The position numbers were made by a program, and so were the translations under genes. DNA of 64,000 nt from positions 531,157-595,156 of the forward strand of contig BCKL01000013.1 in the NCBI GenBank assembly GCA_001600635.1, in the 5' to 3' direction. Shown here in pieces: positions 1 to 64,000 of the stretch; the first letter of the stretch is position 1, and each line of letters begins with the position of its first letter. The notes beneath the pieces were generated by a model. The model had not been told where the DNA came from. It ran no database searches and worked only from the letters and a program-made list of their open reading frames with translations. The stretch is from Leucosporidium creatinivorum (Eukaryota > Basidiomycota > Microbotryomycetes > Leucosporidiales > Leucosporidiaceae).

Positions 1-3000
1 ACCACCGTGTATGCTTCTCCAAGCACTGGAACAACGCCTGGTAGTCCATGTATTCCCGAATCTGCGATTGGTCGTCCTCCTGTGGCGAAGCCGCCGAAGT
101 AGAGAGCAGGTCCGAAGGGAGTTGGAACATGAGCTCGCGAGCGGCTTGAGGCTCGTCGGTGGCTGTTTGGGTTAGGAGCAGTAGGTCAGTAGAGTAGGGA
201 GGGGGAGGTAAGTGCGAGGGAGACGAACAGAGAAAGTAGCGAGTGAGGGCGTTGGCCTGCGAGAGAGCTTCCGTGTAGGTCGAGGGATCAAAGGTGAGCC
301 ACTCGAGCGACCGAATGAGCTCAATCTGCCGAGGGCTGATGCGAGCGTAGGCGTCGAAGCCTCCAGCGTTGGCGAGCGCAGGCAGCTCCTGCAGATGGGA
401 GCGAACGAGCGAGAGTCAGCTCGGCGATGGCTGGGAGCGATAGCGAGGCTGAGCTCACCTCGCGAATGTCAGAGAGCACGAGTTCGACGGTGCGGCAGGC
501 GATCCTGGCAAGGTCCAGACCATGCTCGTGAGTCTTGAGAAGAGCGAGACGGCGCGCCTGGCGGTCGGATTCGGGACCGAAGGCTGAAGGTGGCAGTGAG
601 GTCAGCGATCGCTTCGGTACAGAAGAGTAAAGGCAAGCTTACTAAGCAGAAAGCGAGCGTAGCTCTCGATGGCGCTGCTCGAGTCGAGGTTCGAAGCGTA
701 GAAGGCGATGAGGTTCTCGTCCTGTGGAGCAGCAGGGGTCAGCAAGCGTCGACACCGGACAGCAGAGACGACGCACCTGGTCGTTGGCCTCCAAGACCTG
801 CACATAAGCCTCGAGGATGCGATTGGCGGCGAACTCGGGGAGGGGTTGCTTGAGCTCGCGAAGGACGAGAATGAGATGGGCGAAGAAGCGGAGGAGATGG
901 GCGAGGGTTCTGTCGAGTAATAATAAGACTGTGAGCTTCTGCCTCGCATGAACAAGAGATGGGATAACTCACTCTGGCTCCGTCTCCATCGCCTGCTGCT
1001 CCATCCGGTCAACGAAGTTGGTCAGGAGCTCCGAGATCTTGTTGACGATGAGGTAGGACTGGGAGATATGGAAAAGGTTCTTGGCCGCTGCTGCCAAGTC
1101 TCCCTTCTCCGTCTTGAGCATCTTGTTGAAGATACCCTCCAACTCGGACCTCACGCTCGCCCCTCGTCCCGCCGAACCGAGAAGAGGGTCCTCGTTGTCG
1201 AGCTTGGACGAGGTGGCTTCCAGCTCGTTGACGGATCCTCGACTCCAGAAACGACCTTCTGAGGAGGTCCAGAGGCCGGCTTCGACTTGAGATTCGAAGA
1301 GGCTGTTGACGTGAGTCCAAACGACGTCCTCCCAGCTCGTGCAGACGGGGAGTACCGAGGAGGTGTCACCCGAGATGGCTCCGTACAGAGCACGCTCGTA
1401 TGGGTCGAGGTTCGACTGCAGGAGTGAGTAGGGTCAGCTCGAGGTCAAGCGCCGAGCGAGCCGACAGCAACTCACCGAGCTCGCCAGCTTCCTGCACATC
1501 TTCTTCCACAGCCTCCTGTTGACGTTGCCCGTAGCCCTCTTCTCATCTTCCACAACATCCATGCCCTCAGCTCCATCGAACGCCGCCGCCTGCAGCGCCG
1601 GATCCGACCATAGCTTACCTCCGCCGAGCGAAGCAGCGCGCCAAGACTGGTCCGACTGCCGGCACATGTCGATGGCGAGGTCGAGGTCTCCTGCTCGGAC
1701 GTATTCAAAGAGCGAGCGGAGGAGGGCGCGCTCGTATGTCTGTGGAAGCGAGAGGGTCAGCTCGCGATCCGGTTCGAGCGAGTGAGACGGCAAAAGCTCA
1801 CAGCATCGTCTCCCTCCAGCCGAACTCCACCAGCTCCTTCACGTAATGTAGCATCTGGGTCCAACTCCTCCACCAAACCGCGAGGCGCCTTAGCTCCCGT
1901 CCGTCGCGCTTGCTTGAGTTTGTTTTTGGTGTAAGGGAGGTATCCCCTCCGAATCTCGGCGGGGTTGAGAGATGTGGGGATAGCGTGAAGCCAGTCGCGG
2001 ATGGCCTGTAGGTCTGAGAGGTCAGCTGAGAGCGCAAGCGAGAGGTGAAGGAGACGACTCGCATTCAGCTCGAGTAGATCCTTGTTGCCGCTCACGAGGC
2101 TCTGAGCGACAGATTGGGGAGGCGTGTAAGGGTTCTTGGAGGTGGAGCCTTGCGGTGTAGGCGAGTCCGGCGCTGTTGGCTCGGCGAGACGCTCGCTGAG
2201 AGAGGCGAGGCGAAGCGTCAGCTAAGGCTCAGCGGTAAGCTGTAAGAAGTCGCGCACTAGTACAGCGCTTGGACGAGCTGCCAAGTGTTGCGCTCCAGCT
2301 TCCATGACTCGGCCTCCTCGGGCGTCAAGTCCATCGCCAGAGCTTGCAGCCTGTTCGAGCCAGCGAGGAGGGTCAGCTCTCGTCCAACAACAGCGGATAG
2401 AAGGGTTCTGCAGCTCGCTTGGGGAGCAGGGCGAGCTACAGGAGCTGTAGAGAAGTAATAACTCACCTCTCCTCGCAAATCGCGCTCCAACGAACGAGCA
2501 ATCCATCCTCCTCGTCGAGCACGGAAACTTCTCCGGACTGGGCACGGCGTAGGTGCTCGCTAAAGGCAGCGTAGACGTCTTCCATGCTTTGGTGTGACTT
2601 TGTAGCTTAGTACAGCTCCGAACGAGGTCGAGACGAGATGATGAGGTAAACGGGGGGAGCCAAGATGCGTAGCGCCAGCGCTCGCCGACTTGGCTGAAGT
2701 GAATCTGCATCAGATTGCGAATATGGAGGTGCGGGCAGCTGCTGCAGAGTAGAGACCGAGCTGAGACCCAGTCGGCACTGCGAAGCGGCTCTACAATGAA
2801 GGTAGAAGACCGACGAACCCTTTCGCCGAGCTGGTCCGCGCTGAAGGGCTGCTTGTCGGTTCTCTGCCAGCGCTAATAGCTTGAAAGTGTAACATCGGCT
2901 CTATGAAGTGATATCTGACCTCTACTACTTCACTCCTCTGTCCCCCGACGCTGCTCAGCGCTCGCAACCCCCTCCCTCCAAACCTCCACCGGCGTCGCTC

Positions 3001-3541
3001 CTCCCCATCCGGGCACCAAATGAAACCAGTCCAGCCCCTCATCTCCTCTCTCCCAGGCCTGACAACTCAGCTCGAAGTCCCTCTGCTCCTCCTCTGACGG
3101 CGTCAAGTCGGGTTCGGCGTTGATTCGGACGATGGAGCTGTCCTCGGGGCTGAGTAGCAAGTCCTCTTTGCGCTGCTCTCGGGTTAGCCTGTCGAGGTGC
3201 TGTCTTGCTGCCTCGCGCGCTTGTCCTTTCACCGCTACAGCTGCCCAGCTCACGCCTTCGACCGGCGGGAGCGCTGACGACGCTGCTTCTGCTGCTGTTG
3301 TCGATGCCGAGGCGTCACCAGTTTCCCGTCGCTCTTCCAAGGAAAGAACAGCTAGAGAATATAGTATACGGGCGGGCGGATTGGGGCGCTGAGGCTGAGG
3401 TCGATGCTCGGGAACCTCGAGTTTTGCAGCTGTGTGACCGGGATGGGCAGGAACAGCCTTGCCGGAAGTACTGCTCGGTATAGATGAGTTTGCTGCTGCT
3501 CCAGCTTGCGGTGCAGGCGAAGTGTGCGGGCGACGGGCCAT
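1..3541 (-). CDS. NUP84: Nucleoporin Nup84/Nup107 (partial, 3' end off the left edge)
   Basis: This is a structural subunit of the Y-shaped (Nup84/Nup107-160) scaffold of the nuclear pore. The strongest evidence is an exon near 1,500-1,770 that reads YVRAGDLDLAIDMCRQSDQ, then WRAASLGG. This is the typical Nup107 helical-repeat signature, a run of 'A/C-x-L-C-R-x2-x-Q-x-WRAA-x-L-G-G'. An exon at about 970-1,150 (LFHISQSYLIVNKISELL) fits the C-terminal helical domain. The start was placed at ATG 3,541 because the longer open frame upstream (to 3,724) has no ATG. The N-terminal part is Pro/Ala/Ser-rich, then Glu-rich and helical. The gene has many short introns. Family assignment is confident; internal exon borders were not all traced and the C-terminus lies outside the window. 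Confidence 0.85.
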
Positions 3542-3970
3542 TGAGGAGGTTTTGAGAGCGTCGCTCAGTTCGAGAGCCGGCGCCTGATAGCGGGGGCAGT
3601 AGCCTCTAGACTGATAAAATAGATTCGGAGTGCAGCTAGCTGCAGCGAGAAGCGAGCGGTAACGAGATGGACGAAGAAGAGGGAGCGCTGGAAGTTCGCA
3701 AGGCGGCTCGAAGTTTACATGCACTCAGGTCAAGCTCGGTACAAAGGGAAGAGGCAGATAAATCCAACAATCAGTTGAAGCTCCCGCCGAAGCTCTCTCG
3801 CCGAAGCTCTCGCCGAATCCTCGCCCGAAGCGCAAGATCGTCCAACAAACGACTCGGTGTCGAGTCGCAATACATGCATGCATCGCTACAGCTTCTAGTG
3901 TCCTTCTCCTTCGTGCCCCTCATCCTTCCTCCCTCGCCGCTCGCGCATCTCCTCGTCCATCGATCGGCGC

Positions 3971-6191
3971 TCACCACCCCTGCTGCCCACTCTGATACGG
4001 GTTATAGCTCCCCGCGCCGACGGGCGGCTGAGCTCCATACCCCCCCTGCTCCTGATACCCTCCCTGCTGCTGCTGCTGCATCGAAGGCGGCGGCACCGGC
4101 GGCGCAGGAGCATAGTAGCCGCCGCCTTGCTGCTGAGGAGGCGGCGGAGGATAGTTGTAGTCTTGCGGCTCGTTCGAGTGGTCGTACTGATACTGATCGT
4201 AGGGTGTTTGGTGCTGATAGCCACCTTGCTGCTGCTGTAGCGAAGGAGGAGGAATCGGAGGCTGAGGAGGCGCCGGCGTGGAGGAGTAGTAGTTGGATGC
4301 TGGAGCGGGAGGGATAGGAAGCGGTGTGCCCGTCGAGTATCGAGATGGAGGGGGTTGAGGAGGTTGAGGAGGAGCAGGAAATTGCCCGAATTGAGAGGGG
4401 GGAGCAAAGTTTGGGGGAGGAGCGAATTGCTGCTGCTGGTTGTAGTCGTTCGGTGGGGTCGGCTGTTGGAACGAGGGAGGTCCGTTGAAGCTCGGAGGAG
4501 GAGCGAACGAGGAGATGGATCCCGAATGGCGGAGGTGAGAGCCGCTGTTGAGGCTGCCATAGTCGTAGCCGCTCGCTGACGAGTGAGGGCGAGGTGGCTG
4601 AGGGAGAGGATTTGAAGGTTGCTGCTGCCAGTGAATCGGCATTACTGGAGGCTGTGGCGGCTGCGGTGGGAGCTGGTGAGACTGCTGGGGAGGAGCGTAA
4701 CCGTGCTGAGGAGGAGGCGACTCGTATATCTGGGGCGGCGGTTGGGGTTGGCCGTACTGCTGGTGCTGGAGAGGCTGCTGGTACTGCTGAGGCGGCTGAT
4801 CATAGCTCTGAGCCTGCTGATCATACCCGTTCGAGTGGTAGCCTAGTGATGGAGATCGTAAGCGAAAGCTTCGGCGTTCGACGAAGCAACCGGCTCACCC
4901 TGCGACGCGTAATGCTGATTGGCGAGCTGCTGGAACCCGCTCACGCGACCATGCGTACTCGCATTAATCGTCGCCTGGTTGTCTCCCCCGTGCTGTCCTC
5001 CTCCATAACCTCCAAACTCGTCTGCTCCTCCGCCATAGTTCGGCGCTGGCGCTCCATAGCTTCCTCCTGGTCCTCCAGCGTAGCTCGCTCGTCGATCTGG
5101 CGGCTGCTGGTAGCTTCCATTCTGAGGGGGAGGAGGCCCGTAGCCGTAGGAAGGCTGGTGTTGGTAAGTCGAGGAAGGGGGAGCGGGGAGGGGCGGCCGC
5201 TGGTTGACGCTCAAAGCCGACATCGAATTGGAGAGAGGTGCGAGGTCGGGATCAGGGTAGTCGGCTGCTACGTCCAGCGCTCCCTGTGGTAATGATGAGC
5301 GGTCAGCTCGGATTCAAACGCTGGACCGACACGCGAAGGCAAACGCACGGGCGAAGGGCCAAGCTCGCTGCCATCCCATTCCTCGGTGTTGCGATCATCA
5401 TCCGAGAAGTCGTCGGTTCTGGAGCCTGGTCCTCCGTATGCGCCGAGCGGCTCCTGCCTTTGGGGAGGACGTTCGGGCGGAGGGTCCTGCGAGAGAGCCA
5501 TCGAGTCAGCTCAAGCGCGCAGCCGAAGCAAGAGCAAGAGCAGCTCACCGAGGAGTACCATGTCAGCTCCAGGTAGACCTCTCCCGCATATCGGCCTTTC
5601 CGCTCAAGCTTGACCCAGTCTGTTGTACAGCAGCGAGACGCATCAGCCAACGCTCGAGCTAAGCAGCCAGCCGGACTCACCATCGAATGCACCCTTCTTG
5701 ATCGTCTCTTCGAGCTCCAATACACCTTCTCCAACCAGCTTTGGATCCTTGACATCATCGGCGTAGCAAGCGAGCTTCAACACCCTCTTGCCGTTGCTCG
5801 ACGTCGTGCTCGCGCTAGTCTGCGCTGCCTGCAGCTTCGCCTGCTCGCTAGCAGCAGCCAGAGGCATAACCCCGCCATGCTTGTTGACCAACGCATTGGC
5901 TCCCTCGCCGCCCAGCTGATCCCGCTCATCCCGGAGCAGCTCGAAGCGGAACTCTGAATCCCAAGTCGGTTGCTGTCCGCCGCGCTCAATCGTCTCTGTA
6001 CGCTTCTTGTTGAGGCCGTAGGTGACGGTGCAGTAGGGGTTCTGCTTGCCTATCCGGACTCGGTTCGTCAGGTTCTTGGCTCGGAGTACCACGACGATGA
6101 GAGTCCCCAGGACGGCGGAGGGCTTGCGAGGCGACGAGGCGGTGGGAGAAGCGTCGCCGTTGGGCGTTACTGGGCGACCTAGTGCCGTCAT
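3971..6191 (-). CDS. C2-domain protein with long Pro/Gln/Tyr-rich tail (Inn1/Fic1-like)
   Basis: Five exons were traced: 6191-5681, 5619-5549, 5486 to about 5350, 5283-4899 and 4842-3971. The N-terminus (about residues 25-190) is a C2 domain: GTLIVVVLRAKNLTNRVRIG, then NPYCTVTYGL, WDSEFRFEL and, across the first intron, DDWVKLERKGRYAGEVYLEL. The rest is low-complexity, rich in PPP, QQQ and GGY runs, with PxxP-type stretches that could bind SH3 domains. One C2 domain plus a proline-rich tail is the layout of Inn1/Fic1 cytokinesis proteins, which work at the division septum; that functional link is inference. Exon 4 to exon 5 is joined through a 56-nt intron (4,898-4,843) that restores the frame. 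The stop at 3,971 overlaps a possible donor (GGTGAGC), so a short extra 3' exon cannot be excluded. Confidence 0.8.
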
Positions 6192-6585
6192 GGCTAGGTG
6201 GGAGGGTGTTCAGAGGTATGTACTAATGCTGCCGTAGTCGAAGAGCGAGAGACGAGGTGAAGACAACGACGTTGAGGGAGACCAAGAGCTGGCTGCCCCA
6301 GGCGCGTCGACGTCGTCCAGAGTCGAAGGATGTACCGAACTCGTTCAGGAGCTTCGCTACCGAGCAAAACGCTCCAGAGAGTCGTAGAACATCAACGGGG
6401 CCTCTGCTCGGGATAGCACCTCTCTTCTCGCTGTAGTTGGCCTAGCTCTCTCTTCGCCGAGCTACAGCGCCGAGCCGGGAAGGCGTATCGAAGATATTGC
6501 AAGCTATCAAGCGGTACACCGGATCGGAGTCTGCTATACTATTCTGTACGACCTTCGAAAACCGCGTCGAGGGGCATCACGGCTC
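6192..6585. other. Intergenic stretch without a supported gene
   Basis: This 394-nt gap lies upstream of the C2-domain gene and downstream of the lipase gene, both on the minus strand. It should hold the promoter and 5' leader of the C2 gene. No convincing ORF, repeat or RNA gene was seen. Confidence 0.5.
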
Positions 6586-9449
6586 TCAGCGGACCTTCTT
6601 ATGAGCTCCGGTCGTCGTCGCCGAGCGCCTTTTCCTGCCTCCCTGACCTTCGACCTTGATCTGGCTGAGGTTCTCGTAGTACGACGCAGGAACTGCACGC
6701 GAGAAGATGGCGATGGACGTCAGCTGCAACTCAACGCCTTGCTCGACATCGCCGAGCCTGCTCACAGTGGTTCCAGACCGACGCCACGAGCAGCACGGCC
6801 GCTGGCGGTCCCCAGACGATGGCAGTACGAAGACACCAGTGCGCTACGACGAGCGCCAAGTCGAAGAGAGCTACGAGACTGGGGAACAGCCAGTCTTTCC
6901 AGGCTTTGACGGCAAGCTTCCACCACGACCACTCCTGCGCACCCCGAGAGAGAAGGAGGCCCTTGGCCCTGGTGGCGAGCACGCGGAAGAGGGAGCAGTA
7001 TGGAGCGAGACTGAGGCGGAACGCCTCGGGGGCGAGGCGGCAGAAGGGAACAAAGTAGGGCCAGACGACTATCGAAGCTCGAGGGCAACTTCAGTGGTGT
7101 TCGAGGGTCGAGGAGAGCGGTACTTACAGCGCAGCCATTTGTAGTAAGGCCAAATCATGAGGACCATCACAGTGGGCATCACGAGCTCACGCCAGGTAGG
7201 CATGCGAGGATGAGGAACCCAACTCGGCAGCCACGATTCGCTCGGCGCTCCCTGCTTCCCATCCTTGACGACTACGACTCGCGTGGCGGAGTGCAATGAG
7301 GAGGTCTTGGTCCTGTAGTAAGGCTCTGAGAACGGGCGGAGAGCAAAAGGGACACCGATATGGCCGTAGTTGAGCACCGACAACGACGACAGGGAAGTGC
7401 GATCGACCTCGTCGTCGGCGAAGCCTCTGCAACAAAGTGAGGTTAACGCGGCAACGCGACGACATTTTTAGTGATACAGCGTACGGAGGGAGGTGCGTGA
7501 CGACATCGAAGCCATTGCAGATACGCCAGAGGATGTTGGGTCGGTCGACGGGGATGCTCGCCGACTGCGAGAGGGGGAGAACACGGTCACTCGACGTCGC
7601 TATTGCTGGGTAGAGAAACGCCCTGACCTCCTCAAAGCTGGATACGAAAGCTCCGTCTCCGAAGCGAGGGGCTGTAGAAGCTCTCCAGTCAGCTCGAGCA
7701 CGAGCCAAGGTCGATAGCATTTTGAACTCACCTCCGAACGTGTAGCCATCGCGCAAGATTAGACCATCGCCGAGATCGGCAGGTGCTCGAAGATATCGTG
7801 CGTAGATGAGGCCGGCGAGAGCAGCTCCTAGCGAATGGCCCGTGATCCAAAGCGGCACTGGTTTCGAGGCGTCGGCCGACGAAGAGGAGAGCTCTCGGGC
7901 GAGAAGGCGAAGACTCCTGGTGATCTGACCTGGGAGATTAGAAGCACAAGTGTCAGCTGAAGGCTTGCAAGCTTGCCAACCCACGATCGCGCACCGTAGT
8001 AGTCCGAGCTTCCTGCGCCGAAGGAAAACAGCTCGCGCAAGAAGCCTTCGTGGGCCGTTCCGCTGCCAAAGAAGGCTGCGCTAGAGAGGCGAGAAATGTT
8101 GCTATCCACGAGGAACTGTAGGTCGAGGCTCAGAGGCGCGTCAATCCTGGTAGAAGGAGCAAGAGCTCACCTCGGCGAAGTTGGTAGGCGTGGTTCCCTT
8201 GAAGCAGAGGATCATGAACGGCTTCCGCGTAGTAGGCGGAGAGTAGAAGATTGAAGCGGTCGGGCCGGTCTTGACGTAGCGACCGAAGACGTTGAGGTAG
8301 CGAAGGCCCCAGCGTTCAGCCTGCCCGACGCCGAGCGGCGTTAGTGTGCTGGTCAACGGCACCGTCCATCGTTTGACGGCACCGTTCATCGTTTGACGGC
8401 CTCACTCTTGCCGCGTAGAGAGTTGTACTACGTACCTGCTGTCCCACGAAGCTCGCAGAGTCAGACGCGGGATCCTGAGAGTGCCCCACCGGCATTAAAC
8501 CCGGCGCCGAAGCTTGGGCTTGGTGCGGCACCTCGTAGACGAGCGCCGACAGGACCAGCAGCGTCTGTGGTTCACTTATGATCAGCTACTGCATCGCTTG
8601 TATCTCTGCTCGTAAAGGAAAGGCTTGCCTTCGCCAAGTCCACGTCGAAAATCCTCGTCGTCTTGAAGTCGATCTCCTCGGCTTGTGCGTCTCGCGGAGG
8701 AGAATCCGGCTCCGAGGGTGGAGGGGCGTCTCTGAACGTTGTAGCTAGCCCGGAAAGAGTCGCACGTGCTGACCTGACCGCCCGAGTCGTCTCGTCGGAG
8801 GAGAAGAGTGAAGGGTTGCTCTGCTCCGAGAAACCGAAGGCGGATCAGTCAAGGTGTGGGAGCTGAGATCGAGCAAGCCCCTTCACCCTGTTGATGAACG
8901 ATAGGGAAGGTCGGCGCGACCAACGAGGGTGAGCGCGCTGTCGAGGGGATATAAATCAGCGCCGAACGGTCATTGCCAAATGAGCAGCAAGCTCGACCTA
9001 CCATTGCCGAGACCGTGTACTGAACAAACAGGGCGCCGACGAGGAAAGAGACGACTGCAGGGGCGATCACGACTAGACTGAAGGTATTGACGGGGTCGGT
9101 GAAGAGTGTGAGAGGACTGAAGAAGAGCGTGCGGAACCAGGTGTAGGCCGACTTCAAGATGAAGCAAAGGCTGCAGGTATGTAAGTGAGTCAGCCCGGTT
9201 CTCCTCGCCGGACGTGTTGGACGGCAGCAAGACGACCTACAGTGCATAGAGCCCCGAAAAGAACTCGAGCATGACGAAAGGAAGTCTCGATTGGAACTCT
9301 GCTTGCTCGAGAAAAGCACGTTCGTACAGCGTGCTGACGGTCGAGGTAGCGCGCACGCTCGAACGACGAGCCATTCTGATCTCGAACTCGGACCTCGGCG
9401 CGGCGGCAGGTTCAGGGTAGGTCGGCTGCACAGGACTATCCTCCGCCAT
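6586..9449 (-). CDS. Membrane-anchored class 3 (alpha/beta-hydrolase) lipase
   Basis: This is a lipase of the fungal class 3 family, acting on acylglycerol-type esters. The nucleophile elbow is seen as WITGHSLGAALAGLIYARYL near 7,800-7,850. A likely catalytic His lies in LNYGHIGVPFAL near 7,370. The mid-part YSPPTTRKPFMILCFKGT is the usual lead-in to the hydrolase core. The N-terminus starts at ATG 9,449 (MAEDSPVQPTYPEP) and is followed by strongly hydrophobic segments (YTWFRTLFFSPL, then VVIAPAVVSFLVGALFV). Further hydrophobic helices lie near the C-terminus (6,750-7,200), so the enzyme is probably integral to the membrane. The last exon ends at TGA 6,588-6,586 with a basic tail, read through an intron that begins GTGAGC near 6,770. 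Many short introns interrupt it. Substrate and compartment are not visible from sequence. Confidence 0.8.
8361..8400. repeat. 20-bp tandem duplication inside a lipase intron
   Basis: Two adjacent 20-bp units (8,361-8,380 and 8,381-8,400) differ at one base. The reading suggests they lie in an intron of the lipase gene that opens with GTGAGG and closes with a GGGCAG acceptor, so the non-triplet length would not disturb the protein. Confidence 0.6.
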
Positions 9450-10137
9450 CTAAGCGTTTGGGAGCTACGAGAACGAGAAGGAAGACAAGAAGACGAGTGA
9501 CGAGTGGCGAGTGGTAGGAGGAAGAGAGCCAGAGTCGCCGTCGAGCTGAGCCTGCAAGCGATGCCGAGCTCGACCGGCGATTGAGGTGCAGGTCGGTTTG
9601 GAGAGGTGCAGCTGTCTCCTTCAAGCGCTTTGTAGACGATTTCTGCTGCTCTTCGGAGATTCAAGAGTTAAACTACCCCCTTGTGCACCTCATTTTAACT
9701 CGACGCGCTGTCTTCACCGAGCTCAGATCGGCGATTCTGCTCTGCAGCAGGGTTCTTTGACGTCGTTGTAGTGCCGAGGAGAGCAATGGGCGTCTTGACC
9801 TTACATGCTGCGACGTATTGAAATCCCACACAGCGCCCACCTCATTAGACTTCTGAACCTGCGCCGAGCAACGATTCCGGCGTCGAGCTTTCGCCGACCT
9901 CTCGTTGAGAGAGGCTGTTGCGCCTAGACCTACAGCAGCCAAGGTCCAACTGCGAGTGCGGTGAGAGTGAGAGCTCCTCTTGTGAGCAGCTCTCGAGGTT
10001 AGAGCTGAGGCGCCGAGCCATTGGCAAAGTACCCTCCTCACCGACGAAACGCACAGAACAAAGCTAGTAAATCAATGCAAGAGGATGCGAACGATGGTAC
10101 AAAATATAAAGCAGCCCGAGGGTCCGTTCAGTTGCGA
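9450..10137. other. Intergenic region between lipase and GH20 genes
   Basis: About 690 nt upstream of the lipase start and downstream of the GH20 stop. It presumably carries the lipase promoter and 5' leader. ORFs here are short, lack ATG starts or show no recognisable motif. Confidence 0.5.
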
Positions 10138-13100
10138 TCAGATATACTGCAGGCGCAGATCGGTGAGCTGGCGTTCGGTTCGGCGCCGAGAAAGGAAGAG
10201 AGCGCACGGTAGGCTTAGCTGCGCGAGCCCAGTCGAGCATAAGGTTGACGCGTTGGCCCTCAAAGACGACCTGGAGTACGAGAAGGTCAGCTGGGTCGAA
10301 GAGGGAAGAAGCTCGGCGCTCACCTCGAGCTCCACCTCCAACTCCTCGAGCTTGGTCGTCGTCTTATCGTCGACGTCGAGGTAGGCGATGAGCCTGGGTG
10401 GATAAGAGTAAGCGAAGCGTCCAGCGGAGAGAAGAGAAGAGGCGAAGCCCACCTCTCGTGCATCGTCTCCAAGCGATTGAGCAGGCCTCCGTAGCGAAGG
10501 TCGAGGTTTTCCCATCCGAAAGGCTTGTACATGGCGAACCAGTTCGACCTGTATACGCAGGACGTCAGCTTACTCTCGCCGTAAAGACTGAGGGAAAGAA
10601 TGACCCACCGATGCAGCTTATGCAACTCCTTCGTCAACCTCCTCAGCCTGCTCATCCTACTGCTCTCTCCCTTCCCAGCAAGCGCCTCCAACTCACTCCT
10701 ATCCCCCGTCTTATAAGCATGCACCAACCTCTCCCTCAAATGGCACTTGAGGCTCAAGATCCTCGCCAGGAGGTAAGGGAGCTGCAAGCGCTTGTTGGCG
10801 GGGTAGTCCTCCACCGAATGAGGGACGGCGATGGTCGTCATAGTGCTGAAGTCGGTGGAGAGGGCTTGTTCGAGGTAGGTGGCGACGTGCGTGTAGTGCG
10901 ATTCGAGGTCGTAGCCGCGGTACTGAGGTGAGAGGTAGGAGTAGAAGGGCTCTGCTCGGCATTTGAGGAGGAGGGTCAGCAAGGAAGGAGCAGGGAGGGA
11001 GGAGGACCGGCTCACCCTCCCAGAGAAGGAACTTGGAAATGTTGGGCGTGTAGTGCGTCCTTACATCGATCGGCTGCGACTCGGGTTGGGTATCGCTGTT
11101 CGGCACAAGTCGAGTCGGGTCAGCCTCGTTCTCGGCGCCTCCTGGGGATCGCGAGCGTTCACTCACTCAAGCTTGCTCGCATACACATAATCATCGAAGT
11201 CCGCTCCTGTAATGCCGTCAAACTTCTTCCGCAGCAGCGCGGCATCGATTTCCTCGAGACGAGTGTAGGCCTGCTCAGCTTGGTAGAGCATGCCGGGGAG
11301 GGCAGAGTAGAGGTCGAATTCGTTGCCTTCGTCGCCCCAGATGGTGGTCATGACTCTGCAAGACGAGTGACGGTCAGCTAGATGGCTCAGCGACGATGGA
11401 GGGAAGGGGAGCAGACGAACGCTCGAACGCCCGACGACGCCTCCTTCGAGGCCTTCATGCTCGCTCGTACGGTGGCGAAAGTGAAGGGTAGGGCGGTCCA
11501 GAATCTGCAGGCGAGTGGAAGTCAGCTTTCGAACTCGGCGAGGAGAGGTCGGAGCGAACTCACCGACTCCAAGTCCACACGCCGGAAGCCATCCACGGCG
11601 CTTTGTTGGCGAGCTTCCAGTGCTGCGCAATTTTGGAGGTGTAGGGGCGCGAGTCGGTATGATAGTAGCTGTGGCGAGGAAGACGTCGAGTCAGCTTTTG
11701 GCCGGCGAACGAGGAGGAGGGAGGGGCCAAGAACTTACTCCCAGAAGACCGTGTTGATCTCGTCGGGAATAGAAGAGGTGAGATCCTCGCTGATGACACT
11801 GTTGGGGTCGTAGTAGCCCGAGAGCTGGTTGTTTTTGGCGGGGAGGCAGAACAGCACTTTGGAGGGGAAGGAGATCAGCTCGGCTCGTCGGTCTCTCCCG
11901 AGAAAGGCACTCACTATCACTCCAGATCATGGGAGAGAGGCCATTGCGAGTGCAGATCTCGTTGCAGCGACGGAGGTGGTCGGTGAACTGCAGGGAGCGC
12001 GGAAGTGAGCAAGTCGCCGAGAAGGAAGGAGCGAAGCCAAGCCAACGCACCACCTTGGTTGACTCCTTGTAGCCATATAGCTGCCTGTATCGTCCCTCAC
12101 TAACGCCATGCGCCTCGTCCATGCCGATGTGGATTCGCTTGGAGCGAAGAGGACCGCTGATCGCCTTGATCATCTGCGAAAGGCGAGGACAGAGTCAGCG
12201 AGGCGAGGGAGACCTTGACAGCGTAGGAACTCACCTTCTCGATGAAAGCGTACGTCTCCTCCGACTCAGCGAGCAGGACCTCAGCCGTATCGCGCAAGCC
12301 GCCGTACTTGGGCCATTGAAGCATCTGTCCGAGGTGGCCGAGGGTCTGGATGCAGGCGATGACTTCGATGCCGCTGGGGGGAAGCGCGAAGACAGCATCA
12401 GCAGAGATAAGAAAGCCAGTGCAAAGTAGGCCGACAGCTCACAGAGCAAAAGCGTAGTCGTCAATCTCGCGCAGCTCGGCTTCGGTGTAGGGTCCTCGGA
12501 AGTAGCCGAAGAAGGGCTCTCCCTCGATCGCGTAGGTATCCTCGCAATAGAGCTGTAGAGGTGAAATGTAAGCTCGAGAGGTGCAGCAGCCAAGCGAGCA
12601 AGACGGACCTGGAGAACGTTGGTCCCCATGAGCGCGAGCTGTCGTAGGAGGAACTTGACGGCCGAAGGAAGGAGTACACCGTTTCTTGAGCAGTCGATCA
12701 TGACTCTGCGATAGCCAAAACGAGATCAGCAAGCGTCCGAGAGCAGCCTCAGCCCATCTCGGCGCAAGACAGACTGACCCGACCGAATCGAACAAGCACT
12801 GCTCGTTGCGCCTGAGGTCTTGTCCGACGTTGCCGCTCCACTTGATGCCATCTTCGACGTGTCCTGCACCGTCGGAAGACTGCGACATGTCGTCCTCCTC
12901 GGCCGCGTCGGGGTGCTTGAAGGTCGAGAGTCCGCGAGAGATGGCCAAGACGTGGCCGAGCCCGCGGTAGGCTGTGGGAGCAAGACGATGAGCTGTATAT
13001 GACCCCCCCGGTGGTGCTGAGCTCACCCTCAATAGGGCGGTTGTAGGAGATTTCCACTTCAAAGTCGTCGTCCTCTGCGACGAGGGTGAAGTCGTCATGG

Positions 13101-13498
13101 TTGCAGTTGACCTTCATAGCACCAGGAGCGAGCTCATCGTCTTGACGGAATCTGTAGCACGATATGTCAGCTATCTCCTGCTCGCTTGCAGCTCTTACAC
13201 CGCGCTCGTGCTCAACAGCTCACCCCACCACCCAAACGTAAACCGACGCCGCTGTTCCCCTCGGCACCTGATCCACTACAGAGACGTTCCCCCTCGCGCT
13301 GTTCTCTGCCAATTCCTTGACTCCCTCCCTCAGCTCCTCTGGAATCCTGCGCGATTCGAGGCATATCGTGATGCGAGGATGCGTAGACTTGGGCAGAGAG
13401 CGAGATGAGGCGGTTCGCTGCCCTACGCTGGGCCGCACGGAGAGGGCTGCTTCGGTGGCTGTTGTTAGACCTGCTGTGAGGTCTTCGAGGGCCGACAT
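10138..13498 (-). CDS. GH20 beta-N-acetylhexosaminidase (hexosaminidase D-like)
   Basis: This is a glycoside hydrolase family 20 enzyme expected to remove terminal N-acetylhexosamine. The catalytic Asp-Glu pair of the family is visible in [20 protein letters not shown] near 12,110-12,140. Around it are the barrel strands MGTNVLQ...[12 protein letters not shown] (12,530-12,640), [26 protein letters not shown] and [14 protein letters not shown] (11,310-11,350). The start is ATG 13,498 ([19 protein letters not shown]). The C-terminal helical part continues through [17 protein letters not shown] and [20 protein letters not shown]. No obvious signal peptide is present, consistent with the intracellular hexosaminidase D-type branch (inference). 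About a dozen short introns are seen. The last exons are less certain: [18 protein letters not shown] is followed by a probable intron and the TGA at 10,138. Confidence 0.85.
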
Positions 13499-13763
13499 GA
13501 GAAGCGAGCGATGCAGCGGAAGCGAGAGGGGCGCGAGAGCGGAGGCAGGGTGATGTCAAGCGGGCTACTAGGTCGTGTGAGCTGTTGTGGAGGTGGTGAG
13601 TGGTGAATTAGGCGCCGCTACAAAGTAAAATGAGGCAAGCGCTGATCCAATACATCAGCTGAAACGACAGGGGCCTCGTTCCGCGGACCACCCTTTCTCG
13701 CCGAACCAGCGCCGAACGTCTCTTTTCCTCCTTTGCTTCACTGCTTGGTCGAGATCGGACAAG

Positions 13764-14690
13764 ATGGGACTGATGGTGAGAGAAGTACCATCTCCGTCGC
13801 TTCTTACTATTACTCACATCCTACACCCATAGAGCCACAACAACTGGCGGTTGGGCCTGCTCGTCTTCCTCTGCCTCATTCCCGTCCTCGGGCCCCCCCT
13901 CGCCATCTTCATGGTGATGGGACTATCCGCCGCCAGGATGTGGTACCTCATCGCTTTCATCGTGTATGTCTCTCTCTCCAGCTCACGCCAGCTCCTAGCC
14001 GAAGCGCTCGCTGACCTCAAGACGTTTGCAGCGATGTAGCCCTCGTCCTAACGGCTTTCGGATTCAGCGGGATCTGGCATGGCATCACAAACTTAAGTCT
14101 TGATCTCACCTTCTTTACACGTGCGGGCTTGCCGTATTTCATCGCCCTCTGTCGTGAGTTTCTCTTCGCCGAACCGTCGGGTTTGCTCTCCGATGGGACG
14201 CTGCTCACGCAACTCAGCATTGCCCAGTCGCCGCTTTCGTCGTCTTCAAGGTATTGCGCCTCCCTTCTCTCCCCCTCTCTTCCATCCTACACTCCCCTCT
14301 GCAGCGACTGAGCACTGACTCCCTCTTCGCCGAGCAGGAGAACAAGGGCCAGCGATTCGAGAAGAGCATCCTATCGACTGGCAAAGGCGTCAGCGCTCGA
14401 GCTTCTACCCGCCGTAAAGCTCGTCGTCAACGCCGAGCGCAAGCCGAGATGCTGGCTTCAGAGTCTGGATCGGAGGAGGAAAGTTCGGCGATGAGTGGGG
14501 ATGAGAAGCAGGCGAGCGGGCATGAGGCGAATGTGCAGGGCAGGAGACAAGGGGCAGCGGAGAGGATGGTGAGTACATTCCAGGTGACTGCAAGGAGAAG
14601 AGCTCGAGCTGACTGTTTGGCTGCGGGCAGAGGACCGAGGCGGCGGGGCAGGGGTACGCTGCTCCTGGACGGGGAGGAGATGGGAGATGA
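13764..14690 (+). CDS. Small multi-pass membrane protein with charged tail
   Basis: The start ATG 13,764 codes four residues before an intron; the frame resumes at 13,833. Exons then read through introns beginning GTATGT near 14,023-14,025, GTGAGT near 14,154, GTATTG near 14,251 and GTGAGT near 14,571. The first about 100 residues contain four hydrophobic segments: LGLLVFLCLIPVLGPPLAIF, MWYLIAFIVDVALVLTAFGF, a short one around LPYFIALC, and LAAFVVFK joined across an intron. The remainder (from ENKGQRFEKSIL) is hydrophilic, rich in Arg, Ala, Glu and Ser. I do not recognise the family. The gene is divergent from the GH20 gene with about 265 nt between starts, so the two may share a promoter region. 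The last exon is short and its stop (14,688-14,690) depends on one splice choice. Confidence 0.65.
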
Positions 14691-14811
14691 TGTAGCGAGG
14701 TGGAAATGGCGCACAGCACTGAAAATGATATTCCGGTATCGACTCGCTTGTTGAGACCTGATGCGGGAGCAGTCAATGCAGACTGGACAGGCGCGCGGAG
14801 CCAGCTCGGCG

Positions 14812-15811
14812 ATGGCCCGGTCGGCCGAAAAGCTTCAGGCAAGCGCCCATAGTGCGCTACAGAGCTGCAGGACACTTTCAGTCACTTCAGCGCATCAATA
14901 GCGCTCCACCGCTCAGTTTGTAGCTCAATCCCTCGCCCTTCGCCTTTCGCGCCCTCAGCCAACTTCGAGCTTTGCGCCCTTTCGCTCTCTCCAAACTCCG
15001 CCACCTCGCTTCAGCAGTACGCCGGCCCGCTCGCTCGCTGCAGGGATACAGTGCTGACCTATTTTGCTACATAGTGACACGAGTCCGCCGTTCCCGCACT
15101 CACTCCAACCCGTTCGTCTCTTGCGCTCGCTCTCCCACTTTGCGTTCAGCTGTCGCCGTCTCGAAAACAACCCGCTAACCTCTTCACGCTCTCACCTCCG
15201 CCTCGCCTACTGTTCTGCACCATCGCACTCTGCACCAACAGCAAAAAGAACCAAGCCCCGGGCCAAAAGACTCGACGATACAAGCGCGACATTGACCAGA
15301 TTTTGGAGGACATCCAAGACAATGGAGCCAAGAAGATGAGCGATACGCTGTTGCATAATGATGTAGAGGATTTGCCCGGTATGTTCTGTCTCTCGTTGCT
15401 GCTGTTTGCAGCATAGGGCCGGCGTAGGAGGGTGCAGCGCCGAGCAGGAGCAGGGGACGTGCGAAGCTGAGTTGGAGTCGGAGCTGACCTTGCTGCTATC
15501 CTACACCTTCCTCATCCACGCCACATCACTTTACACCATCTCACTACATCACAGGAATGGCTCAACACGCCTGTCTCCCCTGTTCCCGCTTCTTCGCCGA
15601 CGCCCTCGCCCTCGGCACGCATATCAAGAGCAAGCCCCACAAGCGGCGCCTGAAGAAGTTGGAGGAGGAGCCGTATACTATTGAGGAGAGCAGGAGGGCC
15701 GCTGGGATGGGGGTGGATAAGGGAGCGTTCACGGAGAGGAGGGAGGAGGAGAAGAAGGCCAAGGCGGCGGCGGAGGAGAGTAAGGCGGGGGCGATGACGG
15801 TTGATGCGTAG
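14812..15811 (+). CDS. BUD20: Bud20/ZNF593-type U1-like C2H2 zinc-finger protein
   Basis: This is a shuttling 60S ribosome-biogenesis factor of the Bud20/ZNF593 family. Seen directly: a basic lead [20 protein letters not shown], then HNDVEDLPG joined across an intron to [13 protein letters not shown]...[15 protein letters not shown]. This is the single C2H2 finger with the expected CxxC and HxxxxxH pattern, followed by [13 protein letters not shown], also typical of the family. Exon 2 is 15,242-15,378 and exon 3 is 15,555-15,811. No ATG exists between 14,815 and 15,320. The best start is ATG 14,812, giving MAR joined in frame to KKNQ by an intron 14,820-15,241. That intron is long for this genome and has a weak donor (GTCGGC), so exon 1 is provisional. 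Confidence 0.75.
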
Positions 15812-16035
15812 AGTGGGCGTAGAGGGCGAGGACATGTGGGAGGTGGGCTGGTGTCAGGACCGGCTCGGTCGGCGATGGGATGGGTTCGGCGTTGGCTCTC
15901 AGCCGTCCCTTCGGACGGCGAGCGGAGGCCGGGGTGACGTTGTACTAGTAGTATCTTCCTCTAGCATTTCCCGTGTACTACAGCTGTGCTTCCATACCCT
16001 CCCTCGACCCTCGACCCTGTCGTCGCTCGGCAAAC

Positions 16036-16578
16036 CTAGCCTCGGCCTCTCCCACTTCCACTTACGCCTCGCCACAGCTCTTCCTCCTCGTCGCTCAGCT
16101 CACTACCAAAGTACTGTTCCTGCAACTCCTCCTCCTCTGCGCTCCCCACCGTGTCACACCCGTCAGCTTCCTCCCAGATTCCGCGGTCTGCTCGGCGCTC
16201 ACCTTTCTCCCCCCACTCCCCTCCGCCCTGATTCTCCCTCCGCTGCTCCCTCTGCATCACATGCGCCTGTTTCATTGCAAACCCCAGGATGACCAGAACG
16301 ACCGAGATGGAGATGATGAACGAAAGCCCGCCGAAAAAGATCTCGGTGAAGGAGGAGTAGGACGTGTGGGAGGCGGCAACGAGGCCGGAGGGGGCAGGGG
16401 AGGAGGAAGCGTGGGTGGTGGAAGAGGGTGTGATAGAGGACGGGAGAGCGGCGGACGAGGAGAGAAGCGAGAAGATGGAGCTGGAACTGTTGAAGAGGGA
16501 GGAGCTCGGCGATGAGAGTGAGCTGGAGTTTACGGCCGAGGAGGTGCTGTTGGGGTTGTTGGTGCCGAACAGGTCCAT
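16036..16578 (-). CDS. Single-pass membrane protein, Ser/Asn-rich ectodomain
   Basis: A single-exon ORF of 180 codons from ATG 16,578. The first about 85 residues are Ser/Thr/Asn-rich with several possible N-glycosylation sites (for example NSTS, NSSS). One hydrophobic helix follows (FGGLSFIISISVVLVILGFA), then a Gln/Glu/Arg-rich tail ending in an acidic stretch (SELSDEEEELW). The composition fits a type I/III plasma- or vacuolar-membrane protein with an O-glycosylated outside, but no family is recognised. The open frame extends further upstream, without an ATG. It converges on the Bud20-like gene, with about 220 nt between stops. Confidence 0.6.
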   Translation of the reverse strand: MDLFGTNNPNSTSSAVNSSSLSSPSSSLFNSSSSIFSLLSSSAALPSSITPSSTTHASSSPAPSGLVAASHTSYSSFTEIFFGGLSFIISISVVLVILGFAMKQAHVMQREQRRENQGGGEWGEKGERRADRGIWEEADGCDTVGSAEEEELQEQYFGSELSDEEEELWRGVSGSGRGRG

Positions 16579-16950
16579 TTCTGATGCACTAGAGAAGCTA
16601 TCCCCCTCGCGCAAGCCGAAGAAACAGAGCAGAAGTCGACCGAAAAGCAGGAGAACAAAACTCAAAGGGTTCGGCGACGACGAGGGCCTCAGCTCCGAGG
16701 AGATAATCAGGGGTCGAGTCGAGAACGTGATGCGGTACAGCAAGAACGATTCGCAAAAGAGTGCAGCTTGCTGTTAAGACTTCCTTCTTCAGAAATCTTG
16801 CTCACCTCGACAGCGGACGGCGCGGAAACTCTGGCTCGGCGATGGCTTCAACGAGCTGGATCACTCGCTTGGCTCGCGAAAGCTACGCGAGAGGTCTCTA
16901 ACCGCGCTCAGTACATTCTTTACACCCATCAAGACATCGACACCTCACAA
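16579..16950. other. 3' flank of the membrane-protein paralog, part duplicated near 27.5 kb
   Basis: No gene is supported. Bases from about 16,800 to 16,950 match, in reverse complement, a stretch near 27,500-27,640 (shared words include GTCTTGATGGGTGT and GAGACCTCTCGCGTAG). This segment is therefore the 3' UTR/flank of the gene ending at 16,951 and has a second copy in the window. Confidence 0.6.
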
Positions 16951-18564
16951 CTACTCGCTACCAGACCCTGAAGACGACGATGAGGTGCCTCGGCGATGTT
17001 TCTTGGAGCGATTCCGCTTCTTCAGTGGACGTTCTGCGCCGGCAGTGGTAAAGAGGAGGAGTGGAGAGGTCAGCTAGGAGCTTGAAGAGCATGCAAACAC
17101 CCGCCCAAACTCACTCTCGGGGTCCAGCTTTTTCGACAGCGAGCTGAAGTCGTCCTTCTTCTTGCCTCGCTTTTTGCAGCACATGGCTCTGTAGAGGAGA
17201 CGTGTCAGCCAAGAAGCAAATACAGCCTGGGGAGTGCGTACCCGACGAGCAAGCTGGCAAGAGCTACGAGACCGAGACCGGTGAGCTAGGCGAGATAAAA
17301 GGGAGCGATCAGCTCGACGCCGAGGAGGAGAAGATTGGAAGTGAAGCTCACCGAGACACCGGCCACCGTCTTCCAGTTGTAGTCAATCGGTGTTGCTGAG
17401 GCGGTCGGCTTTGAGGACGGCCCGCTCGACGTAGGCGAAGCCGACTCGGTCACGGTGGTCGCTACATTGTCAGGGAATGTGTAGCCTGCGCAGCATCCTC
17501 CCCATTCTGGAGCGGCCCACGTCACAGCCGACTGATTAGTGGTGTATCGCAGACCCGTGAAGTACATCAGCTTGGGGTTGTCTGCGCCGAACGGCGAGAG
17601 CGAGTCAGCGCGGCAATCCGCTGGCGACGAGGAAGCATGGGATACGAGAAGGGCCTTGCAACGACTTACAGGGAGAGTTGGTCATAGTAATGGTATGCTT
17701 CCCAAATCCAAGGCCTTGAATGGTGCAGGAGCCTTGATAGGCGGCGAAGTAGGGAGTCGAGCCGAACGCCGACCACCAGCCGACGGCGTTCCAAATGTCG
17801 CTGTTCGTTCTATGAAGAAGGAGGATTAGCTGTCGAGCTCTACTGTCTAGTTATATGGTCGGTACTGGACGAGCACCCACTCACGAGCAACCGAAGACTC
17901 CAGCTTTCGGTCCCGTTCCGCCGTACATCTGCACCGAGTCGCCTGCGGTAGATGAGGGTCAGCGAGGCCCTCGCAGCCGATGGAGAGTATTAGAAATGTA
18001 CCTGTGAAGGTGAACGAGACGTAGCAGCCTGCAAGAATAGCGAGAAGGGTCAGCCGAAACTCGGCGATGAGACTCTGAGACTCGGAGCGGCGACTGACCG
18101 GCTCCATCGACCATACTGCCTGTCAAGCTCCCCTTCAACACCTGCGAGCGCTGCCAGGTTCCGTTGTTGGGACAACCATACCTGTATTAACAGCGTCGTC
18201 AGTCCCGCCGCTCCTCGGCACCGAGAACAACTCACTCGAGCGAGCTGTCGCTGTGCACGATCACCGTCGCTTCTGCATTTGAGCTGCTCTTCATTGGCTT
18301 TCCCACTCGGTCCTCATCCTCCACTGTCGAGTTGGTGGTTGCGGAGGAATTGGCGACCACATTGGTGGCGCCGGGAGCAGCTTCGGGAGCATGAGGGGTC
18401 GGCGAAGACGTTTTCTCGACAGAGATGGAAGTGGGATAGCTGTCTGGTGCAGGGGTCGGCGTTCCGTCTGTCGAGTTGTTGATGTTGGCCAGACCGAGGC
18501 CCAGCGCTGCCAGTGCTCCGATTGCTCCAGTCGCCGCTGCACTTGCCTCTTCGGAGTTGCTCAT
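16951..18564 (-). CDS. Single-pass cell-surface protein with beta-sandwich-like ectodomain (paralog A)
   Basis: Exons were traced by splice sites and by matching to the paralog at 27,950-29,511: 18,564-18,236, 18,181-18,099, a 27-nt exon 18,028-18,002, then further exons to the TAG at 16,951. Order: Ala/Gly-rich start, Pro/Thr/Ser-rich linker, then a conserved core of about 150 residues. Core landmarks are VIVHSDSSLEYGC, NNGTW, GCYVSFTFTG, MYGGTGPKAGVFGCS, WNAVGWWSAFG, GKHTITMTNSP and LMYFTGLRYT. After a Ser/Thr/Pro stem comes a membrane helix (GLGLVALASLLVGAMCC) and a Lys-rich tail ending SSSSSGSGSE. The pattern recalls the galactose-binding-like domains with a C-terminal helix common in basidiomycetes, but ligand and role are unknown. 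Confidence 0.75.
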
Positions 18565-18947
18565 AGCGCAGGCTTGGAGCTCTAGTCGACGCCGTAGAGG
18601 ATAAGTGGTGCTCTGACGACAAGTCGGGAGCAGGCGAAGGCGCAGAGAAGGCGCGGGACTCCGCCGTCCAGAAGTCTGAGGAGAGACGCCTCCGCGGCGG
18701 GGAGTCACGAGGCAGAGAAGATGTAGCGAAGCAGGCGTCCCACGGCGGAGAGACTCAAGAATATGAGAGCAGGACCGTAATGCCGAACCGAGAAGCGCGA
18801 GCAAGGCGACGTCTTGGCGAAGGATCGAGCGAGATTATCGTGTTTCCATCTCAAGAAGCTGCACTGCAGGCAAGAAGAGGATCAGCCAGGCTCAAGAGAC
18901 AATGAAGCCCAAGAGCTCACATCAAGCACAGCAGAGCATGTCGTACC
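18565..18947. other. Intergenic, upstream of paralog A
   Basis: About 380 nt between the start of the surface-protein gene and the stop of the PARG-like gene (both minus). It presumably holds the promoter of the former. No ORF or repeat is convincing. Confidence 0.45.
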
Positions 18948-20312
18948 CTAAGCACTCGTCGGCGCTCCCTCCTTGCTCGGCTTCTCCTCCCTCACCTTCT
19001 CCTGCAACTCTGGCGGGGTATCATCGATGACCAGCACCTCATCCTCCCCCTTCCAAATGGTGAAGGGCATCTTCTCCTCCTCCTCGGCCGACTCGCTCAA
19101 CTCCTTCGTCGTCTCGGCGCCCTCTGCCGGCGCATCGAGCACCGACTGCCAGACCTCGGTCCACGGTCGAAGGTTGTCGCTGCCGTTGCGCTCGAGGATG
19201 GAAAAGACGACCTCTTCGAAGGTGTTGGTGAACTCGGGATCCTCGGTGAGCGCGCGACGGAAGAGCTTGGCAACGGCGGGAGGAGGGTTGTGGAAGGCCT
19301 GCGGGAGCGTAAAGAGGGTCAGCAAGGCGGCTCTGGTTTCAAGTGATTAGATGTGAGCCTACACCACATCCGAAGGCTCCGAGTACGAGCGCGCGCTGGT
19401 GATGCAGCTTGGCGATGCGAAGGATCGCCTTGATCTTGGCGAGCATCAACTCGGCTTCCTCCTCGTGCAGATAGTCGGTGCCCTCGCAATTGACGCCTGG
19501 TCCGTCGATGGCAGCGACGCTAACTACTCCGACCTCAAAGTGCTCCTCGACCGGCAGCACCTCGCAGTACTCGTCGTCGCCCTTGCGGAAGATGCGAACG
19601 CCTTCGCTCCAGAGACCGCCTTGCTCGTGCATGGGGAAGAAGGGTGGCTTAGCGATGTGGGCGTAGAGGGTAGAGCGACGGCAGAGAGCTTCTTCTTGGG
19701 CAGAGGCGCCGTTAATGTAGCCTGTGGGATGCAAAGTCAGCCATCGCCGAGCGCCGAAGGAGAACGGGAAGCGGGCTCACCTCCTCCGGGCTTGTAGGCG
19801 TTGGCCCTGAGGATAGATAGCGAGTCAGTGAGAGTCCTGCGCGAGTTGAAGAGCTCGACGGTTACTCACATGTTGAGCACAGCGACCTTGTCTCCTCCCC
19901 ACTTCTTCACCAGCGGCTCAGCAGCATCGAACGAGTCCTGGTTCTCGAAGCTAAACTTGGTACACCTTCCTGCTTCGATCCTGTTAATCTCGGTTGGCGG
20001 AGGGAGTCCCTTGTAGTCCACCGAGCGCATGACCGCCGCCTTGAACTCGGGAAGGTCGCGCAAGAAGTTGGGGATATGGAGGTCCTCGTTCTCCCTAGCG
20101 ATGTTCTGGTAGTTCTCCCTCCTCGCTTGCCATCCTCCTCCGCTGTAACCTCCTCCCCCACCTCGTCCTCGTCCTCGACTCCCTCGCCCTCGGCCAGCGC
20201 TCGAGCTGCTCGCTCCGCTCCCTCGGCTGTTGCTGCCGCTGCTGTTGCGGTTGGGGTGCATCAGCTTCTCGGATAGGCTGGGCTTGGAAGCGTCGTCCTT
20301 GGCTTTCGGCAT
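18948..20312 (-). CDS. Microbial-type poly(ADP-ribose) glycohydrolase / TIGR02452-family macrodomain protein
   Basis: The PARG signature GGG-x(6-8)-QEE is visible after splicing: KPGGG joins to YINGASAQEEALCRRS. It is followed by the family's YPLF-like region (STLYAHIAKPPFFPM) and ALVLGAFGCGVW-type strand (ALVLGAFGCG), then FHNPPPAVAKLFRRAL. These are the conserved blocks of the bacterial/fungal PARG-like macrodomain that hydrolyses ADP-ribose bonds. The start is ATG 20,312. The N-terminal about 70 residues are Gly/Arg/Ser-rich (RGRGSRGRGRGGGGGYSGGG, RGG-like and possibly RNA-binding) and precede the catalytic part. The C-terminus after about residue 330 is acidic (SESAEEEEK). Substrate class is family knowledge; activity is inferred. 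Confidence 0.85.
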
Positions 20313-20540
20313 CAGAGCGGGCTGCTCTTGGAGAGCAACGCGAGCGGACGCGCTCAGGTGCTGCTGGTGGTGAGGAAGGGAGAGGGAGGAGAGTGTAGGG
20401 CGGTAGTCGAGGCGCGGGCTTCAGCCGTAAGGAAAGGCTGTAGTCGGGTGCAGAAGTCAAGTGAAGCGTAGGAGATCAAGCTGTGAATTCGCTCTCGCTG
20501 CTTGCCTTCCTTCAGGTCGCTGCTGTTCACTTCTCTCGCC

Positions 20541-20956
20541 AGTAAGCTCGCTGTAGGTATCGAATGAAGTCTACAGCTGATCCTCTCCGCTTCTATTGCA
20601 GTGTGTGTCCCGACGTACTGCTCAAATCCCTAGTGAGCTCCGCTGCTCGCTCCTCTCTCTTTCTCTCGCTCATCCCATCGCCTACAGCTGTGCTCGAACG
20701 ACCTGGTGAGCTGCAGCGACTTGCTATCTCTTCCCTGCTGCTCACACACTGCTTCACATCGCGCAGGTGGGGCTGTGGACTGCACATCCCGAATGTGATG
20801 GATCGCCTCGCTCTTCTCGAACAGTGCGACTGCGAGGAGCATACGCCGCTGCCTCCTGGTGTAGAGCCTGAACGTCTGTTGTACTCAAAATTAACGCCGA
20901 CGAAGCAGAAGCCGAGATGGCCGAAGCGGAGGGCGGTCGGCGGTGGAGCAGCATGA
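20541..20956 (+). CDS. Small Cys-rich protein with C-x4-C...TTWWGCGLHIP motif; start codon split by intron
   Basis: Reading backward from the unmistakable end exon (GCGLHIPNVMDRLALLEQCD) gives exons 20,767-20,956, 20,688-20,705 and 20,602-20,632. In frame they read YCSNPYCARTTWWGCGLHIP. This is the usual shape of a small fungal protein family with two Cys pairs and a Trp-Gly-Cys-Gly-x-His block, probably metal-binding. No ATG lies in that frame in the first of these exons. However, a strong donor (A|GTAAGC at 20,541/20,542) and acceptor (TTGCAG|TG at 20,601/20,602) join A to TG, making an ATG exactly where the protein should begin (MCVPTYCSN). About 79 residues. Function unknown. It is divergent from the PARG-like gene. 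Core exons are confident; the split start is strongly suggested but unproven. Confidence 0.7.
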
Positions 20957-21157
20957 GCCGAGAGGCTGTAGGTCGGAGTAGAGGCTCGAGTGGCCTTTAG
21001 AACACGCCTAGTATCATACAGTGCGCTTTTTGATTTCGCTCCGTCGTCAAGAGCTTGCAACACTGACTCAATCTCCTCTCACAGTCTTCGCCGAACCCAT
21101 CCTCAAACGCCGAAGCTCGCTATACAACGCCTTCCTTGCAGTCCATCCTCGCCACAA

Positions 21158-24100
21158 TCAAGCCCCGAACACCTTCTCCAACACCCTCCCCCTACTCTCC
21201 TGGAAGTAAGCTCCCACACCCGGCGCCGTCGTCGCCATGGCCTCCCTGCCAGCATACTCGAGCTTCGCTCCCTCGGCGTGGTCGTCCAGGAGGAGTTGAA
21301 GACGGGGTTGGATGAAGGTGTAGGCGCCGGAGTTGTAGGGCTCTTCTTGCGCCCAGAGGAAGGTGCGGGGCTTGGAGCCGGCAGAGGATGGGAGGGAGGA
21401 CAGGAAGGAGCTGAGGAGGTGGTGAGGGAAGGGGGAGATTTCCTGTGTAGTGGAGGCGGGTTGCGGTAGAGCGTACAGAGTGAAAGTCAGCGTCTACACT
21501 CTTCAACTGGGAGAAGGGCAGCGAGATGCTCACCTCGATCCGAACGAAGCCGACCTTCTCCTCCACTCCCCTCTCCTTCCTCTCCTTCACCAGATCGTAA
21601 TACATCTTGCCCGACAAAAACACCACCCTCTCGACCTTCTCCCACCCCATCTCATCCACCAAGATCGGCTGGAAAGCCGTTCCGGGCGTGAGAGCCGAGA
21701 GAGGGGAAGCGGCGGCCTGTCGACCGAGTCAGTCGACGCTCATCAGCCCGGCGCTCGACGATGAGGATATAGGAAGAAGAACGTACAGCAAGCCTTAAGA
21801 TCCGCTTCGGCGAGAACACGACCAAAGGCTTCCTATACTCCCTCTTCAGCTGCCGTCTGAGCAAGTGGAAGTACTGCGCCGAGGTCGTAGGGTTGACGAG
21901 GTGCAGGTTGGGGACGAACGAGGCCGGAGGAGAGGTAGGGAGAGGGTCGTTGGTGAGTTGGAGGAATCGCTCGATGCGGGCGCTATGAAGGAGCAGTCGG
22001 TGAGCGAGAGCAGGGAGGGCAGAGGAGGGAAAGAAGACAGACGAAGAGTGCTCGGGACCGGCCGAGTCTGAGAGGGGGAGCAGTTAGCACAGGTCGTAGA
22101 AGTACAGAAGACGCGACGAAGAGGTACTCACCATACCCATGAGGCAAGAGCAGCGTCAACGCGCCCTGCAGCGCCCACTTGGTCTCGCTCGAGCCGAGGA
22201 AAGTGTCAATGGTGACTTGCGCCGTATTATGGAAGTCGCCGAACTGTTCCTCACCACTCCATCAGCTTCTCCTCCTCTTCTAATGAGGGTCAGGACTCAC
22301 CTGCGCCTCCCAAATCGTCAACAAGTCAGGCGAGACCCAACTCATGCCTTGCTCGAAGCCGACGACGGCGTACTCCGAGAGAGGGGAGTTGACGACCTCG
22401 ATAGTGCCGGACTTGGTCGATGAAGAGGAAGAAAGAGGAGGCGCGGTAGTAAGCGACTGCAGAGGCACGGTCACCCGGTCGCTACTCTGGTCCGAGATGA
22501 TGGCGTGTCGTTGGGAGAAGGTGCCCTGTTCGTTCATGCTCGTGCATCAGCTGTCTATGCTCTGCGCTCGAGGCGAGGAGGTAATAGCAACTCACACGTC
22601 CGCTATCCTGCCCACAAAGCCTGACGTGCTGACCCTCGAGCATGAGCGAGCCGAAAGCCAAAGCCTCGGCGGTGGCGAAATCGAGCCCTTCCCCTTTCTC
22701 TAGGGATTGGAGGCGTTTGGCGACGTGTTGGCGCATGAGACGGGGGTGGGGGGTCTGTTCAAGCTCGCCGCGAGGTCAGCGCTAGCCCGAAGAGAAGAAA
22801 GAGAGAGGGAGAGAGACGACTCACCACCCCCTCCTCGACCTCTACACTCCTCCTCCCCACCTCCCTCAACGTATCCGCCTCAACACCAGTCTCCACCTTA
22901 GTCATCCACTCCCCCTCCTCTGCCCATTTTATCCGATCCCAGCCCCTCGGCCTCTCGAGCTCGGGAACGACGAAATTCTGAGGCTCGGCGGCAGCGAGGG
23001 ATTCGTCCAGCTTTGCAAAGAGTTCGGAGCGGAAGGAGGAGGCGGAGGCGGCGGTGAGGATGGAGGAAGAGAGGAGGGAGGATTCGTAGGATTGGGGGAC
23101 GGAGCTGTGGTCGATGTCGAGGAGGGCGGGTCAGCGCTCGGAGCTCGGGGCAGGCAAGGGAAGGAGAGGGGAAGCGAGGAGGAGGGACACCACGTACGGA
23201 AGCTTGGCGATCGTCTGGTACATCACTGGAGAAGTGTAGCTCGGCTCGTCCAGCTCGTTATGGCCGCGACGGCGGTAGACGACAAGGTCGACGACAATGT
23301 CGCGGCGGAACTTCCTGCTCGGCGCGAATCCCTCTGGTCAGCTCTGCTCTGGTCTCCTACGCTCAACTACCAGAACGCCGAGACCGAGTCGAAGGAAAGA
23401 AAAGAAAAGATGGCACACCTCTGGTACCCCACAGCCAACCTCATAGCTCTCACGACATCCTCCACTCGATCACCATTGACATGCAAAATCGGCGCCGAGA
23501 TACTCTTGGCCAAATCTGTAGCATAAAAGGAAGTCCTCCCCGCTGCACCTGGAGTCGTATAGCCAAGCTGGTTGCTGTTCGTCGTCGTTGGAGGAGGAGG
23601 AGGTCAGCGCTCGTCTCGCTCGCTAGCGCCGAGAACCGAAAGGATAGAGGGGAGCAGAGAGCGAAGACCGTACTTGACCACGATCCTGACGCTCCCGCCC
23701 ACATTAAAATGCGGCAAACTTTCCAGATTCAACGTCTCGGCCGTCACGCCCTGGCCACCAAACGCCGCATCTCCATGGATCTGGAGACTCAAGACCTCGT
23801 CGCCGAGCTCGTACGCCTCCCCCTCCTTCTGCTGCTTCCCTCGCTCACCAAGGGCACTGCGGAAGGGGACCTGTAGACCTCGAGCGAAGCCCATAGCCAC
23901 CGGATTGACAGCCTCGAGGTGCGAGGGGTTGGGGAGGAGGTGGATCTTGATCTCGCTCGAGGAGGGAAGAGTGAGGGTCGAGGTGGTGAAGAGGTGGGAG
24001 AGGACGTCGTCTGTGAATTGAGAGGAGGGGAGGGAAGGGGGGAGAGTGGGGAGGGCGCGCATCTGTGTGAGGAGGAGGGGGGAGGTGAGTAAGCGCCGAG

Positions 24101-25152
24101 AGGCGAGGAGGCAAGGACAGGGCGTACCTTGCGCACGAGGAGGCGCATGTCAAAGTTGAGTAACTGGGTCAAGACGTTCAAGCGTCCACGGTGGGGCATT
24201 GCTCTGCAAACCCAAGGACTCGTCAGTTCGCTTCGGAGGTAGCTCGGCTCGGCGCCGACAGAACTCACAGCACCACCTCCCCCACCCCACCCTCTCTGGC
24301 CTGCTTCAACACCTCCCAAATAGCGCACATCATCCCCTCCCCTCCCTCCAATCCCTACCTCTTGACCCCCGGGAACCTCTTCGCGCACCAGGCGTCGAAC
24401 GTCTCGGAAGCAGCGAGGAGCTTCCAGTGCTCCACTTTCTCCTCCGTAGAGAGCGGGGAGGCGTGCGAGGCTTCGAGAGTGGTTTCGAGGTACCGACGGT
24501 GCGATTTGAGGGGGAGGTGGGTGAACTGGGTGATGTAGACGGGGGCGTTAGTCGAGCTAGGAGATCGCCGAGAGGAAGGGAGAGACACAGCGCACCTCAT
24601 AGCCAATGCCCTCGCAATACACCTCCTCCAACCTCTTCTGCACCTCTTCGATACTCTTCTTCCCTCCACTCTCGTCAGCAGGAAAGTCCACAATCCCTCT
24701 CACGTCCACCTTTCCCTGCTCGTCGGTCAATCCCTCGACAGGCTCGGGGAGCGTCTCGGAGATGAACTCGGGTCGTAGCTTCGCGCTATCGAGAGCAAAC
24801 CCATAGCGACGAGGATCGAGCGCTGGGACCGAAGGGCGGAGGGCGAGGTCGAGGGGGTCGAGCCGAGCAGCTCGGTGGCCGTGTTTCTGTAACGTTTTCA
24901 AACTCAGCCCGTCAGCTGAGTTCTCCGAGCAGAAGGTAGTAGCTGCTTTACTCTGTACGACTCTACAAGACGAAGGAGTGATCCGCTCCCAGCACGGTTG
25001 GCCAATTCGGCAGGAGTGAACTCTTGAGCCCCACCGACTTGAGCGGACGAAGGAGGGGGCCGTTGGAAGCCGTGGATGGCATTGTCGTGCAACAGACGGC
25101 GGGTGTTGCGTTGTAGTTGAGCTGGTTTGGAGGGGAGACGGAGGCGGAGCAT
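21158..25152 (-). CDS. DHTKD1: 2-oxoadipate dehydrogenase E1 component (DHTKD1-like), mitochondrial
   Basis: This thiamine-diphosphate enzyme decarboxylates 2-oxoadipate in lysine/tryptophan breakdown, in the mitochondrial matrix. Seen in order: an Arg-rich targeting-like start from ATG 25,152 ([20 protein letters not shown]); [59 protein letters not shown]; the ThDP/Mg block [35 protein letters not shown]; a late [14 protein letters not shown] strand; and the end [20 protein letters not shown] before the stop at 21,158. The order and spacing fit the OGDH E1 superfamily. The LPHFxxGGSV block, the GEGMM segment and the short N-terminus favour DHTKD1 over OGDH proper. Introns are numerous. Partner E2/E3 subunits are not in this window. 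Confidence 0.85.
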
Positions 25153-25617
25153 CGTGTGGTAGGAGAGAGAGAGAGCAAGGAGCAGAGAGCAGCGGAGCGC
25201 GTTGAAGAGGTCACGAGCTGAAGTGGAGACGAGCGACGGCACACCGGGCGCCCCGAGTTGAGCTCAACCGCGTGTGGAGCTCGGCTACAGTGGGAGGATG
25301 AAGTGGTACATAAGCTGTGAGTAGGGGTACACAGCGAGCGAGTACAGCAGCAGCGAGAGCTAGCTAGAGCCCAAGAGAGCGCTACGCCGCCGAGCCGAGC
25401 AACAAGGGGGAACTGCTGTAGGACGGATAGAGCGTTCACCGTTTAGCCTGGTAGATAGCAGAGCAAAACTCTGTAGCTAGTTATCCCTGCTCTGTCGTCT
25501 ATTCTGTAACCCTACAGACCCCTCTGTTCAGCACTTCACGCTGAGACGCGCCTTCCTCTCTCTCTCCTCCTCTCTCCCTTTGTTCGAATTCTGCACCTCA
25601 TCAGCTCCACTCCAGCC
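25153..25617. promoter_or_regulatory. Divergent promoter region DHTKD1 / DCC1
   Basis: This 465-nt gap lies between two divergent starts. It contains CT-rich stretches just before the DCC1 ATG, typical of fungal core promoters and leaders. No specific operator was recognised. Confidence 0.45.
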
Positions 25618-27317
25618 ATGTCGCTCCCCCTCTCCTTCTTCCCCTCACGCCCACCAACAGGCGCTACACCGACCTACTCGCTCCTCACCCTCACTCCCGC
25701 CTTACTCTCCCTCCTCTCAGCTGGCGACCAACTCGAAATCCGCGGTCATGCGACTGATGCCGCTGTGCTAGTCTCAGAGGACAAGACTTGGGATTTGAGG
25801 GGAGTACAGAATAGTAACTCTCTTTGCTTGTGCTCTTGCACTGGAGCAGGAGATGATGGGCAAGGAGGGGAGGAGGGACGCGACTGGTTCAAACGCGTTG
25901 AATCTACTGCAGGGGACCTCGACGAGGATGAGGATGCTACAGAGGGACAGCAGGAGGGCAAACGAATTCAAATCGAATCGATCCTCCACGAAACGCTCGA
26001 AGCGATCCCCTCGGTCGCGCGCACCGAGCGGTTGCCTTCCCTCCTCAAAGGGGCAGAATATCTCGGCGATTCGGAGAGTATATCTGCTGCTGCTGTACGT
26101 TCTCCGCTCTCTCTGTCTCCCCACCCCGCGCCGCGCGCTGAACTCCCTCCTCGCCCGCCAACTGGATGATGATGATGAAGACCCTCCTTCCCCCCTCCTC
26201 ACTCTCCTCCCTCCTCCCCGCCTCAAACCACGAAATCACTCTCGCCCTCCGCTCCCATCGGGTCCTCACCATCGAAGGCTTCCTCCGCCCCGTCCCTCCG
26301 CGGTACTTGATCGCCATCCTCCCCGCTTTGCTCTCGGTCTTGACGCCGCCTGCTGCTGGATTCGGCGCCGAGTCGATGGACGTGGAGGGTGATGGAGGGG
26401 TGGCGAGGAAGAAGAAAAAGGGGGAGAAGGGAACGAAGAAGGTGGTGATGGGCATGAAGGAGGAGGAGGAGAAGGTCCAACAAGTACGCCTCGAAGCCGA
26501 GCTGGACGAGCTGCTCGCAGCGCTGGATGCGGTGGATTGTGGACAGGAGGCGGGGAGGGGGGTTATCGAATGGTTTGCTATTGGGAAGAGTGGAGGAGTG
26601 TGGGAGGTGAGGGTCGAAGAGGTGGTTAGGGAGGTGGGAGTTGGTGTGCTCGAGGGAGGTGGGGTGAGTGCAGCTTGTTTCTCGGTGCTCGTCGTTCGGG
26701 AGGTGGTGGGGAGCGCTGGGAGCGATGTATACTGATTCTTGACTTCTCTCTCTCCATCCCCCTTCATCATCATTACGTGACCGGCTCTCCTTACTCCAAC
26801 CCAGTACGGACCCCAACGCCTCGACACTTTCCTCGCTCGGTGGAAAGAGTTGTGCGGAGGGTTCGCGTACCTCTGTGTCCTGCCTTTGCTCGCCGTGAGT
26901 GGTCTGCATCCTCCTCAGTCGTGCATCGACTCTGGTGCAGCTCGCTGACGCCCGCCCCCTCTCTACTCTCTCCCCTCTCATCCCCCCTCATTCCCTCCCC
27001 TCCCCGCCTCCCCCCCCCCGCCTCCCCTCGCCCTCCCCCCCCCTCTTCGCCCCAAACAGAACACCTCCCTCCTCACCCACTCCCTTCCTCCCTCCATCAC
27101 CTATCTCCCCCCCTCTCACCTCTCCTCGGACCCCTCCACCCGCTTCACCGAGCTCTTCTCCCTCCGGCCTCGATGGAAGGATACCGAGATGGTGTTGTTT
27201 TTGGATGATTTGGTCGGAGGGGATAAGAGGAAGAGGGATGGGATGGTGCTGAAGTTTGTGAGGAAGGTGAAGGAGAGCGATGGCACGACGACTTGGACGG
27301 CGAGGAATTTGTGGTAG
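25618..27317 (+). CDS. DCC1: Sister-chromatid cohesion / alternative RFC subunit Dcc1
   Basis: Dcc1 joins Ctf8 and Ctf18 in the alternative clamp loader (Ctf18-RFC) that loads PCNA and aids cohesion in the nucleus. The N-terminus carries the family hallmark: LEIRGHATDAAVLVSEDKTW followed by DLRGVQNSNSL. Later ESILHETLEAIPSVARTERL leads into the winged-helix part, with MVLFLDDLVGGDKRKRDGMV and the end TTTWTARNLW before TAG 27,317. The start is ATG 25,618 (MSLPLSFFPSRPPTG). Several short introns are present; the CT-rich tracts near 26,980-27,110 are partly intronic. Identification rests on the N-terminal block, which is quite specific. Confidence 0.8.
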
Positions 27318-27465
27318 GCGCCTTGCGGGAGAGGAAGAGGGAGAGCGAGGGGTGGTATATGACTAGTAGTCACTACAGATCGGAGACGGCGGAGAGAGGA
27401 TCGTCGACTTGACTTCGTGAGCGCGAGCCGTGCGAAAGACCAGCTCGGCGAGCCTCGTGGGGATG

Positions 27466-27640
27466 ACTCGTCGTCGTCTTCAGGGTCGGGTAGCGAGCAA
27501 TCGCGGGGTATCAAAGTCTTGATGGGTGTTAAGAGTCGACTGAGAGCTGTCAGAGACCTCTCGCGTAGCCCTCGCGAGCCGAGCGAGTGCTTCAGCTCCG
27601 CGGAAGCCATCGCCGAGCTTTGCGCCGAGCGTCGTTGATT
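27466..27640 (+). pseudogene. Decayed 3' end of a third surface-protein paralog
   Basis: This stretch matches, on the opposite strand, the last coding bases and 3' flank of the gene ending at 16,951. Shared stretches include CGTCGTCTTCAGGGT, GTAGCGAG, GTCTTGATGGGTGT, GAGACCTCTCGCGTAG and GAAGCCATCGCCGAG. The equivalent stop codon is lost. Nothing upstream (27,318-27,460) resembles the other exons, so this is a truncated remnant just 5' of the intact paralog at 27,950. The rest of 27,318-27,949 holds no supported gene. Confidence 0.65.
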
Positions 27641-27949
27641 ACTAGTTCACCTCGTTGACCTTGAGAATTAGTCAGCAGCGGCAGATAGCACAATACTAAT
27701 TCCTCTCAGCTCGTGCTATTGTGCTACAGAAACTTGGCACGCGCCTCGGCCTGAACTTCCCCTCCGAGGAGGGCGAACACTCGTTGCGCTCCGCCGTCTT
27801 TGCGGCGTTCCCGACGCATCATCTCGCATCTCCTACGAGGAGCACAACGCTCTACTGCAGAGTACAATCACTTGCACTTCGTCCTCCGCCCCTCCGCCGC
27901 TCGCTCGCCCTTCTCTCCGCTCGATTCCGCTTCTTCTCGAGCAAGACGC

Positions 27950-29511
27950 ATGGCGGACGAGACGAGCAAAGACCAATGGAACGCCGAAGGAGGAGCTATC
28001 ATGACTACCAAGGCTGATGAGACGCCTAAACCTGCCAAAGACGACCCGCCGCACGAGACGGGGACACCCAAGGCGACAGGCGCTGCAGCTGTAGCGGCGC
28101 CATCGCCGAAAGTGGGAGAAAGTATGACGGGAAGCAGTGACAGTAGTCAGACTGTTGTGGTGCACTCGGACAGCTCAATCGAGTGAGTAGACTGTGCTCC
28201 GTGACTATGTAGCGAGATCAGGTAGACCGCAAAAGATGGGGGTGGCCGAAACTGACCTCGGCGCTCGCGCAGCTATGCTTGTCCACAAAACGGAACCTGG
28301 AAGAGGTCGGAGGTACTGTCCGGAAGCCTTACAGGGGCTACAGTCGATGGAGCTGGTGAGTTGGCTCTCAGAAGCCTCGAACTGCCGCCTCGACTAATCG
28401 CCGAACTCGCATCGCAGGTTGCTACGTCTCCTTCACCTTCACCGGTGAGTTCTCCCAGCTCCTAAAGAGTGTATAAGCTGACTAAGAGCTTGTACAGGCG
28501 ACTCGGTGACCATGTACGGCGCTACAGGACCGAAGGCGGGAGTTTTTGGTTGCTCGTAAGATCGCCGAGCCTGCGAGAGGCGGCCGAGAACGGCAAGCTG
28601 ACGCTCTTGCACCCATAGCACGAGCAGCGAGATTTGGGAAGCCGTCGGATGGTGGTCAGCTTACGGCACTTCACCTCTATTTGCCGCATATCAAGGCTCT
28701 TGCACGATCCAAGGCCTCGGCTTCGGCAAACACACCATCACCATGACCAACTCACCAAGTGAGTCGAGTCCTATTTGATTCGAGACCCCTACTTACCGTG
28801 TTCCACCCACAGACGACCCCAAGCTCATGTACTTCACCGGCCTGCGATACACCACCAACCAATCCGCTGTCACCTACGCCGCACCCGAATGGAGCGCTGC
28901 TGGTCCTGCGTATACGTTCCCAGAGAACGCAGTCACTACAATCCCCGCGAGCTCGGCAGGAGCAAGCCCTACTGCTGGAGGCCCTAAGCCGAGTGGCGCT
29001 GCAGGGTCCGGCGCTGCCGTCGACGCCGACTGGAAAACGATTGGAGGTGTTGCGTGCGTACTAATCGGTTTGATTTCAATTCGAGGACAAAGAGCTGATG
29101 CTTGCTTTGCAGATTGGCCGCCCTCGGCATCGTCATGCTGGCTAGTCTTTTGGTCGGGTGAGCGCCGTCGCCGATGAGGGCGACGAGGTGTTGAAGCTTC
29201 CCAGCGAGTCGTTTGCTAACCTGAATTGATCTCATCAACAGCGCCATGTGCTGTAAGAAGCGCTCAAAACCCTCGGACGACTTTGTATCGGAGCTCGCCT
29301 CTGGCAAGGATGCCGAAAGTGCGCCGAGACTGATCCTCTGCACTCGCTTTCCAGACAGCTGCTGATCTCTTATGTTGCTTCCGATCTAGAAGAACCGTTA
29401 CGCAAGAAGAAGCGAAGCTCGCGGCGACGAGCACCTTCCACGGATGAGGAGAGCCAGACGACGACCGAATCGTCAGGGTCGAGCGACGATCAGTCGAAGA
29501 AGCGGCGTTAG
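27950..29511 (+). CDS. Single-pass cell-surface protein with beta-sandwich-like ectodomain (paralog B)
   Basis: Start ATG 27,950 (MADETSKDQWNAEGGA). The conserved core repeats that of the gene at 16,951-18,564 exon by exon: VVVHSDSSIEDY then ACPQNGTW; a 27-nt exon GCYVSFTFTG; DSVTMYGATGPKAGVFGCS; IWEAVGWWSAYGTS; GKHTITMTNSP; LMYFTGLRYTTNQSAVTYAA. Then follow a Ser/Ala/Pro stem, one membrane helix (LAALGIVMLASLLVGAMCC) and a Lys/Arg/Ser tail ending DDQSKKRR at TAG 29,511. Intron positions are the same as in paralog A, showing that they split from one ancestor. The N-terminal extension differs and has no clear signal peptide. Ligand and function are not recognised. Confidence 0.75.
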
Positions 29512-29718
29512 GGTCCTCAGGTAGTCTCGAGGTTGTAGCAGTTGTACAGAAGAAGTGTTTAATATACTTTCAAGGTCTGGCGAGCGGTCTGCCACCTCTT
29601 CCCTCGGACTTGAAGCTTCGCCGAGCCCCTCGTCGCCCATCGAAAGCCATCCTTGAGGGACTTTTATCACTTACAAGCCACTATGCTACTACTGTTGAAG
29701 ATCTACCGTCATGAAGAT

Positions 29719-31923
29719 CTACACCTTCCAATGCCCCCTCCTCTTCACCTGCGTAAACCTCACCGCCGCCAACAGCCCGGTCCCGAGCAAGGTCGCGCAT
29801 CCTCCAAACACACAGGGAGCTACGTAGCTTCCCGTTGCGCTCAAGAGAGCTCCAGCCATGGGGTTACCGATGAGGACGGCGACCGACACCGCCAGGAAGC
29901 CTAGCCCTGCTCGTGCGCCAATCTCCGAGACGTCTTGTGCGAGACTCATGAGCGAGGGAGCCATGTGCGTGACCCAGGCGCCTGTGTAAATGAGTCGAAG
30001 AACAGTAAGCACTCGATCTCCTGCTCCAGCTCCAGCAGCGGATTGTTGGCCCAAGCTGTGGGTTCCGCAGTCTCAGCGGGAGCTCTCGCCGAAGGCTCTC
30101 GGATCGGAGAATCTGTGAACGCCCACGCTCCACGACTCTGCGGCAAGGGGGATGAGCTATAATCGCACTCACCCATGAACCAACCGTAGAGTAGACAGAA
30201 GGCGAGGGCGCCGCCCGTCGAAGTAGCGCCGAGCATGGCGAAGATGAGGACTCCGGTGCAGAAAGCGACGGGAACGGCGGTGTTGTAGATGCCAAAGCGA
30301 TCTGCCACTAGTCCCATGCATAGTCGAGCGATGAAGGCTGTGCTGTTGAGGATAGCCAGCTGAGGAGGGAGGGAAGGTGAGCGAAGGAGACTTGGAGCGA
30401 GCTTCGGCGAACGTACGGCGTAGTTTACGATGACCGGGCTGGCCCCGTTGGCCTCGGCCTGTACTTGTAGGTAGAAGAGTGGGATAAACATGCCGAGCAT
30501 GACCAGGGCCACACCTCCACATGCCAGCCAAGTCGACGGTTGGCGAAGGAAGCCAAGGAGAAGCGGTAGGGTCCGAACCGCCTTCTTCGGCGGAAGGTCT
30601 CGTGGGCGCATGATGATATTGGCGATGATGAGGAGAACGGCAGACAAAGCTGCAATGACTCTGGTCCCGTTTCCGAATCCGATAGTCGGGTACATTCGGT
30701 TCATGGCGATGGGGAGGAAGACGGCCTGGAGAAGCGAATCGAGGGTCAGCCGAGCTCGAAGCGAGATCGCGTCGTCAAGCTCACACCGAGTGCAGCACCA
30801 CTAGCGACCCATCCCAGCATCAAGCTGCGTTTTTTGAGGAAGTAGGAGCCCACGCAGGAGACAGAAGGGGCGAAGACACAGCCAAGGGCGAGCTGCTCGG
30901 TGAGAACTTCAGCGATGAGCACACCCGATCGAGCCAGAGCACTTACACCCATGCAGACTGAATATGAAAGGATGAACTGGTAGAATTGGGTCGAGATTGA
31001 AAGCATGAACATGCCGAAGACCCATCTAGACGAGCGCCGAGGTCAGCTTCCTTCAGCTCTCAGCGCTGAAGAGCATCAGCTCTAGGCTCACAGGACGCTC
31101 CCGAAAGCCAGTTGATATCGGAAGCTGTTGGAAAGCGAAGGTATTAGTGACTCGCGATCTGATGCCGACAACGAGCCGCGGCCGGAGAGCACTCACTATC
31201 CCAAGTCGAACACTCTGCCCGCCGGCAATCCACAGGCAAACAGGATACAGAGATGCAGCGAGCCGATCCAAGAAATGGAGCTCGGTGGTAGGTGTCGAAG
31301 CTGATTCCGTTGGAACCTATTGAAGCGCCGGAGGGTCAGCTTCGGCGAGGGCTTCCTGCGCCGAGGTCGCAAGAGGCGGGCCTGCAGCTCAGCCGAGCCT
31401 CGGTGAGCGCGGCAGACGCTCTCCTGACGGCGTACGTATCCCAAGGGACTCACTCTGCCTGAATGGCGCCCCATCTGCGGTCGAAAGACAGGTCAGCTCG
31501 TCCGAGGGTGGGTTGCGCCGAAGAGGAGAGTATTCAGGTCGGACGCATTAGATATACCGAACGTCGACATCAGGACCAGTGATCCTATCAACGGATCATT
31601 GTTAGTGACTATACAGCAGCAGCTCGAGCTGACAGCGGCCGGTGCCGGCGCAAGCGAGAGCCTCTCATCCCCACCAGGCGCGATCGCGGCAGCTACAGGG
31701 TCGAGAGAGCACCGAGAATACACTCACCACCAAGAGCAGCCAAATATGCACGAGTCCCGCCGTCTGGGAAGTACGGCGCGGCCCCCATCGCTGCTGCTGA
31801 GCCCTTGCCTGCGTCTTCGCCATCCGCTCCGTCGCCTTCTCCGCCGCCCCGCTCTTCGTCACCCGGCTGCGATTTTGTAGGTGATGATAGCTTCTCTGAT
31901 AGTGTATGATGCTGCTCTACCAT
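29719..31923 (-). CDS. MFS transporter, monocarboxylate-transporter type (copy 1)
   Basis: This is a twelve-helix major facilitator of the fungal monocarboxylate (MCT/SLC16-like) branch at a membrane. The start is ATG 31,923 (MVEQHHTLSEKLSSPTKSQ), followed by an acidic/Gly tail and the entry motif YFPDGGTRAYLAALGG. Seen later: FYQFILSYSVCMGVSALA..., VLTEQLALGCVFAPSVSCVG, SYFLKKRSLMLGWVASGAAL, GTRVIAALSAVLLIIANIIM, STWLACGGVALVMLGMFIPL and ARLCMGLVADRFGIYNT. The last is the usual MFS loop pattern. The C-terminus TQVKRRGHWKV ends at 29,719. About ten introns. It is a neighbour and distant paralog of the transporter at 33,038-35,097. The substrate is not visible. Confidence 0.8.
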
Positions 31924-32394
31924 AGCCGAGGGTGCCGGTAGGCTGGCGGTAGCGAGAGTGAGCGAGGATCGTCTTGAGGGGGACGGGGAGCGCGGGAGGG
32001 CGGAGAGGTTGGCGAGGAGTGGTTCTGGTGCAGCGAGGGCTCCTGCGCGAGCAACTGGTAGCTCTTCGGTCAACATGCTGCTGTCGAGTCAAAGGTGGTC
32101 GAGTCGCTGGTCAAAGCGCAAGGAGCGAGATTGCTCAGCATTCGATGCCGGCGGCCAGCTCTCGCCCGCCGAAGCTGGGCTGAGGTGAGACCACTTCGCA
32201 GGAATGGCTTGAAGTTGCGCCGGCTGAGCCAGAAAAGTACATGTGAAGATAAGAAGCGGGGCGATGGTTTTCGTAGGCCACAGAAAGCCCTGCGCAAGGT
32301 TGACGGGAGCTCGGCGTTGAGTCACCGCCAGCTCATGAGTATTGGGGGAGCCCACAAGGCGCTTGGTGGAGTGTGAAGGTGCTTGTACTATGTC

Positions 32395-32815
32395 TGAAGA
32401 CGAGGGAGAGGAGACAGCGTAGCTGGATGGAGCCGCCGGGAAGAGCAAGTGAGGAGTAGGTCAGCTCAGCAATTCTTCTCTCCTCTTGCCGCCGGCCGTA
32501 GCAGGTCCAAGCGAAGCCTAGAAGGGGTCAGCACTCGCACCCAGGCAATATTTGAAGGTGACTCGGTCTTGTATTGATGGGTAGCATAGTAGTTCTGCGG
32601 CAGAGGAGAAGCAGCGCCGAGCGCCGAAAGGTCAGCTCTATCTCGTGCTGAGGAGGCTGCAGGCTGCTGTAAGGAGGCAGGACCTTGTTACGAGTCAATT
32701 ATAGGTATTAGACTAACCTCCAAGACACCGAAGGTATTGCTCAGGCTGGTGCCGCAGAACAAACGAGGAAAAGCGTTGGCGGCGCTGACGAGTGCCAGTA
32801 GCTGAGCTGCTAGGG
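32395..32815 (-). pseudogene. Truncated MFS relic, copy of the 5' part of the neighbouring transporter
   Basis: This stretch closely matches about 34,545-34,970, the first exons of the transporter at 33,038-35,097, including intron sequence. Still readable are LSNTFGVLE, an exon with YYATHQYKTESPSNIAWV and a degraded GSIQLRCLLSLVF. It lacks the start codon and everything after about the second helix, so it is a broken tandem duplicate. The remaining 31,924-32,394 and 32,816-33,037 hold no supported gene; the former includes the promoter of MFS copy 1. Confidence 0.8.
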
Positions 32816-33037
32816 CTGCAGCCCAGTCATGGCAGCTGGTGTCTACAGCTGGTCTGCCTGTACGAGAAGGAGCGGCTCAATACACGGCCTTCATCGTATG
32901 ACTCGCAGCTCCAGTTCGGCGCCGGCGATCGAAAAGCGGGAGAGGCTGTTGAGCCTTGAGGACCTCTAGTAAAGTGAAGCAGCTCTTGAGCTATATTATG
33001 CCTCTAGGATGCCATCTACTTGATCGGCTCTACCTCC

Positions 33038-35097
33038 TCAAACCTTCCAAGTTCCCTTGATCTTCGCTTGCTCCATCCGAGCCAGCACGAACAGAGCACA
33101 TCCAATACACATGACGGCGGCTGTAGCAGAGGAAAGATAGTGAGTAAGCTTGGCTCGAATCACCAAAGCCTGGGCGCTCACCACTGAAGCAAATCGGCGC
33201 GATGAAGGAAGGGGTTCGGACCAGGAGGGCGCCGGCGATGGGGGTGCCGATGAGTGCAGCGAGGCCTACGAGGACGAATGCGACTCCAATGCGAGCTCTG
33301 GAAGCGGTCGAAGTCAGCTTTGAAGCGCCTGGAAGGAGGACGAGCGGCCGAACTCACCCAATCTCGGTCGGAGAGTTGGCCATAGAGGCGAAGACGGGGT
33401 TCACCAGGCTCACGTATCCGCCGCTGAAGAACCCGTAGAGGATAGCGAAGGTGATGGCTCCTCCAGCGTTGGTAGCTCCGAACCTGTGAGGCAGAGCTTC
33501 AGTTCCTCGCTCGTTCAACTCGGCGAAAGTGGACGACAACTCACATCGCCCAAACGAGGATTGTTGACCCCATGCACATCGGGATAAGCATGTTCATCGG
33601 TCCGTAGTAGTCGGCCATTGCGTTAGGGATGGTTCGACCCAGGATGGACGCTGCATTCAGGATCGATAGCGAGTAGAAGGAAATGGTTTGCGACAGGCCG
33701 TGGTACTCGCAGAAGCCTGCAGAGGAGTCAGCATGGGTTCTTTCGGGGGTGGAGTGGTGACCACGCACTTTGGAGGAAAAAGAAGGGTGTGAAGAGGCCG
33801 CTGTAAAGGAGCGAAAGTTAGCCGAGCTCAAAACGGGCGGGCACCGAGCGCCGAGTGGAGCAGAACACAGCCAGCCACCAGACTCACAGCGCGATAAAGA
33901 ATGCGCCAGTGATGACCAGCACATATCGCTTCTCTTTGAAGAAAGTGAGCGGCGAGACATGAGCCGGTTTCGGCGCTCCAGCCACTGGCTTCAGCCGAGG
34001 GCTCATGATCGCGTTGGCGAGGATGAGGAGACCAAGAATGATGTAGCCGACGATTCGATAGGCGGGTCCGAAGTCCATCTTGGCGAGGAGGTTGTTGAGC
34101 GCGATGGGGAAGCAGACGCCTCCAACAGACGAGCCGACGACGGCGATACCCACTGGGAGAGCCGCGGGTCAGCTTCAAGCAGCGCAGAAGTGAAGCTCAG
34201 TACTCACTTGCTATGGAACGACGGCGCTGGAAGTATGTCGAGAGAACAGAGATTGCGGGGATGAACATCAAGCCCATGCTGGCACGGGCAGAGCGGGTGA
34301 GCTCGGCGCAGGCTCGGCAGACGTCCGGTCACTCACCCGATCCCCATCCCAAACCCTTGAGCAAGGATCGTCTGCCAGAACTTCTTACAAAGTGAGGTCA
34401 TGAAGAAGCAGAACATGTAGAAGACGGATCCGCCCGTGAGGAGAGTACGGAAGTAGCCCTGCGATGAGCCGAGAGGTTAGCTGAGCGGCCCAGCTAGTTG
34501 CGTAGGGAGAAGAGGTCACGTACGCGGTCGTAAAGTGGTCCGCTAATGATACCGAGGGAGAAGAGACACCATAACTGGATGGAGCCGCTGTAGAAGGCGA
34601 GCATGGAGACGTCAGCTCGGCGATTCTTGGCTCCTCTTGCCGCCGGCCGTAGCAGGTCCAAGCGTAGCCTAGAAGGGGTCAGCACTCACACCCAGGCAAT
34701 ATTTGAAGGTGACTCGGTCTTGTATTGATGGGTAGCATAGTAGTTCTGCGGCAGAGGAGAAGCAGCGCCGAGCGCCGAAAGGTCAGCTCTATCTCGTGCT
34801 GAGGAGGCTGCAGGCTTCTGTAAGGAGGCAGGACCTTGTTACAAGTCTTTTCTAGATTATAGGTATTAGACTAACCTCCAAGACACCGAAGCTATTGCTG
34901 AATCCGAAGCCGCAGAACAAAATGAGGAAAGCGCCGGCGACGTTGGTCCAAGCCTGTAGTCCGCCTTCTGGGAGCGGCGATGACGGCGCAGGAGGTCCAG
35001 TTGAAGTTTCTTCTACTCCTACTTGCTTCTCCTCCCGCTCGAGTACCGGTGAATCGTCGGCCAGGGTGTGAGAGTCGCTAGGCGGGGAAGATGCCAT
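33038..35097 (-). CDS. MFS transporter, monocarboxylate-transporter type (copy 2)
   Basis: Start ATG 35,097 (MASSPPSDSHTLADDS). A hydrophilic N-terminus is followed by LPEGGLQAWTNVAGAFLILF, FGFSNSFGVLE and YYATHQYKTESPSNIAWVG, the standard opening of fungal MCT-like carriers. Later exons give IQLWCLFSLGIISGPLYDRV, FGPAYRIVGYIILGLLILAN, ILNAASILGRTIPNAMADYY and GGAITFAILYGFFSGGYVSL. The end is ALFVLARMEQAKIKGTWKV at TGA 33,038. Short introns separate nearly every helix. Copy 1 and this gene share gene order and the C-terminal GxWKV, so they form a tandem family with the relic at 32,395-32,815 between them. The substrate is unknown. Confidence 0.8.
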
Positions 35098-35669
35098 CGC
35101 GGGCGTGGATGGCGGTTGGCGAGGGGTGTGGGCGGTTAGAGGAGTAGTAGCAAGAAGCAGATCCAACTTTGGTGCTGCTTTTCAGACGGCGAAGGTGCAA
35201 AGACACTGGCAGGGGAGAGGGCAAGGATCACTCAGCAGGCGCCAGACCTCCACCATCTCGGCTTTCGTTTCGGAGGGTCCGGTTCGGTGCATTGTTGCTC
35301 TTTAAGCACACGGAAGCGATCCACGAGTGTCTACAACTCACTCCAGATATCGCCGAAGCCTCCACACCGACCAGCTGCACTTGCTAACGCCGAAGAGGCC
35401 ACGCCTCCTTTCGCCGAGCGTCCTTCTCTTTGCACCTGCTTTGCACCACGTCCATCGCGAGTGACACGGATGTACCTTTCTATCGACCTCTGCCTCGCTA
35501 AAGGCCGTTCGGGAGGCTACAGCATTTGGGAGTCTCGACCTTTCAAGTCGTCGCCGAATCGAGCTTAGGCTTGTTGTCCTCCTCGCCTTTCAACCTCGTC
35601 GTCTCAGCTCGTTTGCACCGGCCTACAACGCTACAGTTAGGTAGTGCGCCAGTCGCCTACATCGTCCGA
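35098..35669. promoter_or_regulatory. Divergent promoter region between MFS copy 2 and a membrane protein
   Basis: 572 nt between divergent starts. It contains several CGCCGA-type words and CT-rich stretches but no recognised binding-site cluster. ORFs through it lack ATG starts. Confidence 0.4.
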
Positions 35670-36657
35670 ATGCTGGCGAATCGGATGCGCAAGAGGCAGC
35701 AGGAGCAGATCTCGTCGTCCGGGCGGCCGCTTCAAGCCAGCACAACAAGAGCCAGCTCACCAGCACCATCGCTTCGGCCGAACGATCAGGTCGTCGACAC
35801 ATCAGAATCCAAGGCTAACCTCTGGAAGTATGGTGAGTGCTTTGCTACAGCTTCCTGTCAGGCCGATCCGACCAAGCGAGCAGCTGCCAGCCTCGCGAGC
35901 GGGCCTGCCGGAATACTGTTGAGGAGGAAAGGCTAACCTCGTTCGATGTACAGCTCTGGTGGTCATCTTTGTCGTCCTCGTCGTGCTGGCCATCATCCGC
36001 ATCACCCTCATTCGCCGCCATCGTGAACGGAGGAGGCGAGGCAGCCCCAGGACGCCCTCGCTGGCGGCAGAGGGATTCGACGACACTGCATCATTACCAC
36101 CTTACCGACCGGAAACCAACGCTTCAGGACGCTCCCGCTGGTCCCTCATCATGTCGCCTCGAGGACCAACGCCGCCCGCCGAACCCATGTCGGAGGACGA
36201 GCGACGCCGTAGGAGGCTCGCCAACATTGAGATTAGACAGGCGCTCATCGACGCGGGCCTACTACTCGGTCCTCAACAAAGCCGAGGAGATCGGGTGCGA
36301 TTGAGGGACAGCGAGCGGGCAGGGCTGCGACGGATGGCGGAGGAGATGCTCGCCGAGGAGGACAGGTTGGAGCAGAGGGCGAGGGAGGAACGACGAGCTC
36401 GGAGGGAGAGGAGGGAAGCGAGGAGGGAAAGAAGAAGGATGGAGGAAGAAGGAGCTGGCTTGCCTGCTTATTCGCAGAAAGCGGCCGGCGACGAGGAGGT
36501 GCTCGAGATGGGCGAGGGGATCGCCATGCGTCGGCGAAGAGGCGGGGATTCGTCCTCTAGCAGCGAGGATGAGGACGAGGACGACACGACCCTTCTTCGA
36601 ACCCTGGACTACGCTGCAGACCCACCTCGCCCTTCACAATCCCACGCTTGTCCATAG
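35670..36657 (+). CDS. Single-pass membrane protein with Arg/Glu-rich cytosolic coiled coil
   Basis: Exon 1 runs from ATG 35,670 (MLANRMRKRQQEQISSSG) to the donor GTGAGTGC after KANLWKY. Exon 2 begins at ALVVIFVVLVVLAIIRITLI, a single membrane helix. The rest (about 220 residues) has PPYRPE and PTPPAEP stretches, a long helical run of Arg/Glu (REERRARRERREARRERRRM) likely to be a charged coiled coil, and a Ser/Asp-rich acidic end (SSSSSEDEDEDD) before TAG 36,657. The layout resembles fungal single-pass plasma-membrane proteins with PPxY-like tails. No family is recognised and the function is unknown. Confidence 0.65.
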
Positions 36658-37233
36658 CCTCCATCCCCCTTCGGCCTTCGCATGCTCTCGCCTTGCCCGA
36701 CTCCTCAGTTTCCCCATATGTTGCTGTACCCATCCGCTACCCCATCATTTACGCTCATATCTGTCTTCTGTAGTACAAACTTGTAGCCACCGCCCGGAAA
36801 GCTTATTCCACCTTCTGGACGCGGTCCTGGCGAGAGGCTTTTGGCGATCTCTGAGCGAGAGTGGAAGGTGCAGCTTTCAAGCCGTCGTTCGACTGCTCCT
36901 TTGTCTCTCTGCTTGCACCGAAGCAGCTTAGCACCGTCGAGAGCGAACTTGGCGATGGAGGATGCTGCGAAGTTGGGACGAAAGGGGCGCCGGAGCTCAG
37001 CCTCCGAGGCGACACAGGCAGCGTTGCCTCTTCTTCTCTCAGACAGTCAACAAAAGCTTTCAGAGTCGATCAAGCTGCTACAAAGCAGTACAACTTGCCA
37101 CTGATCCATTGCAGCCCTCCCCTAGCTTGCCCCTCCCCCTCCGACCCTTCGCCGCTTCGAGCACCGTCTCCGGAGTCCCATCTCCTCGGCCTTCGTCAAG
37201 AATTTCTGCAACAGCTTCTTCTGAAGCTGCAGC
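36658..37233. other. Intergenic/5' leader of the PMP3-domain gene, with a short upstream ORF
   Basis: 576 nt, presumably promoter and 5' UTR of the gene at 37,234. A 50-codon ATG ORF (about 36,955-37,104, MEDAAKLGRKGRRSS) could act as an upstream ORF if transcribed, but nothing shows that it is coding. Confidence 0.35.
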
Positions 37234-38174
37234 ATGGCCGTAGCCACCTACCTGCACCGGAAACAAGCTCAAAAGTATGCAGATGCTGAAACAGCGGGCA
37301 AGGCAATTGGCGACGAGGACAGCGAGGTGAAGGTCTTTGTGATGCTCCAGAGTCAGTTCCGTGCACAAGTCCATAGCTGCAAGCTAACGAGTCAATTTGT
37401 ACAGTCCTACTCTGCTTCTTTTGCCCTCCACTCGCGGTCTGGCTCGAGCGAGGTGTTGGTGAGTGTCGAACGCCGAGAAGCCGAGTGCGCCGTCTGACTC
37501 GGCACGACCACACAGACGTCGACTTCGTCATTTGCCTCTGTTTGACATGCATCGTCTGGGCCCCTGGCGCAGTCTGGGCGCTGTGGATCCTTCGCAAAGT
37601 GAGTCCGACTTGGAGACAAGTCTTCCCTCGTCTGCGCCGAATCTGTGAGCTGACCGACCTCGTCTTCGACAGTACGAGACCGCTCCCATCACCAGATCCT
37701 ATCCGACCCTCCCCACGAACCGCCCTCGCTCGTCTCGATTTGCAGAGAAGGACCACCTGACGGTCGACGAGATGATGGCGCCCGCCGACGAGGAGCCGTT
37801 GGAGTACCAGTATCCGCCTTCGAAGCCTCCAGCGGACGTGAGAGAAAGGAAGAGGGAAGCTGATCTGGAGAGACTGCCGAGCTATCGGTCGAAGGCCTCG
37901 AGGAAGGTGAGTCATTGATCCTGCGCCGAATGAAGCGGGTTCGGCGATCGCTCTCGCCCTCCGCACGATGCTGACCTGCTCTTGTCGGCTTCACAACACG
38001 CAGACACTACCACCTGACTACTCCACCGACTCATCAACCGGCGACGAGGATTCCTCTCCCCGCTTAAGTCAAGTACAGCGTGGGAAGCAGCGCGCCTACT
38101 CGGAGTCGGACCCGAGCGACGAGGAGCAGGATTGGGAAGGGCAGTCGAGGCGGCAGCTGAGGAGCCAGAGGTAG
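37234..38174 (+). CDS. PMP3/UPF0057-domain protein with long hydrophilic C-terminal tail
   Basis: Start ATG 37,234 (MAVATYLHRKQAQKYADAET). After a helical N-terminus of about 39 residues, three exons assemble a PMP3 module: ILLCFFCPPLAVWLERGV joined to DVDFVICLCLTCIVWAPGAV and WALWILRK. These are the two hydrophobic helices and the PPLAVxLExG loop of the family. Ordinary Pmp3 ends about there. This protein goes on for about 130 more residues: YETAPITRSYPTLPTNRPR, EPLEYQYPPSKPPADVRERK and an acidic/Ser tail (DSSTGDEDSSPR, SDPSDEEQDW). Pmp3 itself affects membrane potential and salt tolerance in yeast; the role of the tail is unknown. Stop TAG 38,174. It converges on the PAK kinase gene. Confidence 0.8.
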
Positions 38175-38512
38175 ATAAATAGACTTTGTTCTCGCTTGAA
38201 GCATCTGCAAGACGCTCTCTGCTCACACATCACTTGCTCGCGAGCTGTCCGCGCCGGAATGGCAAAGAAAGTCGGGAGATTGATTTTTCACCACTGAAAC
38301 AAGAATGAGGCGGAGAACTAAACTAGAGGAAGAGAGAAGGAGCGCGAGGGCCTCGTGTTTCGACTTGGGTGCGAAGCGCGAGGGAGGTATGTAAAGACGG
38401 GAGTAGCGAGGGATGAGAAGGGAATACACAAGGAGGGCAAGGCGAGTGAGGATGCGAGTGGATTGGTCGATAAGAGCCATGAGATGGCGTCCGGGGGAAG
38501 GTGCAAAGTCGT
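38175..38512. terminator. Shared 3' region of convergent genes
   Basis: About 340 nt between the stops of the PMP3-domain gene (+) and the PAK kinase gene (-). It should contain both 3' UTRs and polyadenylation signals. No ORF is supported. Confidence 0.4.
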
Positions 38513-42391
<3,879 letters not shown>

Positions 42392-43806
42392 GGTCAGCTC
42401 TGTAGTCTTCTAGTCGGGCTTGGTGGCAGTAGAAGCCGCTCGCTCGTGCTCCGACTGAGCGCCCTCAGCTGGCCAGTGACGACCGCTGTACTGCTCCCCT
42501 CTGAGCCACGCCCGTCGAGCTACAGGGTACCGCTACAAGCTCCTGCTGCTCTTCAGCTCCTTCTGTACGTCGTCCGTCGTTCTCATCTCCCTTCGAGCAA
42601 CGACGAGCCGCGCCCTCGCAAACACGAGACGCCTCCTCCGCTGCTGGGGCGGGCTAGCTTCACTGCTACTCACCGGTAAAGTTGTCCTGGTGATGCCTGA
42701 TGATAGGTGGAGGGTTCTTGGGTGGTGGTGTAGGCGCCATAGCTGTAGCTCTTTAGCTCTCGTGGCAGCTGGGAGGAGAGCGAGGCGAGCGAGCTGAGAG
42801 AGACGAGGGCGATGAGACGGACAGAGGTCGCTCCTGTTGTAGTGGAAGAGACGAGGTGCTTGCTCTGACACGTTGAGCTGGAGCTGTAGGTCGATAGACG
42901 AGAGAGAGCTGTCTGCTGACCAGCAGTCGCGAGAGCAAACGTCGAAGGAGGAGGAGGAGGAGAGAGGGGGAAGGAGGCGTGCCTCGAAATGGTGGAGTCC
43001 TGAGGATTACAACTCGCCCTAATCGCGAGTCTAATCCGCAATTCGCCACTTTCTATTCCCCATTTCTCTCCTTGCCTTCCCTTTCAAGTCGCTTCACCTT
43101 CGGACCAGCCCCCTCGCCTCTCGCTTCGCTCTCACGCTCCGCTGTACATCCACAGCCATTAGCTGGACACGATCCCCAGCAGTAACATTAGTGCCGTCAG
43201 CCAGGAAATTGAGCGCGCGCCGAGGTGGCACTCTACCGCAATGTAGAACCTCCGAGTTCGGTCGCCGTTCCTGCCGTCGCAACCGCCGGGCTTTGTTCTC
43301 GGCGAAGGGTGAGGATATGAGAGGGTGGAAGCGTGCTTGGGGCAGTGCCGACCATCGGTGGACGAGATGAGTTCGCATCTGGCTGCGAGCGACGTTTCGG
43401 GAGAGGGAAGCAGCATCGCCGAAAGCGCCGAACTTGCTCGTGCTGTCCAGCAGATGTTGATCTCGGCAATACAGCCACTATAGAATTTACGCTACTCTAG
43501 GATAGCCTCAGCTCGAGTCTTGAAGCCGTATCGGTACACAAGCGCTTTCGTGAGCTGCTCGGCGTTGCTCGGCGCTGCTTCAACACTCGCCTCGCTTTGC
43601 TCGAGGACGTTTCACACCTTCTGCGCAGGCCATCAAAACGTGCTGTGACGTAACTACCCAACACTCGCTCTCGTCGGACACGACCACAAGCGTGACCCGT
43701 GGAGCTCGACCCTCAAAGTTCGCTTCGCTGCTCTTCTCTCGTGCGGCAATCCAACAGATGAGCAAAGCACTCCTCGTCATTCCAGCTGCAATCAACCTGC
43801 TCACTC
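42392..43806. other. 1.4-kb region without a supported gene
   Basis: This region lies between the PAK start and the left BTB gene's stop. It probably includes the PAK promoter and leader. Several ORFs of 60-120 codons exist in different frames, including an ATG ORF on the minus strand at 43,378-43,094. None shows a motif, splice-supported extension or homology to another part of the window. Confidence 0.4.
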
Positions 43807-45213
43807 CTACGACACCCTCGGCAGCAACTGCGAGTAAATCACTCCCGCCCTCGGCAGCTCCCCAGCCTGCACCTTGCGCTCGACCTCCTTCATCCCCTCG
43901 CTCAGCTTCACCTCCTTCCAATTGGCAGCGACAAAATCGAGAAGCACCTCGCGCGCGTCGTCGTAGACGCTGATGGAGGAGAAGAGCTCCCGAGCGGCGT
44001 TGGCAACGGTGAGTTGAAGCTTGAGCTCGGCGAGGGAGAGGGCGCAGAGGGAGGGGATCTCGAGGAGGTGGGCGAGGCGGTAGACGGATTTGGGCGAGAC
44101 GGGGAGCGGGAGAGAAGGCGTCGTAGAGAGCTGCTTGTCGAGGAGTTGCTCGCGCGTTTGCTTGGCGTCGAGATTGAAGGGGAGGAGGGTGGAGGTGAGG
44201 GGAGCGAAGGTGATGTCGCCAGAATGGAGGTAAAGGAGGACGGCGCGGTAGGTGCTGTACGGCGTTGTTGAAATGGGCACCTCGCGGTAGGTAAAGTCGC
44301 CGTCGTCGGAACTGTCCTCGAGCGCGGGAGGGATGCGCCGGTTGATGAAGTCGTCTGTTTCGTCGTCCGAGTCATCGCCTTCTCCAAGTCCATCTCCAGA
44401 GTTCCAATTCGACACAGGGGTCGATCGCGCCCTTGACCCCGGCCTCGAATTGCCGTCCAGCACGAAGACCTCTCCCTCCTCGATCTTAGCTCGCTTGCGA
44501 GTTCGGCGAACGCTCTCGGTGAAGTCGTCCGAGGCGAGAAGTGTCTTGAAGTACGGCGACGACGCGGCGAGGAAATTTGAACTCGTCCAAAGCTCGGCTT
44601 GGAGCTTGGAGAAGAAGAGTCGGATGTCGTTTGGGCGCTTGGAGAGAAGGAAGGCTGCGCCGAGAACAGGCTGTCAGCTCTCGAGACCCGACCTGGCTAA
44701 GCGCTCGCACACGTACACGACGAGCTGGACTTGATCTGGTTCCTCGGTAATGGATGCCGTGCATGCGCAGGCGGCGTGACGTCCGGGAAAGTGAAAACAC
44801 AGCGGAGCGGCGATGAGTGTGGCGGTTGAACTTGCCTTTGTCCTTCTGCGCCCTTTTTAAATCTTGTTTACAGCTTGCGAACGTGAGGCTTCTGCAGGGA
44901 GCGGGACCACGTGGGAACTCGGCGTAGAGGGACCATTCGCCGGTTTGAATCCATGTCGCCCTGCCCGAGTCGTCGATCCAGTAAAGCTTGACAAACGGCT
45001 CGAAGTCTGGCCAATAGCTGCTGGATCCACAGCATTGAGCCGCAAGTTCATCGCCAAGATCTGCGGCTCTTTCACAGTGACGGTCAGGAGAATGTCGCCG
45101 AACCGAGTTGCGAGCGGCAGCATCAGCTTGGCCGTCGTGTCGTTCGTATCGATCTCGAAGTCCCAAGTGAGAGCGAAGGAGTGCTTCTCGACGATGCTGG
45201 CCGAACTGGTCAT
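43807..45213 (-). CDS. BTB/POZ-like domain protein (left copy)
   Basis: Start ATG 45,213 (MTSSASIVEKHSFALTWDFE); stop TAG 43,807. The N-terminal domain (FALTWDFEIDTND... PLATRFGDILLTVTV) looks like a beta-sandwich of MATH type; this is a guess. The middle part, DELWTSS-like then SSPYFKTLLASDDFTESV, fits a BTB fold whose acidic loop (GEGDDSDDETDDFINRR) interrupts it. The fold resumes in TPYSTYRAVLLYLHSGDITF and KSVYRLAHLLEIPSLCALSL, followed by helices to the end. BTB proteins usually act as Cullin-3 adaptors, which would pair logically with the adjacent F-box gene in ubiquitin ligation, but that is inference. Its counterpart at 58,852-60,235 is clearly diverged. Confidence 0.75.
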
Positions 45214-45958
45214 GGCGAAGAATGTGGAGTGGGGAAAAAGGCGAAGGAGAAGAGAGCTTCGGCGATGCTGGGCGGGCGGGCTGAGTGGAGGAGAGCGAGA
45301 GCTGGCGAGAGGAGGCGGGGAGGGAGTGATGCAGCTTCGTCTTTGGATGAATAAGAAAGGCGGAGGTCAGCTATTGAGATGCAGAGCGGCGCAAGCTTGT
45401 CCCTCGAGCCGTTGAGGCCGTCAAGTGAGCTGGCTCGGAAGGCTGAAGGAGCGATATAGAGCCTGCTCGTGTTGTCTTCTACACCGCCGAACCTCTGTAG
45501 GGAGACGAGCCCTCACCTTCGAACGAGCGGGTCCTTGCGGTCAAGCTCACAAGGGACGCGTCCTTTGTGTCCCAGCAAAAGCAGCGAGCGAAGCGGGCGG
45601 TAGCAGAGAGGGAAGTGCAGTCCGGTAGCTTTCCTCTGAGCGCGTCGTCGGAGCTGTAGAACGATAGCAAACGAGAGCGAGCAGTGAGCGGCGGGAGAGA
45701 GGCCTGCAAGCCAGCTCGAAATCAACTCTTGTGCTCCGGCCATCACCTCGGTTTGTGCTCTTGTACAGCAGCTTCGACCCGTCTGGACAGGACTCTTACT
45801 GCTCTGCTACAGCTCGCTGCTCTAGGCGATCCATCTCTTACAGCTCGGTGAGCTCAGCTCTCTCTCCGCCGCGCTCAGATTGAAAGCTCGCTTAGTCGTC
45901 TCGCTGACCTCAGGTCCAGTGTGCTACAGCTTACAAGCCGACTGCAAGCTCGCCCAAC
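45214..45958. promoter_or_regulatory. Divergent promoter of left BTB and F-box genes
   Basis: 745 nt. Part of it (about 45,480-45,750) is recognisably similar to 58,310-58,590 in the right arm, in the same position relative to the BTB gene. All reading frames are similar and none starts with a shared ATG, so it is more likely conserved non-coding DNA from the duplication than an exon. Confidence 0.5.
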
Positions 45959-47186
45959 ATGGCCCCTTCGCTTCCCGCCGAGCTGATTCACCGGGTCATC
46001 CTCCTCTCGCTCCCTCGACCATCTCCTTCAAAGCTCTCTCCGACCGCTACGCTATCTTACGCCCCTACGCGCTCGTCTGCAAAGCTTGTACGCCGTGGGC
46101 GCAGCTCGAGCTCTGCCGACGAGTGCTCTTGGAAGGGAACGAGGGCGTGGCGAGGTTCAGAGCTTCGACCGAGGGTGCGGGCAGTCGACTCGTTGGACAT
46201 ATCAGGTCGCTGCGCGTTGTCGAAGAAGAGGTCAGCGTTGAGATGGATGGCTTGCGGGAGATGCTGCAGCAGTGTACGAGCTTGACGGACCTTCGCTTGC
46301 GGATCATGACGGTTTCGTTGGAGACGCTCGCTGCTGCACCTTGTACGTCTTCTCGCACCATCCACAGCTTCATTTACTGACTCTCAAGCTGTAGACCTCA
46401 CCCAGCTCCACCTCCGAGACTTTTCTCTTTACTGCGCCGAGCTCGCCTCAGCTTTCGTCCTTCCTAATCTCACCCGTCTCTCCCTCATCAATGTCCAGCC
46501 AGACCCTCGCGGGGGGAAGTGGGAAGATCTCCTCAGCACTTCATCCCTACCTATCCTCACCACCTTGAGCTTTGCCGTCAACAACTGGGATGTCAGAGGC
46601 GACCCACAAACCTTCTCGGCGTTCGCACGAGCTCTCGCTTCGATGGACCAGCTCAAGGCGCTCCGCTTCGACGACCCCCACCGAATCTTCTCCCCTTATC
46701 TTGACGGCGTCTGGTCGAATCTTGATCGCCTCGAATCGCTCTCCCTCTCGCGCTCCTACGAAGACGCTTTGCAGGATCCAACCTTCCGCACCGCATTGGA
46801 ACGCCTCCCCTCGCCTCTGCAGCAGCTCCGGTTGATCGCTCCGCCATCCACCGCCGTGTGTGAACTTGAACGCTACGGTACCCAACTCGTCGAGCTTCGT
46901 TCGCTGCTAGAGGACCCGCCGATCTCGCTGCAGCACCTCAAGCGCCTGATCTTACCTCGGAAGTTTCCGCTTTGCGAGCACAGCCGTGAGGCGGAAGGGC
47001 GTACCAAACTCACTGCGGTCACGAAAAGATGTGCCCAGCTGGTCATCGGCATCTTGCGTGGCGGCGCCGAGGGGGATGAGGAAGGTGGGTTCGAGGGATG
47101 GGAGCGCTATCTCGATGAGCGGTGAGTTGGTCTACTGTAGACCCTTGAGCTACTGCTGATCTGTTCCACTTCCTCGCAGATACTGA
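45959..47186 (+). pseudogene. F-box-like protein gene, left copy, with one-base frameshift
   Basis: The start ATG 45,959 gives MAPSLPAELIHRVILLSLP, an F-box-like opening. Compared with the right copy (58,097-56,866) one C is missing in the CTCCCTCGACC stretch at about 46,011-46,016. The frame therefore shifts; the expected continuation STISFKALSDRYAILRPYAL lies in another frame. Downstream exons (from about 46,141) are identical to the right copy for at least 186 codons and end LDERY before TGA 47,186. Either this copy is a young pseudogene or the missing base is a sequencing error. The product would be a leucine-rich-repeat-like substrate receptor. Confidence 0.65.
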
Positions 47187-47760
47187 AGCTGGACCTCGGT
47201 GAGCGGGAGATGGGGAGATGCGCAGGCTCGGCGCTACTTTTGAAACTCGATTCGCTCTGCACCATGTCGCGTGAAGAGAAGGGAAGAGTGAGCTGCCCTC
47301 GAGGGGTAGCCTTTTTGCCTCTGTTACCGCTCCAGCAAACGCCGACAGCTCACCTCTGCTTCAATCTGAAGTTCGACCCGCAGCTCGGCGCAGACGTCGG
47401 AGATGCTCTTGCACAGTCAGTGAACTCGCGAGTAGTGCAGAAGCCTCGCCAGAGATGACTGTACATATGCCTTCTACTCCTCAACCATACTCCAACACTC
47501 ACCTACAGACCAGCCTACAGAACAGGGCTGGCTTGATGAAGACCGAGGGTGGCGATGAGCTCGGCTTGTGGCCTGCTGAAAGCGCCAATGATAATACTGA
47601 GCGCTGTCTGACGATATCTTAGTACAAACAGCGTCAGTGAGACAAGGCTGAGGACGACCAAAGGCTCAGGGGTTGGCGCCCAAATGGCCAAGAAAGAGGT
47701 TGGTTCGAAATCCGAAATCGCGGCTTGTTCTCTTTCTCTCACCTCCTCCGCTCGTTCAAC
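47187..47760. promoter_or_regulatory. PMP3 upstream region, duplicated in the right arm
   Basis: 574 nt between the left F-box gene and PMP3. About 47,400-47,760 is nearly the same as the reverse complement of 56,276-56,640, with scattered substitutions and small indels. The PMP3 promoter therefore exists twice but drives a complete PMP3 only here. Confidence 0.6.
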
Positions 47761-48381
47761 ATGCCGTTTACTGCCAGTGACATTTGCAAGATCGTGAGCT
47801 GCACTACAGGGCGCCTAGAGGCCCTCCTGGAGCTGTAGAAGCAGTTTTATGTTTCCATGCAGCTTCAAGAGCAGCAGAAGCCGAGCAGCAGCGCCTACGA
47901 CATGTTCGCTGACGCCGAACTCGCCCTCTATACTAGATCCTCGCCGTCTTCCTCCCTCCTCTCGGTGTATTCCTTGAGCGTGGATGCAACGCCGACTTCT
48001 GGTGAGTTCTGTTGGTCTACAGGAAGCGCCACAGGCAGCAGAAACTGACGTCCTTTTCGATGACGCGCGCCTAACAGGATCAACGTCCGTGAGTGCCCGA
48101 CGAGAGTGTGATACAGCAGCAGGAAAGTGTACTGACATACTCTACGTATCTATACAGTCCTCACCATCCTCGGATACATCCCTGGGTGAGTTCTCGCTGC
48201 TTTCGGCTCGTCCCGCCTCCTCCAGGCGCCCGAGTCGTCTCTCGACCTCGCTGCAGCTCGCTGACCACCTCATACTGTCCTACAGCATTATCCACGCCCT
48301 CTACGTGCGGACGATCCCTATTGCCCCGCAGAGGACTCAGCTAACCGACGGCTGCTCCCACAGATCATCCTCAAGTACTAA
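47761..48381 (+). CDS. PMP3: Plasma membrane proteolipid 3 (PMP3/UPF0057)
   Basis: A complete small proteolipid of 57 residues built from six exons: 47,761-47,793; 47,937-48,001; 48,078-48,088 (only 11 nt); 48,158-48,185; 48,286-48,304 (19 nt); and 48,364-48,381. The spliced product reads MPFTASDICKI, ILAVFLPPLGVFLERGC, NADFWINVLLTILGYIPGII and HALYIILKY. This is the full family signature with two membrane helices and the PPLGVFLExG loop. In yeast Pmp3 sits in the plasma membrane and affects membrane potential and cation sensitivity. All splice sites are GT-AG and the phases join perfectly, so the model is strong. Its first 17 or so bases and its promoter are duplicated at 56,258-56,640. Confidence 0.92.
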
Positions 48382-48911
48382 GCGATTCGCCCCACCGAGG
48401 GCGTTCGCAGGGCGTAGGGTTCTGTGTGAACAGGTGAGCTATATCTCCGTGCTATAGTACAGCGAAACAGCCGGGCTAACCAACCCTTGGCCTCCACAGG
48501 ACTCTCCCCTCAGGCGCCACCAGCTTCGCCTCGCTTTGACTTAGGACCCCCCCTTCCCGCTCCAGACACGGACTTTCTCCTCAGTAGTTTACAATTTCGG
48601 ACCGCCTACCCTCAGTAATTCCAACCGTTGACTTGTCTACATTGCCCAACGCCGAGGACCGAGGTCAGAGGGAGGAAGAGACGCGGAGAGGGACTGCGAG
48701 CATGTATGAAGGCTGGGCTGTCGTCCAAGAGCATGGAGTTGCAGAACCGTAGAAGCCGCGGTGCGGTGCCGGCAGCTGAAGAGGAAAACCGGCGATCGAC
48801 CTCGAACTCTAATCGTCGCCGAAGGGCTGCTTCCTCCCACTCGCTCATTCTCGCATCGACTCGCCGTCTCGCCCGTCGCTGCCGTGGAAGACGGACAAAT
48901 CCCAAGAGAAC
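48382..48911. other. Intergenic between PMP3 and an F-box/LRR-like gene
   Basis: 530 nt. It includes the PMP3 3' UTR and the next gene's promoter. An ORF on the minus strand (48,612-49,154) overlaps the next gene and lacks any family feature. Confidence 0.4.
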
Positions 48912-50374
48912 ATGCCTACTGCTGCTGAGCGCCCTAGCAACCCCCTGCAGGTGAGCAGCTCTCGCTTCGTCCTCTATCGCTCGCGCGCTGATCAGCGCTG
49001 CTCGCAGCCAATCGAGTCGTCCGAAGCTGTCGAAGAAGCTACAGCGTCCCTTTCCCTCGGCGCTGCTCTCTCGCCTGTAGTCGAGCACAAGGTGCGCCTC
49101 GATGGCCGAGCTCCGTCTCTCGAGCGAGCGACAGCTTACCAGCCTCGCTCTCACAGGATTACCTCTCGACCGCTCTCCCTGACGTGCTCGAATACATCTT
49201 CGAGCTCCTCCGTCTCGACCAGCAGACCAAGACGACCAAAGACCCCATCTGCAAAGCTCTCCTCCCCTACCAACGCGCCAATCTCTACCGAGGAGTCGAG
49301 CTCGGCGAGACGTCTTTCTCGCTCTTCGCTCGCGCTTTAAGGACCAATGAGGGCCTCGGAAGAATTGTACAGGAGCTTGCGCTCCCGTCGCATGTCAAAA
49401 GGGGTGTATCGACCGAGGAGATCGCCCAGCTCCTTCGCTCGCTTACCCATCTCAGCAAGCTTAGAGCTCCCCACTGGGTCGTGTTGATCGCGGACATTGA
49501 CGTCGAGCAGGTCCTTCCTCGTCTCGCTGGGTTGGAGAGCATCTACCTCCACGTCGACTACAAGCTGCTCCCTTGCGATCCGCTAGGCCAGCTCGCCCTC
49601 CTCCCCGCCCTCAAATCCCTCTACATCATCTTCCTCGACGACCATCTCTCCTCGGACATCACAAGAGCACCTGGTTTCACCCTGAGCCCTCTCACGAACG
49701 TTCAGAACCTACTTGCAGGTTCTCATCTCGGGCGCGCCGAGGTCGCCGAATTCGTCTCCCGCCTCACCAGCCTCAAAAGCCTCTTCCTCTGCGCCAACTT
49801 GGCCAGCCCCAACTTGAAGCATCTCTTGCAGGCGACAACTACCAAGCTCGAGGCGCTCACCATCCGCTTCGACTTCGACGGCGCCGATCAAGTCGACGCT
49901 CCCGACCCCGTCACTTTCCTCCTCACCGCTTCCCTCGGCGACGAGATCGGCCGCTTCACCCACCTTCGCACTCTTACTATCATGACCCCTTTCCTCTCCC
50001 CCTCCTTCTACTCGGCCATTTGTCACCCTCTTCCCATCGAGCAGCTCACTTTCGCCGAGCAATCGCTTCCTATCGTCGAGCTCCTCCTCCCCGTCATCAG
50101 TGGACCCAACAGCCTTCGCTCGCTCCAAAAGGTGGCACTCTACATTGATACGATCCGCGCGAGGCAAGGCAGGTCAATCAGGCCGAGCGACGTCGAAGCC
50201 CTCGACCACTGGATGGCGGAATCGTCGGCGAGAAGCAACGCCGGGGGCGAGGCAGGAAGCTCGAGCGACGACGAGCCGCCCCCCTGCCCCGTAGAGGGAT
50301 GGCTTCTACCTCGCTGGATGCTTGCCTACACCCTTGCGGGAACTCAGCAGCTCATCCGCAGCGTGGAGCCTTAG
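48912..50374 (+). CDS. F-box/leucine-rich-repeat-like protein
   Basis: Exon 1 (48,912-48,950, MPTAAERPSNPLQ) joins exon 2 (49,158-50,374) through a 207-nt intron. The first part, DYLSTALPDVLEYIFELLRL, is F-box-like (LPxxVLxxIFxxL), followed by YQRANLYRGVELGETSFSLF. The rest has irregular leucine-rich repeats, for example LRSLTHLSKLRAPHWV, LPRLAGLESIYLHVDYKLL, LPALKSLYIIFLDDHL and LTSLKSLFLCANLASPNLKH. A Ser/Asp-rich loop (GEAGSSSDDEPPPC) precedes the last helix. Such genes are expanded in basidiomycetes as probable SCF ubiquitin-ligase receptors. It is related in type, not in sequence, to the F-box genes in the inverted arms. Function is unknown. Confidence 0.75.
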
Positions 50375-50449
50375 GCATGAAACTCAGTAGCTATACGCCG
50401 CTCGCGCGCAGGAAAGGGGACACTCGGGTCGACTTGGAGGAAGACTCAC

Positions 50450-50574
50450 ATGGCGAAGATCATGGCGGCGAGAAGGCCGGCGGAAGGGATGATGGTGTTG
50501 AAGCTGCCATACTTGTCGGCGATGATGCCAGAAATGATGCGAGCAAAGAAGGCGGCCGCGTTTATGACCAACAG
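50450..50574 (-). pseudogene. Orphan exon of an MFS transporter
   Basis: A single 125-nt exon bounded by a CTAG acceptor and a GTGAGT donor. It encodes LLVINAAAFFARIISGIIAD then KYGSFNTIIPSAGLLAAMIF. This is the helix-loop-helix (ARxxxGxxADxxGxxNT) found in monocarboxylate-type MFS carriers, including the one at 29,719. It is not a copy of either transporter in this window. No neighbouring MFS exons occur on either side, so it is an isolated fragment. Confidence 0.75.
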
Positions 50575-50748
50575 CTAGAGTCGCGGGCGAGAGCACAAGT
50601 CAGCACGAAGCGCCGCCGCCGGTGGTTTGGCTGCTCGGCATGTGCGAGATCTCGGCTGACGTTCTTCTCGCTCCTCCCTATCTTCTCCTCCTCCCCCGTC
50701 GTTCAAAACACCCTTCCTGCCTTCCTCCCTCTCTCTGCCATCTCTCAG

Positions 50749-51102
50749 ATCCACCGCCCTCGGCGCTGCCCTTCTCGCCGGTTCAGCTCTCAAGCTCTTT
50801 GACTGGGATCTCACCGACCCCGACTCGCTCGATTCGGTCAACGAGTTTGGTGTCAAGACTTTTATGCCCACGATCAGCAAGGAGGAGAGGGAGTGGAAGT
50901 GAGTGTTTTCGGGAATCGAGCCGCTCGGCTCGACGAGGGCGACAGCTGATCCCTTCTCGCTCGTCTCTCAGGTTCGCCGGATGGAACCGCGCTGTCAACA
51001 GGTCTATGGCTTGGAAGAGTGAGTCTCGAGCTCTCCCCCGCTCCTCCCCTACGGCGCCGAGCTAACTCGGCGCTCTCCTTAGCCAACTCGGGCCACGGTT
51101 AA
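50749..51102 (+). pseudogene. 3'-terminal exons of a glycerol kinase (FGGY family), truncated
   Basis: Three exons with good splice sites read STALGAALLAGSALKLFDWD, SVNEFGVKTFMPTISKEERE, WKFAGWNRAVNRSMAWKTNS and end GHG before TAA. This is the C-terminal end of eukaryotic glycerol kinase (Gut1-type): the ALGAALLAG strand followed by the FxPxIS-EERE-W-GWNRAVxRSMxW tail. All upstream catalytic exons are missing; the sequence 5' of 50,749 is unrelated (an MFS exon on the other strand). It is therefore a displaced gene tail and cannot encode an active kinase. Confidence 0.8.
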
Positions 51103-51348
51103 ACGCGGAGGAAGGATGAATCAAAGTAGTACCTCAGCAGCACCTTCAATAGAAGTATGGACACATGAATAAGAGCCTCTGCAGCAGACACCGCATGCAG
51201 TCAGCTGCTCCACGGCTCAACCCACTCACTTGCAGAGTGCGCGGAGCGCCGAGAGACCAAAGCCGAGCTCGCCGAGCATTACTCTAGACTTCCGCCCACC
51301 AGTTCTCGGTCGTTCTGCCGACTATCGTCACTCTTCACATTCCACTAT
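51103..51348 (-). other. Immediate 3' flank of the Fanzor gene (candidate guide-RNA region)
   Basis: About 245 nt between the glycerol kinase tail and the Fanzor stop. In characterised Fanzor loci the guide (omega) RNA is transcribed from the 3' flank of the gene and overlaps its end, so this is the first place to look. Seen directly: no ORF, no obvious terminal inverted repeat and no long hairpin by eye. The assignment is positional inference only. Confidence 0.3.
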
Positions 51349-54300
51349 CTACTCTGCAGTCCCACCCTCTACTCTCCAAAAAGCATGCTCCTTCACTCGC
51401 GAATAGGCGGCGACGAGAGCAACCTCGTTGATGTTGGAGGCTGCTCCTTCATCTCGAGGCTGAACTCCCCAACACGTCGTACACTGCATGACGTCGTGGA
51501 TCCGATCTCCGGTCCGCACGTTGATGGCCATCTCACATCTGTTCCGAGGCCGCAGTGTCAGCTTTCTCTTCGCCAAGCAGACGAGACGAGCGGGCTCAGA
51601 ACGAAGCACTCACACACTGCGACGGTTCTCGGTTACACAGCTCTTGTTGATACAGCTCTTCGTCGTCAGTCCTTCGGGCACGACCTCCATCATTGCCGGC
51701 TGCTGGAAGCGGATCTTGTCGCCCGCGCTACGGCGCGAGAGCTCCTGCAGGATGGTGTTGCCGTGGTAGACGCCTGATCCGCTCTTCTTTCCTGCGAAGC
51801 TAGTAGCGGCGTCGCCGATGGCCATGATGATGGGCCTCGGCGTTGTCGAGAGGATGTGCGAGAGACCGATCTCGTCGTCGTAGGCGCGCTGGTGGAAGTC
51901 CTCCTCCTTCCTCCCTTGCTCGGCGTTTCGAAGATTCCTCTCGCCCTCCATCCCATCCTCACCTGCCTCCCTCCCCTCCCCCTCCCTCCAAACACCTGGC
52001 CCAAACAACGCTCGAATCTCGTCGACCGCCTTCCTCTTCATCCTCCGCTCTTCTCGCTGCGCCTCGAACGCCCTCTCCGTCCAGGGCCTCGACATCTTAA
52101 CGGCAGAAATGACGGTCTTGCCCGCTCTGATCGACTCCATTGTTTCGGTCGAGCTCGAGAAGAGGTTGAGCTCGTGCGAGTTGGCCTGGGCGCGACGGCG
52201 CGACAGCTGGTTGAAGGGAGCGGCGGCGATCGAGGCGGTGAGGAGGATGGGCTCGTTGTTGTAGTCGAATCCCTCACCGGAGAAGGCGAGGAGAGTCCGA
52301 CGTCCAGGGTCGATTCCGACTCGAATGAAGCGCTTGGACATGACTTCGAGAATCTCCTCAGGGGTGGTCGAGCGCGAGAGCGTCTTCTTGACCGCCTCGA
52401 AGATCCGCTCGGTGAAGCCTTGGTCGCTTGGGTCGCGCATCTTGGTGAGAGTGATACGCTGCGCCGTCTGAGGCAAGCCGCCGCCCGTCGTCTTCCACAG
52501 CCTGCGCTCCTCCGAACGACTGGCGACCACTCGAATGGGCTGCTTTGTCGTCGAGAGCGTCGAAGGGATATTGGGATTGGGATGGAAGGGGAGGAGGGTG
52601 GTTCCATCGATGATGGATCCATGGCGGGGGTAGCGACGAGCGGCCCTCTCCTTGTCGTTGCCGAACGCCGACAGTCGGGCGAGCGCCTCCTGGCGACGAG
52701 TCGGGTGACGCTGATGTCGAGGAAGAGAGCCGATCTTGTCCTCCTTGAAGGTGTAGGTCGTGAAGGAGGATGGTACTCGATGCTGGTGGACGCGAGGCGT
52801 GCCGAAGGTCAACGGCCGTTGAGTGGCGGTCTTCGAGGCGCCGAACTTGTGCTTGGTCGTGTTGTCGTACGAGAGCCATGGGATGTTCATCGCTGGGATC
52901 TCCTTATCCCCCTTGACGAGCGCCTGCATGAGCGCATCCGAGTCGGTGAACGCCTTTATCGAGTCCTGGGAGACGCCGAAGGCCTTCTCGGCCTTGTCGC
53001 CGAGGATGACGATGTGGGGAGGGAAAGTCGCAAAGTTGATTTGACTGGCGTTGAAGTGGAAGGGACCTCGAGGAAGATGGCCGGGAGGGAGCTTGAGGCG
53101 GAAGAGGAAGGCCACCAGGGCGAGCAGTCCTCCCTCGAGCGCTCGACGACCAGCGCGCTCCTTCCCGCCGAAGAACGTGGCCCGTACGCTAGCCACGAAC
53201 AGCTCCGTCCTCGCTGCAAAGGGTCCATCCTCGACGAAGCTGAGAGTCGCAGTCGCGTCAGCCCAGAACGCTCGTAGGTCTGCCTCGCGAGACCTGTCGC
53301 CCTGCATGTGCTTCCAGGCCTCCGAACCGAGGAGAGGGATTGCTCCCGCGAGGAGGAGGATGTCGTCGCCCCTGCGACCGAGGGCCTCCGAGCCGAGACT
53401 AAGGGCGAGGTCGGAAGGGCGGCGGTTGCGAAGGGCGGGGAGGTAGGAGAAGTTGAAGACGTCGGCGAACGCTTGCATGACGCTGCTCGTGCAGAGTGGG
53501 AGGTAGTTGAGGCTAACGTTGTCCATATAGGTCATTTTCCTTCGAATCGTCTGTGTGGGCCATCCAAAAGTCAGCTTCACGTTCGGCGAGACACACGCGG
53601 TGCACTCACCGGCGCAACTCCTCCTCCGTCAGGGTTGATCTCGCGCTTGATCCAGTCAAGGAACCCCATGCACCGCAGGGGCGCCTTGGCGAGGACCTCC
53701 TCGAGGCTCTGGCCTTCGTATTGTCCTCGATAGCGTACTCGACGGTTACGTTCGGTGATGATCCTGGAAACGACTGCGAGGACTCGATCGAAGAGCCAAG
53801 CTCGGTCCTCCTCCTCCTCGAAGACCTCCTCCACGGCGTCGAGCAGCTTGCAAACGTCCCTCGACGGCGTCGCGAGGAAGGTCGGCTCCATGAGCTCCTC
53901 GAGGTCGTCGTAGCCGAGAGCGTCCCAAATACGAGGGTCGATATCGCGATCATCGAGGCGGGGGTTCTTCGGGAAGCGGTTCTCGAGGGCGAAGGCGTGG
54001 ATCGCGTCGCTGAGGAGCGCCTTGCTCTCCTTGCGCTCGAGGGCTTCCACTCGAGCCTCCGTGAAGGCGGCGGCGAAGGACGGCGAGTCGGGAGATGGGT
54101 CGTTGGCGGCGGCGACACTGGTGGTAAAGTCGAAGGAGCACAACTTGATGAGGATCGTGTTGAAGTCGACGAGGGAGCGACGAATGGCGAGGCCAATGGG
54201 GTCGAAGGCGTTGTACTTGAGCATGGAAGAGAGCCCGTATACCCATGCCGGAGCCTTTGGTTGAGGCCCGACGTTGGCGCTCTTCGGCAGTTGATAGAAC

Positions 54301-55515
54301 GGGTCCTTGATGGCCTCGGAGAGCGCCTTGATGAGAAGATGGTCCACCTGATTGAGGATCGGTCAGCTTGCCGTTTGTTGTACTTGTCATCAAGGTTCCA
54401 CTCGCCCCGGAAACTCCCTTTAGCCGGTTGGCCTGCACTACGAGTGCGAGTCGATCAGGCTGCTCCTCCTGCTCCTCCTGCAATCCTCCGAACTCGTCTC
54501 GGAACTCGCTCGCCGTAGCCTCGGTCCACCCCCCTCTCGGCTCGTTCCTCCCGACCACCTCCGGCAGTATGCGTCCAACTGCATCCTTCCACTTCAGTCC
54601 GCTGATCTGCTCCCCGGGTCCCTCCTCCATCTCTCGCAAGCCCCGCCATCCCTTCGCCGCTTCCTTCACCTTCTCCCACCTTCCCAGCTCGAGCAGATGG
54701 GCTATGGCAGCCAAGACCTGCCCGACCTTGTCGTGTTGCTCGAGGAGCATGCTCGAGTAGCTCCTACCCCCGGTCGCGCCGATGAGCTTGATGTATTGCT
54801 GGAAGACCTTCGAGATGACGGTGGTGGAGTGAGAGATGAGGAAGTTGAGAGCCTCGAGATGGGTTGGAAGAGGGGAGAGAGAGGTGCCGGGACCCGGGAG
54901 GATGCGAAAGCCGCGCTGGTCATGCCGCTTGACGAAGAGGCGCTGACGAGCCGGGTCCTGGAGCATCTTCCCACGAGTCGCAACGAGCTGGAGAGGGTCG
55001 GTGTGGTTGATGGAGGAGCGGAGTGGCTGGGGATGGGTCCGTCGTGGGTGGACCGAGGCGCCGGGGTGTTCGTCGGCGGGTCGACCCTTGCCCGCCGCCT
55101 TCTTCCCCTTCTCGTCGTCCTCGAGCGAGTCGTCCGAATCCTCGTCGTCGTCATCACCCGCCGCTTTCCACCCTCTGATATGCCCGACCCTCCCCCTCTT
55201 TTTCTTCTTGCGCTCCTTCCTCTCTGCTGCCATGCTCGTCTCGGTCTCGAGCGTCATGACCTTGCTCCGGGCACCATGACGGTCGAGCCGGTGCTCCTGA
55301 GGTCGCAGCGGACCGTCTCGCGCAAGCTTCTTGACACTCGTCATTCGGACTTGGCGTTGAGAGGTCTTGGTCCGCTGGTTGAGTACGCGCTGCCGTGCGG
55401 ATGAAGAGAGGAGGAACGACGTCGCTGATTTCCCGTCGCAGGTCGGCCGGAAACTCGGTGCGAGAGGCGGGTCGGTTGCAGCTGTACATATACGGTTCAA
55501 CTCGGGTGAGTTCAT
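51349..55515 (-). CDS. Fanzor: eukaryotic TnpB-like RuvC nuclease (putative RNA-guided)
   Basis: Four exons: 55,515 to about 54,442; 54,347-53,610; 53,550-51,614; 51,538-51,349 (about 1,300 residues). The C-terminal third carries the nuclease: RuvC-I FIRVGIDPGRRTLLAFSGEG (Asp codon 52,311-52,309); a Trp-containing helix region; PIIMAIGDAATSFAGKKSGS (Asp 51,813-51,811); VVPEGLTTKSCINKSC (Glu 51,675-51,673); a second Cys pair (51,483-51,481 and 51,474-51,472); and RuvC-III QPRDEGAASNINEVALVAAY (Asp 51,453-51,451). This order, with a Glu directly before the Cys finger, is that of Fanzor rather than bacterial TnpB. The N-terminus has a basic NLS-like run (RKERKKKKRGR) and an acidic stretch. ATG 55,515 is the first in frame; ATG 55,341 is an alternative. 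Unlike its neighbours it has very few introns. Guide RNA and activity are inferred from the family. Confidence 0.88.
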
Positions 55516-56257
55516 TACTAGGATCCTCAATCTTCGCAAGCTGACCTGTTACTGCCCAACAGCGTACAACGAGGCCTGTCCCTTCGGCCCGTGTGGTCGC
55601 CGGCTTCGCTTCGAGCTGGAAAGAGTGNNTTGGCCATTTGCTACTTTCAAGCTGGACCTGAAGCTGACTGAGAGGTATTACAGGTCCCTAATAAAAAAAA
55701 AGAAAAACCTTGGCGACCCGATTACCCCCATCGACTTAAACAGTCGGCATGGTCCATTTCCATGCCACCACGAGCAGCGCGACGAACTTGTTGGCGCTAG
55801 ACCTGGCAGCCTCAGTTGATAGCAGCAGCCGTGATCTGATGAAATCACCTCATCCGCACGGCCTCCGGCTCGAGGGCACTCTGGTTCGCGCGGTAGAGGT
55901 GGAGGAAACGTTCAAGAAGCAGTTGGCGGCCGCGAGAAGGGGTGAGGTCTTGGAAATGGAGGAAATGAAGGAGAGGAGGGCTGGAGCGGCAGAGGGTGGG
56001 ACTTATGGAGTAGGGATGAGGGGCGAGTTGATGCTTGAGGGTTGTTGAGAGGGAGCTGAGTGTGCAGAGGATACCGATGCTGAGGTGTGGAATATCGAGA
56101 GCAGTGCTCGCAACTTGGCTGAACGATACAGTGAGAGAGCTGAGCGCCAGCACGAGAGGTAGTGAGTTGCTAAGCGAGCGCAGAGGCCCTCAGCCTCTAG
56201 CAATCATCCCCTCTGCCAAATCGAGCTCTGGGAGGTGCAGCTGCAGCTGGATTTTTG
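55516..56257. other. Fanzor upstream region and junction to right arm; N gap and A-rich run
   Basis: 742 nt. It contains two N bases (55,628-55,629), an A-rich run at about 55,692-55,707 that stands out in GC-rich surroundings, and a plus-strand ATG ORF of 99 codons (55,749-56,048, MVHFHATTSSATNLLALDLA). That ORF has a Glu/Lys/Arg-rich helical middle but no family match. It could be another displaced gene start or chance. Confidence 0.35.
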
Positions 56258-56275
56258 ACTGGCAGTAAACGGCAT
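56258..56275 (-). pseudogene. Start of PMP3 only (five to six codons), cut by the duplication
   Basis: Minus-strand ATG 56,275 gives MPFTAS and then leaves the PMP3 sequence. The upstream PMP3 flank (56,276-56,640) is retained. The fragment shows where the inverted copy was broken and cannot make a protein. Confidence 0.85.
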
Positions 56276-56865
56276 CTTGAACGAGCGGAGGAGGTGAGAG
56301 AAAGAGAACAAGCCGCGATTTCGGATTTCGAACCAACCTCTTTCTTGGCCATTTGGGCGCCAACCCCTGAGCCTTTGGTCGTCCTCAGCCTTGGTCTCTC
56401 TGACGCTGTTTGTACTGAGATATCCGTCAGACAGCTCTCAGTATTTTCATTGGCGCTTTCAGCAGGCCACAAGCCGAGCTCATCGCCACCCTCGGTCTTC
56501 ATCAAGCTAGCCCAGTTCTGTAGGCTGGTCTGTAGGTGAGTGTCGGAGTATGGTTGAGGAGTAGAAAGCATATGTACAGTCATCTCTGGCGAGGCTTCTG
56601 CACTACTCGCGAGTTCACTGGCTGTGCAAGAGCATCCCGACGTCTGCGCCGAGCAGCGGGTCGAGCCTCAGATTGAACGAGAGGCGGAGCTGTTGCAGGT
56701 CGCCGGAAGCGGGAGAGAGTGGGAAGATTGAATCTCGACGTAGCTCTCTTGTCACAACTTCCTTCGGCGAGAAGGTACAGCAGCGAATCTGACTCGAGTT
56801 TCAACAGCAGCGCCGAGCCTGCGCATCTCCTAGACGTCGTGCCTCACCTCCTCCTCTGTCCAGCT

Positions 56866-58097
56866 TCAGCATCTGCGAGGAAGTGGAAGAGATCAGCAGT
56901 AGCTCAAGGGTCTACAGTAGACCAACTCACCGCTCATCGAGATAGCGCTCCCATCCCTCGAACCCACCTTCCTCATCCCCCTCGGCACCGCCACGCAAGA
57001 TGCCGATGACCAGCTGGGCACATCTTTTCGTGACCGCAGTGAGTTTGGTACGCCCTTCCGCCTCACGGCTGTGCTCGCAAAGCGGAAACTTCCGAGGTAA
57101 GATCAGGCGCTTGAGGTGCTGCAGCGAGATCGGCGGGTCCTCTAGCAGCGAACGAAGCTCGACGAGTTGGGTACCGTAGCGTTCAAGTTCACACACGGCG
57201 GTGGATGGCGGAGCGATCAACCGGAGCTGCTGCAGAGGCGAGGGGAGGCGTTCCAATGCGGTGCGGAAGGTTGGATCCTGCAAAGCGTCTTCGTAGGAGC
57301 GCGAGAGGGAGAGCGATTCGAGGCGATCAAGATTCGACCAGACGCCGTCAAGATAAGGGGAGAAGATTCGGTGGGGGTCGTCGAAGCGGAGCGCCTTGAG
57401 CTGGTCCATCGAAGCGAGAGCTCGTGCGAACGCCGAGAAGGTTTGTGGGTCGCCTCTGACATCCCAGTTGTTGACGGCAAAGCTCAAGGTGGTGAGGATA
57501 GGTAGGGATGAAGTGCTGAGGAGATCTTCCCACTTCCCCCCGCGAGGGTCTGGCTGGACATTGATGAGGGAGAGACGGGTGAGATTAGGAAGGACGAAAG
57601 CTGAGGCGAGCTCGGCGCAGTAAAGAGAAAAGTCTCGGAGGTGGAGCTGGGTGAGGTCTACAGCTTGAGAGTCAGTAAATGAAGCTGTGGATGGTGCGAG
57701 AAGACGTACAAGGTGCAGCAGCGAGCGTCTCCAACGAAACCGTCATGATCCGCAAGCGAAGGTCCGTCAAGCTCGTACACTGCTGCAGCATCTCCCGCAA
57801 GCCATCCATCTCAACGCTGACCTCTTCTTCGACAACGCGCAGCGACCTGATATGTCCAACGAGTCGACTGCCCGCACCCTCGGTCGAAGCTCTGAACCTC
57901 GCCACGCCCTCGTCTCTCTCGAGCAAGACATGTCGGTAGAGCTCGAGCTGCGCCCACGGTGTCCATGCTTTGTGAAGGAGCGCGTAGGGGAGTGTGATGG
58001 CGTAGCGGCCGGAGACAGTTTCGAAGCCTGAGATGGTCGAGGGGAGCGAGACGACGATGATGCGGTGGACGAGCTCGGCGGGAAGCGAAGGGGACAT
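56866..58097 (-). CDS. F-box-like protein (right copy, intact)
   Basis: Start ATG 58,097: MSPSLPAELVHRIIVVSLPS, an F-box-like N-terminus, then WTPWAQLELYRHVLLERDEG. Exon 1 ends at a GTACGT donor near 57,711; exon 2 begins DLTQLHLRDFSLYCAELASA near 57,660. It continues with leucine-rich segments (LKALRFDDPHRIFSPYLDGV, LDRLESLSLSRSYEDALQDP, LQQLRLIAPPSTAVCELERY). A last short exon adds the stop (TGA 56,866). The family is probably SCF-type substrate receptors. From about 57,920 to 56,890 it is identical or nearly so to the left copy, while the first 60 codons differ, which points to recent gene conversion or a very recent partial duplication. Confidence 0.75.
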
Positions 58098-58851
58098 GTT
58101 GGGCGAGCTTGCAGTCGGCTTGTAAGCTGTAGCACACTGGACCTGAGGTCAGCGAGACGACTGAGCGAGCTTTCAATCTGAGCGCGGCGGAGAGAGAGCT
58201 GAGCTCACCGAGCTGTAAGAGATTGACCGCCTAGAGCAGCGAGCTGTAGCAGAGCAGTACGAGTCCCGTCCACCGAGTCGAAGCTGCTATATAAGAGCAC
58301 AGAACGAGGTGGTGGCAGAAGCACAAGAGTTCGATTTCGAGTTGGCTTGCAGGTCTCTCTCCCGCCGCTCACTGCTCGCTCTCGTTTGCTACCGTCCTAC
58401 AGCTCCGACATCGCGCTCAGAGGAAAGCTGCTGGATTACACTTCCCTCTCTGCTACCGGCCCCTCCGCTCGCTGCTGTTGCTGGACTACAAGGGACGCGA
58501 CGCTTCAGAGCTCATACGCAGGGACCCGCTCGTCGTTGAAGGTGAGTGCTGGTTCTCGCTTCAGAGCATCGTCCCATCGGAAGGGGATGTAGAGTGGCTC
58601 TCTGCCGCTCTGTCGGCTTTTCGAGCGTGAGGGCAGCTCACTTGACGGGCTGGAAGTGTCGAGGGAGCAGCTCGCGCCGTTGTTGCGCCTCAGTAGCTGA
58701 CCTCTGCGCTCCTAAACTTCACAGAACAAAGCTACATCCCTCCTTCCCCACCTCCCGCGCCAACCCTCGCTCCTCACCTCTCAGCTCGCCAGCTCAGCAT
58801 CGCCGAAGCTCCCCCTCCATCATCGTCTTCTGCGCCGCCAACGCTCCCGAT
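58098..58851. promoter_or_regulatory. Divergent promoter of right F-box and BTB genes
   Basis: 754 nt, recognisably related to 45,214-45,958 in the left arm, especially 58,310-58,590 against 45,480-45,750. It carries CTGTAG/CTACAG-rich stretches. No supported exon. Confidence 0.5.
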
Positions 58852-60235
58852 ATGAGTGTCGTCGAAACAAACAACTTCGTCCTGACTTGGGACTTTGACC
58901 TCGACATCAGCGATAACGCGGCCAGCGTTGTGCTGCCATTGTCGACTCGCTTCGGCGCAGTCGAATTCCTGGTCGCTGTCTCGGAGCTCAAAGCGATGGA
59001 GCTAATCGTGAGGTTCGGAGATATGGAGCAGGGATCTATCGGTCGCAATTGCAAGCCGGGCGGAAGGCTTTCCTGGGTCGACGAGGATGGCAAGGCGACC
59101 ACCATTGAGGCAGGAGAATGGATTTCGTTTGCCGAGTTCCCCCGCGGCGGACTGAACTTCAGCAAGTGCACGGCGGAGTCCTTCCGCAAGGCAGAAGAGT
59201 CCGATGCCAGGTTCCATCGCCTGACTCATCGTCGCTACCGGTTCATCCTCACTCTCGCCGAAGTACTCCTCCGGCGGCGGCACGGCATCCTCGTCCACCA
59301 AACTTCATCAAGCATAACTTCACCTGTAAGCACCGTAGTCTGTGCGCGCCTGAAACCCCTTCCTGACGCAGTTGCTCGCAGCTTCCCTGCTCACAAAGCG
59401 GTCGGACGACGTTCGGCTCTTCTTCCCCTCACTCGGCACCGAGCTTTGGACGAGCACCTCCTTCCTCTCCGCCTCGTCGCCCTACTTCAAATTGCTGTTC
59501 GCCTCGGATGACTTCACGGAGAGCGTGCGCCAAAGCCGAAAGCGACCCAAGATCGAGGAAGTGGAGGTCCTCGTGCTGAACGGCGATTCGAGGGCGCGGT
59601 CGAGGGCGCGGTCGGCTAGCGCCTCGGAGTGGAACGCAGGAGATGGAGAAGGAGATGCCGACGGTGACGACTCGGACGAGGAAACGGACGGCTTCATCAA
59701 GCGGCGCAATCCACCTTCGCTCGAGGACAACAGCAACGACGGCGACTTCACCTATCGCGAGGTCAAGATTCCCGAGACGCCGCATGCGACCTATTGTGCA
59801 GTCCTCCTATATCTCTATTCGGGTCACATTGCCTTCGCTCGCCTCTCCTCTACCCTCCTTCCGCACAACTCGACTGCCGAACACACACGGGAGCAGATGC
59901 TCGAGCAACATCACACTGCCAATCCCTCGCTCCCGTTCCCCGTCTCCCCCAAATCAGTCTACCGCTTGGCCCACCTCCTCGAAATTCCCTCCCTTTGCGC
60001 CATCTCCCTCGCCGAGCTCAAATCCCAACTCACCACCACCAACGCCGCCAAGGAGCTGTTCTCGTCGATCAGTGTCTACGACGATGCGCGCGAGGTCCTC
60101 CTCGATTTCGTGGTCGCTAAATGGAAGGAGGTCAGGACGAGCGCGGGGATGAAGGAGATTGAGCGCAAGGCGCAGGCGGGGGAATCGCCCCGAGCGGCAG
60201 CGGTCTACGCTCATCTTGTACCTAGGCTCTTGTAG
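58852..60235 (+). CDS. BTB/POZ-like domain protein (right copy)
   Basis: Start ATG 58,852: MSVVETNNFVLTWDFDLDIS, aligned with the start of the left copy. The N-terminal domain has LSWVDEDGKATTIEAGEWIS and AEFPRGGLNFSK. Exon 1 ends at a GTAAGC donor near 59,331; exon 2 resumes LLAASLLTKRSDDVRLFFPS. The BTB-like core reads ELWTSTSFLSASSPYFKLLF, SDDFTES, an acidic insert (GDADGDDSDEETDGF), HATYCAVLLYLYSGHIAFAR and SVYRLAHLLEIPSLCAISL. It ends VYAHLVPRLL at TAG 60,235. It is fully open where the left copy is also open, but the two differ at many residues, unlike the F-box genes beside them. Confidence 0.77.
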
Positions 60236-60329
60236 ACCCCTCTTGAACCTCATGCCGGTACTCACTCTTTCGCCTAATATTGTCAAGAGAAGAGCGGCGA
60301 AGCAAGTTTCATGAGCCGAGCTGCCTATT

Positions 60330-61636
60330 CAAACCTCGCCCGTGATGCTCTTCCTCAGCCTCCAGAGTATGTAGTCGGACCAGACGACAGCGTGAGGGAA
60401 CTGGAGAGCGGTGAGGACGAGTCAGCGAAGCTTCGCGCGCGGTGAAGGACAAGCTCGGCGCACCTTCGCCGGATGAGTGTGGTCTGCCATCCAGCTCGAC
60501 AAGGCTCCTCCCTCGAGCATAGCACCCGTCTCGTCCAGCTCGAACGACTCGCCCAAGCTGCACCCATTAGCGAAAACGAACCTCGTCGCCCGCTCCATCG
60601 CCTTTGCGAACCTCGGCGCTGGGTCAGGTCGGCCGCTGACATGCGGCACTCGCCAGAGGATGGGAGCTTGCTGACGACGGCGAGGGAAGGTCGTAAAAAC
60701 CGCCTCGGCGACCTCTTGTAGCCGACGAATGTAGACGGCAAGGAAGGTCGCGTAGCCGTCTTGAAGATGTAGCTCGGCGCCCGAGTTGCGAAGGCGAGAC
60801 GTCTGCTGCCAGTAGGCGAGGTCCCATTCGTACGAGCTGACTGCGATGAGGTCAATGGAGGGGATGGAGACGTTGAGGCTGGAGAGGAGAGGGAGGAGGA
60901 GATGGGAGAGGCGAGCTTCAAAGAGGCCTGGAGGGGTCCAATGCCGCTCGTGCCGCTGGTCGGGGCTCCCGAATTTGCTCCAGTGGTCTTCGACTTCCAG
61001 CCCATAGTGAAAGACGAAGATGAGCTGCAGATTGTACTCTTCGACTCGGCAGAGGTGCGGCTGAGCTCCCGAGACGACTTGGTCGCCCGGTTTGAGAAAG
61101 TCGGCGGGGAGTCGAAGGGGCGACAGCGGATGGGAGGGTGTGATGATCTCGAGGGCGCCGTTGGCGAGCTCGCAGAAGTAGACGAGGTGGTATCGATCCA
61201 CGGAAGAGCCGAAGAGGACGATGGTGCGATTGTTGAGCCAAGGGAGCGGCTCTCGGCGCCGAACGAGAGGGAGGAGGGAGGGCGTGCTGCAGTTGGGGGC
61301 GAAGGGGATCCAGCGGTTGTGCTCGTAGTCGGTGTCGTTGGCGCTCGGAGAAGCGTTGAGGTAGCCCAGCGAGCTGAAGGGCCTCTCCTGGCAGCGTTGA
61401 GTCGGCGAAAGCGAGTCGAGATGAGAAGCTGCGAGCGAGTTGAGCGCGGTCGAGACGATACGGGGTCTGTAGGGAGCACGAGATCAATCTTCAAGACCTA
61501 AGAGTGCTTCTCTACTGACTCACGGCCTGCTCAAGTAGACCCAAGGCGAGAGAACGAGCAAGACGAGGAGCGTCACGCGGGTGGGATGCAAGGCGAGCGT
61601 GCGAGAAGCATTGCGACCAATGCTGGTGATGCCCAT
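60330..61636 (-). CDS. Type II membrane protein, SGNH/PC-esterase-like
   Basis: Exon 1 from ATG 61,636: MGITSIGRNASRTLALHPTR then a membrane anchor VTLLVLLVLSPWVYLSRP. Exon 2 gives YEHNRWIPFAPNCSTPSLLP, PWLNNRTIVLFGSSVDRYHL (the family's 'G-S/D-S-V-D-R' block) and VYFCELANG. Later come LIAVSSYEWDLAYWQQTSRL, RRRQQAPILWRVPHVSGRPD and MADHTHPAK. After an intron the end is FPHAVVWSDYILWRLRKSIT (TGA 60,330). A GDSV-like start and a late H-P...W block are the pattern of fungal SGNH/PC-esterase-like Golgi or cell-wall enzymes. The Asp of GDS is Gly-Ser-Ser here. N-glycosylation sites (NCS, NRT, NVS) fit a luminal domain. Substrate unknown. Confidence 0.7.
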
Positions 61637-61923
61637 GTTGAGTTCTGATCGAGTTGAGATCTTCTGCCCACGTTGACGAGGCTGCCTGCAGAGATGAGCG
61701 AGCGAGCGAGGAGAGGAAGGAGGGAGAGAGGAGATTCGAGCTGGAACGGTCGGAGCAGGTCAGTCGCTCGCAAAGACGTGTCTCCCCCCTTGATCTGTGG
61801 CAAATCTACTCGGTTGCGAGACGATACATCTCTTTAAAGCGACTGCAAGCCATCGCGCCTAGATCCACAAAGCTCTATCAGCTCGACCCTTCCCCTCCTC
61901 GGCGATGGCTTATCTACACCTGC

Positions 61924-64000
61924 TCAAGGCTGACGGCACACCCTACTTCCCGCCGTATCCGAGCACCACCCCAGCTCGAGCTTCCCCTGCACGGGCAGCT
62001 TGTACACTCTCCGCCTCACAGGATCACGCTCAAAGAAGCTCGACTGAGGCGCCGGCCTCACTCCCTCAAAGATGCCCATCAACCTCTGCACACACTCGTG
62101 GCGCTTCGCCCTCCAGACCGAGCTGCTGATCCCTTGACTCAGACCACTGAAGCCCTTGGAGTGAATCTCGGTGAGGTTGGACTTGAAGAGGAGGGGAGCG
62201 CCGAGGGAGGGCGCAGCGTCGGGGAGGAGTGGGTCGCTGATGGGGAGGGTGGCGGCGAGGAAGTTCATGGCGATGTCCTCGCAGGGCGTGTTGGTGGAGA
62301 GGTCGACGAGGGCGCTGTTCTCGAAGTAGGCGCGCATGTAGTTGACCGAGATCATGAAGAGCTTGCCGATCTGTAGGTCGATTGGAGCGGGTCAGTCCAG
62401 GCAGAGAGCGATACGGAGGACGTAAGACTGCTCACCACGATGTCAAAGTAGCCATCGGGCAGCTTGAAACGGTACTGGCAGCCCTCGGGGATCTTGCGCT
62501 CGAGCTCGGCGGTGCTGACGATGGCGGGAAGTCCTCCCTCGGCGCCGAGCTCCTTGGTGAGGTCGTGCGTAGTAGCAAGACGCTCCTCATCTCNGTCGCA
62601 GCGGATGACACGAGGCTCGAAGCCGATGATTTGGTCTCGGCGAGAGCGCCAAAGCTGAAACGCCGCTTCGAGGTCTTCCAGCGGAGCGAGGACCTGTGTG
62701 AGGGTGTTGCATGGTCAGCAGAAGCTCCTAAGAGTAGCTCAAGAGTCGACTCACGTCATCATCGTAGTGCAGGACGGCCTCAGTTTTGACCTCGGTCCAG
62801 ATGAGGAAGCTGCCGGTGAGCGAGCGAGGTCAGCTTCGGAAATGCAGCCCCAGGGACGCTGCAGCTCACCGGTTGTGGACCAGATTCGTCATTTGCTGGA
62901 TGCACCGAAGCCAGGGGAACTCGGCGAACTCGTCGGGGCAGGCGTGCTGAGAACCATAAGTCAGCTCGGCGCTGTCGTCTCGGCGGTAAAGCTGACCTCT
63001 TGGTTGTTCCAGGCGATGACAATCTCGTAGAGGAACGGCGAGTGTTGAAGATGCTTGATGATCTTGAGTAGGGTGTCGACGCGAGCGAAAGCAACAACGA
63101 CGACGGTGAACTGTGCCGACCGAGCAGGGTCAGCGAGTCCGGCCGAGTCGGCGATCAACCAAACGACTCACCTTCTCGAGGGATGGAGTGCCGGTGGGTT
63201 CGGTCATGACCATCTCGGAGCAAAACGAGGGGGTGGTGAAGTCGCTGGGAAGTGACTCGCGGAAGTCTCGAAAGTACCTCCTCCTCCGAAGGGGAAGCGA
63301 AATGTCAGCTCAAGCGCAACCTGATACGCTACGAGAGAGCTCACCAGATCTCAGAGTAGTACCCCTCTCCATCGCACAGCCAAGGCTTCATCATGCCGCT
63401 GCAAAGTGGGGTTGATCAGCGCTCGCTCGCGTCGAGCTGCTCGGCGCCGACTCACTTCCAGTGAAGGATCGCAGCCGACTCGACCTCTTCCCTCGAGCGA
63501 GTAGTAGGGAGTCCGAGGCCGTACTCGGTGTCCTCGCGAATGCCAGCGAGGTCCATGAGCTGGAGAGAAAGACGGGTGAGCGAGCTCGGCGAAGGGAGCG
63601 GCAATCAGAGCTCACATTCCACTCGTCGTCGAGGACACGATAGTTGCGGCTGTGAGACCAATGTCAGCCGCTAGTCTTGACACTTCTGAGCGAGGACCGC
63701 TCACTAGAACTGCAAGAAGAGATGAGTCGGTCAGCTCGAGTTCCGAGCTCGAGACTCGAACGCCGAGCAGCGACTCACGACCAGGTTGAACGGAGGCTGA
63801 GAGCCGAGAGTGTAAAGCTTATCCTCAGTGTTCTTGCGGGTCCACTCGAAGAGCTCGTCGGTGTACGAAGGCGAGGCAGTGCGCCAGGCTTGCAGGTCGT
63901 AGACGAGCACGCCTGGAGGGTGGCAAGTCAGCTCGGCTTCAGTAGGACTAGAGCGGCGTCGCCCACCATTGTTGAGGGTACAGGTGTCGTGATCAAACTT
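61924..64000 (-). CDS. Glycosyltransferase with GT8-like and GT64 (exostosin-like) domains, partial
   Basis: The 5' part is off the right edge. Visible first is a GT8-like end: TLNNGVLVYDLQAWRTASPS, FNLV joined through a 5-nt exon (63,709-63,705) to RNYRVLDDEWN, then AAILHWNGMMKPWLCDG (the HWNGxxKPW motif). After RYFRDFRESLPSDFTTPSFC comes a GT64 domain: FTVVVVAFARVDTLLKIIKH, YEIVIAWNNQE, WLRCIQQMTNLVHNR, TEAVLHYDDDVLAPLEDLEA (metal-binding DDD), RRDQIIGFEPRVIR, GYFDIVIGKLFMISVNYMRA and TPCEDIAMNFLAATLP. The end is at TGA 61,924. GT64 enzymes transfer HexNAc in the secretory pathway; the acceptor here is unknown. An N lies at 62,594. Both domains read on one strand with consistent splice sites, so a fusion is likely, although a missed gene border cannot be fully excluded. 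Confidence 0.8.

Follow-up and report, generated by a model that had tools for sequence, protein, structure and literature searches.

A probable gene for a divergent, unusually large Fanzor-lineage endonuclease in Leucosporidium creatinivorum

The window analyzed here, a 64,000-nucleotide stretch of contig BCKL01000013.1, carries on its minus strand a large gene whose C-terminal third reads like that of a Fanzor, a eukaryotic relative of the CRISPR Cas12 enzymes, and the question it raises is whether this gene encodes a functional RNA-guided nuclease, as the initial annotation claimed, and of which lineage. The coding span recovered matches the 51349–55515 of that annotation exactly, and the protein, put there at about 1,300 residues, comes to ∼1,324 residues in the best gene model, according to which the Fanzor-type gene is, as read from sequence, intact and divided into four exons:

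51349..55515, minus strand: extent of the Fanzor-type coding region (best model, ∼1,324 aa); the joined exons are open, with a single terminal stop
54406..55515, minus strand: exon 1 of the best model; putative start codon at 55515, the first ATG of the ORF
54348..54405, minus strand: intron 1 of the best model, 58 nt, GC-AG (GCGAGT..AAGCTGAC..TCAG); the putative GC donor is the preferred choice
53610..54347, minus strand: exon 2 of the best gene model
53551..53609, minus strand: intron 2, 59 nt (GTGAGT..AAGCTGAC..CAG), with consensus signals
51614..53550, minus strand: exon 3, with RuvC-I, a helical RuvC insertion seen in the structural model, the RuvC-II Glu and the first finger Cys pair
51539..51613, minus strand: intron 3, 75 nt (GTGAGT..AAGCTGAC..CAG), with consensus signals, within the zinc finger
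51349..51538, minus strand: exon 4, with the CTTC knuckle, RuvC-III and the stop codon

The four-exon structure proposed earlier is borne out by the consensus signals of introns 2 and 3, whereas intron 1 combines a good branch and acceptor with a donor that is either a weak GT or a GC; in-frame alternatives for the 3′ end of exon 1 lie at 54415, 54439 or 54442. The GC content of the joined exons by codon position is 0.62/0.47/0.77, which is coding-like, and the third-position value for exon 4 by itself is 0.60. The surrounding genome is intron-bearing and ∼60% GC. Long open frames are less telling in this GC-rich DNA, in which a stop-to-stop frame of 499 codons also exists in antisense.

Exons 1 and 2 encode the N-terminal 616 residues and exons 3 and 4 the C-terminal 708, and this division would also fit two adjacent genes, an upstream one consisting of exons 1 and 2 and, from an ATG at 53535 in exon 3, a 703-aa Fanzor of normal size. 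The 708 residues of exons 3 and 4 are indeed close to the usual Fanzor1 size of 600–700, and if intron 2 is left unspliced the frame of exon 2 reaches a stop at 53577. However, intron 2 has a consensus donor, branch and acceptor and joins the two frames exactly, and the genes would be separated by just ∼40 bases, so that this variant, which is compatible with the main reading, appears improbable. In the single-gene model the N-terminal 616 residues would bring the protein to roughly double the length that is usual for Fanzor1.

The residues on which a Fanzor assignment depends are located as follows:

52309..52311, minus strand: RuvC-I Asp D1030 of IDPG, in an invariant column of alignment A2
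51673..51675, minus strand: RuvC-II Glu E1242, in the displaced (Ealt) position, separated by six residues from the first finger Cys, in an invariant A2 column
51472..51654, minus strand: zinc finger C1249-x4-C1254 .. C1281-x2-C1284, split by intron 3, with a sub-threshold PF07282 match
51451..51453, minus strand: RuvC-III Asp D1291 of RDEGAASNI; R and D columns invariant in A2

The three acidic residues named in the initial annotation (Asp 52311, Glu 51675 and Asp 51453) are all found at those positions, and GIDPG, GDAATSF, VVPEGLTTKSC, CTTC and RDEGAASNI share one frame once the 75-nt intron 51613–51539 is removed. The four Cys it counted are also present, but the first pair is spaced C-x4-C instead of C-x2-C, with an additional, fifth Cys (51537) between the two pairs. 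Two fingerprints are described for Fanzors (PMC10711439), a RuvC-I DPG and a Glu about six residues ahead of the finger; both are found here, as D1030-P-G and as the six residues between E1242 and C1249. The protein also contains the TnpB/Fanzor motif D-x(125,275)-[TS][TS]xx-C4 zinc finger-x(5,50)-RD (PMC3627910), and this motif is carried by none of 20,000 residue shuffles of a 1,312-residue version of the model with a pattern allowing the first finger pair to be C-x(2,6)-C. At the DNA level, the window holds a single match to a degenerate pattern for C..CWG...RD.GA, and 100 dinucleotide shuffles hold none.

In an unguided MAFFT alignment with 15 viral-contig rows (A2), the D.G, E, T.K.C, third finger Cys, R and D of the protein fall in invariant columns, and E1242 and DPG occupy the same columns as in Fanzor2/TnpB-type rows. 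The family rows, taken as Fanzor2/TnpB-type without formal classification, derive from a scan of viral contigs for E..T.KTC..CG, which gave 52 stretches, with a qualifying open frame at 37 of 53 loci (L001 included). Against a wide home-made profile of 32 rows the C-terminus scores 12.2 bits, where 2,000 shuffles reach at most 5.2 and 2,466 ORF decoys at most 6.5, and hhalign with this profile gives an E value of 3.2e-4 that none of 200 shuffles equals. A narrow profile of 18 rows separates the C-terminus barely (8.1 bits, versus maxima of 7.1 among the shuffles and 6.8 among the decoys) and places the whole protein, at 5.4 bits, under three shuffles and two decoys; hhalign against A1 returns a probability of 3.7% with an E value of 0.012. 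Among curated libraries, the sole Pfam match is PF07282 (TnpB/Cas12f zinc, TNB domain), obtained with the cut-out finger region only and sub-threshold (E 0.46–0.54; 11.1 bits versus a cut-off of 26.3). The whole protein has no Pfam match, no PHROGs or NCBIfam family is matched, and phmmer against the PDB returns nothing or a single unrelated chain at E 1.

An unrelated fungal protein matching the Fanzor motif by chance would be consistent with this silence of the curated libraries, with the bare separation by the narrow profile and with the failure of single-sequence folding described below. Such an explanation is nevertheless very improbable, given the absence of the motif from all 20,000 shuffles, the distance that the wide profile sets between the protein and both shuffles and real ORFs, and the several motif spacings that fit simultaneously.

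The alignment-guided structural model has a pLDDT of 57.6, and its best PDB match is the Fanzor1 protein SpuFz1 (E 6.7e-5), which came top although the guiding rows were taken as Fanzor2/TnpB-type. The single-sequence model, in contrast, has a pLDDT of 35 and no relevant PDB match. Since the single-sequence model failed, the fold leans on the supplied rows, and the RuvC fold is a prediction of the alignment-guided model only.

The type of Fanzor is less easily assigned. Published descriptions give 600–700 residues, up to ∼800, for Fanzor1, and ∼500 residues for Fanzor2, which is mostly IS607-encoded (PMC10711439). Like the Fanzor1 systems SpuFz1, GtFz1 and PpFz1 (PMC10432273, PMC11423790 and PMC10711439), the protein has a RuvC-I DPG, a displaced Glu ahead of the finger and a RuvC-III RD. 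Unlike them, it has ∼1,324 residues and a C-x4-C first knuckle, no inverted repeats were found in its flanks, and the TDG motif carried by the Fanzor1 WED domain (PMC10711439) is absent from the whole protein. The DPG, the displaced Glu and the invariant A2 columns are shared with Fanzor2 and IS607 TnpB having a displaced Glu (mimivirus L79, PDB 9b0l; A1 rows), yet identity to the Fanzor2/TnpB-type rows is 12–21%. TnpB and Cas12f (PF07282) share with this protein the spacing C..C-x5-RD..AA.NI but differ in that here the Glu is displaced, DPG replaces D-hydrophobic-G and the introns are eukaryotic. Searched as a profile against the PDB at E up to 1, A1 reached the mimivirus Fanzor2 but no Fanzor1-named chain, whereas A2 reached GtFz1 at E 0.0031; A2 is A1 with one row removed and with this protein and a further four TnpB rows added, so the GtFz1 match is not creditable to this protein alone.

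Mobile-element ends were sought around the gene. The flanks, 2.5 and 2.7 kb long, show no terminal inverted repeats above chance (6 of 60 controls are equally good). The guide (omega) RNA of a Fanzor is expected to arise at the 3′ end of its locus; the 3′ region here is not unusually structured, and no guide RNA was found. Neither of the two flanking ORFs matches Pfam above cut-off, and tRNA and Rfam scans across the window are empty. The TDG motif, the usual Fanzor1 size, terminal inverted repeats and an unusually structured 3′ RNA are missing or were not found, and the protein is filed as divergent Fanzor-lineage rather than proven Fanzor1. The earlier claim of a functional Fanzor is supported for superfamily identity, both fingerprints, all catalytic residues and large size; this support does not extend to function as an RNA-guided nuclease, neither guide RNA nor transposon ends having been found.

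These flanks bear on two further explanations. The gene may be what is left of a lone, ageing transposon, its coding region still open by chance, in keeping with the lack of terminal inverted repeats, the weak GT or GC donor of intron 1 and the strong divergence from profiles; set against a coding frame of ∼4 kb without internal stop (long frames being less telling in GC-rich DNA), coding-type codon positions in exons 1–3 and the retention of every catalytic residue, a remnant is hard to credit. Alternatively, it may be a domesticated, Fanzor-derived host gene that has kept the RuvC/TNB core, is untied from a mobile element and from a guide RNA of its own, and serves the fungus, for example as a nuclease or as a regulator that binds DNA and has a new N-terminal half. 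Missing inverted repeats, spliceosomal introns, the long N-terminal addition, the open coding frame and the single match of the finger pattern in the window all suit domestication. Against it, Fanzor1 genes within transposons are known to have five or ten exons (CRe-1 to -3; PMC3627910), and the full catalytic triad is kept; domestication is considered unlikely, if the most plausible of the alternatives.

The reading judged probable is that the gene is an intact nuclear one and encodes a divergent Fanzor-lineage RuvC endonuclease of the TnpB/Cas12 superfamily, for which RNA-guided cleavage is inferred. The C-terminal 708 residues (exons 3 and 4) would form the nuclease core. By analogy with the family, the protein would bind a structured RNA transcribed from its own locus, use the 3′ part of that RNA as guide and open double-stranded DNA that matches it next to a short motif; the cut would be made by a D-E-D RuvC site adjoining the zinc-binding TNB domain. 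Its role may be to help a mobile element persist.

Searches of viral contigs turned up no relative of the same kind. Five pattern matches obtained there with an exon 3 query are not relatives, and a W-NRDVNAA scan gave a single ORF of another kind. A scan for W.RD.NA..N[IM] gave 20 stretches, with the motif in an open frame of at least 60 codons in 10, and none has, in its printed context, both DPG and a displaced Glu. The lone viral stretch with the C..CWG...RD.GA pattern has a frame of just 40 codons and is no relative either. The lack of fungal relatives means little, because the collections searched comprise viruses and prokaryotes. Saito et al. describe Fanzor1 as widespread among fungi. 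In full-text searches of the literature Fanzor was not found with Basidiomycota, basidiomycete or Rhodotorula, supplementary tables, where an earlier listing is possible, lying outside that search; for TnpB with Basidiomycota and transposable element, TnpB turned up, in the excerpts returned, only in a reference title.

If the preferred reading is true, the eukaryotic Fanzor family would be wider than the descriptions cited here, supplementary lists aside (∼500–800 residues, mostly on mobile elements), and would include a Fanzor-lineage protein of ∼1,300 residues, in a fungal-looking chromosome, that Pfam and NCBIfam profiles miss. The gene would then offer a test case for whether eukaryotes have turned RNA-guided nucleases to their own use. 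A more speculative and improbable extension is a fungal class of giant, intron-bearing Fanzors at a fixed chromosomal locus without transposon ends, in which the added 616-residue N-terminal half would give the RuvC core a new task, such as host-directed cutting or silencing under RNA guidance, for which other parts of the genome might supply the guides. One short element of this half was recognized by pattern only:

55195..55212, minus strand: basic stretch RKKKKR at residue 102, possibly a nuclear localization signal

Four minus-strand exons, spread between 55515 and 51349 of the window, encode a single long protein, and the initial annotation's proposal of a large four-exon minus-strand gene of about 1,300 residues is thereby recovered, with 1,324 residues when intron 1 is given a GC donor. 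The features are as follows; residue numbers refer to the 1,324-residue model, those of the 1,312-residue model being 12 lower after exon 1.

Features of the Fanzor-type gene and protein (window coordinates)
54405, minus strand: GC donor option for intron 1, GCGAGT; makes intron 1 58 nt long, preserves the frame and gives 1,324 residues
54414, 54438 or 54441, minus strand: GT donor options for intron 1, poor donors
54348, minus strand: acceptor end of intron 1, AAGCTGACCGATCCTCAATCAG
53609-53551, minus strand: intron 2, 59 nt, GTGAGT .. AAGCTGAC .. CAG
51613-51539, minus strand: intron 3, 75 nt, GTGAGT .. AAGCTGAC .. CAG
52311, minus strand: RuvC-I Asp D1030 in IDPG
51675, minus strand: RuvC-II Glu E1242
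minus strand: zinc-finger Cys pairs C1249 + C1254 and C1281 + C1284
51453, minus strand: RuvC-III Asp D1291 in RDEGAASNI

The GC donor is preferred because GTGAGT, from which GCGAGT differs by one base, is the most frequent donor hexamer in the window (32 of 538 intron-like matches, counting GT donors only), and we infer that intron 1 uses GCGAGT at 54405. GC content at codon positions 1, 2 and 3 of the joined exons is 0.62, 0.47 and 0.77, and the reading frame therefore looks coding; exon 4 by itself has 0.60 at position three. The proposed start codon is preceded, 113 bases away, by two undetermined bases (NN) at 55628-55629, and an assembly join may fall within this upstream region; a third N is at 62594.

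All three acidic residues and four cysteines claimed from first inspection are thus located. The protein carries the defining motif for TnpB and Fanzor as given in PMC3627910, a motif found in none of 20,000 shuffles of its sequence. It also carries both fingerprints that, according to PMC10711439, separate Fanzors from almost all TnpBs: DPG at RuvC-I and a RuvC-II Glu displaced to about six residues before the finger. On these published definitions, the claim that the block order, with the acidic residue beside the finger, is that of Fanzor is supported. The cysteines of the first finger pair are spaced C-x4-C instead of C-x2-C. On these sequence features the predicted protein carries the defining features of the Fanzor lineage as a whole and is not filed as Fanzor1: the Fanzor1 TDG motif is absent, and the protein is about twice as long as the 600-700, up to ~800, residues indicated for Fanzor1 in the Fanzor papers. 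Exons 3-4 by themselves encode 708 residues, close to normal Fanzor1 size, so that the odd feature is the 616-residue N-terminal part, for which Pfam gives no match above cut-off (exons 1 and 2, best E 0.12).

Curated libraries were largely silent. A Pfam search with E allowed up to 10 returns no match for the full-length protein, and there is none for its 314-residue C-terminus either; the sole match for the last 136 residues (E 0.54) and for the 77-residue finger region (E 0.46) is PF07282, the OrfB Zn-ribbon/TNB domain, far under cut-off. PHROGs, NCBIfam and phmmer against PDB yield nothing relevant. Custom family rows were therefore collected from a motif scan of viral contigs (52 stretches) as displaced-Glu TnpB/Fanzor2-type proteins, with a qualifying open frame at 37 of 53 loci. 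A separate observation in viral contigs is a TnpB/Cas12-like frame common to L103, L110 and L116, which has DPG and C..C .. WDRDVNAARNI and lacks a Glu in the displaced position. Against the wide profile (32 rows, from 36 frames without locus L019 after merging identical frames) the C-terminus scores 12.2 bits, compared with 5.2 for the top of 2,000 shuffles and 6.5 for the top of 2,466 ORF decoys drawn from the window and loci L123-L212. For the C-terminus, profile similarity to TnpB/Fanzor is seen with this custom profile and not, above cut-off, with Pfam. Separation is slight with the narrow profile (18 DPG-carrying rows, near-duplicates included): 8.1 bits for the C-terminus versus 7.1 for the best shuffle and 6.8 for the best decoy, and 5.4 bits for the whole protein, below three shuffles and two decoys. 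With hhalign, E is 3.2e-4 (probability 39%, covering RuvC-II to RuvC-III) against the wide set and 0.0045 (8%) against the narrow set, each equalled by 0 of 200 shuffles, and 0.012 (3.7%) against a 12-row family alignment. When MAFFT aligned the protein with 15 rows, unguided, the columns holding its D.G, E, T.K.C, third finger Cys, R and D came out invariant.

AlphaFold2 run on the MAFFT alignment with 15 rows gives pLDDT 57.6 and pTM 0.52; 123 of the 378 residues reach a pLDDT of at least 70. Among the PDB matches of this model, SpuFz1 takes first (E 6.7e-5) and third place, AsCas12f second and mimivirus Fanzor2 fourth. The entries at ranks 5-36 are named as TnpB or Cas proteins, a few of them through a protein nickname and one, 'ReChb - crRNA' at rank 31, judged from its title only; titles are unrelated from rank 37 on. 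The matches have low TM-scores, about 0.3. A search of the viral library places 'transposases' of 642 and 632 residues at ranks 1 and 3, and giant-virus fold matches reach 840 residues. The same stretch modeled without an alignment has pLDDT 35 and no relevant match, and the predicted fold therefore depends on the supplied rows. The modeled fold is consistent with a Fanzor reading and is not independent proof of it.

For the Fanzor1 proteins SpuFz1 and GtFz1, RNA binding, pairing of the guide with DNA and cleavage at the RuvC site are established, and the third active-site position of GtFz1 is Asn (PMC10432273 and PMC11423790). By family analogy, the present protein would bind a structured RNA, the guide end of which would pair with DNA, and the D-E-D site would cut the target. 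This is the likeliest mechanism, of which the active-site inventory is observed and we infer the rest.

Flanking inverted repeats above chance were not found (best score 15.5, matched by 6 of 60 controls). Compared with shuffles, a 401-nt stretch around and past the stop has a somewhat more stable predicted fold (z -2.09, 3/100); for six windows of 200 nt lying beyond the stop, z is between -1.69 and 0.68. Random windows of this DNA, 80 in all, have z values down to -5.2 (median 0.21, at least six below -2.1); the 3' windows are unremarkable by this comparison, and hence no candidate guide RNA emerges. Scans of the window for Rfam families and tRNAs were empty. A perfect 8-bp hairpin spotted by eye, GCGCCGAG-TTAG-CTCGGCGC, at 51054-51073 on the minus strand, ~280 bases past the stop, may mark the end of an element, belong to an RNA or have arisen by chance.

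The ORFs on either side, 48992-50374 (plus strand) and 56927-57742 (minus strand), have a leucine-rich, F-box/LRR-like look by eye; Pfam gives neither a match above cut-off (best E 0.11), and a comparison of the two with one another reveals no significant similarity. Farther away, ORFs at 38223-42409 (minus strand) resemble, by eye, a protein kinase C-terminus and a proline/serine-rich half.
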